NCBI GenBank assembly: GCA_905250025.1
Contig: CAJNOJ010000007.1
Location: forward strand, 372,001 to 436,000
Source of the DNA: Adineta ricciae
Lineage: Eukaryota; Rotifera; Eurotatoria; Adinetida; Adinetidae
Direction of reading: 5' to 3'
DNA length: 64,000 nt
The notes beneath the pieces were generated by a model that did no database searches, was not told where the DNA came from, and was given only the letters and a program-made list of their open reading frames with translations. The position numbers were made by a program, and so were the translations under genes. This document shows, piece after piece, positions 1 to 64,000 of this stretch (position 1 is its first letter; every line of letters begins with the position of its first letter).

Positions 1-858
1 CGACAAACAAAGGGGAAAATAAATGGAGTTTTGTCAAAAAAATCCAATAATAAACTGTTGAGCAGGGAAAATGTAAAGTTTTAAGGAAAAATTGAAAATC
101 TTTCTAAGAAAAATTCTTTCGATATTTTTCTCAAGAAAAATTTTTGTGTCTCTTCTTTCTACCATTTTTGTTTTTGCTCGCTGTCTCTGAAGAAATAAAC
201 ATAAACGGTGTGTGTATGTTTGTTTGTTTCGATGTGCATACGGCGCTCAACCAACGGTTTCCAAGCGTATTGTGTGCACATTCGATTCTTTCGTTTTTTT
301 TTCTTCTGTGTTGCGTTGTACTCGTATGCACATATATTCATACGTGTGTGTATATAACTGAAAGTGCACGAGGGCTAACAAAAAGGCAGAATGTGAAGAA
401 GAAATCGAATATATCGACTACTAAACCAAGGTTTCTTTCGCTCTGCGCATGTATCTGTCTTTCCCTCTTTGCCCTATCTCGCCTGACTTCGTCGTCATCA
501 TCATTTGTATGTTATACAAAAAGTAAAATCGATATGTAATCTTACTTTGAATGTTTTAACAAACAAGTCGGTTTCTTCACAGATCTTCATAGAAATAGAG
601 CAGATGAAAACGTGCTACACGAATTGATTTCTTCACAAGTTGAGCATATTTATTAGACATAGACTTCTACTCAGTTAGTTAGTTATTTTTTTCTTCTTTC
701 GTTGCTATACAAATATTAGATGCACAGTTCAAGACATAGATTTTGTTTGAAAGTTATTTGTACAATCAAAAATATTCTTCTTAGTTTGTGTTTGTTTCAG
801 ATTTTGAGTGAGTAAGGGTGTAAGTTGGCCATCCTCCCACGATTAACGACGGAACATC
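1..858. other. Upstream region of the first CELF-like gene
   Basis: No coding region is recognised here. The open frames are pyrimidine-rich and lack domain similarity. A pyrimidine-rich splice acceptor ends at 800, and the exon that begins at 801 carries an in-frame TAA (844-846) before the start codon at 859. The region therefore looks like a promoter plus a 5' untranslated exon, or a trans-splice acceptor. Confidence 0.5.
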
Positions 859-2932
859 ATGTCCGCAATGACGGTCACAAGCGGTGGCGTTAGCGGCAAT
901 ACTAATAATAATGGTGGAGGCGGTGAACCCACAGATGGTTTTACTTTATTTCACAGTCGACCACCAGTTTGGCCTACATCAAATCAATCCTTACTTGATC
1001 ATCAGTGGAATGAATCGATATTTTCACCCGCTCATCAGCAACAGCAGCAGCATCGTTCATGGCCGTCCGAGCCATTCGGTAGTGATATCGGCGGTGATGA
1101 ATTACCATATCCAAGGCAAACATCAAGTCATAATAATAGTGATTTCAGTCCGCTACCATCATCACCGGCAACTTTATTAAATGGTAATCATTTCGGTCAA
1201 GCAGGACGTTTTCAATTTCCAAATGATTCGACATCCTCACCATATGGTCCTCAACAATTACCATCGATGTCATCGTGTTTTAGTGATTCATTGTATGATC
1301 CATCACCATCATCCGTACTATTTTCCAATGACATAGATCGCCGTAATAATTCTCTATTAGACTCGCGTCAACAACAACAGCAACATCAACAACAATCATC
1401 ATCGTTAGATAATCAAATGATTCCAAGAGATTCGAAATTAACATTAGATCAAATGGTTGGACATTTCGCTGATCTACAATTACAACCACCATCAATGCCA
1501 CCCCCCTCATCAGCTTACCCATCTTATCAAAATCCATTTCTACCTCCATCAAATGATCAACAACAACAACAACAACAACAACAAATTCTATCACCATTTT
1601 ATTATCAACAATCATCGCCATCGAACCAACAACTACCTTCATCAATGATGAATTCACGGTTACCACCACCACCTCCATTCGGTAATCATCTATATGTGAA
1701 CTCACCATCATCTCCACATACTCAATATTCACTGACACAACAACAACCAAATGGACCGTTATCAACGGCCGCATCGAACATGTTTAACGATCGGTTCGAA
1801 CGTAACGATGGTTGTCTACCTTTTTCAAACAATTCATCATATTTATCGGCAATGCGCTTTTCACCCAATCCAGCTTATCGCACAACCAAAAGTGGCAAAC
1901 AACAGATCGGTCCTGAAAATTCCAACTTATTCATTTGTCATTTACCACAAGAGACAAATGATCAATCATTGATGAATTTATTTTCTCAATTTGGTAAGTT
2001 GCCATTAAAGGAAGTAAGAATATCAATTTCCTATTTATTTTCATTGTTTTAGGCAATGTTTTGTCAGCTAAGGTAAGAACCGAAGGGCATTTGCATTCTC
2101 AACTATAGAGCATTTTCTTAAAGGTGTTCGTTGATAAAAAAACAAATCAATCAAAATGTTTTGGTTTTGTTTCGTACGATAATCCGGCATCAGCTCAACA
2201 AGGTATGTCGAATTTTCTCAAATTCAGAGTAAAACATACGCCTACACCGGTTGATATGTATATGTCTATATAATTTTCATTGCATAGGCTTCGAATACCT
2301 ATAGTAATCGAGAAACTATCGACTGAGAAAGTTTATTCCAACAATAGCTTGTTTTTGTCAGAATAATTTCATATGGTAAATCAGAGCGAATCATTCATTC
2401 GAAAGAAAAGACTCAAGTTTCGAAAACATCCATTTGATAAATGATCTGAACTTGTTGTTTGAAAACAAAAGGAAGAAAGTCTTGGACTTTTTTTTGCTAT
2501 TTCTGGTGAAATACCTTGAGCATATATGATTAGTTATTAACTTCATGTTCTCAAGTGCGAGATGTAATTAGAAGAAATTTATTCAAGTGAAAAACGTATT
2601 TGATAAGCTTTTTGCCATTCAATATCCTCTCTCTCTCTCAGCTGTCAATCATCGAATAAATATACGGATACCCTCCTCTCATTTTGTCTCTCGGTCTTTT
2701 CTCCAATGTTCCCTCGAGATAAAGTCATTGCAATGTCAAAATTAATAAGGCATATAGCAGGCAATGATGATGATAAATTTTCATTGATAATATGTCGAAA
2801 ATAATTATCACACTCAATCGAATCACAAATTGATCTGTCGTTGTTCTTCTAGCCATATCAAGTATGGACGGATTTAGCGTTGGCTCCAAACGGTTAAAGG
2901 TCGAATTGAAGAAACCACGGCGAAATTCGTAG
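859..2932 (+). CDS. CELF/Bruno-like RNA-binding protein with a single C-terminal RRM
   Basis: The first coding exon (859 to about 1993) encodes some 378 residues of Q/S/P/N-rich low-complexity sequence ending in [18 protein letters not shown], the start of a CELF third RRM. Three short downstream exons complete it: NVLSAK, then [20 protein letters not shown] (RNP1 is KCFGFVSY), then after a roughly 650-bp intron [14 protein letters not shown] and the stop at 2930-2932. CELF proteins bind GU-rich mRNA elements and control splicing, translation and decay. Typical members have RRM1 and RRM2 near the N-terminus; neither is visible here. An in-frame TAA at 844 shortly before the ATG argues that the protein really starts at 859. 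The RRM3 closely matches the complete CELF gene at 52358-54204, so the two are paralogues. Binding through one RRM is inference. Confidence 0.85.
1558..1584 (+). repeat. (CAA)n polyglutamine-coding tract
   Basis: A run of about nine CAA triplets lies in the CELF-like gene and encodes glutamine. Shorter CAA/CAG runs occur nearby (about 1039-1050 and 1370-1395). Such tracts are prone to length change and are common in prion-like, granule-forming RNA-binding proteins. Confidence 0.85.
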
Positions 2933-3918
2933 TTTGACCAGCCAACAAACGAAAAATGAAAGAACAGTAAGAAAATTGATCACAACCATTCATCTTTCCT
3001 CCCTAAACCAACGTACAACAAAGATCTGTTAAATGAGTATAAGTTTTTAACTGTCTATTTCTCGTTTTCATTTCTATTTATCATTATCTCGTGTTTTTTT
3101 CCTTGGAAAAGAAAAAAAATTCGAACCTATTTACTTTCTCTTGTGTTGTGTGTGCATGTGTGTTTCTCAAAGAGACTTGTGTAGAAAAAAAACGCGAAAA
3201 AAATCGGAGATGGAATTCCCTGTATGTTCTCTTTTTTTTTCTCTTTATGTGTTTCTGGCACTCGATTTCTCTGTCGACTTTCTTCTTCTTCTTCTTTTTT
3301 TGTGAGTTGCTGCTGTGTTCCAAACTGTGTTTTCTGTTTTTTATGCTGCCACTATTACTGCCGCCGCCGCTCCTGTTTTCCTTTATTTATTTATTAAGCG
3401 ATTGTGTGTGTGTGTGCCAGCTTTTTATTATCTGCTGTGTGCTGCGTGCGTGCGTGCAGTTCACTCATTTTATTTTGTTGTTCACTGTTTTTTCTTTCGT
3501 TTATTGAAGAAACTCCCTAATTTATTCACCACTTCAAAGAAAACAACCAACAGTTATATTATTCTTTTTTTTGTGCTTGTGTGCTCATACCTACACGGTT
3601 GTTGTGTGTGCGTGTGTGGTTTTCTTTTCTGTTGATTATCGTTGGGTTTCTGGATACCTATACTTTATATATTCGTGTGTATGTATGTGTGTGCTTATCA
3701 TCGCCACCGACAAAAAGAAATATATCGGCAACTAACTTATTAATATCGAAACAAATGAAAGAAATCCTTTCTGTTGTGTAGTTAAGGACGGAAAACAGCA
3801 GAGTTAGACTTTTCTTTCTTTCAACGGCGTGATTATTTATCTGTATGTATGTGTGTTCTTTTCTGTGTATCTCTGTACGTGTTACTTTCAGTTTTGAAGA
3901 AAAAAAAACATACACAAA

Positions 3919-3958
3919 CGATATATATAATAAAATATATATACATATATATATATAT
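3919..3958. repeat. (AT)n simple repeat
   Basis: An almost uninterrupted AT/TA dinucleotide tract in the 3' intergenic region between two convergent genes. Confidence 0.8.
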
Positions 3959-3993
3959 GAATCTGATCTCTTTTCAGTGATTAAAATGGCTGA

Positions 3994-3999
3994 TTTATT
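3994..3999 (-). terminator. Putative polyadenylation signal of alpha-tubulin
   Basis: AATAAA on the minus strand, about 115 bases past the alpha-tubulin stop codon. It is the canonical hexamer at a plausible distance. Confidence 0.5.
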
Positions 4000-4113
4000 T
4001 GTTTACGTGTAAAAGAATGATTAAGATATTTAAGTAGTTAAAACAAGCACGCGCACAACAAAGAGAGATTAAGTAGATGAGAAGGGTTTGAGATGTTGTT
4101 TCATCAATCGAAC

Positions 4114-6150
4114 TTAATATTCTTCAGCTTCAGCTGGAGCATCGGTTGCTGAGTCAATACCAACTTCTTCGTAATCTTTTTCCAATGCAGCTAAATCTTC
4201 GCGAGCTTCGGCAAATTCACCTTCTTCCATGCCTTCGCCGACATACCAGTGTACAAACGCTCGTTTAGCGTACATTAGATCAAATTTATGATCTAGACGT
4301 GCCCATGCTTCAGCGATAGCTGTCGTATTTGAGATCATGCATACGGCGCGAGGTACTTTAGCTACATCGCCACCTGAAAACAAAAAAAGGAAAGCAGTGC
4401 AGTCAAGAATACTCGAGTTCATGATATTCTAAAGCTGACCTGGAACAGCAACAGGTGGTTGATAATTGATTCCGACTTTGAAACCTGTTGGACACCAATC
4501 AACGAATTGAATCGATCGTTTTGTTTTTATAGCTGATATAGCTGAGTTAACATCTTTTGGTACAACATCACCACGATATAATAAACAACAAGCCATATAT
4601 TTGCCATTACGTGGATCGCACTTAACCATTTGATTGACTGGTTCGAAACAGGCGTTAGTAATATCTTGAACACTGAATGCTTCGTGAGCAGCTTTTTCAG
4701 CTAGAATAGAAAAACGAAAGAAAAAGATTAATCAAATCCGATTTGTTCGTTGTGTTTCCTAAGTGACTTACCACTACAGATTGGAGAGTAGGTAACAAGT
4801 GGAAAATGTATGCGCGGATACGGAACGAGATTTGTTTGAAATTCTGTTAAATCAACATTCAATGCGCCATCGAAACGAAGCGATGCTGTGATTGAAGATA
4901 CAATTTGTGCGATCAATCGATTCAAATTTTGATAAGACGGGCGTTCAATATTCAAATTACGACGACAGATATCGTAAATAGCCTCTAGAAAACAAAATCA
5001 CAATAGAAAAACAAGAGGAATATGTCTAACGAACCATTATCGACCATAAAGGCACAGTCCGTATGTTCCAATGTACAATGCGTTGTTAATATTGAATTAT
5101 ATGGTTCAACGACAGCAGTTGAGACCTAAATAATTTCTTGATTTGATTAACAATCAATAGATTCCTTTTCATTTAATTTACCTGAGGAGCAGGATAGACA
5201 GCAAATTCGAGTTTAGACTTTTTACCATAATCTAAACTGAGACGTTCCATTAATAGCGATGTGAAACCAGACCCTGTTCCTCCTAGTTAATTATAAACAT
5301 TATTACAACTTTGTAAGCAAATTTAATGGTTAGCTGCTCACCACCAAAGCTATGGAAGACCAAAAATCCTTGTAAACCTGTACATTGATCAGCAATTTTA
5401 CGTAATTTTTCTAGTACAGTATCCACGATTTCTTTGCCAATTGTGTAATGACCGCGAGCGTAGTTGTTAGCGGCATCCTCTTTACCTGAGATCAATTGCT
5501 CAGGATGAAACAATTTGGCGTATGGACCACGTCGAATTTCATCTAGGCGAGAAAAGAAAACATACGCACATCATTAGCTACACTTTCCTCATCAAAGCCA
5601 ATCAGTGTTTACCGATAACAGTTGGCTCAAGATCAATGAAAACTGCGCGTGGTACGTATTGGCCAGTTCCTAAAATAGATTTAGTGGTTTCTTCACAGGA
5701 ATATTCGAACAATCCTATGTACCTGTTTCACTGAAAAATGTACTGAATGAGGTTTCCTTTGAGTCTATACGATAAAACATCACGAAATGTGTTTTTTTTT
5801 TCTTTAGAAATTCTTCTACGAACCTGAGATTGACTCTAAACAATAAGAAAAAAGAAAACATAAGTATGATCGTATGATTAATGGCTCTTCTTACTGATAA
5901 TATGACTATTATCTCGTTCTTTGCTAAATGTTCCATCAGGTTCAATACCGTGTTCAAGACAATACAATTCCCAACAAGCATTACCAATTTGGACACCTAC
6001 GATATATTTTACAAATAAATCCAAGTTATCCTTTTTGGGACTAAGGTTTACCAGCTTGACCAACGTGAATACTGATACATTCTCGCTACACAAATGACGA
6101 ATTTGATAATCAAATCAAACAAATTAGTATTTATAATATTAACCTACCAT
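4114..6150 (-). CDS. Alpha-tubulin (divergent paralogue)
   Basis: Forms alpha/beta-tubulin dimers of microtubules. Exons read from the sequence: 6148-6150 (ATG alone), 6052-6085, 5895-5996, a probable 12-nt microexon 5824-5835, 5723-5764, 5613-5669, 5342-5542, 5182-5282, 5035-5125, 4772-4984, 4440-4700 and 4114-4373. The sum is 1377 nt, 458 residues. Hallmarks: [12 protein letters not shown], the GGGTGSG-type nucleotide loop reconstructed as [27 protein letters not shown] with the catalytic Glu used for GTP hydrolysis on beta, and the C-terminal EEY with the detyrosinatable Tyr. The intron directly after the initiator ATG is a classic animal alpha-tubulin position. Odd: residues about 35-56, the luminal loop that carries acetylated Lys40 in ordinary alpha-tubulin, are replaced by an unrelated sequence up to eight residues longer. 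It may therefore be a specialised isotype. Confidence 0.96.
5824..5835 (-). other. Putative 12-nt microexon in alpha-tubulin
   Basis: On the minus strand a strong pyrimidine tract ending TTGTTTAG precedes 12 bases, AGTCAATCTCAG, followed by a GTTCGT donor. The next acceptor is at 5765-5766. Inclusion adds four residues and keeps frame; skipping also keeps frame. Retaining the second intron would hit TAG at once. It may be constitutive or alternatively spliced. Confidence 0.5.
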
Positions 6151-7042
6151 TTTGATGCTGATCGTGAATAATCAAACAGATAGAGTAAAGAAAACGGATA
6201 AGAGTGGAAAGAAAAAAAAGAAAGAGTGGTATTTGCTCGATTGCTTATGCCAAATGATAGATAGGACGACGACTATTCTCTTTACAATCGTTTTCTCTAC
6301 TTGATGTACATTTTCTTCGTCGCTTTTTTTCTCTTCTTCCTCGTTACTCGCAGTTTTTTCCCCTTCTTAATATTCTGTTTGGTTACTTGTGCACAATAGA
6401 TAGATAGACAGATAGACGATGGTACATAGTTCTTATTTGATCGCCCTTCTCATTTCTTCTTCCTTCCCTTATCCTTCTTCATCCAATCCCAATGTCGACA
6501 GATTTGGTATGTTCGATGTAGGACGAAGGAAAGAGAAGACACAACAAATCTTATGATAATATACAATCCCATGATTTCTCCGAAGGCTAACTGAATCATC
6601 ATCATCATCGTCGTCGTCAATGAGAATTGCTCAAGATCCCGGAATACAAAGAGTTCAACCGACCGAAAAGAGGACGTTGTTTGTTTAAAAAAACACACGC
6701 ATACACACGCACACGATAGATATACACATAAAAAAGAAAAGAAAGAACTGAATAAAGTGACAGAAAATATAACAAACAACACTCAAAAAAAAAGAAGATG
6801 AAGCAAGCGCACATCGGAGAGAGAGAGAAACAATATAAACGAGCAAAAAAAAATGACCAGATCTATATGTATGTACTATATATAGTTAAGACATTGAATA
6901 TGAAAGTAGTTCATATAAATATGCATTTATTTGCGTTTTTTGTCTTTTCTATAAAATTAGAGGTTTTTTTGCTTGATATCCGTACTTTTTTTTATTCTTT
7001 TTACTTTTCCTCTCTCTCTCATTATGTACAACAAGCACAAAC
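6151..7042. other. Intergenic region between CNOT3 3' end and alpha-tubulin 5' end
   Basis: No gene seen. It is T/C-rich on the plus strand near the tubulin start and contains GATA repeats near 6397-6418. A minus-strand AATAAA at 6926-6931, about 112 bases past the CNOT3 stop, is the likely CNOT3 polyadenylation signal. The rest should hold the tubulin promoter. Confidence 0.5.
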
Positions 7043-10000
7043 TCAAAATTCGCGATCTTCCAAAAATTTATATTCAAAGACGAAGTTTTCCCGTTTCCGT
7101 GTTTGCCAACGTTCATAATCGAAAAATATATATGTACCCTAAACGACAAAACACAAAGACAGCTTAAGAAAATGACTCCGACCCGAATTTTACCTGTTCG
7201 TAGTCATCTGTGATAGTCTTTGGTTCTTCATGCCGTTGAAACCACATCATATGTTTAGTATGAAAACGCCACGCTTGTCGCTTTAACGCCTTCGCAGCGA
7301 AATATTGTGCTCGAGTTCCCTATACAAATGCAAATGAACAATACCAGTTGATAGATTTTCATTCCTCATACCTCCATGTAATAAAAAACAAAGAATAATG
7401 TATCAGGCGCTAAACGATAATAATATTCCGGCGTGTCACTACCAGCTGGTGGTGTTTGGGGATAGTAGGGAACAATTTGTGAACTTGGAAGTGGACTTCT
7501 TCCATAGATCCGATTAGCATTTGTTCTGAAGGTACAAAAGACGATTATTTTCGTTCTGCAATGCAAGAGTAATCTACCTTTGTCGTTCAGATTCGAGTAA
7601 TGACGGTAGTTTAGCATACGCCGAATTTAATCGACTAAGCATTCGCGTTTCTGCTGATGTCAATGGCACACGGTTCATCTGGATCGATTGTGAATTCGAT
7701 GATGACGATAATAGGTATCGAAACGAATGATGATCTGGCAATTGACCGATGACACTAGCGTTCGATGACGACAGATCAGCTAGCGTATTATTATTATTAA
7801 TCGATAGAAAGGATGACGATGTTGGGAGATTTGGGAGATTTGGAAAGTTGTTATTATCAAGCAATGAATGTCCGTCTGACGAACCATTAGTCATTAGTGA
7901 TGTTGGTGGATTGACTGAACGATCGTTATCAGATATTGTACGAGAAAGTATTGAAGTGTGCGTTGAATCATGAGATGACGTCGATGCTACATCATGAGGA
8001 ATGTTTGAAGATGGGAGAATGGATCCTGGACCTGAATATAGCGATGATGGAATTGTTGCCCCATTGGCTAATGTGATCGTTGACGACGATGCAGCTGGTG
8101 CATTGATTTGCGAGATATTACTGAGAATTTGTTGATTCAAGATACCTAGAAACCAAAAGATTTCCATTGTTTTACAAACGAACTACGTTGAAATTTCGTT
8201 CAAAGAGAGATTTTTACCTGTACGATCATTGTTTGCCGGTAGCAATGGTAGATGAGAACTATTTGATGCTGAATTAATAGTTGTCACTGTTGACGATGGT
8301 ATTGATGAATTTGATGCTATACTTATTGTTGATTCATTGTTACTAACCGATGTTTGTCTTGACATTGATTTGCTTTGTGGCGAAAACATACTCTGTTGTT
8401 TCGAAGTCGACGTACTAGTGGCTGTTGTTGGCGTTGACGGTAAAGTTTTCTGTGAGACTATGGTTGAATACTGTAGAACAGGCTGAGTAGTTGTTGTACT
8501 CGTTGTCGTCGTCGTCGTCGGATAAGTAAAATGTGGTGGCGCACTGGCTGAAAGAATAGGTGCCGACGACAGTGGTGTTTTACTTGTGGATGACACAACA
8601 TTAGGTGATTGCTGATGCAATGTAGGATTTTTCGGTGATGATGCATGAGAAGTGCTCGCTGTTGATGAACCATTGGCACCGGAGTTTGATCTAAATGGTA
8701 TGAGAACATCAGAAAATCTTTTCGATGAACTTGTTAGATCGACGTACCGATTTCGTTGTGATTGGCTATCTTCTGATTCAGATTTATTCCGTTTTCGATC
8801 TTCAATTAACGACAAAGCAGGACTGGCACTCGGTGAACTCGGCTGAGTTGATGATGGCGTTGTTAAGCCCATGATTGGTTCACTATCGCCGTGATTTGAA
8901 TTTGCAGTTGAAATCGGCGTACGTTCAGATCTATTTCAAAGATCAAAACATGTCTTTCCATTATCAAAGCAAATCTCTTACATATTGTTTGTTAATGAGT
9001 GTGAATGTAAACTCAATGATCCGACACCGAAATCTAGTAATGTAGTTGTATTCGAATTCAAACTGCTACTCGCACCATTTAATAACGGCGACGGATGAGG
9101 TTGTGTCGTCGATGGCACAGCTATCACGGGTGCTATACTTGTCAATAGATTGTCCAAATCGATTTCTTCGTACATGGATTCATTTTCTTTGAAATCTATT
9201 TCGTGATTTGATTCAACATAGTATTCTACATCCGCACGTAAATTATGAATTGGTTTTAGATCAATGGCTTCATTATCGATGGCACGTAGAATCTTCTCTA
9301 ATGATTCAATATGAAACTTATGTCTTTCAAGCGACTGTTTGGTCTCTTCCAGACGCTCTTGTTTCTACAAGCCGAATAATGAGAAGTCACCCTTCGAACC
9401 GGTCAACCAACTTACATCTTTATCTGATTTCTTCTTTTTCAAACATGCGGACAATGTTTCAATATCGGCTTCGCATTTATCAATTTGAAGATTCAATTCT
9501 TGTATTGCTTCCTGCGAAAGAAACAATGAAAAGTCTTCAGTGATCGTTAGTTATCTACCGTTATCCACTGTGTGCATTCTTCTTTTTCTTTCTCTCGTGG
9601 ATCAAGCTTTTGTCCGGCTCCTAGCCCTTCTTTACTATATGCTTTGGTTTTGGTTTCTCTTTCGACTACTTTGAATCTTTCCATTTGCTAAAAACAAAAG
9701 AAAAGAAACACTTCGATTACGAACATTTCGAATCTTGTTTTTCAAGAACGAACTTGTTCGATATTCTTTCTTGATTCCTGCAATTGCTTTTTGTCTTTGA
9801 TTTCTGTCGATGACATCCATCCTTTGATTTGATCACGTAAACGTTGTAGTTTCTTTATTTCTTTCTTTAATTCTTGTTCATATTTATCTTTCTGATTCTG
9901 ATTAGGTGCCGAGTGTACCTAGATGAATTAGTAGAAAGAGTTTTAGCTGAATAAAGCATGAGTGTTGTTTTCGTTGTGTACCTTTTGCCATATGTCTTCG

Positions 10001-10128
10001 AATGTTTCAACACCTTCGGTTACTTTCTTTAAGCAGCGTTCGATTTCTCCTGAAAAGAAGAGACGTAGAACAATCGTTCTTTTTTTTCCAATGATCAATT
10101 TACCATGTAGTTTTCTCCTATCACCCAT
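7043..10128 (-). CDS. CNOT3: CCR4-NOT complex subunit 3
   Basis: Scaffold subunit of the cytoplasmic CCR4-NOT deadenylase, acting in mRNA poly(A) shortening and repression. The N-terminal Not3 coiled coil starts MGDRRKLHG and continues [21 protein letters not shown] across an intron, then stretches matching [18 protein letters not shown] and [16 protein letters not shown]-type sequence. The middle (about 7660-9180) is a long S/T/N-rich low-complexity linker. The C-terminal NOT box (about 7045-7660) includes [40 protein letters not shown] and the last exon [19 protein letters not shown], ending EDREF. All regions are in CNOT3 order. The start is the ATG at 10126-10128, just downstream of a splice acceptor (10138-10139). 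Confidence 0.96.
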
Positions 10129-10150
10129 TGTGAATTGCTGAATTTATTTT

Positions 10151-10171
10151 TAATAATAATAATAATAATAA
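10151..10171. repeat. (AAT)n simple repeat
   Basis: Seven tandem AAT units directly upstream of the CNOT3 start codon. On the minus strand it forms part of the T-rich tract before a splice acceptor. Confidence 0.75.
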
Positions 10172-10397
10172 AAGAAACACACATAGAATACGATAGGAAA
10201 AAATCGTCTTCTCGTTTGAATCTACTAAACTGGCAATACTGTAAAATAATCTCTACAAAAATAAATAAATTTCTTTTTGAATGTTGTTTATCATTAGACG
10301 ATAAATTGCAGAAATTGTGTGAAATAAACAAACAAAAACACACAGCGAATGCAGAATAGGCGCGCCCGGTTGGACGACCCACCAACCGATCGGCCTG

Positions 10398-10414
10398 ATG
10401 ACTCAGTGAGTCAT
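10398..10414. promoter_or_regulatory. Palindromic double AP-1-like element
   Basis: ATGACTCA and its reverse complement TGAGTCAT are separated by one base, giving two TGA(C/G)TCA sites for bZIP (Jun/Fos/ATF type) factors. It lies about 270 bases upstream of the CNOT3 start in the CNOT3/WEE1 divergent spacer. Function is inferred from the motif only. Confidence 0.4.
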
Positions 10415-11753
10415 ATAACGAAAGAAAAACATGTTCGGCGTCAAATCACATATGGCAAATGCAGAGGTCGTAGGAAAGCATCCATTAGTGTATGGCACTA
10501 CACGAAGGCGCTCTCGTAGAATAACTTCTATACCTGCAATTCGTTCAAAATGCTCTAACGGCTTTTTTGCAACAACGGTAAACTGAAGCAGGTGTCTCGA
10601 AATGGTTCAGTCTAATCAAAGTGACAAGTTAATTTCGTATTATGAAATTTCTCACGTACTCAGATGGCCTATTTCTAAGACAGACTACCTATATCTTGAT
10701 ATGCCTGATTGTAATTTATGGCCGGTTGAAATTTGTTTCAATTAGGGTGTACTATTCGAATATGAACAATGTCCGTTAGATTGAAACGATAAATTCCATA
10801 GTGATAAAAATAATCATAGACAAACATTCGAAACATCGACCTGCTAGACATGGTTCTCCTTTTCGAAAGGAAATCTATCTGCATACGTAATAATGTGTTA
10901 ACCGCGCGCTTCACAAAACACCAAAAGAAGAGATATAAACGGTGTTTATACGAACGATGACCCATTCAATTAGATGGGTGTTGTCGGCTCTCTTACGGAC
11001 TACTGATTAGTCGATATCTAACATGACTTGTGACACAAAAGAGTGAATTGAGTATATATAGTGTGAAAGATGTTTCCGGTTAAACATCACTCCCTTCTTT
11101 TTCTTCCTTTCGCTTTTTTCGTTATCTATGTGTGAGCTAAATTTTTGATCTTTACTCTTTGGTCGGCAATCGACATATATCATTTGATGTTTTCATTATA
11201 AGGCTAATTAACGAAGAAAGAAAAAACAAAATTATGTTTGTAACTTAGTAAAATTTTGTTCAAAGGCATGTCGTCACATGAAAATACACACGCAATAATC
11301 AACCTAATTCTCCCATTCATTCTTAGTTTGAACCGATTTCGAAATTGTATGATTCACTATTGCGATGTCGTTAGAATTTTTTCTTTCACATTGGATGGGC
11401 ATGGGATAGTCGTTGAATTCTGTAACGAACGATAATACTGTGCAAGTCTTTTCGAAGAGAAAAGAAACAAGCGAATTGTCATATGAAAATTTATCTTATC
11501 TATATCGAGATTTATCATAATCGTTCGTTTTAGATAGAGCCGATTTTTCGTCGTCTTCTTCTCTCTCCCTCCCTCTTCTCCCTTCTGCCACGTGAGCTAA
11601 CCAATGATGTTCATTCTATATCCGCGGCCTATTCATTCTCTCTCCTCTTTCGCTCTCTCTCTCTCTCCCCGTGCGTATATTGTGGTAGATCGTTTTTCAC
11701 GTTACGTTCATTTCATCTCTTTTATTCATCATCTAATCCACTTCAGATACATC

Positions 11754-13801
11754 ATGCCTAAATCAGCATCGCATCGTTATCCAACTGATAAATCGTCACC
11801 ATTATATCTTCGACCAAGAAAATTATTTGTTGATGATGACACTGCTGATAATGATCTCACTATACGGAATTCGAAATCTTCGAATCATATCATAACAACA
11901 GCATTGGCCCGCTTAACAACACGCACACCACCATCGTCATCCTCTCATCACACAGTTGTTATTCGAACAACAGTACAGCAAACGCCATTATCTGCAAATA
12001 GAAAACTACAAATGATCGATGTTAATGTTTGCCAACAAGAAAATCATCTTTCAATCAAGCGTATCAAACGACAGGCAGTAAACACTTGCTCACCAATATT
12101 CAACAAGTCAACACCGGTGCCAGTTCGTCGAGTAAGATATCATGGATCAAGCGGATTAATTTGTAGAGAAGAATGTCGTTTCGTTTAGGAATGTAATGTC
12201 AATCCGTTTATGACATTGAACTCAACAAATGAAAGTAAACCACAGAAAAGAAAACGTTCATCACTAAAGCAAATGTATGTCTATTGAATATTGAAATCAC
12301 GTATGTTTTTCTTATATCTCATTTGTTTTCAGAGTGTTCGATGAAGAAAATCTCGAAGAAAACTATCGAAGAAAAAAGGTAAACTACTCAATAAATGTCT
12401 CTTTTTTACTCATACGTTCTGTTTTTCGTTCAATAGCGATTAGCTTTAAAACAATGCAATGTTCATCGTTTCAATGAAGAGTTTCATACCCAATCACTGT
12501 TAGGTTCTGGTGAATTCGGTAATGTCTATCTATGCGTCAATCGTCTCGATGGTTGTGCATATGCGATAAAAAAATCCAAGCGTCCAATCGCCGGTAGCTC
12601 ATTTGAGTATGTCACCAGTCACCTTTCTCGTCTTCAACTTCGGTAATGTCTTTCATTTAACTAGAATGCTCGCTTGGAAAGAAGTGTGTGCTCAAGCTGT
12701 GCTTAAACATCCCAATATTCTTCAATACTACTCAGCATGGGCAGAAGACGATCATATGTACATTCAAAGCGAATTTTGCAATGGTAAGAAAAAGACTAAT
12801 CACATATGTTTCACACATGCTTTATTCACACTTAATTTGTATTCAAACACGAACGTGCGAAGTCATCAAATTCGTTTTCGATTTTTCAGGAGGAAATCTA
12901 GCTGAACGTATACGTGACAATCATCATCGACATTGTTACATGGAAGAAAGGGTTCTCCGCAAAATCCTATTACATATCGCTAATGGTCTAGCGTTTATTC
13001 ACTCGAAAAACTTAGTCCACTTAGATATTAAACCGGACAATATATTTATTTCAATCAACGAAGAATTAACGACAGAGAAGAATGTTACGTATAAAATTGG
13101 TGACTTAGGACATGTGACAGATATTTATGATCCATTTGTGGAAGAAGGCGATTCAAGATATCTAGCAAGAGAAGTTCTGCAACAAAAGCATCAATGTCTA
13201 CCAAAAGCGGATATCTTCTCGTTAGCATTAACGATATACGCAGCGGTAAGATTAGACAAGTTTGGAAATCAATTCCAACGTTTTCTTTTCAGGGCACAAA
13301 TACTACACTTCCGAAGAATAGCGATGAGTGGGATCGAATACGTGATGGGAAATTACCGGCGATAAAACACTGTTCAGACGCATTCAACGGATTACTTCTC
13401 GTAAGAAATAATTTCATATCATCGAATTCGAATCATTTTGTTCATACTAGGCAATGATCAAACCTGATGTCAGCGAACGGCCATCTTCATCTGACCTAGC
13501 TGAACATCCTGTTGTCTCGCCTGTTGGTGAGCGTACTAAAACTGAACTGTTTGATGAATTACAAGAAGAACAAAGAAAGAATTCTGTTTTAACAAAGTAA
13601 ATTTCCAAGCACAGCTGTCAACATTGAAATGATGTTCATCTCTCTTTCAGGAAACTTCTCGATTACATGCTATTGGCCAATGAACTTGAACGTGTTTGCT
13701 CACAAATCCGTGCTGTTGACATGAACAAATCTCCTCCACAAACCTTATCTTTACAACGTTCAAGTAGTGTTAGCGATGTTCGACTAACATCAGTGGTATA
13801 G
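11754..13801 (+). CDS. WEE1: Wee1-like tyrosine kinase (CDK inhibitor kinase)
   Basis: Nuclear kinase that phosphorylates the inhibitory Tyr of CDK1 and delays mitosis. The N-terminus (11754-12131) is disordered. After a 54-bp intron comes ECNVNPF, matching the NxNPF motif found before the Wee1 kinase domain. Kinase hallmarks: glycine loop GSGEFGNVYLC, AIKKSKRPIAGS with the ATP Lys, catalytic LVHLDIKPDNIF, GDLGHVT (DLG replaces DFG, typical of Wee1), EEGDSRYLAREVLQ and LPKADIFSLALT. A C-terminal coiled segment follows, ending TSVV with stop 13799-13801. Start: an in-frame ATG also exists at 11604, but an acceptor at 11745-11746 and the low-complexity upstream peptide favour 11754. The DLG, the EGDSR-type activation segment and NxNPF separate it from Myt1. 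Confidence 0.95.
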
Positions 13802-14934
13802 TGACAGACAGACAAACAAACAGATATGTATATAACTCGTCCAAGACAATCAAGAGTATTTTTTTCTTCTTGCTTAACTTATTTTTGTCCAAAGGAAAAC
13901 TTCTCTAATTATTTTTTTTGTCGAATTTGGTCAAAGAAGAATGAAGTCCAATGAGAATTGCCCATAAAAGAAGAAATAATAATGCGATTTTAACTTTGTT
14001 CTGATGTGTGTGCGTGTCTGAATTTTACGCTTTTATCTTTCTTTGTTCAATTTGTTACTCTTCATGTATATTATTTCATCTTCCTTAATGCCATTGATCA
14101 ATTGATGCACAGACTGTTTTTAATCACATTATTCGTATCCGTTCTTTGTTTAACTAAAACCAACAAATGTGTGTGTGTGTGAAAAATTGAACGAATTGTT
14201 ATCTGTGTCCTTTTTCCTTCTCTTCTTTCTTCGTAATTGATTTTCTTCTATGAAGATAATCGAAATATTTTCTCTACCTATTGATGTTCATTGTTTTCCT
14301 TTCCCTTTCTCTCTTCCTATATTGATTATTATCTAGATGATATTATATATACACCTGTGACATTGTCCTTTCTCTCATTATATATATGTATTACTTGTTG
14401 TTCTTTTTTGCCTCTTGAAAAAATCATTCGAATAAAGATTAAAGAAAGATTTCTATAATTATATGTGTGAAAATGAGTCGTTTGCTAGCAGTAGCGGCAT
14501 CTGGAGGATATTGGATCAGTGAGTGATTTTACAGATGATTAACTGCTTGTCAAAACGAATCTATTGCTGAGAATGAAACGATGATCGACATCGAAAAATA
14601 TGTAAATGTTTGCATTGTTTGTATCCGTCAAGGTGGAAAAGAATAGAGGACGCTCTTGCAAAAGTAAGGAGGAAAAGTCTTCTAGCTATTGGTGTTTAGA
14701 AATATCCATTAATAAAATACATTGACAAGTTTTTTGTTTTGCCTTCCACTTAGGTAATACCCGAAAAGTTTCTTTTCTAATCATCCTATTTGATTGTTTT
14801 CCAGATATTTCATTGTTTCTAGTAATGCTAGAATTTGTTTAACTATCTTGTAACTTATAGAAAGAAAGGTAAAATAGTTTTCAAGTGTTCATCTGGTATT
14901 CGAAGATTTCCCGTTAGGTTGAAATTTAGATTTT
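13802..14934. other. WEE1 3' UTR and UPF2 upstream region
   Basis: T-rich non-coding sequence. A likely WEE1 polyadenylation signal AATAAA lies at 14431-14436. A short open stretch at 14474 (MSRLLAVAASGGYWI, followed by a GTGAGT) could be a small upstream exon but has no support beyond the donor. An acceptor ends at 14917, before the UPF2 start. Confidence 0.5.
14431..14436 (+). terminator. Putative polyadenylation signal of WEE1
   Basis: Canonical AATAAA about 630 bases past the WEE1 stop, after a T-rich 3' UTR and before any further coding signal. Confidence 0.5.
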
Positions 14935-17900
14935 ATGAGTAATCGATCTCATACTCGTTGGGGTGCTCGACAACCACCGCGTCGAGGTGGCGGTGGCGGC
15001 GGAGGTTATGATCAAAGTTATGATGATTACGGTTACAACCAGCAACACTATTCTGCAAGTGGCTATGATTATGATCAGTATGATCAATCTCAGTCAAATT
15101 ATGACCGGGGTTCAGCGTCATCCAAGCGTTATTCATCGAATCGCAATAATTACGATGGTGGAAATTACCACTACAATCCTCCACCACGGCATGCAAAGGG
15201 GAACTTTGTTGAAAATCAGAATCAGAATCAGAATTACAGCAATAAATCAAATACACCAGCAACGAAGAAACCGTCAAAGAAGCAAGAACTTGAGTCAACT
15301 CCTGTAGTGCCTGCCAAACCAGAAGAGACAGCCACCGGTAAGGATGACTTGCATTTTTCTCTAGCAAATTTCGAACAATAAAATTCTATTAGAGACACCA
15401 TCACCACCAGCACCACCGCCTCCAGTGAAGCCAGCAGATGAAACGCCTGTTGTCGCAGGGCCTGTCGAAGAATCAAAGCCAGTAGAAGTACCTGTAGAAG
15501 AAGCACCGGTACCAGAACCACCTCCTGAAGAAAATCTTGATTTACTTCGGCAGCAAGTGGCAAGCTATCTAGCTGAACGACAAGATCGTTTGAAACAGCG
15601 ACAAGAACTCCGTGAGCAAAACATACAAGCAGAAAAGAAACGTCTCAATGCTGAACAACAAGAAGCGGCAATGACACGGCTAGATTCAAGTATCAAACGT
15701 ATTCCGCCATTTATCAAACGTCTCCGAACATTAACTGAACAGCAACGTGATGCACTTTGTCGAGACATGCAGGGATTAAACTTAACGCGTTATATATCCG
15801 AAGTTGCAACAGCGTTAACCGAAGCGAAATTGAAAATGAGCGATGTTTGGACATCCGTACAGATTTGTTCGTTGTTGCATCAACGTTATCCAGATTTCTC
15901 TACGACACTCTACGATAATTGGTTAAAAGTTTTACAGAAAGAAACGTTAGCTGATAATTTGTCGAAAGTTCGTGTCGATTTACGTTTATATGCTGAATTA
16001 ATCACTGTACATGTTTTACCAATTCAACAATCAATCAATCATCTTCTATCAATTTTAACAACGTTAATCAACAACGATAAAGACTTTTCCAATCTAACTA
16101 TTTTGATTAGTTTCTGTCGTCTGTGTGGAGAAGATTATGCTGATATATTTTCAAATAAGATACGAAAGTTAATAACGAAATTGGATGAAAATATCGAAGA
16201 AACGAACAAGAGTATGTTTCATTCGAATGAATTAAAACAACAAATTCGGCAAATGTTAAATGATTATTTTCAAAAGCTGTCCGTTTACCTTGTCGATGAA
16301 CATAAACAATTGCAAAAACAAGATCAATTGATGAAACGCACTATGGAAGTAAGTTTAAAGTCGATGATGAACGAAAGGCGAATATGATCTTTTCAAATTC
16401 ATCTTTCTTATCTATTGAGATTTGTATAGATAATGAAAGAATCTCTTTGGGTTATTCTATGATTGCATAATTTTATTATTCTGAGACTTTAAATTTATCG
16501 AAAGTATTCTCTTTCAGAATCGGGGAGAAATCAGCCAAGAGATCAAAGATAAATATGAACAAGCGAATACCACATTTCAGAAATTATTACAGAATACAGA
16601 AACAATGGCCGATTTGCTCGAACAAGTGATGCCGGAACTACCGATCGAGGGTTTGTTAACTCTCTTTCTCTCTCATTGGATACAAAGGTTTATTATTGGT
16701 CTTCTGTTTCTCTTCTAGAAGTTACTAAGAAGACCAGTGATCGTACTGGAATTGATTTCTATATACCTGGCCGATCGGATGACGTACGTCTTCTATATTT
16801 GAAACAACCTTTAATAGTCTATATACTTGAAGGATCTCGGCGGAAATACAATGTGGGAAGACAGTGAAACGAAGCAATTCTATGAAGAACTTCCTGATTT
16901 GAAACTTTTTCTTCCTCATTACGCATATCGCGAACCACTGACACCAGCAACTCCAACAACAACAACAACTACTACAACTGAAGAAGCCGATACACTCGAT
17001 TCGGTACAAATCGAACAAGAAATTGAAAAAGAAGCATTAGAAGTCACATCTGCAGCAGCCGATGCCGAAGAAGAAGATACCACATTGGCTGATATCGAAG
17101 GTTTTGATCGCAAAGATTTGAAATTACGTTGACATACTTTCGTTCTAGATGGACCCGAGGAAGATGTTGGAGCAAATAATATCAAATTGATGATGGATGT
17201 TTTTGTGACTCAATTACCATCGTGCGTTAATCGTGAAATGATCGATAAAGTAAAACAGTGTCAATTTCCGACAGAAATTTGACTCTTCGATCTTTTCAGG
17301 CAGCGCGCGATTTTGCAACAAATCTAAATACCAAGCAGAATCGTAAACGACTAATAAAAGCTCTATATACAGTTCAACGAACATATTTACATTTGCTACC
17401 GTTTTATTCGCGTTTAATAGCTCAGTTAACTCCCGTGATGCCTGAAATTGGGAATGAATTAGTTCGCTTACTGAAAAATGAATTTCGTGCTCATATTAAA
17501 CGCAAAGATCAAATTTACATTGAATCGAAAATCAAAACTGTCCGTTTCATTGGCGAATTGGTGAAATTCAATGTTTTTCCCAAGGCTGAAGCAATCAATT
17601 GCTTGAAAACATTGCTAAGCGATTTTCGTCATCATAATATTGAAATGTGCTGTAATCTTTTGGAGACATGCGGCCGATTTCTTTACCGCAGTCCGGATTG
17701 TCATCGACGAACAGAAATTATTCTTGTAAATGAAGATTTGAGCTTCTTTTTAGCTTCATCATGATTTTTCACTTTGCAGGAAATCCTAATGCGGAAAAAG
17801 GCAGTGTTGAATTTGGACAATCGATATACAACACAAATCGAAAACGCTTATTATTATTGTAATCCGCCCGAAACTCGAGAAATTGAGAAGAAAATTCGAT

Positions 17901-20249
17901 CACCGATACAAGAATACTTGCGGCGATTACTTTTCAAGGATCTGAATAAAATGTCTACCGAAAAGGTCAGATTTTGATGAACAAACAAAACTTGAACGTC
18001 TCGATTTTTACTCATAGATTCTTCGACAAATTCGTAAATTCAATTGGCTTGACGCAGAATTTCGTTTCTATGCAAGCAAATGTTTAGCAGCGCCATACAG
18101 CATGAAATTCAATTCGATTCAATGTCTCGCCAGTATACTCTCTGGTCTATCTCATTTCTATGTAAGTCATGTCAACGTAAATGATCTAGCGTTCAAACTT
18201 TTGCGTTTAGGATGATGTAGCAATTGAAGTACTTGACAATGTGCTTGATGATATTCGCTTAGGTCTTGAGGTATTGAATGACTTCAGAAAATTTTCTGCT
18301 AAAATGTGCTCTTTAAGATCAATATTCCAAAATTTAATCAACGTCGTTTGTGTATGATTAAATATCTCGGTGAAATGTACAATTATCGAGTTGTTGATTC
18401 ATTGATTATCTTTCGTACTTTATATTTATTAATTACGTATGGTGTTAATCTTGATAGTAAATCGACATGGTTGCCTTTCATATGCACTCATTGAGCCCTT
18501 CCCTTTTTATTAACAGATTCGGAGCCAAATGAAATTGATCCACCTGAACACTTATTTCGCATTCGACTTGTTTGTACATTACTCGATACCTGTGGCCAAT
18601 ACTTTGATCGGGGTACAAGCAAAAAACGACTTGACTGTTTTCTCATCTATTTTCAAGTGAATATCTTTTTTCTTTCTAAATATTCATAACGACAGAAGAA
18701 CTTCTGTAGAGATACTACCATTTCAAAAAAGAACAGCCGATCTGGAATGCTGTAACGTATCCGTTTCCACGTGAAATCCAAGATATTATGGATGAATGTG
18801 TTATGGATCTAAGACCGAAATTTAACAGAGCCACATCGTATGCTAAAGCTTGTGAACAAGTAGAAAATATGGAGAAAGAATTTGTCGGTTTGATTAGTAA
18901 GAAAAATAATAATTGATTTGTATGGAGTAAACATTGTTTTCATTAGATGAACAGCAAGCGAAAGCAGCTGCGAAAGATGCGACGAATCTGTCACGCGATG
19001 TGAATCTAGCACCAATTACTGAAGATGATGAACAGCCAACAGAAAATACAAATGACGATGAATGTTCCAATGTACCACGACGACAAGATGACGAAGAGGT
19101 AAAGAACCAAGTTGTACTTTGCTTTAGTTTAAATTTGGATTTGAATTAAACACGACAGGACGAGGAAGATCGAGATGAAGAGGAAGAAAACGAAGATGAC
19201 GATGAAGAATGCCACGCTACTGTGCGTGTTCGCCGTCCGCGACCAAGTGGTGGCAGTGCTGATCGTACGAGTGGTGGTAGTGGTGCTGATGAAGAATGTT
19301 TGGATACAGACGAGAATGATCTCGGTGGTGGTGGTACTTTTGATGATGCGAATCAGAATGGCCGGAAGACTTCCACAGAACGTGAAAAAGTCGTCAGCGA
19401 AGAAGACAAAGATTTTATGAAAGCATTCGACGCACTTGTTGCCGAATCGGTTGCTGTAAGTAGATTATGTTTAGTTTCCATTGTAAAAATATCGTATCGT
19501 TCGAAATTAGCAACGTACTAATGATATGACGAAAATTCCGGCACCGGATATTCCGATACCAGTTCATTTGCGGAAGAGTAAACTGCCATCGACGACAATG
19601 ATGAATATTTCACGTAAGATCGAATATGTGAGTGATTGAGTAATGCGCGATTCTCATTTGTAGAAAGCGATGGCGACGATGAAAGTGAAAATACCGCTAA
19701 AAAAACAGAAACAGTTAATTTTGTTGTGATGCTCAAGAAGAACAATCGACCACAGGTGAACTATCCGTCGAAACTAGGCCTTCTATTTGCATGCTGACCA
19801 CACATTGTTTTAGTTCCATAACATGGAAGTTTCAAGCACGTCTGAAATGGCGCTACGTTTGAAAGCTCGTGAACAAGTACGTCTTACAGTTTGACATAAT
19901 TCTATAATAATGACTAAATGATTTGTTTCACAGGCTGATCGGGAAGAAAAAGCTCGTTTGAAAATACTCACATTGAGCATGTCAACACGGATGGAACAAC
20001 AAGAAACTGAACAAGGTTTTTCTTTCTTTTGAAACTAAAGACTTTGATTTACGATTTGTGTGTCTACAGAATTGATGATGAACGCAAGCAATCGTTCAGC
20101 AATACCATCAGCTGCCAATCTAAATCGAGAGAAAAAGCAGAAATACATCCCGCCTAAAGGCGTTCCAGATGTTGATCTTATATTTGGATCGAAGTAGGTC
20201 GACTGAGTCATGTTTCTGTCGAATGATTTTCTCTTTTAGAAAACGGTGA
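14935..20249 (+). CDS. UPF2: Nonsense-mediated decay factor UPF2
   Basis: UPF2 bridges UPF3-exon-junction complexes and UPF1 in nonsense-mediated mRNA decay. An R/G/Y-rich N-terminus is followed by a coiled segment and three MIF4G domains. MIF4G-1 is about 15650-16560 (LTEQQRDALCRDMQGLNLTR, VQICSLLHQRYPDF). MIF4G-2 is about 17160-17990 (KTVRFIGELVKFNVFPKAEA, HHNIEMCCNLLETCGRFLYR, ENAYYYCNPPETRE). MIF4G-3 is about 18020-18900 (LRQIRKFNW, DDIRLGLE, PPEHLFRIRLVCTLLDTCGQ). Then come an acidic region and the UPF1-binding C-terminus ending PPKGVPDVDLIFGSK. An in-frame TGA at 14920 lies upstream of the ATG. The end is either TAG at 20195 or, if the GTAGGT there is used as donor, KKR-TGA at 20247-20249. 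The latter resembles the basic tail of other UPF2 proteins. Confidence 0.95.
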
Positions 20250-20879
20250 ACGAACTCCAGTATGGAAAATAACATCAGACTTCAGCTACGACAACTATGA
20301 CCATCTCCACGAGTTGAATATGAGTGATATTGGTGCGCGATCGGATTCAACATTGAAAAGAAATTTTTTGACGAAATTTTCAAAGAAAAATTATGTGATT
20401 AACTTCTTTTGTGCAGTGATTTACTGGAGGTTATACAAAATGAAGTCTGTTTCTTTTTCTCTTTATTTTTGTTTTTCGTTTATTTCTTTACTTATTTCTC
20501 TAACTTCTCTTTCACCAAACACACGACACGCTATTGAGATAACCACTCAAGAATGCAGAAGAGCAAGAAGGTCTCTACTCTCTTCATACAACACATTGTA
20601 CGCCATGAATCATCTTCTTTTCTGGGTCCTGTTTGTTTTTTTTCTTTTCTTACTTTGTATCTTGTGCCTATCTGCTTAAACAGTCGTCATCATCAGACAC
20701 AATGTGTTTTACAAACCAGACGAGAGATGAGGAAAAAATGAAATAAAATATTGTATACGAGAACATCATTTTTATATTAACGGCTCAATGAAATTCTTAC
20801 CGGAGATCAACTTTGTGATCGTGATGAAAAGCGTGTGTTACTTATTTTAGACAAAAAAGAAATTTGTCGAAAACTAAAA
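20250..20879. other. UPF2 3' region and spacer to the methyltransferase
   Basis: No convincing gene. The open frame at about 20314-20679 is T/F/L-rich and unlike any family I know. AATAAA at 20742-20747 is the likely UPF2 polyadenylation signal. A splice acceptor (CTTATTTTAG, ending 20850) follows about 100 bases later, 29 bases before the next start codon. Confidence 0.5.
20742..20747 (+). terminator. Putative polyadenylation signal of UPF2
   Basis: Canonical AATAAA about 490 bases past the UPF2 stop and about 100 bases before the acceptor preceding the next gene. Confidence 0.5.
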
Positions 20880-21668
20880 ATGACAACTCATGATGTAAAT
20901 GCAATTGCTGCTGAAGGCTTTGGAAAGGCAGCGATAGTATATGAACAAGCGCGACCGACCTATCCAGCTGATGCAATTGATTTCATCAAGTCACTTCATG
21001 ATAAGCCTGACATCCTTGTTGATCTGGGAGCAGGTACTGGCAAACTAACACGTTTATTAGGTTCCTTTGGTGCCCGAGAAGTCATCGCCATTGAACCTGT
21101 TCCGTCTATGCGCGAAAATCTGAAAAATATTCCTTTAATTACGAAAGTACTCGATGGATCGGCTGAGCATATTCCTTGCGATGATCATACGGTTGACATC
21201 ATTATCTGTGGTCAAGCATTCCACTGGTTTGCCAATCATCGAGCACTCACAGAATTTCGTCGAGTATTGAAACCAAACGGCTTGTTAGTACTTATCTGGA
21301 ATTTAACGGATGATCGAGAGAATGAATGGAGAAAAAATATCGAGGAATACATTGATTCGTTTAGATCAAAAGATACACCACGCTACAAAACCATGGAATG
21401 GAAACAAGCATTTGAAAATCAGAACTTATTTTCCCCGATACAACATCGCCAATTCAGTCATCTGCAAAGAATCACACGTGATTTGGCTCTAAATCGAATG
21501 CTATCAACAAGTTTTATTGCTGCATTACCGGCTGAACAACAAGCAAACATAGTGAACGAAGTCCGAAAAATGCTCGACAATATTGAAGAATTACGAGGAA
21601 TAGAAGAATTCGACGTGAAGCATCTGACTGATGTTTATTGGTGTTCACCAGTGCAATCTTCGTCTTAA
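20880..21668 (+). CDS. Class I SAM-dependent methyltransferase (Methyltransf_11 type)
   Basis: A single uninterrupted exon of 262 residues. The SAM-binding Rossmann fold is clear: motif I VDLGAGTGKLTRLLG, the acidic strand-2 end VIAIEPVPSMRENL, then SAEHIPCDDHTVDIIICGQA, FHWF and the post-motif strand LKPNGLLVLIWN. The N-terminal AAEGFGKAAIVYEQARPTYP is typical of a family of small-molecule-type methyltransferases found in bacteria, fungi, slime moulds and some animals; the substrate is unknown. The start at 20880 gives MTTHDVNAIAAEG; an in-frame ATG at 20835 is separated from it by the acceptor at 20850, so 20880 is preferred. It is the only clear gene here without introns, compatible with transfer or retroposition. 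Confidence 0.88.
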   Translation: MTTHDVNAIAAEGFGKAAIVYEQARPTYPADAIDFIKSLHDKPDILVDLGAGTGKLTRLLGSFGAREVIAIEPVPSMRENLKNIPLITKVLDGSAEHIPCDDHTVDIIICGQAFHWFANHRALTEFRRVLKPNGLLVLIWNLTDDRENEWRKNIEEYIDSFRSKDTPRYKTMEWKQAFENQNLFSPIQHRQFSHLQRITRDLALNRMLSTSFIAALPAEQQANIVNEVRKMLDNIEELRGIEEFDVKHLTDVYWCSPVQSSS

Positions 21669-21761
21669 ACCCAAATATATTTAATTATACTGCAAGATTT
21701 TTTCGCTAATCAATTACAAAAATATCTTTCGAACATTCAATAGTTTATATCTTGATTTTAT

Positions 21762-21767
21762 AATAAA
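21762..21767 (+). terminator. Putative polyadenylation signal of the methyltransferase
   Basis: Canonical AATAAA about 95 bases past the methyltransferase stop codon. Confidence 0.55.
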
Positions 21768-21995
21768 CAAACACTAACGAAATCACCTGTGTCTACTATA
21801 AATTAAATACAAAACGAGGATACGCAGCACTGGCGATTACGGTAGTATTACTGCGCATCGATTTGAAAAATAAGTCACCAAACATGATGACGATGAAAAA
21901 GGTCTCATATGAAAACTTAAGAGAGAGAATTTATATACGAAAGAGAAAAAAAAAGTGTCTTATTTCGATTACTTTATTCAAAAATAACAATTTTT

Positions 21996-23281
21996 TTACA
22001 TATATTTCGAAACGAGATTTTGCATACGATCAGTGTATGTTTGTTCATATGGAGCAGCTGGCCGAGGATCTGTTATTTTAGGACCAAAATTGCAGCCTGT
22101 ATAATGTTCGCGAGAAGTAGTCAGAGCGGTTCGAGGTCGTTCTCTCGGAGGTGAAATTGTTTGAGAGATTTGTATCCGTGGATTGGAAACTGTTTTTTGA
22201 GTCGGTAATGGTGGCGGCAACGGGAGAGATTGGTTTGATACTGATGTTACCAGGCGAGGTCCAGCACTTTGCGCACGCTGACGACCGGATATGCTTGAAC
22301 TGTTAGTGTCGATGATCGTACGAGGTTGCAATGTGATGGGTTTTACAATAGTAATTATTTCTTCTTTAAGAGGAGGAGGAGGAACAGATGTTGATGGTGG
22401 AAGAGACGGCTGAATCGATTTATTCTCGTCACCGGTATTATTCCATACCATACATGCTGCAACACTTCCCTCACCATTGCTTGAACGTTTATTACCCTTC
22501 TGTTTCGACATTTGTGTACGTGCTGATAGAAACCTTTGAAATGTTTCTTGTCGAATTTGTTTGGATCGTTCTTGGTCAGGTTGACCATGTTTGTAAGTAC
22601 AGGAATAAACGCTCGCAGTTGATGTTATAGGCGACGGCGTATTTTTGTCGTCGGTATTGTTTATTGTCTGAATTTCTGCTAGAATACGAGATGGTGTTGT
22701 GTCACGATTATAATCATCACCATACGACGTAATTTTAACACTTTCAGCAAGCGCCTTATGATCAGTGTTACGCGGTACCCAACTGATAAGATATGGGTTG
22801 AAATTTCCACGTGCGCTATTGACCGTTTTTCGTCTGCCGAAACCCTTCAATGAGATTTGTAGAAAGTTTGATGAGAAAAGACTTCATTAGGTTTAATTTT
22901 CTCTTACCCCTTGAGTATTTCGAACTAATGGATCACATTCGAATCGAAAGCGGTTATCATGTTGGGAAAAGACATGAGTATTGGCCTCTACCTAGAGTGA
23001 CATAAGGTAGATATGAGCAGATTGAAAAGATCAACTACGAACTGTTTGTCGATCAACAAACTTTTTCGGTGGGATTGGTTGCGCCAATTGACGAAAATAC
23101 TGAGCGAGATCGGCACGAGATTTTGCTCGAAAATTACCGTAATAGCTGGTAGGAAACTATGATTGAAAAGTGATCAATCTGCTTCGGAAATCTCCAGATA
23201 AGGTCTTACCCAAGAGCCAACGATTCGTTGTGCATCTGTGGATGTAGAAAATGGAACTTGTCTTATATGCACTTGACTCAT
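21996..23281 (-). CDS. Unrecognised proline-rich protein
   Basis: I do not recognise the family. Exons on the minus strand join in frame: 23279-23281 start (MSQVHIRQVPFSTST...GSW); after an intron, FPTSYYGNFRAKSRADLAQY to VDRQT (donor GTTCGT after 23043); then VEANTHVFSQHDNRFRFECD to NTQG; then a long last exon starting GFGRRKTVNSARGNFNPYLI. The folded-looking N-terminal part has aromatic, PxxYYG-like repeats. The middle is rich in P, S and T with several PPPP runs. The C-terminus is YTGCNFGPKITDPRPAAPYE...LVSKYM. Short basic/aromatic motifs of this kind occur in ciliary microtubule-associated proteins, but that is only a guess. Its 3' end faces the methyltransferase. Confidence 0.7.
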
Positions 23282-24677
23282 CTTCAGTGAACTGTGCACC
23301 ACTTATTCGTAAGTCGAACACAGTAATATATGTCTTGTTCGTATTTATGTTGTTAACAACACGATACACGACAGCGGCGTCAAGCAAAATTGAATAAGAG
23401 AGGCAAAGAAAATGGTAAACTTGAAGAGAAGAATTGTAGTGAAAGACTCTCAAAAAAATGTACTCTCTTCACTCTCTGCTTAGCATCAATGAAGCGAACA
23501 TTGTAATGCTTACATGTATCGAGGCAATACTATTATTTTTTCTCGTTTTCTTTTATTGACTCAAAGAGAAGCAAGACAAAGGCAGTCACAGAGAGAGAGA
23601 GGGAGGGAGGGAAAACAAGACTAATTGAATAACATTTCGCTATAATATTTGATTTGAAATGAATAAAATTTTGATGCTAGTTTCTTCTTGTTCGACATAG
23701 CTTGGTAGAACTTTATTTTCTCGAGATCAGAAATTCATGCGATTATAGAAGCACGGCGAATAAAAATTGAAAGATCAATAAATGAAAATCAAATATTTGT
23801 ACAGAACTTAAGTTTATATTTCTAACTGATCGTTTGAAGTAGTTACCTATAATTAAATTGCTCTTTTTCTGTTTTGATTCTTCGTCATTGCATAAGTGAA
23901 TGCGAATATAACGTAACAAAAGTGAACTTATGTTTAACCTTTTATCTACTTAAAATAAAACAACAGTTTCAACGATGACTAATAAATTCATGCAAACAAA
24001 ATGTGAGGTACGAATCTAGATTGTCGCCGAAACTCGACCATATACATTCTGATCGAGTTGGCTCCGACTGACTGGTCTTTGACGAGCGCTAGTCTCACTG
24101 ATCTGCATTCAAAGCGACAGGATTTCATTTTGACTTGAATTAAGATACTGGCACCGTTACAATGACCGCATGTACCTTCTACATATATTTGTACATTTAT
24201 ATGTGGATATAAATGAGAGTAACCATAATGATTGCTGAAAAGAACAGATATTTAGAAAAGATATTGGCGACGAGAATTTCAAATAATTTTAGTGTTCTGT
24301 TGACTATTAGCGACGATGAAGAAACAGTAGTAAAAGGTTCAATTTTTTCTTGTCGGATTAGTAATGCCATCTTTCGAACAGGTAATTTTAACGACAGAGA
24401 AACGAGAAAGGCATTTCCATCGTTTCAAAACCTGACAATGGTAACTCATTGACAACTATTACTTTTTGTTTTTTCTATCTTCTGCATCTTTTTTCTTCTG
24501 TGTTCTATATTTTTTCTTTCAAAATGTCTGTGTGTGTTGCATATTTACTGTAAAAGACTTATTGATAAGTAACCAATATAAACTTTCAACAGCGATACTT
24601 AGTTTCATCACACGCACACACACATTCATCGCACTTTCTTTTATTTCTTCTACAGATATCTGATCTACCATTTATTA
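23282..24677. other. Divergent intergenic region upstream of LOXHD1
   Basis: No gene supported. There is a GA-rich stretch near 23592-23612. The open frame 24213-24452 has no recognisable domain. A pyrimidine-rich acceptor ends at 24655, 22 bases before the LOXHD1 start. The region should contain promoters for the proline-rich gene and LOXHD1. Confidence 0.5.
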
Positions 24678-27600
24678 ATGGATATCCATACGAATTCATC
24701 TGGTTTTCAACATGTTCTTAATTATGGCCCACATACAGCTGTTGTTACGCATCCAAATCATAATCGTCATCACCATACCTACCACCAACATCATCAGCAT
24801 CATCAGCCTCGCGTCTATTCATTGCCGCCACCACAATCACGACCTGTGCAAAATGCAGTCCCATCTTATCAACTAGTACCCCTTGTCCCTGTATCGTACA
24901 CTACTGTCTATGCGCCTGTACAGCAACAGCAACAACAACACCAACAACAACCAAGGCCATCAGGGCAATTAAAACAACATCCTCAAAGTAACTATCCTAT
25001 GCCCTAAATGTCACATATTTGAACATGTTTCTTTTTATTCTGTAGTGGCACACGATCCGTTTCATGCCGAACAATATCAACCTAGTGAGTATCTTGACTA
25101 CTCATTGATATCATCTCAGTTCGTTTGATATAGGCCGAGGAACATCAGCACAAATACCGTATTACAATTCCTTAGATGATCCTCATATGCAAGATTACTA
25201 CGCAAAGAGATTTCACGTTCGTCCTAAATCAGCGATGAAACGTTCCAAACGAGCAGATACACTTTATCGAATCACAGTGAAAACAGCCAATGTTAAAGAT
25301 GCGGGAACCAATGCCAAAGTTTACTTGAGTATCTACGGAAAGAGAGATCGAATATGTCGAAAACTATTAACACGTGAATCGATGTTACGCGGCCAATCTC
25401 AACTTTCATTGTCATTGAACGGTCTGGATAAAGTAGATGACAATGATTTATACAATATTGAATTTAAACGAGGAGCAACCGACATTGTTTATATTCGTTG
25501 TCGAGATCTTGGTATTATTCAGCATATCGTCCTCGAAGTAAGAAGAAAATCTTGACTATTTCTTGAATTTGACTTTCTTTTAGCATACTGGTCTTCTATT
25601 CGAACAAAGTTGGCTATGCGAATTTATTCTAATAACAAATGTTCGCACAGGTCGTTCATGGTTATTTCCATGTAATAAATGGTTATCATTATTTCATCCG
25701 GGAGATGGCTCCTTATCAGTCGAACTCTATCCGAGTGACCGTGACGTTGATTACGGATTGAAACGACCATATGCACCTACAGATACTGGTAGAATCAAAC
25801 GACTTGTTTAGTGAAAATGATCTTCTATACGATTTTTCTTTAGAATATGAAATCGTTGTTGTAACAGGCGACAAACGAGGTGCTGGAACGGATAGCCAAG
25901 TTTATTTGACATTATTCGGACATGAAGGCAAACGAACAGAAAAGATTCATTTAAGCAAATCGAATAATAAAAATCCATTCGAACGGAATCAAACAGATAC
26001 ATTTCGTGTTAAAGGGGATTATGTGGGAGAATTAGTGAAACTTCGTATTGAACATGACAACACTGGTCGTCTACCAGGCTGGTTTCTTGATCGAGTATGA
26101 ACATAGATTTGATATTGACATCGAATATAGCTGTAATTTTCTCGTATGATTAGATTGTCGTCACAGATTTATTTGATCCGAAAACAAAATATTTTGCAAC
26201 TTGTAACAAGTGGTTAGCCAAAGAAGAAGGCGATGGGCAACTCTCTCGAGATCTTCTATTGCACAGAGACGGTGTTGGAAGTAGACAAAGTAAGAGATGA
26301 TACGACGCGATGCTCACTTTCGATGATTCACTGTTTTGCAGGCAATCGGTATAAAGTATCAGTCTTCACCGGCAAAAAGCGAGGTGCTGGAACAGATGCA
26401 GATGTCTACATCACCCTCTACGGTGATATGGGCGAAACGGGTGCAATTATGCTTGATGACAAAAAAAATAATTTTGAAGCTGGAAAGTAAGAATCGACTG
26501 AACTGGCGAATTTAATCCTTTATTGTAACCATAATCAAATAGGAAAGATGAATTTACCATTGAATGTCCAAGTGTTGGTGAATTGAATAAAATTTTAATT
26601 GCACATAACAACAAAGGTACAGCACCTGGATGGTTTTTGGATCGAGTTTTAGTCGAAGATCTCGATGCTAATCGTATATATGAATTTCCGTGTTATAAAT
26701 GGTTGGCCACCGATGAAGATGATGGACAAATCTCACGATATCTTTTCCCATTAGCCGAAGGTGCTGGACCACAAGCGACGGCAGGTAAATGATTTTTCAC
26801 CTATAAAAACTAAAGAAAACTAACATGTTTTTTTCTTGTTCTAATTAATATAACTACAGATGGTGAGTGAATCCTAGCTATAGTGCTTTGTGGTTATCTG
26901 TTGCACTTTATTCCTGTGAGAAAATGTGCTAATGAGTTTTGTTTGTTCAGGTATTCCATACAATATTACTGTCTATACGGGCGATAAAAGAAATGCTGGT
27001 ACTGATGCCCGAGTGTACATCGTAATGCATAGTAAAAAATCATCATCCGGTCAAATTCCTTTACCTGGTGGAAAATTTGAACAAAAATCAGTTGATCTAT
27101 TCAAAATTGATGGACCAGAAAACTTTAGTCCTTTAACAGCATTAGATATCGGACATGACAACTCTGGCCGAGGACCAGGCTGGTATCTTGATAAGGTTAG
27201 TTTACGATGAAAAATTGCAGACCGAACGTAAGACGAGTCAATCAAACATTTCTTAGTTCTTTGTCCTTGTCGTTACGACACAACAAGAATTGTATATCCT
27301 ATTCTTCTCCGTCATAATTGAAATCGGATTCGCACTTGACTCTGAAATCAATATTTGATTAAGATCATATTTATTCATCTATTGATCTAATATCGTTTGA
27401 ATCGTTTAGGTTGTTGTCGAATGTCCAAGTACAGGTATTATACAAACATTTCCTTGCCACAACTGGCTTGCTGATGACGAAGGCGATAAACGTATTGAAC
27501 GTCGATTAATAGAAGATGAATCATTACGGGAAACACGCGCACCAAGTAGATACATGACAATAGTTTTCATTTCATAGCTTTTTCTTTCCGTAGCTGTTCC

Positions 27601-30600
27601 TTGGTATATTTGGGTTTATACCAGTGACATGAAAGGAGCAGGTACTGATGCTCACGTTAATCTCGTTCTCTATGGTCGTACTGGCAAATCGGATGATATT
27701 AAATTACAAAGTAAATCAGATGCATTCGAAGCTGGTCACTGTGACGAGTTCAAAATGGACATTGCCGATGTTGGTATACCATTTAAATTGCGTGTTAGTC
27801 ACGATAATAAGAAACTGTTCGCATCGTGGCATCTCGATCGAGTAAGATTGTTTAAAACAAGTTAATTTTCTTGTTTAATCTAATAAAATACGTTTAGATT
27901 GAAATGGAAAATTTGAACACAAACGAACGATATAAATTTATGTGCGGAAGATGGCTATCGAAGAAAGAAGATGACAAACAAACTGTCCGAGAATTACCTG
28001 CTGAAGGTCCCGGAATAAAAAAACCTTTACCTGTCGTGAAATACTTTATCGATGTATATACGGGCGACAAGAGAGGTGCTGGAACAAATTCCAATGTATT
28101 CATTAATGTTTTTGGTGAATGTGGTGACACAGGAGGTATGCTGTTCCGTCAATCCTCTTTTTACTCTTGTTTTATTCAATTATTAATCGAAATTCTAGAA
28201 CGACCGTTGGAACACTCGAAACATAAGGACAAATTTGAAAGAAAACAAGTAAAAGCTTACTTCATAGAGATTCATAAAGTAAAATTTTGGTTTTATTTTC
28301 AGGTCGATAGTTTTACCATCGAAGCGGTTTCATTGAAAGAAATACAAAAGGTTCGAATCGGTCATGATGGCACAGGTCAGTCTCTCTAGATTTGCAGTTT
28401 CTTAATACTATGGTTGTGTTATTCGTCAATAGGCCCAGGTGCCGGATGGTTTTTAGACAAAGTTGTCGTCCGTCCAGAAGACGAACGTTATAAACCGGCG
28501 ACATTCGAATGCAATAGGTATGATAATACGAAGCTTAAGTAATCAACATGACCTTGTTTGATGTTCATAGATGGTTAGCTGTTGATGAAGACGACGGTCA
28601 GATCATTCGTGAATTGACTTTGGCATCAGCAGCGCAGCACTTGGATAAAACAACATACAATGTTCGGATAAAAACTGGCGATGTTTTTCAAGCGGGAACA
28701 GACGCTGATGTACATTTGAAAATCTTCGGAGAGAAAGAAATGACAGATAAAATTCCGTTACGAACATCGAATAATACAGCAAATAAATTCGAACGAAATC
28801 GTATTGACAGTTTTACATTTGAATTTGCTGATCTCGGCAGGGTTTGTTGTGTTTTAAATTCTGTTTTTGAACTAGTTTCGAATGAATTCATAGATTGAAC
28901 ACATCATTATCGGACATAATGGAAAGAATCCAGGAGCTGGATGGTTTCTCGATTGGGTAGAAATCGATGTACCAATGCGAGGAGAACTTTACAAGTAAGA
29001 TATTCACGAACTTAGAGCTTTAAATTTCATTCTATTATATAGATTCTCTTGCCATCGTTGGTTAGATAAAAAGGAAGGTGATGGTAAAATAGAACTCGAT
29101 TTAGTACCTTCGGATGTGACGAAAAAAGAGAGTGGTTAGTAATGAGCGGCATATGCTGACAAAATCAATCTGATATTATCTTTGTTTATAGTTATACCAT
29201 ATGAAATAACTGTTTTTACCGGTAACAAAACGGGTGCCGGTACCGATGCGAAAGTATTCATACAGATGTACGGCTTGAATGGTAAAACTGAAGAACTTGT
29301 ATTGAAGAGTAAATCAGATTCATTCGAAAAGAATGCGGTATGAGTTCTTTTTCTCAATTAAACTTTCTTCATTCGGATCTATTAGGTCGATAAATTCAAA
29401 ATCGAAGCACCAGATATTGGAGAAATTCAAAAGATCCGCATTGGACACAATTCAGAAAAGATGAATTCAGCATGGTATCTTGAGAAAGTATGAATCTCTC
29501 CTTCGAGAACCGTCAGCATCTCTTACTTCGAACATTCTTCTCCTACAGGTTCGCGTTCAACGACATTTGAGTGATTCATACGATAAACGCAAACGAAGTA
29601 AATAACTTTTACACACAACACGCATTAGGAAAGATGGTCTTGTATGATCTAGGTTTCAAATCGGGCAAATCGTTACGTCTTAGTCAAATTAGTGCGGTTG
29701 ACCCCAATGTTGAAGAGTATTGGTTCTTCTGTCAACAATGGCTTGATAAAGGTTCAGGTGACAAGCAAACTGTTCGAGAACTACTACCAACGGATGAAAA
29801 TGGAAATCCTCTTAGTGATCGAGACGGTATATATCACAGTCTGTCGATTAAGCATTCTTATTTTTGTAATTTCAGAAGTAACATATACAGTGCATGTCTT
29901 CACCGGTAACAAGTCTGGTGCTGGCACAGATGCGAATGTTTTCTTGACTATTTACGGAAAATACGAAGATTCGGGTATGGCATTTGATTTGCATGGCGAA
30001 GTTTTCGTTGAAATACTCTGATATCTGCTTTCAGGTGAACGCGAACTTAGAAATTCCAAGACGAATAAAAACAAATTCGAAAGAAACAAAGTTTGTTTCT
30101 TTTTCTTTGTTGGAATGGTCGTTTAATTGACATCTATTAACTGTAGGAAGACGTCTTCGAAATCAAAGCTATTTGGTTAGATAAATTGAGCAAAATCAAA
30201 ATTCGTCACGATAATGCAGGAGTATGTGTCACATCATCATCATCTCCAATTTTACCTATGCCCAAATCTTTCATAGGGTGGTGCAGCATGGTATCTCGAC
30301 CGTGTGGAAGTCGTTGATCCGAAAACCGATCAAGTGTAAGCAAGAATGAATAGATGAGTATGGTGTCTAATGTTTCGTGTTTGACAGGTATCATTTTATT
30401 TGTCAAAAATGGTTGGCAAAAGATGAGGATGATGGAATGATCTCTCGTGAAATTCCGGCGATGGAAAATAAAGCACTTCGCTTGGCAGCAGCGCGTGAAA
30501 GTGTTACCGGAGCACCAACCGATTTCGGTCTTGAAAGAAAAGGTAAGTTATCTCAGATTTAACATCATCATTCATTGACGTATGACATACTCATCTTCAC

Positions 30601-33600
30601 TCTCTCTTCCGCTGTGTTTTTCGTTCCTCTAGCACGTATCCATCGTGGTTCGTTCAATTAATACGTACAGAAACATACATTAAACGCCTTCGCCATCTTT
30701 TCTCTTTTTAAATATCTCATTACATATTTCGATCGTATTTATTACAATAAAAAAAACCATCGTGTTTCTCCTAGACTCTGCTTGCCTTGCGCTAATGTTT
30801 GTTGCTATTATTGTTGTTTCCCAATATTGAAATACGTTTTAATAGCACATTTAACACTGATTTGTTTCCCTTGGTGTTTTCGTATCAGCGGAGAAAAAAA
30901 TTCTATTTTTTCTTTTTTCTCACATAGCACTAGCAACAACCTACAATGTAAAAGTCACCACCGCAGATAAATTGGGTAGTGGCACCAATGCCAACGTATA
31001 CATATGCATATATGGCAAAAATAATGATACAGGTTAGATATTAATTAAAAGAGTTTTGAATTATTGAAGTCATTGTTTCTAATATAATAGGAATAGTCCC
31101 GTTAGCAACGTCAAAAACGCACAAGGATCCATTTGAACAAGCTCATACTGATGAATTCGAAATTGAGGCCATGGATATTGGGGAACCTATCAAGATCAAG
31201 TATGAATGATTTCTACGACGGGAAAACCGATGAGTATATGAATGATGTTCTTTTATAGGATTGGCCATGATAATGCAGGTTTTCGACCAGATTGGTTGTT
31301 AGAGCGTGTAGAAATCGATGTACCAAAGTTGGGTCATACATGGTTGTTTCCATGTGGTAAATGGATTAGCAGATCCAAAGGCGAGGGCCAACTAGAACTG
31401 GAACTTTATCCTAAATCAAGAGCAGGCTCTGTGTATACGCCATGTAAGTTTCGATTGAGGAAAAATTTTGAAAGATAGAAACTTGAATTTAGTTGTTCCA
31501 TATGAAATCAAAATTGTTACATCGAAAAAGTCGGGCGCAGGCACTGATGCCAATGTTTTCATTGAAATTTACGGTGTTGACAAGACAACTGGTGAAGTGA
31601 TGCTATGTAGTAAAACTGATCGAAAAGGAAAATTTCAAACGGGTTCAGTCGATACTTTTGTTCGAGAACTTGAAGATGTGGGTGATGAAATTGAAAAGAT
31701 TCGTATTGGACATGACAATCACGGCATAGGTAATGCTAGTTTTTGCACTCTCAAACGAATGTTCACATTGTCTTATTCGTGATATGTAGGCGCAGCATGG
31801 CATTTGGATCGCGTGGAGATTCGTCGATTATTGAAAGGTCAAAAAACGAAAACATATGTATTCCCGTGTGACCGTTGGTTTGCCAAAAATGAAGATGATC
31901 ATAACATTATACGTGAACTTGTACCAGAACGTGTTATTGAAGAAAAACTCGACAAAAGTGGACAATTAAAAGTGCAAGAAAAAGAAGTACGAGATCGACT
32001 TGAAAGTATGTCATCCAGTAGAACATTCCGAGAATGAAATACGATTCTCTCTGACTTTCTAGTGAAACAGTATGTAGTCGATGTTTATACGGGCGATCAA
32101 CCTCGTTGTGGCACAGATGCTAACGTATTTTGTACAATCTATGGCGATCGAGGTGATACAGGCGAACGTGAATTATCGCATTCCGAAACCCACAGAAATA
32201 AATTTGAAAAGAAACAAGTCGATCGGTTTAAAATCGATTGTGCCGATTTAGGAAATGTCTATAAACTGAAGATTCGACATGACAACAAAGGACCATTTGC
32301 TGATTGGTTCTTATCAAAAGTAGAAGTCGTCGATGATATCAGAACTTACGTCTTCTTCTGCGAACAATGGTTGGCCAAAGGAAAAGGCGATGGAAAACTC
32401 GAACGAACACTCTATGAAAAAGTAAATCTTTCCTATTCATTTGTTCCTCATTGATTGTTCTTGTCTCTATCAAAGGATTACCAAGGATCCAAAAGCAGTC
32501 TCGGATCGATTCCTCGTTCAGTGACTGGTTCTCGAGCAATCTTAGGATCGACTGAAAGCGACATTAAAAACGAACCGTTTCAGCGTGTACAAAAGAAGAA
32601 TGTCATGTCAAGTATTGCCGAAGAAACTCGATCCCGAGGTTCAACTGACGAAGGCATACCATACACTGTTAAAGTTAAAACTGGCGAAGCACGCGATGCT
32701 GGCACTTCTGCGAACGTTTTTATACGTCTAATCGGACGTAAAGGTCGACAAACACGTCTAATTCCATTGGAACTCTTGCAACGGCAACGTTTTGAGCCAG
32801 GAAAAGTTGAAACATTTTCTCTGCAAGAGTTAGACATCGGCGACTTGGAAATGGTGGAAATCGAGCATGACGGCGAAACATTAGCTGATAGTTGGTATCT
32901 GGAAGATGTTTCCGTGGAAATGCCAACGAAAGGACGATCGTTCTACTTTCTTTGTAATCAATGGTTATCCCGAGAAAAAGGTGATGGAAAAACAAAACGA
33001 ATACTTCGAGTACAAGATTCAAATCAAGGATCATTTCGTCCATGTAAGAATTCAATACCTTTTTCTCTACAATTTTCATGCATGGCTGTTTATCTGATAT
33101 AGTGATACCATACGAAGTAACATTCTTCACGGCAGACGAAGAGAATGCTGGTTGTGATTGTGACGTTAGCTTGAAGCTGTATGGCACAAATGGTTCATCA
33201 TCGGAGCATGTTTTCAATAAAGAAGAAGGCCAATTCGAACGCGGTTCAATCGATCCATTTCAATGTGAACTAGACGATGTTGGTGAACCGATTAAATTAC
33301 GCGTCAAAATTATACCTAAAGGTAAACATGGTCGACATCGATGGTTCGTACAAAACATTGAGCTGGTTAAATATACAAAACAAAACAAACGACACAAACC
33401 GTATCTCTTCGGCTTGAATGATTGGATATCAAAGGACACTGGTTTTCTTCAAGATATCCCATTGACAGATCATGGAAAATCTATAATTCAAGAAACAACC
33501 TACCGCATTACCACTAAAACAAGTGATATTAGTGGTGCATCTTGCGATGCGAACGTTTTCATTGTTATTTATGGTAAATAGTTTGATCTTTCCCTTTTCT

Positions 33601-34869
33601 CACGAAGTATCATTTCGTGTGTTGTAGGTCAAAATGGCGAAAGCCGAGAATTAGAACTGAAACATTCATCTACACATAGAAATAAATTTGAACGAAACCA
33701 CGAAGATGTCTTCACTTTTGAAAACATTCAAAGTTTGGGAGCATTGACCCAAATTCGTATCTGGCACGACAATTCTTCGCTAAAAAACTCTTGGCATTTG
33801 GAATACGTTCAAATTGATGACACTCATACAGGCGAATCTTACAAATTTCCATGTGATAAATGGTTATCTTCGAAGAAAGATGATCAACAAATTGTTCGTG
33901 AACTCGTATGCGAGGACAATCCACGTGGTGGCAGTCGACGAGGATCATTAACACCTTCTGGTGAAGTACAATATGAAATTGAAGTCACCACCTCCGATAA
34001 ACAGAATGCTGGAACCACTCAACATGGATGGATTGTTCTTGAAGGAGCAAGAAAACGATCCAAAAAGTTCTATATGAAAAATACACCGCATAATAAGATT
34101 TTACGAGGGTAAGAAATACGTCTTTTTTCAAAATGATCTCTTCTATGTTTGTGACTCGATTCTTCGCAGAGGACAAACGGATTCGTTTAAATTCCAGTGT
34201 CGACCTCTTGGAGCATTAGAACGCATCGTTTTGGGCCACGAAGAACGTCCTGAATATCCACTTAGATCTTATGAAGGTCGCGATGCTGCGTGGCATGTTG
34301 CGCACGTCACCGTTACAGATCCTTCAACCGGCTTCAAGTAAGAAATTCATTTGGATTTCTACTGCAAAAAAAGTGAACTAACCGATTTCAGATATGAATT
34401 TCCCGTTCGTGATTGGATTGTTATTAATGATGATGCAAAGACATTCGAATGTGCTAGTAAAGAAGAAGACACTGTTAGCCGACAGCGTCATCGACGACCA
34501 ATTAAATACAAAATCATCGTTCATACAGGTGATAAGTCACATGCTGGTACGGATGCGAATGTATCGATTATCCTTTATGGTACGCTGGGAGATACAGGTG
34601 TTCGTCCGTTGAAACAAAAAGGCCGTAATCTATTCGAGCGTGGTCAGGTCGACGAATTCGTTATTGAATGTTTGGAATTAGGCAGCTTGACCAAATTGCA
34701 CATCGAACATGATAATGCCATGTTGTCTGCTGATTGGTTTCTCGATAAAGTTGAAGTTGTTAATATGGATACGCAAGAAACAGTTCTATTTCCATGTAGC
34801 CGATGGTTGAGTAAAAAGCATGATGATGGCGAGATAAAACGAGACCTTTTACCAATTCGTGCTTCGTAA
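24678..34869 (+). CDS. LOXHD1: LOXHD1-like protein with 17 PLAT/LH2 domains
   Basis: In vertebrates LOXHD1 is a stereociliary protein built only of PLAT (lipoxygenase homology) beta-sandwich repeats. Here a Q/H/P-rich N-terminus (24678 to about 25250) precedes 17 repeats whose first strand and loop (pattern TGDKxxAGTDAxVxxxxYG) begin near 25260, 25850, 26345, 26955, 27600, 28040, 28650, 29190, 29880, 30940, 31500, 32065, 32655, 33105, 33500, 33970 and 34505. Repeats end with the family's HDN-GxxxGWxLDxVxV strand and a CxxWLxxxxxDGxxxREL turn. Order and quirks match vertebrate LOXHD1: a repeat starting VPWYIWVYTSD, and a degenerate penultimate repeat with WIVLEGARKRSKKFYM in place of the usual loop. 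It ends CSRWLSKKHDDGEIKRDLLP then a short tail. Vertebrate proteins have about 15 repeats. Dozens of 45-70 bp introns interrupt it. Confidence 0.93.
26860..26862 (+). other. Putative 3-nt microexon in LOXHD1
   Basis: Between the third and fourth PLAT repeats, an acceptor (AACTACAG) is followed by ATG and then a consensus donor GTGAGT. Including it turns A-G-I-P-Y into A-D-G-I-P-Y; skipping also keeps frame. Without transcripts this may be chance. Confidence 0.25.
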
Positions 34870-35189
34870 ATCTGTGATACTTTTATTTGAACCACTTTCC
34901 TCAGCGAACAGAATCTAAATATACACAACAAAACACGACCGATTCGTTGTCTTGCACATTCTTCGCAGTAGGAAATTGTAAACAATAATCAAAATGATAC
35001 ATGTGTGCGTGCGTTGTGTGTTGTTTGTGTGTATTTCTTATCTTTTTATTTTCCTCTGGGCTTGACTCTATCCGCATCTTTTGTTTCTATTTCACCACTG
35101 TTGTTTCTAACATTAATAAATGGTCTCTTTTTCTTACTCTAAATCACAGTTTAATTACTTCTGGCGCGATCATCTTGTCTACAAAACAA
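34870..35189. other. Short spacer between LOXHD1 and the polycystin-like gene
   Basis: 320 bases. AATAAA at 35115-35120 is a candidate LOXHD1 polyadenylation signal. It is followed within 30 bases by a pyrimidine-rich acceptor (CTCTTTTTCTTACTC...CACAG, ending 35149) that serves the downstream gene. There is little room for an independent promoter. Confidence 0.55.
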
Positions 35190-38100
35190 TGCAACTTGCT
35201 ATTGTGATATTTCTGCTCGTCAGTTATTCATATCCTGCACTCAGTTCGATTGAAAACTATGCAGCTTGTAAGAAAAATCCGTTAACCTATGATACTATCG
35301 AAAACCACTTAAGTTCGATTTCCAATCTTTATTTTCTCTTTGGAATTCGAATTCATCGACCGTTTATGAATGTACACAGTCAAACACATGCCGAAGCGAG
35401 CATGTTCATACTTGCCATTTGTAAGAAATATTCGTCCGACTGTATTTCACAAGGTGGTTCATTACCATCGAATTATAAACTAGAGTTTACATTGAATGGC
35501 GCACCCTATACGGATCGACATACGAAAATCGACCGTCAATGGCATCGACTAAAGATTGCTAACTATGATTTTCTCTATGATCCGTTTCATTCTCACTCGT
35601 GGTATGATCATGCAGAAAATGATAACGATTCGATTTGGAAGAAATTCATCATGAATAGTAAGTGTCAGTGGAAAAATGCATCTTTTTTATCAATGATCTT
35701 ATTCAGTGGATTCGAATGAAAATGAAAATATTCATGCAAAATGGGTATGAGTTCATTGATTCAATGGAAAATTCCATAATCATCCTATTCGACAGGTCGA
35801 ATTCGGTGTGAAGATCAATGATGCTGGTGCTCAATTCATCGAAGGACAGCAAAGATACAATAATATCTCCGTTCAACAATTCCAATTACGTCTGTCATTA
35901 GAATCGTCAAAAGCGAAATTAGATGAGATCAATTTTAGATTTCTTTGTCCCAACGTACGAGTGTTTACAAGCACCAATACTCTACTTCGATGATCTCGCG
36001 GCAGGTCAACAATATCTGTCCGCTTTTCATTTTCAATTACACTCTGATCAGTGCTATCTGCACAAATACACATGTCATTTACGAATGAGACAGGTACATT
36101 TGAATAACGTCGGAGGTATACACAATACATTCAATCTAAGCGGATCAATCAACATCACGACGAATCATTTGTCGTTATTCACACAACGAATCTCCAATGA
36201 ACAAGCTATCCAAACCACAAATTTCATCGATCATATTTCTGAACAAGTATCAGACGGTTTCTCCATCGAAAAAATAACCTTTTGTAAATGATTAGGTTAT
36301 GACTGAAAATAGTACTCTGCTATATGATACAGAGATCTATCGTAATGCGATGTGCATCAATAAGAATCCCATAACGGCAAGAGAATTTCTGCTATGCACA
36401 GAAGATTACATAAAAAATGAATTAGTTATACGAACGTATCGTATTGATATTATTCTATGTCAACCGGTTAAACACAATGCTGAACAATGTCTATTTTCTC
36501 TTTACCGGTAAACAGGCGATTTTCAAAATAGAGAAAGACGATCTACGTGATTGATTTTCCTTCTTAGACATATTTTCAACGGGACATCGCGATTATTCAT
36601 ACCGGTTAAGAATGACAATATTACATATATCGGCTTCATTCGACTTCCAGAAGATTTACCAAATACAGAATGGTAATATCATAACTAGCAAGAATTTTTT
36701 GTAGTTTTAATTTCAGGCGAAATCATTTAAATAAAACTTTCGATAAACTCTACAATCATCAACTGAAGAACGTCTATGATCATACGATTGAAATCAAGAC
36801 TAATGTCGACAGTATGACAACACTGCTTCGTTCCTATCAGATCATCACCGATCAAACTGATCTATGTCATCTTGTTTGCCACAACCATTGTGTTCAACAA
36901 TCCCCAAAGCATTCCGATTACATTGCATCGTCATCCACGATTGACCTTATTTTATTTTGTAATAATTGTAGCTTTAATCAAACATACAGTCACTTCGATC
37001 ATTCGATTGTCTACAATTTTACTATTCTTTCAACAGCCATCGCAGTTATGCAAATAAAACTTACCCAGCCGAATTTAAATTTATCCGTTAATTGTATTAG
37101 TCATAAACATGAGATTTTTACACTAAATGCACATTTTCATCACAGTCAACAAAATACGAACTATCGGCCGTTTTCCTGTTCGATTTCTCCGGTAGCGTTT
37201 TATCCATATCATGATGAAGCTACTCTCACATGTGAAAATTTTACAACACCTGCTGATATCATTCTTTGGGCAATAACAAATCAAAGTAAGCCATCACATG
37301 AATCATCAATTGACCTTTATTTTTTTTTCTTCACAGACGGTGAACTTATTCGAACGCTATTAAATCCATTCTATCTGACGAATCAAAACTTTAACTCCAA
37401 AATTCGAATCAAAATCAACGGTCTTCCACACGGTGATATCGTTGCACTCGAAATAAGTTCCTCCTTATTTTCGATCATCGATACCTATGAACTGACTGTT
37501 CTAAGTCTAGACGATACATTGATAACCAAAATAAATATCGCTCTCGAATCGAATTACTTTCTCAGCGTAAAAAATATCTACCTGCTTCGATGTAATTCAA
37601 CGTTTTTCCATAGGCATTTCGTCTTTTGAACCAATATCTGACTATCTACGAAAATGAGTTTTATCTCTTGAATCAATCGAATACTTCGCGCTTACAATTA
37701 ATTGGTCTCAATCAAACATCATTCGCAATGAGTATTCTTAATTATTATCGATCAATATTGAACTATATCGATCGGGAGTCACTTCATATCAAAGCAATGG
37801 ATTTTTCTCAAAAGATTTGCTCACTTGTATCGTCTTCGAACATAAATCAGTGGAAACGAAATTGTTTCTTTCATCTAGATTTCAACACATCTGTTCAAAT
37901 ATAAAATTTTCTATCCGAAACCAGGCAATATATACTTGAATCCATTTATTTCTCTTCTCACTCAATTATCTTCACATCCGAAGATCGTTACATACCAAAC
38001 TTACCATTTACTTCGGTATGAAATCAACAATTTTCGTAATGGGTATTTTCTCAATTTAATTGTTTTCAGGCATACAATGAAGCTCATTTCTTACTCTTTA

Positions 38101-41100
38101 CCCGACACGTCGTTAACATTTCTTAATAAACTATTCGATCTTTGTATTACTTTGCGAATATATGTAAATCATCCGAAATCATTACCAATCTCCACAATCA
38201 CCGATGCAAATAGTCTGTTTGAATTGAATCAAATAGTCAATCAAATCTTAGTAATGATTCACCATGAATTCGCCATCAATCGCTACTCTGACGATCGCAT
38301 GCAGTACATCAACGAAGGTCCGATTGATTTCTTTATAAATATGCCGATACCGTTTATAACCAATCGATGGGCTCTTATATTTAATCGATCGGAACCAGAT
38401 GATGGTGCTGGAAAATCATTTTCAGGTAACTCGCAAATACAAACCATATGTTCGCATCGAAACTTTTGTAGGTATCGTCTATTATCCTCAGGAATATATT
38501 CCAATTTACTATAAAACTCCGACAACGATATCAATCGATTATCCCATTGGTCAGATCTTTTCGATTGAATATAGCAATTCGACACTATTGAATCGTTCTT
38601 CACAGATCTCATTCTCACTTGAACATGACTATATGGATCCGAAGAATCTATTGCAACAATACTTTATGAAAATCTCATTGGAACGTATTGGGAATAAGCA
38701 TTATTCACATAAGTTTACGTTTCAGACCAACACAACAAGATTAGCTCGAAATATATCCTTTATTTTTCTCGATTTACCGAATTCACCGAACTATCTCTTC
38801 ACATTCGATATAACGTACAATAAATCATGTTCAAAGCGCGACAAAACTCTAAATTACTCCGTACAGATAGACCTACGACGAAAGAACCATTTCGTCTATT
38901 CGATACCAGTGCAATCGGAAGTGAACATATGCGGTTATGTTGAGATAACATCAAAGCATCAACTCATTCGAAATCTAAAACGAACAGGAAGATTTCTTGT
39001 CGTCGAAACTGGTTGTTACTCATTCACAAAGAACATCCATGAAGATTATTATTCCGAAGTAAGCGGTAAAACTAAGCTTGGCAATCAACATGTTTATCTT
39101 TAGTTGCAAACCGAAACATGTCAGTTGATCAATGGCTTGGAAGATGATATACTTTCCGGCGCTCATCTTACTTGCCATTGCCGACCGTTCATAAAGAAAT
39201 ATTTGCTTCTATGCCAACCGAAATCAATTCTCGTTCAATTCGAAGTCAATGCTCAAACATGGCTACATTTTTACATCTACCTTTCGCTACTACTTCTCCT
39301 TTTTCTACTTCTCGGACTGTATGCTATCTATAAAGATACGTCCGACGATTATGTATGTATTTCTGCATGTTAATTGTAACATTCGACTGTATTTGTTTAA
39401 TTCATGCCTAGAAACCATGCGTGAACTTTGTGGCAGACAATCAAATAGGTGCGGTAAATGTTCATCTGTACCAATTAACCGTTTTCACCGGTCTTCAGCA
39501 GTCCACTACAAAAGATTTTCGAATCTACATTCGTTTAATTGGCGAAAAATGTCACGATATATCACATTGTCTGAACTCCAATTCACCCACTCTCTTTCAA
39601 CGTGGTAGTGTTGATCAATTTCTGTTAACTTCATTTACTGACATTGGTCGAGTGATTGCCATTAATATGTGGCATGACGAAATCGATAATCAATGTGATT
39701 TCTACATTCGTCATTGTATATTGTATGATTATCATAATCATCGAACGTATTATTTTTGTTGTTACACATGGTTATCATTACGAAAAGGTTTTAATACGAT
39801 CAATGAAGTTTTCTACGTTGCGCAAGAAGTCGATCAGTTTGCTTTGGGCCACCTATTTCTCTCGACATATGCGTGGTGTTACTATCATTATCATTTATTA
39901 AGTTCGCTTTTTAATAAACAGAAAATGAACACATTGACGAGGATTTATCGATTGCATTTGTATTTTTGCGTCCTTATTCTCCAACTTTACTTGATTCAAC
40001 TAATTATTATCACATGCCGAAGAATGGTTGGCCAACAACGGTGTGCATATGTTCTTCCAACGTTCTTATTTTTTGTTGATCAGTCGTTTGTAGCATCGGG
40101 TTGGTCGGAGATCTTCCAGGTAGTGTTACAAGACGATAACAAAAAAAGTTTATTCCTTTATTTTTCGAGATAATTCGTCTGAATTTCTTTTCGTCATTGT
40201 TCATCGCGTTGATTATAAGTCTGATCACAGCCTTTCTCACTCCGATTCTCCTCTGGGGTTTGACTTTGTTGACAAATCAGCTCGATCTTTATCAGCAGTT
40301 ATTCAATATTGCACCACACTATTCACATTCGGGAAATTTATATTCGACTGTCCAGGCAATCGCATCGTGTATATTTGACTGGAATTCGTATCGTCGAGAC
40401 GTCGAACAGTACCAATATCTTCATAAATTCGATTTACAACATCGTCTAAGTATTAGTACGATAGGAGAAAGTGAGCAAAAGGTTTCTTCATCGGATACCA
40501 GTATCGAGCGAAATAATAATGCTGCAAATGATGATAAAAGTCATCGCATATCACAACGTGAACGAGTAATTGATGACGATCGACATTCATCATCAACTGA
40601 TAGTTCGCAATCAAGCATACAGATGCTCAACATTGTTATTCCTACCGTGAAAGTGAAGGTGAATTGGTTAGTTGGACGTCTGTGTCATAACATATTATTT
40701 GCCTACTTAATTTATAGGCCAAAAATGCCTTCACCACCGTCTCCTCGAATGTATAGATTTTACTTGTCTCTATACTATGGGTTATTACTGACTTTTATCC
40801 TCATATCGATCGTCTGTATGTATGCAACGATGAGAACGTTTGCTGGGATTGAAAACTATTTTCTTACATCCACTATTATCTTCATTCACGTTTTAAGTAT
40901 TGTAATCACATTTGTATTTGAATTAATCGTTATTGTATGCATTTCTTTACTAAATGCGATCGTATTTGGTCTTACTGACGAGAACAAATTCATTTCACCA
41001 ATCATGGAAGTACAATTCTGATATCAAATGATGCTTTGATCGAATCTTTTTCTTCCTTCTAAGATTCCTATTGCATCGACAAACGATATCCAAGAAGAGA

Positions 41101-43132
41101 CTCTCAGTTCAACATTTACTCTCAATCGAGATATAACATTGACCGACGTCCAATTGCGCGAACGTATTCGAGAACGTTTTCTTGAATCGTCGATTATGCG
41201 TGCTGTTCGAGATGTTATTGGTTATGTTGTATTCATGATTATCATCATTATGGTGTTTGCAGAAAGGTAAGTTTCAAAATATAGAAAGAGAATATTTAAT
41301 GACGAGATATTTATCTAGGTCACGAAATGTCAAAACACGGTTAACCATGCGACAGTATACATTACAATTGCTCCTTCGTGAAGAGATTTTTCAGAATATT
41401 GATTACATACCTGATACGATGGTTTGGGGCTTTGATAGAAAATGTTTGAATAGAATGGCGACTTTTAGACTTGGATCGATAATTTGATCGAAAAACGTCT
41501 TTTTCTTCAACATATAGACTATTCATGTCAGAAAGAAACATGTAATTACGCTCAAATCCGTATGTATTCAAAACTTCACGTTGAATTCCCTTCTCGATCT
41601 CGTCTTTAGCTGATTCGCCCTTGTATTTGAGTAAGAGCATTCGCGTACGTCAAATTCGCGTCGAACGAAAAACCTGTCATTCGAAAATCCAAAAGTTCTT
41701 TCATCCGTTACTTCCACCGAGTTGTTCCGTTGATGGAGATAGTTTGAAAAATGATGAATTATACGTTCTTCATGATCAACGAACATGCTCTGGTTGGAAT
41801 ACATCGTCTCCAAATGACATATGTGCAGACAGTTGTAATTACACATCAATCTGGTCAGCTTTAGCTACAAAACAGACCATGAAGTTCTATAAAACTCACG
41901 ATTCACCATGGTATTTTTTGCTACATCTATCACCGAAAGAAGCCGTATGTTAGCCAACGAGATTTCCGTTACAAAATGAAAAGCTTCTTATTAACAGATT
42001 GAACGTTGTGATCGTAAGCGAAAATACTATGATCTGGATAAAAGTACGACAGAATTTCCTGCTGGAACGTCATTCATTCTATTGGATTTAGACCATTGGC
42101 TCGATGATAAAACTGTTGTTGTCATCATTGAAGGGAATCTATATTCTCCACAAACGTCATCGATGATTTCATTCGTTTTCACAATTGACAAAAACGAATA
42201 CGGAGTTGTCGACAAACAGATATTCATCGAAGTGTCTGACTATATCTTAACAACAACAACAGCAAATGAGTACACAGAAAAGCAAAACTATACCAGTGAA
42301 GCCACGCATGAAACTGACAGTCAATTGGATATTACACATTATCTCTTCGCATTATTGTTGTGTTTTATTGTAAGTAACTTCAATCAGTATTCGAAGATTT
42401 GTTTTGTTCTTTTAGTTTACAACCAAACTATTCGGTGCAGCGAAATTCATTCGAAATTTTGGTTTGTATGGACTAGTGTTCTTCCTTCGTACTCTATCGA
42501 ATATCATCGATGGTATTCTATTACTCCTCTGCTGCTATTATTTTCTCTTGATCTATTTCGATTATAAAGTTCTCCAATTGAATAATCTTGTTCAATCATT
42601 GAATATTCACCAATTATTCGTTTCCTTTCGTGTTCTGATTGTCAATAGTCGAATTTTAAATCACTTGATTGGTTTAATATGTCTGTTCGCAATCTTTAAA
42701 TTCCTTAACTTATTAAAGTTCAACCCGAAGACTTACTTGCTCGCTGAGACGATCTCTAAATCAGCGCAAGGCTTCAGCATTATACTATTTTTCGCTTTTA
42801 TGAATTATTTTATCTTTACGCTGATTGGTCGATTGCTTTTTTCACACGAAGAAACCTTTCGAACATTCTTCGTTGCTTTTCGTGTCGTTCTTACATCGTC
42901 CATCAAAGATGCTGCGTCAACGGATAATATTATTCCAATAAGTTTCATTCGAGCCACCTGGCAATTTTGCCTTTGGCTTTTCTCGGCGAAGATCATCGAA
43001 TATTTTCTCATTTCGTTTGTTATACAAAAATTTTCTACGATTAGAAAAACGCATCAATTGACAGATGAAGAAAGAATCGTCGGTCGAATCTTTCAAACAT
43101 TTTGGACTTATTTCGCTTTCAATAAAAAATAG
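35190..43132 (+). CDS. Polycystin-1-like receptor with PLAT domain
   Basis: PKD1-family membrane receptor/channel subunit. ATG at 35190 gives a signal peptide (MQLAIVIFLLVSYSYPALSS). A long Cys- and Asn-rich ectodomain follows (to about 39240) without recognisable LRR or PKD repeats; it may correspond to the REJ/GAIN region. A GPS-like segment with SGAHLTCHCRPF (39157-39192) precedes the first membrane helix (WLHFYIYLSLLLLLFLLLGL, about 39265). An intracellular PLAT domain (about 39420-39800) and then several helices follow (from about 40197, 40750, 40850 and 41200). Next are the polycystin-type extracellular loop with NYTSIW and LDLDHWLDD, and a C-terminal helix block (about 42340-43060) like the polycystin channel fold, ending FAFNKK. 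Domain order matches PC1/LOV-1-like proteins, which act in sensory cilia. Exact exon joins in the ectodomain are uncertain. Confidence 0.85.
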
Positions 43133-44099
43133 ATGAATAAAAAAAAACACGCAAGTACTCAAGTTATTCTGTCTCGACCAATTGAATGTGACTGTTGATC
43201 GAAATCACAAGGGAGCCAATTTATATCTCGTCGTATTGACTAATGATCGCGCATACATGCGTTTTGAAATGTTCTCGTCTCTTTGAGTGCTGTCAAGTGG
43301 GAATGAGGCAGAGCAAAAGATCCTATTAAAAATAGGGTTGAAATGAGAAGAAAAAAGAATGTCGAATAAGAGGACAATATGGAGCTGATTTCTTTCTTTT
43401 CTCGCTTGTAAGTACCTCACTTATACGATTGTAAAGGAGAAGATCAGAAAGAGAAATCAATGATGATCAAACTTGAATACACTGTAGGCATCCGGAGTAA
43501 ATGACAAGTGGTTAACAGTTTTCTCTCTTTTTTTTTCTTCTTGTTTATAAGTAATTACTTTACATATTTTTGAAGATAGATCATCATCGTATGAGCGTAC
43601 GGTTTTCTTCTGACGAAGTTTCACCTTTTCTTACTTTACTGCTTCTATATATACCCCCTATGAGAGAAACGGATGCATTTGATGCCTTCAGGCATCTTCT
43701 TTCTAGTCGTTACTCTTAGCAGATTTTGTGATTTGTGAAGAAAACATGCATTGAATAATTGGAGGGGAAGGATGAGTTGTTAAGAATACAATACAAAGGC
43801 AGAGACACAGAAAAACGTATGGTAGAAAAAGAAATCTCCACCCACCCTAATTATCGCTTCAGTTTCCTCTCTGCAGGCATGGAATGCAAGCAGCATTAGA
43901 CCATTTGTTTCGTCTGTCGCGTGTTCGGACTCGATTAATTGGTTAAGTGACTTCAATTAATACATATACACATGCAAATATATATTTATTTAGTTTTTGT
44001 CTTTTCTCCTCATCAGCACACACACATACATTTACATACGAAAAAAAGAAAACCAAAGAAAGATTAAATGAGAAAAAAAGAACATATTTCAGAAAAGCG
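43133..44099. other. Convergent intergenic region between polycystin-like gene and FEZF
   Basis: No gene seen. A minus-strand AATAAA at 43985-43990, about 110 bases past the FEZF stop, is the likely FEZF polyadenylation signal. The rest is AT-rich single-copy-looking sequence. Confidence 0.5.
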
Positions 44100-45536
<1,437 letters not shown>

Positions 45537-47470
45537 ATCTAAAAAAGAAGGAACTCATATGTAATGAAGTTTTCTTGGATGAACTGTCGCACACTGTTTT
45601 ATTCGATAGTAACTCTTCAGAGAACAAGTTTCGGCGTCAGTTGGACAAGGAGAACGTCTTCATTCCGATTGAACTATCTTAAAATTTCAATTACCTGTAT
45701 GATGATCTTATCTTTGTTTGACTCGCTGATGCCCGAATACGATGTAAGTAGAATTAGAGCAAAAGAAAGGAAGAACCACCTGCAGACTATCGTGTCAGTA
45801 AAACGAACACGAGCGAGAAAAAAAAGAAAGGAGCAACAGCAGGGTTAAGTAAAAAATGAAGACGAAGTAAAAAAAAGAATAAGAAAAAAAAGAGGCAGAA
45901 GTAATAACGCAGAGCGATGAATGGTCTCTTGGCTGGTTCCAATGAATAATGTACAAATCGCATGCGCGCACTTTCATTTGTGCCTTTTCTTTAATAACTA
46001 TAGGGAGAAAGAGAAAAGCAAAGAAGCAGAAGGAAAAAAGAGGAAAAAAAAGAAAAAAAATAAATACTCATTTCTCATTGGCTGTCAATATCTGAATGAT
46101 TGGTGAATTTGCTGCTTGATCTACATGTATATGTCTGTCGTTTTTCTCCGTCATTATTCTCCTAATCGATTCTTTTTTTCTTTATCCAATGGCATTCAAT
46201 CACATATGACTCGAGCAATTCATTCACCTGAAAAATAAATATGAATGAAATCTTCTCTATGCATGTATGATGCAAGCTGAAGAGTATCGTCATATTCATT
46301 TGTCTCTCGTTTATGCGCACTTGAACACTAATCACCTAATACGACTGTTACTTGCAACGGTATGCACAACAACAACATTCACCATCATCATCAGCATTTT
46401 TGCAGACACCCTGGTGCGTCGAAAATGAGACCAGAATGAGCGAGTGTCTTTCTCTCTCTCTCTCTCGCTTCTTAATCAAGATGACAATCAATACTATTTT
46501 TCCAATCAGGATTAACACACAATTGTTTTCAACAACAACTGGATCATCAATCTGATTATGATCTTTTTCTCACACCTGTAACTAAATGACGCGAAGTCGT
46601 TCGTAGATTCTTCTTGGTCTGAATGTCGACAAATTTCACTTGTAAATTTCAATTAGTTCGTTTGATCTCGACGATAAGTGCATTGAAACATCTTGTCGAT
46701 GGTCGACAACGGCTAATCGAATTTTATTAAAAAAGAATGACTAAAAGAGAGAAACAGACATCTCAAGAAATGTATCGCGCTGCTTTTCTTGTTAGAAAAC
46801 AAAGAGAATAAAAAGAATAATCGTCAGTTCTTCTTCTTTTCTTGTGCTTCCATATTCTCTCTGCGTGACCATATCGACACTCTGTTGTCGGCACTGAAAT
46901 CAAAAAAGCGAAGGCAGCTGCAAAGCTTGTCATGCGCGCGCGCGTGTGTGTCTATATGTCGACTTTGCTTCAGTTTTCAAACTTGAATATATTTTTTCGA
47001 TTGAAAAACTTGTTTTGTCTTTTAACTTTGATTTCATTGTGTATCTGATCTTATCGGATGGTTCAATGCGCATCTAATCGCTTAATATACCATGAATACG
47101 AGTACTGATTTGACAGCACCTTGTTAAGTAGATATTTGTCTAGAAGAATACAAAACAGAGTGGACCATCAAGTGGATAGCATCATTATTATCGACAAGGT
47201 GAATTATGAATCAACGAATTGTTTTTCGAAGCAGATGATTTTCTTCGACGAATAACTGTTTTAAATGGAAAACAAGCGATAATCATCGAAGATAAAGATA
47301 TTCACACCTGAATCTTTTTTCGGACAAAATTAACACACGAGGAAGAAATGAATGTAGATATACGATAGTGATTTCAATTCAAATAAATATATTTTATTTT
47401 GACGTCTGACACTCATGGAAAACATTCGTATCGTCCTTTCAAATTGTACCATATCTGTTGACGATTTATA
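45537..47470. other. Intergenic region upstream of FEZF
   Basis: About 1.9 kb without a supported gene. It contains purine-rich runs (45820-45900, 46005-46065), a TC repeat near 46450-46467, and an alternating CG/TG run near 46935-46950. As the only large spacer next to a developmental regulator it is a reasonable place for enhancers. A minus-strand AATAAA at 47393-47398 probably serves the next gene. Confidence 0.45.
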
Positions 47471-47896
47471 CTAAAGCCTGTATTTCTTTCTAATTTCTTC
47501 ACGTCGTTTTGCTCGTTGATCGAGCTCAGCTTGAGTAGAAGATATTTTTCGTATAGGCTCGACTTCTACTTCATTGGTGGTTAGTATTGTCTCGACATTG
47601 TTTTGGCCGTTGCCACCGAAAGCCAGTGTGTACTCCACAACTTCACCACCTTCAGCAGGCGCTGATAGTTGTTCGCTTTTAGATGATCCGCTGAACAGAC
47701 GTTTTAGTCTTGAACTAAATTTGTTCCGCTGGTTACGTTCGTGTTTCTGATTTGAAACACGTTGCTGAAACGATATTGTACAACGTTGTGCATTCGTAGT
47801 ATAAGCAAGTAAAAAGCCCAATGCCACAATTAGAATAAGAATGGAATACAGCAAAAGAGCTTCAGACAAATTCCATATCTGTTTACCGTCTTTCAC
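47471..47896 (-). CDS. Hypothetical single-pass membrane protein
   Basis: About 135-141 residues with one hydrophobic helix near the N-terminus (LLLYSILILIVALGFLLAY), then a basic cytosolic-like stretch (KFSSRLKRLFSGSSKS) and a charged C-terminus ending AELDQRAKRREEIRKKYRL. The family is not recognised. The true start is not clear: the frame continues upstream without an obvious ATG (the codon at 47896 is GTG), so a further 5' exon probably exists, possibly joined at the AG before ATATGG near 47874. A minus-strand AATAAA 73 bases past the stop supports a real transcript. Confidence 0.5.
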   Translation of the reverse strand: MKDGKQIWNLSEALLLYSILILIVALGFLLAYTTNAQRCTISFQQRVSNQKHERNQRNKFSSRLKRLFSGSSKSEQLSAPAEGGEVVEYTLAFGGNGQNNVETILTTNEVEVEPIRKISSTQAELDQRAKRREEIRKKYRL

Positions 47897-48338
47897 TTCG
47901 CCGAACAGCGCAAAAATATGAAAAAAAGTAATGCAGGTAAATGTAAATATATTTTTGGTAGTAGTTATCGTTCGAGTTACGAGAAAAGATAAGAATAGAT
48001 AAAACTTTTCCGTTCTGGAGTGGATAAACCGAGAAGCTGATAAGCATTAAGTTAAGGCTATATGTTCTTAATAGGTAAGTGACAAAAATGAATTGGACTG
48101 CATGCAATTGCAAACGTTCTTCATTCAGACGAGATTTTTGTTCCACTTTTTTATTTACAGATCTTTGACCTTTTTGTTTCTGACATTTGTTATTTTTATT
48201 CTGGTCGGTGTTTATTGCTTTTTTCTCCTAGAGAAAAATACCATTTCCATCGAATATTACATATCCGTAGAGATTTGATGATAGCGAAAATAAAAGAAAA
48301 ACAACAATAAGATGAAAATATAACAAGTAAAAACAGTT
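47897..48338. other. Spacer downstream of PSMD14
   Basis: Holds the PSMD14 3' UTR (minus-strand AATAAA at 48195-48200 and 48211-48216) and probably the undetected first exon and promoter of the membrane-protein gene. Open frames here are hydrophobic, T-rich and unconvincing. Confidence 0.45.
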
Positions 48339-49385
<1,047 letters not shown>

Positions 49386-49622
49386 TTCTGATCTAAGTCT
49401 AAAATACAAAAAATAGAATTTATTTCTCGTTGAAAGATACATACATGCGTACAATACAGTGCAGTGAATCTTCCTAAGATGAGTCATTATCAGCCATAGT
49501 CAGTAACCATTTCGCTTCTTTCTCATTTGTCGAATCTATTAACCAATAAGAATAACAAACAATCTCGAATTCTGCAACGACTTGAAAAAATTGTTTTCTT
49601 GATCAGGCTAGATTAATTTATA
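49386..49622. promoter_or_regulatory. Putative bidirectional promoter of PSMD14 and IDH3B
   Basis: Only 237 bases separate the two divergent start codons, and both are preceded by splice acceptors (49399-49400 on minus, 49605-49606 on plus). Any 5' UTR introns or trans-splice outrons must share this small region. No TATA box is obvious. Confidence 0.45.
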
Positions 49623-51265
49623 ATGACGTCTATCTTATTCCGACGTGTTCAACCAAATATTATCGGTACATTGTTACGTAAAAATGTCGAAGTAAGTGAA
49701 ACTGATCTGATTCAAACGATCTACTCAATTGTTCGTTTCTTTCAGCAAATTAGAAGTCTTTCATCAATACCCGTAAGTTGTTGTTTTTTTTGATTGAGAA
49801 CTGTGTGCAGATATATTGGTTTCTTTTGTAGAATACTGCTGAAAAGATCAGCGAATCGCATAAATATCATGTTACGGTAGTACCAGGTGATGGTGTCGGA
49901 CCTGAATTGATGTTATGTGTTCGAGAAGTATTTAATGCTGTTGGCGCGCCGATTGAATTCGATGAATTATTAGCAAGGTTAATTTGAAATGAACGAGGCG
50001 AGTGTACATCTCTGTCATTGCATTCTAATTTGTTTTAGTGAGTTAATGCCTGGTCGATCTTCGTCGCTTGCTGATATAGTTGCTTCATTTAAACGGAATC
50101 GCGTTGGAATGAAAGGTATTTTAACAGTAAGTGACGCTTTTCGATATGTGCCATGTTTCTTACAGAAATTTGTCATTTATATCAACTTTTAGACACCAGC
50201 CATTAGTGAAGGTGGCGATCTAATGTCATTGAACATGAAGATTAGGTAAATAGAAAGAATTTATGTTGACGTACTCGAGCTTACGACTTTCATTGAATAT
50301 CAGACGTGCATTGGATCTTTATGCGAATGTTGTTCGAATCAAAACTGTACCTGGTCTGAAACTTCGCCATCAGAACATTGATTTTATTGTCATTCGTGAA
50401 CAAACAGAAGGAGAATATAGCGCTCTTGAACACGAGGTAGAAATCTTGTTCTAGTTTTCATTGAATATATTATTTACGATGTTCAGTCGGTTCATGGTGT
50501 TGTCGAATCACTGAAGATTACAACTTATGAAAATTCAAGACGTATCGCAAAATTTGCATTTGATTTTGCCACAAAGTTCAATAGAAAAAAGATCACCGCT
50601 GTTCATAAAGCAAATATTATGTAAGTTCTCCGATAAAATTCAATTTCGCATTTCATTGCTCCAATTTTAGGAAACTTGGTGATGGTCTTTTTCTTGAATC
50701 ATGTCGAGAAGTTGCTACACTGTATCCAAATATCAAATTAGAAACAATGATCGTTGACAACACTTGCATGCAGTTGGTTTCTAAACCACAACAATTTGAT
50801 GTACTTGTTGCACCTAATCTCTACGGAAATATTGTGTCCAATTTAGCAGCTGGCTTAGTCGGAGGTGCAGGAATGGTTCCTGGTGAATCTTACTCAACAG
50901 ACGTGGCGATCTTTGAACCGGTACGTTCTACACAAAACAGATTTCTTCGTCATTGTCGATCGATTTGGAAATTTAGGGTGCCCGACATCCGTTCTTGACC
51001 GGGGCTGGTAGAAATATTGCCAATCCAACCGCTATGCTTCTGTGCGGAGTGAACTTACTCCAATATCTTCACTTAGGTATGTGCATCCTTTCGCTTTTGT
51101 TCAATTTTGTAGACACAATTGTTTTCTTTAGACGGTATGGCTCAGAAAATCGAGAACGCAATTGCTACTGTTATTAAGCAACAAAAAATAAAGACACGTG
51201 ACATCGGTGGTTATGCAACGCAACAAGATTTTCTCCGTAGTGTTCTTCAACAACTTGAATATTAG
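49623..51265 (+). CDS. IDH3B: Mitochondrial NAD-dependent isocitrate dehydrogenase, beta subunit
   Basis: Non-catalytic/regulatory-type subunit of the matrix IDH3 complex, which oxidises isocitrate to 2-oxoglutarate in the TCA cycle. The N-terminus ([20 protein letters not shown]) is basic and lacks acids, like a mitochondrial presequence. Then [117 protein letters not shown] and ARHP...[22 protein letters not shown] is the beta form (gamma usually has RENTEGEYS). The C-terminus [16 protein letters not shown] agrees. At least eight short exons. Confidence 0.94.
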
Positions 51266-51519
51266 TCTATAACTTCTCATAATCATGTGTTGAAAAACAC
51301 AACAACAACAACAACAAAACCCCGCTTTCTACTAGTAGTTTTGTGTTCAGTTTTCTTTTCTTTCTTTTTCTCTTTTGTCTTTTGGACAAATATATAAATT
51401 TATTTTTGTCTCTATCAATCACTAAAATAACTTATCCTTATTTCTTCGGTATGCAATTAAGAACAAGGGATCTTTGACTTTATATAGTTGGTTTATGCTT
51501 TACAAAATGTTTACAATCA

Positions 51520-51804
51520 TTATTCCGAAAGTTTTGGACGATTATTGAATCGATAGAGAAGAATTGCGACAATAATAGTAGCTAAAATACCGTAGAATAT
51601 AAACCATTGTCGAATAGTTTGATTGAACGATTGTTGTTCTTCTTCACGAGTTTGTCTTCTTGCATGAAGGTGATTCTGACCTTGCTGCTGCTGCTGCTGC
51701 TGCTGACGGTTTTGTTTTACGAAATATAATTTACCATTACGCCAGTAAAATCGATTTCGATGCGATCGAAATATCGAAAACATCATGTAGAAAACCCAGA
51801 ACAT
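51520..51804 (-). CDS. Hypothetical 94-residue membrane protein
   Basis: The family is not recognised. One exon: MFWVFYMMFSIFRSHRNRFY, a Q8 run, a basic/charged middle (ARRQTREEEQQSF), then a C-terminal hydrophobic helix (WFIFYGILATIIVAILLY) and a short tail FNNRPKLSE. The layout suggests a small membrane-anchored protein. A minus-strand AATAAA at 51399-51404, about 115 bases past the stop, supports transcription. It is convergent with IDH3B. Confidence 0.5.
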   Translation of the reverse strand: MFWVFYMMFSIFRSHRNRFYWRNGKLYFVKQNRQQQQQQQQGQNHLHARRQTREEEQQSFNQTIRQWFIFYGILATIIVAILLYRFNNRPKLSE

Positions 51805-52357
51805 TTTTCTTACGTTGATACGCTTTTTCAGTGTTCAGAACGAGAAGTAATGAGAATATGATGACTACTAAATACGCTCTTTCCTTTTTCTTTTTCTCGT
51901 TTTTTTCCTTGTCTCTCGACAACAATAATGGAAAAAGAAATTCTCTGGTGATGAATACTATATAGAATATTGACTCGTTTCTTTTCTTCCTTGCATATAG
52001 ATTGAAACAAAAAAATGTGCGACTAGTTTTTCCTATTGTTATTTGTCAAAGTTCAGTGAAGGAGTTCTGGTCTTGATCAAATTTTGTATTTACTAACGTT
52101 TTCTATTGACTCTCACAAGAAAATATTTGCGATAAGCTTTGGAATTGAATTTATGAGCGTAGAGAACGTTATGCAGTGAATATTTCGCATCCTGAAGATA
52201 AATTCGGCGCTCTTTAATATAAATCTTTCTCTTCTTCCTTTCGTTTGTCTCAATTAATTCTATTATTTCTATAGTACAGTAGTGTGTATGGTCTTTTTGT
52301 GTTTTCTGTTCAACTGAACATCAATATTTGTGCAAAGAGTTCGTGTTTCTCTCAGAT
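51805..52357. other. Upstream region of the complete CELF gene
   Basis: No gene seen. The acceptor at 52354-52355 (TTTCTCTCAG) sits two bases before the CELF start codon. Confidence 0.5.
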
Positions 52358-54204
52358 ATGATATCATCGCATCCATTATCAAGTGACGATCCTGATGCCG
52401 ATGCGATCGAAATGTTTTGTGGACAGATTCCACGTACAATGTCAGAAAATGACTTACGCACCTTCTTCGAACGTTATGGGCGAGTCTATAAGCTGAATAT
52501 TTTACGAGACAAACAAAGTGGAGAGTCGAAAGGGTGCTGTTTTGTTACTTATTACATGCGGAAAGACGCTCTCGAAGCTCAAAATGTTCTACATAATCTA
52601 TTTATTTTGCCCGGAATGCGTCATCCGATACAAATGAAACCGGCAGATATTGAAAATCGGAACGAAAGGAAAATTTTCATTGGAATGATATCCAAGTCAC
52701 TGCATGGAGAAGATATTAAAGAATTATTTCAACCATTTGGTCCCATTGAAGAATGTACGGGTGAGGAAAAATCTTTCTGTTAGTTTACATCTGAGAAATC
52801 GATCTTCGATTGAAGTACTTCGCGATGCTAACAATCGTTCTCGTGGTTGTGCTTTTGTTACATATCAGACACGACAATCAGCATTAAATGCTATACGATC
52901 AATGCATCATTCGTGTACAATGGAGAGCTGTTTATCACCGATCAATGTCCGTTTTGCTGATACACCAAAGGACAAAGAAATGAGAAAAATGCAACAAAAA
53001 ATTAGTGACAATCTTCTTCGACAAGTAACTACACATTCATCATCGATTTCACCAGAAACTACTGATCCGTTAGCTTCATTAAATCTGATACTTTTTAATC
53101 AGTTATGTTCAAGCACAATTCCATATGTCAACGATCTATCTTGTGGAGATAACAATACCAATCAACTGGCGTCTCTTTCGACTATGTTCGGAGCGAACTT
53201 GAATTTGGACGGACAAAATCAAATCGTATCGTCACATACACCTTCGGCGACTGAAGTAATCATTCATGTATTACTTTTCAGAACATTATAAAACAACGAT
53301 ACAGTTTGTTTCATAGTGGCAACACGCCGACAGAATCGAAGAACCCATTTTACGCACTTTGGAGCATTTAATCTATCCAATAAACAAAGCAGTTGGTGAA
53401 GACAATGAAGCAGATATCGGCATGTCTTTATCTCACGACAAGAGTCAAAGTGCTCGACATCAACAACAGCAACCGCAATATATGATGAATACCGAAGGTT
53501 AGATTTGTATAAACGACATTTCTTTTCTAAACACCTGCCCACAACAGCTATTTTTCATACATTTCAGATAACACTTCAACACCGACTAATATCTTTATTA
53601 ATTCCGAGATAAATTCGCATACATGGCCAAATATAACAGATGATGACCTTAGTCTGTTGGATGGTTTCCTATCATCAACGACAAACGATCCTATAAATAT
53701 ATCTAATCTTTCATCTGTTAAGTATGCCAATTATGAAACAGCAACTAATCTAAGTAAACAACAGAATAACAATAATTCTCAATTGGTAAACATTTCATAC
53801 GATGACAAACAGATTGTTGGACCGTTGGGTTCTAACCTGTAAGTATATTTATCATCGAAAATCGAGTACAGCAGAATCTTTCTTCACTCAAGTTTCATCT
53901 ATCATCTTCCATCGAAATTTGCTGACGATGATCTAGCTCAAATATTCTCTCCGTTCGGTAACATTCTTTCAGCTAAAGTAACTTCTTCATTTTCTTCTAA
54001 ATTCCTCCATAAACTAAATCGTCTTCTTTCCCCATGAAAAAACAAAAGGTCTTTATTGATAAAAGTACAAATCGAAGTAAATGCTTCGGCTTTGTCTCCT
54101 ACGATAATATCTATTCTGCTCATCAAGCAATTCAACAAATGAATGGTTTTCATATTGGTTGCAAACGGTTAAAAGTTCAATTAAAAAAAACGCGTCTACA
54201 ATAG
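52358..54204 (+). CDS. CELF: CELF/Bruno-like RNA-binding protein, three RRMs
   Basis: Binds GU-rich RNA and regulates splicing, translation and stability. RRM1 (about 52410-52640): [40 protein letters not shown] and [18 protein letters not shown]2 (about 52665-52965, with an intron after GPIEECT): [40 protein letters not shown] and [19 protein letters not shown] long Q/N/S-rich linker follows. RRM3 (about 53890-54200): [68 protein letters not shown] and the stop. Order, spacing and the divergent linker are standard CELF. The start at 52358 is preferred because upstream frames have no ATG. Its RRM3 exon structure resembles that of the single-RRM gene at 859-2932. Confidence 0.94.
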
Positions 54205-54284
54205 TGCGAAATGTTTTCCCGAAGAAGAACACACGGATAGAAGACACTTGTTTGAAAAAGTCAAGTCTAGGCACTGTTCTTTAT

Positions 54285-57200
54285 CAAAATCGATTCGATT
54301 TCATAGCATCAATTGGTTTGCGATTATCATAAATGGATGGCGCTGAAAAGAGAACAGAAAGGTGTGAGAATTTTGATGATTGTTAATGTTTTACCTTGCA
54401 AGATGATGCCACATGTACCAGCAACACAAGCTGTGGTAAAAATGTAAAGAAAAAGACGATCGATTACCAGCGCCACATATTTCCATTCTTCTTTAACCTG
54501 AAAGAAGACGAGAGGAGATTTTCAAAATAAATTTGCAGAATATTGTTTTCGTAAACTACCTTTTTCTCTTCATCTTCTTGTCTCATGTGTGTTGCAATAC
54601 ATTTCAAACCATCAAACGCCTTTTTGATCTCATGCGGATAGAGCGATGGTTCGTCAGGCTGATGACGCCGTTCGAAATCACTATCGCTTATCTCAAGTCC
54701 ATCTGAATCAACGTCGTAATCATCTAATAAGCGTGTTTTCGGTTTACGTAATTGATATGGGCCTGAGTGAAGTAAGGGTACGACGAAGTTCGATGTTGCC
54801 GTTGTCAATGACGTTGTCACCGCTCGATGCGATGATTTCGTACGTGTTTGATGCATCGATGGAAGTTGATACTGCAATGGATCGATCGTTTTCGGGCGCC
54901 GCATCCATAGTAGTTTAGGTAGAACATGCAGGAAAACGCGTCGAACCCATGGCGGCATCTGATGGGTCAACGGTGAACGAAAATGAATATTGAGGACAAC
55001 AACAGTAACAACAATGGATAATGTCACAAGTATCATTGTAAATAGAAGATATTTTCCAACTAATGGTACAACGAGTGAGGTTGGCGGAATGAGTTCAGCT
55101 AATAGTAGGAAAAAGACAGTCAATGACAGTAATATCGAGATACAAAGTGCCACTTTTTCACCCGAATCGGATGGTAAATAAAAAGTTAAAACAGTTAAAA
55201 ATGATATACCAACACATGGTATGATTAAATTAACAGTATAGAAAAGCGTCTTTCGACGTATTATGATCAGAAATGTGATATCAGGATAGGTCTGAGGACA
55301 GCATGTATATTTACGAATATTTCGATTTGCTGGAACACCAATAATATCCCATTCAACGGAACGATAAAAGTCAGTTAAATCAATCGCATATGGTACACCT
55401 AGAATATTTGTATTTGAAAAGAGAAGTATTTATTGAATTTAATATTTCAATTTACTGTTGTTGCCATAGACGGGCATGGAACCGTTTGTTTGATTGATAT
55501 GAACAAGATCCACTTGTTCACCCGAATATGTCCATGAACCAAACTTCATTTGACAATGTTGAATATCTGAACGTAAAACAAACAGATTCAATTTCTATAT
55601 CGATAAGATAACATTCCCAGCGGATGTTACGTAGAAAATGATAGGTGAAGAAAACTAACCGAAGGGAAAAAACTCCACGTCGATCGTACAACTTGATTTG
55701 TAGATTGCTGGTGGCTAAAATAAACAATCAGAAGACATACACTCGTTTTCTCTCATTCTATCTCTTCAATCGTACCTCCCAAATCACTCGTCCGTCGTAA
55801 TAAACAGTAGCCTTTGTCATCAATGTTACTTCGTAGTTACCATCGGCACTAGAAAAATTTCAAGAGAGTGATTTTCTTCTTCTACGTGAATAGTTTTCTA
55901 TTTTGTCTGATCACAAGCGAGAAAATAATGCTTTCATAACGTGCATTCAGAAAAGAAAAATATGTGTATATGCATGTGCAGTGAATCCCATGCAATGCTA
56001 AGAGAAAAAGAAAAAGTATCACCAACTTATTAAAAAGCACCATATCCGGCCGCCAGAGATCATTAGCCGGAATGGAAATATTGGTTAGATTATAAAAATC
56101 CAGTGGATTCCATTTCAAATGTTCATCAACCCATTGCTAAAATTCATTAGGCGTTAGGTAACTTAACGCATTTTAATGCCGGTTTCGTTTCTAACATGTA
56201 TATTGATAGTACATATATCATTATCATTATCTATTTTGTAAGTATAGTAACAGAAACTGTCTATTGACGTCAAGTCTGTTGACGGATGTCTGTGTGTTTT
56301 CAACGCTCGCACATCATTGGGATAATATATTCCTGTCAACAATGTTTATTCATAGCTATCCGAAGCGTTGATAGAGAAAGAGCAACAAACTCTCATCGGG
56401 TGCATTTATGTGTGTATGTGTAAAAAAGAAATTCATCTTTCATCTCGTATGAATACATGTCGAAGGAGAAGGAGAGAGATAAAGCGCGTCTACCTATCCG
56501 TGCATAAAAATCAAGGAAATGACAAGGCACGGAATAAAAATAACAATCTAATATGTTTTGTAATATTCTTATGTCAACACCTCATTGCCATCAAGTCAAT
56601 TATATTAATGATGATACCAATGCGAATTTCGATATACGTGTGTATGTGCGCGCGTATGGATAATGTGAGAGAAATCATAGAATGAAAAACAATATGAAAA
56701 TAAATAATAAATAAAAAATAACTTATAAATATGTGTAGTTCTTTTTTCTGATGATATGATCGTGTCTTGACGGGACAGAAAGAATATATAGTGCAACAAT
56801 GTAGTGTAACAACATCCAGTCACAACAGAAAGAAAATTACTTGTTATACAAAACAATGTCAGGAAGCCAGATTTGTTGGCTTGGAATGTAGAGTACGTCG
56901 ACGCCTCCATATTTGGCTGGATCCCATCGAAGTTTATCGTCGTACCACTCCTACTTATGCATGCACTCCTAGGATCATTTTCCGACATTCTCGGCGGATA
57001 TCTTTCGTTTAGCCTTCGGATGACTTAACACTCGCATTCTATTTCTCGCTGAATTTTACCTGTTTTAACCAAACATTGGATGTCATGATTTGATTTTTCT
57101 CGTCCTTGAAGAGAAAGGAAAAACATTGTCTTTCATTCAACTTCCGCGTGCATTCCTTTTCGTACCACATCAAGCAATTGCGTTAATCGAAGGCCCAAAT

Positions 57201-57426
57201 AAACGGTTAGTTTTTCACTATTATTCTTAACTGGACGAATCAGTTTATTATAAGCACGAGCTTTAATCAATTCTTCGTATAAACGTTTCGCTTCGGGATT
57301 GGCAACAGTAACTATTTATATTAATGAGCATAAAAGGAATCAATTGTACTTGGCAAGAAAAAACTTACCACCATTGAAGCACCAATATAGATAGAATATC
57401 AATAATATGATAATACTTGAATCCAT
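54285..57426 (-). CDS. Nicotinic acetylcholine receptor subunit, alpha type, with duplicated exon 4
   Basis: Cation-selective cys-loop channel subunit. Exon 1 (57369-57426) encodes a signal peptide starting [17 protein letters not shown]. Exon 2 (57166-57311) has [20 protein letters not shown]. Exon 3 (57060-57104, 45 bp) is [15 protein letters not shown]. Two alternative exon 4 copies follow (56841-56950, 56027-56136), then exon 5 (55776-55848) [20 protein letters not shown]. Cys-loop [15 protein letters not shown] has the standard 13-residue spacing. Loop C has the vicinal pair in YTCCP (codons 55298-55303), which defines an alpha subunit. M1-M3 include [10 protein letters not shown], and M2 is preceded by GEK (cation filter), with [19 protein letters not shown]. 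The M3-M4 loop includes WMRRP; M4 and the tail end SNRF. It most resembles alpha subunits of heteromeric neuronal receptors. Oddity: tandem exon 4. Confidence 0.95.
56027..56136 (-). other. Alternative exon 4b of the alpha-type nicotinic subunit
   Basis: 110 bp, phase 0 at the start and 2 at the end, flanked by AG (56137-56138) and a GT donor (56025-56026). It encodes [30 protein letters not shown]. It is an alternative to 56841-56950, from which it differs at 23 of 36 full codons. It carries the loop-D Trp and loop-A region, with Phe at the loop-A Tyr position. It lacks the GG motif usual for this region. Confidence 0.85.
56841..56950 (-). other. Alternative exon 4a of the alpha-type nicotinic subunit
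   Basis: 110 bp, the same phases as exon 4b, flanked by AG (56951-56952) and GT (56839-56840). It encodes [36 protein letters not shown], close to the canonical nicotinic sequence. Loop-A Tyr is present. 110 bp is also the usual vertebrate exon 4 length. Confidence 0.9.
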
Positions 57427-57555
57427 GCATCGAGCCGAATTTCCTGATTCTATTTTATTTTATTAATATGATCTAATCATTGAGTAGTAGAAAGAGAGAA
57501 GAGTCAAACATTTTGATTATTTCTTTTGCTTATTCTTCATTTTCTTTCCCTCTCA

Positions 57556-57596
<41 letters not shown>

Positions 57597-59647
57597 ACTA
57601 GTAACGATATGGAATGAACAACGATGAGGTCATTTCTTATTCTTCTCCTATTTCTCTCTTCTGACAAGGCGACATTGATAATAGTAGAGTGTTACTAGCA
57701 GCATGCGTATGTTATATGAGTGAATAAACACATCACTTCGTTAATTTATACTCTCCGCTGTTTTCCGTATATGCGCTTCTCGAGATTATGTCCATTTAAG
57801 ACAACATATGTTTCGACTTAGATCAGCTTTATCTGTTGACGTTATAGTTTCCCTCAATAGTGTCCTTTTTTCTCTCTTAGTACTCTTCGAGATGACAAGG
57901 AAAGTCGCCTTTTCCCTCTCTCGTCATCATCATCATCATCATCATTACTTTATTGCAACGGTAAAAACATACGCGTGGATAAACAAATCCATTGAATCTG
58001 TGTTTTGATGAGAAAAAGGCGCTTATCTATACATAAAAGTATCGATGTCAAACGAGCAGCATATACATAGACGACTACACCGAAAAAGATATCTTCAATA
58101 TTGCACTAGTCAACTTCGAACAATGTTGTATGTATACATAAGAAAAGCACTGCATGTCTTTACTAATGGAATAGTCAATATAGATAGATAAAAAAAAGCA
58201 CTTGGTGTAAAAAAAACCGAGGGGAGAAGGGGAGAGACAACGAAAAAAGATGGAAGATGCTATTTTGCAGCGTTCTATACTAGACTAAGACGAAGAAAAA
58301 CTAAGCGAGAAACGATAAAAGACAAAAGAGATGGCGCGTGCAAATTAGACAATTGCATACAATAATCTTGTTCGATGTTAATATACACACATATGCATGT
58401 GCATTGTCGAAACTGGAATCTTATTTAATATACACAAGAGAATATGAACAGTTGTCAAATGAATACAAAGCTAATTATACTTTAGTCGTAAAGAAACTGC
58501 GAGTATTGAAGTCGAAAGATTATTACAGAAGCCAATTAGATTCCTGCTGTTACCACTAATGTTTGTCTTTGCCTATTAGTATCATTTGCGTATATGCACA
58601 AATTTTCTCGACTGAGTTGCCCTTTTCTTGCCAGAGACCTAATGAGAAAATGGTCGACATCAAGATTGACCGAAGTGAATTGATATATCATGTCAGATAC
58701 TTTTCTCATGTCATTTCGTCGTTCTATTTACTGCATTTTGAATGTGATTATTTGTAGATACATTTTAGTGAAGTGAAAAATATCATTGTAAAACATATAC
58801 ATACATACGGATCGTCTAACCACATTAGGAACGAGAGGAATGAATTTCGCTCGTTATTGAACGAGCCTATACATGCGTACATAATCGGAACCGATCAAAT
58901 CAAAGCAGTCATCCTTATTTATACATATAGGATGTAGTTATGAAAACTAACTTGCCGGATTTTTTTTCAACGAGTACTAGGAATGAGATCATTCACGTCT
59001 ATGTCTCTTGAAAAAAGAAAGAAATTGAAGTAATTGAAAAAGAAAAAGGCGAAACAGATGGTAATAAAATGGGCGAAAGGATGAGGAACTCTTACCGTGT
59101 CCCAATAGTTTCTCTCTCTCTCGTTCTCTCGATCCTTCTACTTCTTCTTCTTTTTTTTATCTAACTGATTTGTATGTGTAGGTTCTATTTAACAAAAAAA
59201 ATCAACGAGTACTATCAAATGGCCTCAGGATAAAACATTTAGATCTCTCTAGTTGCGGCATCTTCTCTTCTTTCTCTCTTCTCTCTTCTTTCTTCTAAGT
59301 CTATTGAGAAATGGTAACAGCAGGAAGAGAAACAGGAATAAGAATAACACTGATGACATTATTTCGACCACAGTCTTCTCTTTCCCTGCTCTCGCTTTAG
59401 CCTATGCTTGATTTTCTCTGTTCTTTTGTCTGTAACTAAACAAGGCTTCTTCCATTCAGTCGTCGTTTCTTTATTGCTTTTGTAAGTCTACGATTCATTT
59501 ACATTCAATTAGAACCTTGTCTAACAAAACTATATTTATTGTAAAAAAAAGAATCGCGTCTCTACTCAATTTTCATATAGAAATCTTTAGACGTGATATT
59601 GATAAGTATCGACTGTTGTTCGGCTCTGCCCATCTAGTCGTTGTCTT
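57427..59647. other. Divergent intergenic region between two nicotinic subunit genes
   Basis: 2.2 kb without a recognised gene, likely holding promoters for both subunits. It has a (TC)n tract (57560-57589), a (TCA)n run near 57924-57944, and several TATACATA stretches. Open frames have no known domains. Confidence 0.5.
57560..57589. repeat. (TC)n simple repeat
   Basis: About 15 tandem TC units, 130 bases upstream of the alpha-subunit start, in the divergent spacer. Confidence 0.85.
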
Positions 59648-61730
59648 ATGTCGATGCCGTTTTTATATTGGTTCCTATTGATTCTATTCAATATACTTCT
59701 ACTCGCAATCAAGGACGGTAAAGATCAGAGATTTTCAAAATCGAACAAATTTAACTTCGAACCTTTTCAGTTCGCAGTTCATATCATGAAGAACAGTTGT
59801 TCAAAGAATTGTTTCAAAACTACAATCCGCTTATTCGTCCTGTGCGAAATGTCGAAGAAACCATCACTGTGTCGTTTAGTATAGCTTTATTACAGTTAAT
59901 CAGTGTCGTAGAAAAAGAACAAGTACTTAAGACAAATGTCTGGCTGCAAGTCGTATGTATATCATGAGAGCGATCATGGAAAGAACATGACTTTTTGATT
60001 TAGAAATGGAAAGATTATCAAATGCAATGGAAACGAGAAAAGTACGGTGGAATCCAGTCAATACGTGTTCCACCCAGTCAAGTTTGGACACCTGATGTAT
60101 GTCGACTCGAAAGAAATTAAAGTGACATTCTTAAACTATTCTCTTCATTTCACAGGTCGTTCTATTCAATAATGCTGACGGTAAATATGAAGCATCATTC
60201 AAATCGAATGTTGTTGTCTACCACAATGGTGATATGAATTGGGTACCGCCAGCTATCTATAAATCGAGTTGTTATATCGATGTCAAATTCTTTCCATTTG
60301 GTAAAACAATTGCAGTTGAAGTTAGTTATGAAAAACTTACAAATGTTCTTCGATTTCAGATAAGCAAACATGTGAATTACGTTTTGGCTCATGGACATAC
60401 GATCAACAACAGATGAACTTTACCTACTATACAGACAATGAGAAGAATGTAACAATAAAAGATTACGTCGTCAGTGGATCATGGGATCTCCTTGAAGGTC
60501 CTATGTTTATCCAACAATCATCGCCGTTACCATCGCCAGTCAATGATAGTGATTTGACCGGCTCATCCGTGGCAGTCACAGACGTGCGACTGAAGAAAGC
60601 AGATGGTCGCGATCGAGTCGAGTTCGTCTGTCGACTTGTAATCAAACGTAAAACACTTTTCTATACAGTCAACTTAATCATACCAACGGTAAGTGGACAT
60701 CGGTTCCATTGTTATATGTCAAGTCGATTGCATTTCGATTTCTAGGTGCTTATTTCGTTCCTATCTGTTTTTGTTTTCTACCTACCAACTGACGCAGGCG
60801 AAAAAATGACATTATCCATTTCGATTTTACTCGCTTTAGTTGTGTTTTTATTACTTATATCGAAAATTCTACCCCCAACATCGATTGTTATTCCGCTGAT
60901 AGCTAAATATCTTTTATTTACATTTATAATGAATATAATAACAATCTTTTTTACAGTTGTGATTATTAACTATAACTATCGAACGTCACGTACACATAAA
61001 ATGCCTAACTGGATTAAACGTCTTTGTATTGATATTCTCCCGCCGATTTTACGTATGGAAAGACCGAAAAAGTATGACAAAGAAGATAATATTCATGTGA
61101 CAGAAGCCGATCGTGCTAAACGTACAATGTTAAATTATATGCAAGCATCACGTGCACTGTCAATTGCTTCACCCGCCGCAATCGATAGTACAACTATGAA
61201 TTCTAATGATACCAATCCAACAAATGATTATGATCAACCATTGGAACTAAAGAAACGTCACTCATCGAAAAAGAAGCATCATCATCATCATCATCATCAT
61301 CGACATTCATCGAAACGACATCAACAACCTGTGAATCAATCATCAACCACCGATGATGAGGAAGAACAATTAACAACTGACGAGATCGATTTACTGCTAA
61401 CAAAAGAAGCATACGAAGCTGCTGAAGATTTGAGTTTCATTGCCAATCACATGCGCGCAGCTTGTCACTATGAAGAGGTAACACAATGGAAATATTCCAC
61501 TATTCCTTCTTTGACTTTGTCGGAATGTTCCTTTTTTCCAGATTCGTGATGATTGGAAATATATTGCATCTGTAATCGATCGGCTACAACTATTTATCTT
61601 TTTCGCTGTGACTGCTATAGGTACATTGAAGATTCTATTCAGCGCACCCGAACTTCTGAAAGTGGTCGATCAATGTGCTATTTTGAAGAAATGGGATCCT
61701 ACATTTAATAATGCTACTTGTACGTTTTAG
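59648..61730 (+). CDS. Nicotinic acetylcholine receptor subunit, non-alpha (beta-like)
   Basis: Signal-peptide exon MSMPFLYWFLLILFNILLLA (59648-59717). A merged exon 2+3 (59771-59952) has NYNPLIRPVRNVEETITVSF and LKTNVWLQV. Then KWKDYQMQWKREKYGGIQSI and VWTPD before an intron, VVLFNNADGKYE after it. Cys-loop CYIDVKFFPFDKQTC. Loop C lacks a vicinal Cys pair and carries an S/P/D-rich insertion (about 60508-60600), so the subunit cannot form the principal agonist face. M1 [11 protein letters not shown]; the M2 region GEKMTLSISILLALVVFLLL then ISKILPPTS, with Lys at the outer-ring position as in vertebrate beta2/beta4. The M3-M4 loop has eight consecutive His followed by an acidic stretch. M4 and tail end NNATCTF at 61730. 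Likely partner of the alpha-type subunit transcribed away from it. Confidence 0.94.
61277..61300 (+). repeat. (CAT)8 polyhistidine-coding tract
   Basis: Eight CAT codons in the cytoplasmic M3-M4 loop of the beta-like nicotinic subunit, flanked by KKK and RHSSKRH. It could bind metal or be a neutral microsatellite expansion. Confidence 0.85.
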
Positions 61731-64000
61731 TAATACGATCTGACTGACAAATGCATGATTGCGAATAGATTCGATGTAGTCTATGCGCAATCCTAGAAAA
61801 ATTCTTCTTCTTTTTTGTTTTACCTGCCATCTGTTAATTGTTCTTTCTCTTTTTTTTGCTGCTTCACTGTTGAATTATTTCTTTTTCTTCGGAGCAAAGT
61901 AATGAACTTACATGTTTGATGTACAATGTGAATATGCAAAAGTCTTTTTTTTATATATTACATACACAATGAACTGACCGGTTGTTGTGCTTTTCTTCTC
62001 AATATTTATTTCTCTGAAATTGATTTCCTTTTGATCAAGTTAGTCTTCTCTCCAGCGCGCATTCTCTCTCTCTCTTCAATCATGCAAATACTAAGACTAT
62101 TCCTAGCCGTTCTGTCAGTATATACACAAATATTGAGATGCGTGTATTTAGAAGTCTTCCGGCAAAAGAGCGTCATTTTTCTTTTCTTGTCTATTGCTGT
62201 CGCCTTAATGATCAGTATGTATGTATGTATGTGCGTGACATGCTGATGATGAGCTGTCTCATATGTTTATTTGACTGGCTGTTAGCCGACAAATAGACCG
62301 TGAAAGATTTTCAGATCATAACATACGCGATAAATAGAAGAATGGCAATGTCAACTAGGCAGACATTGTATCTGATCATTCAATATAGAGTCATTGAAAA
62401 TAAATAAAGATTATTTTACATCCTGAAAACAGTCAATAGAAACGAAGAGAGAGAGAAGAAAGCATTGATGGAAAACCATACTGATCCTTTGGTTAAAATG
62501 TTATTGCTATCAATAAAACACATTATTTTCTTTATCTATTCTATCGAAAGTCAGTTTGCATATCCCATCAAGATAGAGTAACGAATAACATCAACACGAC
62601 ATGAAACATACATACAAATCAATAAATCACAATGGAATCATTCAAGAACAATCTGTTATTCTTCGACTGTACATTGCCGAAACTTCCATATAATTACCTC
62701 GCAAGGCAATAACTGTCCGACACAATATGGTTTCACTTTGAATTGCATATTTCTTGATAAATGTCAGTTTTATTTGAAATAAATTCCAGTAATAGGCCAT
62801 ATTCTAAGTACATAAATCCAATCAGAATACCCTCGATAGTCACATCTCATAATTCCCATACGTACTAATCGCAATCAAATTGTACCCAACATTTCAGTCC
62901 AATATGATCAAACTTCTTCGATACGGCAACTATACTTCGCATCACACAGTAGTGAATTGCATTTCCCAGACTCGGTTATTTACTACTGATTCATCCGTTG
63001 GAAGTACATCGACAAATGAAGGATATAATCGAGACAAACTTGAAGACTGTTTTTTCGATACACTAATTTAATCAAATGACAACAAGGGATACCAACAACG
63101 AGCTTTGGAGATTAGCATCAAATGATTCGGTCTTATTTTACTTTCAGGTCACATCACGGCCAAGAATTGTCTTTGTGTTTTGATCTCTTGAGAGGCCACG
63201 ATGATAAAAATAAAATGTCGACTTGACACTAAGTTTATGCGGGATTGAAACATAATCGTACGACGTGTTTCCAATGTCAATGTATGAAGACCAAACTGAC
63301 AAATTTCTTTTATGAGTAAATGCAATTCTAGACTGTATTCGCTTATTTCACACGCTTGACAGCAGCGTTGAATTCATGGCAGATGTCATTGAACAGTATA
63401 CGCGTGTGAATTTAATTGTCTTTCATTAGCACAAGTGAAGATAATTTGTAATCAGATGTTGTTTTCCAGGACTCACAACCAAGACGATTTGGCCAAGCTA
63501 TTTTTAGATTCACAGACGTAATGAAAGACGGAAAATGATTTGTTAGCCGATAATTTAGATCATAGTTGAAGATGATTGTTTTAAAATAAAATTTCACATT
63601 ATTACATATAAAAATACATCGTGCACGTAATCTCATTCGTTAACGTATATCTTTTCTCTCTTTCTTTTCGCTTGTTCTTTAAAAATAATCATAAAACTGT
63701 CAAGTAGAAGAAATCTAGCAAACATTAAGTATTAAAAAAGAAGACACCAAAGAGAGTAGCAGATATGATCGAATTATTGTTAAGTTCACATTTACATCGA
63801 AGTCTTGTAAACATACGTACACGCGTACGTTTTCATAAGTACCTATTTGCTGTTGTTATTGATTTCTATTAGAAAAAGCATTTGAGACGATTATTTACTT
63901 TTGATTCAGTAGTTTTACACTGTGTTTTTTTGCTCATTCATTTTCCTCTTTTTCTCCTCCACAAGATCATCTTAACGACGAGTATTTATTTACTGTTTCT
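61731..64000. other. Terminal region, mostly non-coding
   Basis: AT-rich sequence downstream of the beta-like subunit. No domain-bearing frame is seen, except for a possible small mitochondrial-type ORF at 62904-63071. TATG and TCTC runs occur near 62060 and 62215. Confidence 0.45.
62904..63071 (+). CDS. Possible small ORF with mitochondrial-like presequence
   Basis: 55 codons preceded by an acceptor (ACATTTCAG, ending 62897). The first 28 residues, MIKLLRYGNYTSHHTVVNCI then SQTRLFTT, are basic/hydroxylated with a peptidase-like RLFTT site. The rest is acidic and ends DTLI. No family is recognised. It may be an exon of a longer gene, a small protein or chance. Confidence 0.25.
   Translation: MIKLLRYGNYTSHHTVVNCISQTRLFTTDSSVGSTSTNEGYNRDKLEDCFFDTLI

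Follow-up and report, generated by a model that had tools for sequence, protein, structure and literature searches.

The closest described counterparts of the exon pair analyzed here are found in insect Cys-loop receptors. In the nicotinic alpha-4 subunit of Drosophila, Apis, Anopheles, Tribolium and Bombyx, one exon of the ligand-binding domain (LBD) exists in two versions, 4 and 4'; the choice between them changes loop E and the region around the Cys-loop (PMC2064938, PMC2045683), and the Drosophila exon 4' form assembles less efficiently (PMC2045683). The insect alpha-6 subunit carries tandem homologous exons (3a/3b and 8a/8b/8c) that are exclusive as a rule, exon 3 lying at loop D (PMC1919356, PMC8505678); the first of these papers cites an estimate by which mutual exclusion is likely for 99.4% of exons duplicated in tandem, and PMC2045683 reports that inclusion of both exons 3, or of neither, is also seen in silkworm. 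Other alternatives in the insect papers compared are located at TM2 to TM3 (alpha-6 exon 8, silkworm alpha-8 exon 7), and the genes for RDL and GluCl have alternative versions of exon 3 near loop D (PMC2064938).

Here we analyze an alpha-type nicotinic acetylcholine receptor subunit gene of the bdelloid rotifer Adineta ricciae, located in a 64,000-nt stretch of contig C7 (the window), which contains two adjacent versions of exon 4, hereafter 4a and 4b. We take the segment encoded by exon 4 to begin with loop D, to include the main immunogenic region and loop A, and to end before the Cys-loop. Judging from the sequence, exons 4a and 4b are probably a mutually exclusive pair. Our preferred reading, to which we give a fair degree of confidence, is that each mRNA carries either 4a or 4b, with 4a as the default and 4b used in a subset of cases.

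Like the insect alpha-4 exons, 4a and 4b would provide a nicotinic alpha subunit with two versions of one LBD exon. The first-pass annotation of the window had drawn this parallel. It is right that alternative exon 4 forms exist in alpha-4, but these cover the loop E and Cys-loop neighbourhood, whereas the rotifer exons reach from loop D as far as loop A; the matching name is due to numbering only. Exon 3 of alpha-6 resembles the rotifer pair as a set of tandem homologous nicotinic exons and touches the loop D edge of its segment; by its position, it would correspond to the exon preceding the equivalent of rotifer exon 4. RDL and GluCl are GABA- and glutamate-gated channels, unlike the product of the rotifer gene, and the likeness lies in the position of the alternative exons near loop D. 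Vertebrate CHRN genes contain the homologous segment: gap-free alignments were obtained for 4b with solved alpha-1, alpha-2, alpha-4 and beta-3 chains, and 4a aligns to alpha-4. The vertebrate exon 4 is presumably also 110 bp long with the same borders as the rotifer exon, and we know of no second version of it. By term count, CHRNA is absent from the main text of a paper on human tandem exons (PMC9741552, main text only). A further candidate parallel (PMC6915785) was discarded since it concerns exon 4 of Dscam. The loop D to loop A segment is not described as alternative in the insect nicotinic papers compared, and in full-text searches, mostly of papers outside subscription, no report of the rotifer pair appeared among the titles and abstracts listed. 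If 4b is used, the rotifer would tune its receptor by exchanging the part with loop D, loop A and the surface-exposed main immunogenic region, which differs from the segments swapped in the insect nicotinic genes compared.

Gene model and sister gene

The gene lies on the minus strand (window 57426-54284) and consists of ten exons plus one extra, with coordinates and frames built from the sequence. A sister copy is present on contig C19 (L037). The features are as follows.

57369..57426, minus strand: exon 1, coding part, with a signal-like start; its start codon opens a 532-aa frame
57166..57311, minus strand: exon 2 (gene model; 82% nucleotide identity to C19 over 138 bases)
57060..57104, minus strand: exon 3, 45 bp, 15 residues (gene model; 91% nucleotide identity to C19)
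56841..56950, minus strand: exon 4a, 110 bp (34 of 36 residues identical in C19)
56137..56840, minus strand: intron between 4a and 4b, 704 nt (gene model)
56027..56136, minus strand: exon 4b, 110 bp (Phe replaces the loop-A Tyr; contains the sequons NLT and NIS)
55849..56026, minus strand: intron between 4b and exon 5, 178 nt (weak donor GTTGGT)
55776..55848, minus strand: exon 5 (gene model, C19 comparison)
55660..55714, minus strand: exon 6, first Cys of the Cys-loop (gene model, C19 comparison)
55456..55566, minus strand: exon 7, second Cys of the Cys-loop (gene model, C19 comparison)
54560..55398, minus strand: exon 8, loop C with the vicinal Cys pair, TM1-TM3 and intracellular loop (gene model, Pfam)
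54395..54497, minus strand: exon 9, TM4 (gene model)
54284..54342, minus strand: exon 10 with the stop codon (gene model)

The assignment to the alpha-type nicotinic subunits is based on the domains and on two features of the translation, namely a Cys-loop with 13 residues between its cysteines and a vicinal Cys pair in loop C. The LBD (Neur_chan_LBD) scores 255.4 bits in the 4a isoform and 247.1 bits in the 4b isoform (cut-off 26), the membrane domain (Neur_chan_memb) 246.3 bits in both (cut-off 28.1), and the closest solved relatives of the encoded protein are neuronal alpha-4 chains.

Exons 4a and 4b lie where they had been annotated at first pass, each 110 bp long, preceded by AG, followed by GT and in the same phases, and their translations indeed share 13 of 36 residues (55 of 110 bases are identical). 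In the gene models, the 532-aa frame is uninterrupted with 4a alone or with 4b alone. By contrast, joining 4a to 4b leads to a stop at codon 127, seven codons past 4a, skipping both copies gives a frame ending in CRW followed by a stop (codon 87), and joining 4b to 4a, which is not the genomic order, leads to a stop at codon 164. The earlier claim that a whole subunit can be obtained from just one copy at a time thus holds, as a consequence of the reading frame. Loss of the frame on double inclusion or double skipping is frequent, though not invariable, among mutually exclusive exons. Equal lengths and phases, AG/GT borders, intact single-exon frames and near-equal LBD scores all support the reading of 4a and 4b as alternative exons.

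The sister gene differs from the C7 gene by a dN of 0.036 and a dS of 1.62 (dN/dS 0.022) over 342 codons, in ungapped blocks that comprise exons 2-7 together with 511 bases at the start of exon 8; the count omits the divergent intracellular loop as well as exons 1, 9 and 10, and exon 1 finds no significant match in C19. Strong constraint thus acts on the part of the gene that could be aligned. The two copies are presumably ohnologs of the bdelloid genome doubling; according to PMC5916493, ohnologs in the four bdelloids compared have a mean KS of 0.61 to 1.27, and the GC content of A. ricciae is given as 35.6%. The values obtained here, 1.62 for the pair and 36.4% GC for the window, come closest to those of this species.

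The adjacent exon pair is not retained in the sister gene, which has 4a and lacks 4b; retention in relatives would lend support to an exclusive pair, but is no requirement for one. Its intron after 4a measures 217 nt, compared to 992 nt, 4b included, for the C7 equivalent, and this 217-nt intron contains no relic of 4b: shuffled introns match as well, in 461 of 1000 cases at the protein level and in 995 of 1000 at the DNA level. Exon 4b thereby looks like a copy-specific splicing switch. It is conceivable, though less likely than not, that 4b dates from around the time of the ancient bdelloid doubling or from before it, one copy having kept the switch and the other having lost it and become fixed on 4a. 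If so, a splicing choice and the outcome of its loss could be compared within one ancient pair of copies. The sister gene also represents a built-in control for a splice choice kept or lost after genome doubling.

Coding constraint on exon 4b and its origin

Exon 4b is more than a chance match. When the whole 130-Mb genome was searched with the Pfam LBD model, it was detected with an E-value of 2.4e-7 (3.6e-11 for 4a). We also built an exon-4 profile from 29 other exon-4 rows of the same genome, excluding 4a, 4b and C19. Two partial matches that could not be read as a whole exon (C16, C19c) were excluded from the profile and from the tree described below, nine further exon-4 matches were not included among the rows, and two rows (C117, C25_L035) were lengthened by three residues past the match, the added residues being possibly intronic. 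With this profile, 4b scores 51.4 bits and 4a 65.2 bits. The 29 relatives, each left out in turn, range from 48.5 to 76.4 bits, but their scores are raised by near-identical sister rows, of which 4b has none; 4b thus falls within their range, yet higher than just one of them.

Neutral change does not yield such a score. Among 5000 copies of 4a changed neutrally to the base identity of 4b (53/108), none reached 51.4 bits (best, 20.2), and the same was true of 5000 copies each derived from the exon of C207 (best, 37.0) and of C62 (best, 20.4). The differences between 4a and 4b are unevenly distributed over codon positions 1, 2 and 3 (19, 12 and 24, respectively, out of 36 each), with an excess at the third relative to the second position (one-sided Fisher p = 0.0045); an equal skew arose in 106 of 20000 neutral simulations. 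At least 13 shared residues were retained in 20 of 20000 simulations, and in 3 of 20000 if the absence of a stop was also demanded. Exon 4b has neither a stop nor a frame change across its 36 codons, and of the 11 positions with at least 80% conservation among the 31 exon-4 rows it retains 10, the exception being Y35F. Coding constraint has therefore acted on 4b in the past. The profile score, the neutral simulations and the codon-position skew together support the notion that 4b was maintained as protein over most of its separate history, and 4b is best described, on these sequence criteria, as a true alternative form of exon 4 that is present in just one of the two old copies of the gene.

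Exon 4b had been called a tandem duplicate at first pass. The two exons are indeed adjacent, homologous and equal in length and phase, but descent of 4b from 4a is not established, as 4b is nearer to other subunits: it is identical to muscle-type alpha-1 (PDB 9avu) at 20 of 36 residues, to C207 at 19, to C169 and to alpha-4 (8ssz) at 18 each, and to 4a at 13, that is, up to 56% versus 36%. Exon 4a, for its part, shares 24 of 36 residues with solved alpha-4 and likewise with C62. Since 4b resembles other subunits more than it does 4a and since silent differences between the two are saturated (pS 0.83), 4b is unlikely to be a recent copy of 4a. An exon-4 tree, limited to 36 columns, gives 4b a long branch (1.89 changes per column) and no supported placement. 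On the same 36 columns, holding 4b with 4a and C19 was not rejected (AU p 0.119), whereas holding it with 4a, C19 and C62/C111 was (AU p 0.017, uncorrected).

It is conceivable, if doubtful, that 4b came from the exon 4 of another subunit gene by ectopic recombination, the donor having since been lost or much changed; such an origin is compatible with our preferred reading. The identities to C207 and to muscle-type alpha-1, set against the low identity to 4a and the affinity of 4a for alpha-4, point that way, as do the rejection of the four-gene grouping (at the uncorrected p-value above) and the absence of 4b from C19. On the other hand, the genome contains no close donor (best, 19/36), 36 columns resolve little and do not reject the grouping with 4a and C19, and an ancient copy of 4a that was lost in C19 would explain the same facts. 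Flanking intron sequence shared convincingly with the loci compared was not found either: the matches at bases 699-757 correspond to exon 4b itself plus at most 6 intron bases, and the remaining ones measure merely 15-33 bp (E 0.04-0.5). Leftovers of a duplicated gene were not detected in the introns around 4b, and the upstream region gave one match with E = 2.7. A 114-aa piece containing 4a gave 13 pattern matches and no relative in a prokaryote collection, and no match in a viral collection.

Splice sites and the use of exon 4b

The splice sites of both exons had been described as good at first pass, a view that the scores do not bear out for 4b. With a small weight matrix built from related sites (26 donors, 24 of them distinct), the 4b donor, TAA/GTTGGT, scores 2.4, marginally under all 26 family donors (2.6-9.7), compared to 5.2 for 4a. 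The 4b acceptor scores 2.3 (3.8 for 4a), with three of 35 family acceptors lower, although some of the AG acceptors compared may be chance occurrences where the paralog has no intron. Branch-like motifs (CTAAC, CTAAT) are found within 25 nt of the 4b acceptor. Exon 6, a constitutive exon of this gene, has a donor that is nearly as weak (2.7), so that the 4b donor, though weak, should still be usable. Given this weak donor, 4b may be regulated, minor or decaying. With its stronger donor and its conservation in the sister gene, 4a looks like the default exon and 4b like an exon needing help.

In our preferred reading, 4b would be spliced in a subset of cells or conditions. The weak donor and acceptor, the absence of 4b from C19 and the lack of intron pairing (see below) count against exclusive use, and the long branch could mean relaxed constraint. 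Apart from the intron pairing, these features would also fit an exon that formerly worked as an alternative, that this lineage now splices seldom if at all and that is already gone from the sister gene, a reading that we consider unlikely. It would agree with the profile score, which exceeds that of just one among the 29 relatives. The intact 36 codons and the retention of 10 of 11 conserved positions speak against it, as does the comparably weak donor of exon 6. Moreover, simulated random change of 4b lowers the score quickly, to a median of 46.0 bits at 3% change (about 5 bits lost) and of 23.3 bits at 15% (about 28 bits lost), so that any decay of 4b would have to be recent.

As to how exclusion could work, complementary pairing of introns, which is known for some exclusive exons, found no support: the scores for the intron after exon 3 with that between 4a and 4b, for the latter with the intron after 4b, and for the first with the last were reached or exceeded in 196, 150 and 32 of 200 shuffles, respectively. 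Steric exclusion was set aside, as the 704-nt gap between 4a and 4b is presumably too long. Without excess pairing and with this spacing, the reading frame, together with decay of wrong mRNAs, is the sole exclusion device visible in the sequence. At the least, the frame would enforce exclusion, an mRNA with both exons or neither ending in an early stop and giving no channel.

The same spacing should not block joining of 4a to 4b, and the resulting stop at codon 127 has six exon junctions downstream; 4b might then act as a poison exon whose inclusion beside 4a shifts the frame, the mRNA decaying and the amount of subunit being tuned. We regard this as improbable, as such an exon needs no protein constraint, whereas 4b retains receptor residues and an excess of third-position changes, and its phases suit single use exactly. 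Misassembly, with an exon from elsewhere inserted into the intron, would account for the absence of 4b from the sister gene, but is very improbable for an exon that sits in a 1.08-Mb contig, matches the phases of its host gene exactly and has no other copy in the assembly (next best match, 53%).

A subunit made with 4b, our preferred alternative product, would have an altered outer surface, with Phe replacing the Tyr of loop A and one or two additional N-glycans at most. The loop-A Tyr, present in the 4a isoform, is found in 27 of 31 exon-4 rows; Phe occurs in 4b, in one of these rows (C25, L027) and in solved beta-3. In muscle receptors, alphaY93F hardly alters the binding energy of acetylcholine (PMC11655062), so that a large effect of the 4b Phe on acetylcholine is not to be assumed. 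The two sequons of 4b, NLT at position 16 and NIS at position 19, have no counterpart in 4a. Since solved alpha-4 and alpha-2 chains also have a sequon at position 16, a real glycan at this position of 4b is plausible.

Other receptor loci and spliced-leader genes

The genome contains at least 139 LBD matches (a lower bound, as 150 of 166 candidates were scored), 61 of which span the exon-4 core. No other doubled exon 4 was found among them, 4a/4b being the sole same-strand repeat within 3 kb. A second overlapping pair, on C19 and 2.3 kb apart, was rejected because it repeats the start of the domain and probably represents two genes. The next closest subunit genes, L043 (C62) and L038 (C111), have no intron after exon 4 and read into exon 5 sequence; an exon-4 swap of the 4a/4b kind would therefore be impossible there. 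A divergent exon-4 stretch, L027 (C25:101045-101152), lies in a 245-codon open frame and has the loop-A Phe and DEHL as in 4b.

A second nicotinic receptor gene is found on the plus strand of the window (59788-60520; C7:431788-432520), in divergent orientation; about 2.4 kb separate the first stretch matched in it from the start of the 4a/4b gene. The same divergent arrangement exists in the sister region, with the neighbour at C19 505065-505858, and an additional receptor stretch is located at C19:507511-507726.

The genome was also searched for the bdelloid spliced leader. There were no exact matches; 22 of 23 bases matched at 41 places, 46 places had at most three mismatches, and the reversed control gave none. 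According to PMC1925144, one 23-nt leader is common to bdelloids of two families, while the monogonont Brachionus plicatilis shows none. In the three loci that were read, GTAAA directly follows the leader, as expected of a spliced-leader RNA gene. The genomic copies (on C6, C8, C43, C77, C99 and others; L056-L058) have T as first base where the query has G, and 28 of the 41 one-mismatch copies, counted by eye, are arranged in inverted pairs about 150 bp apart.
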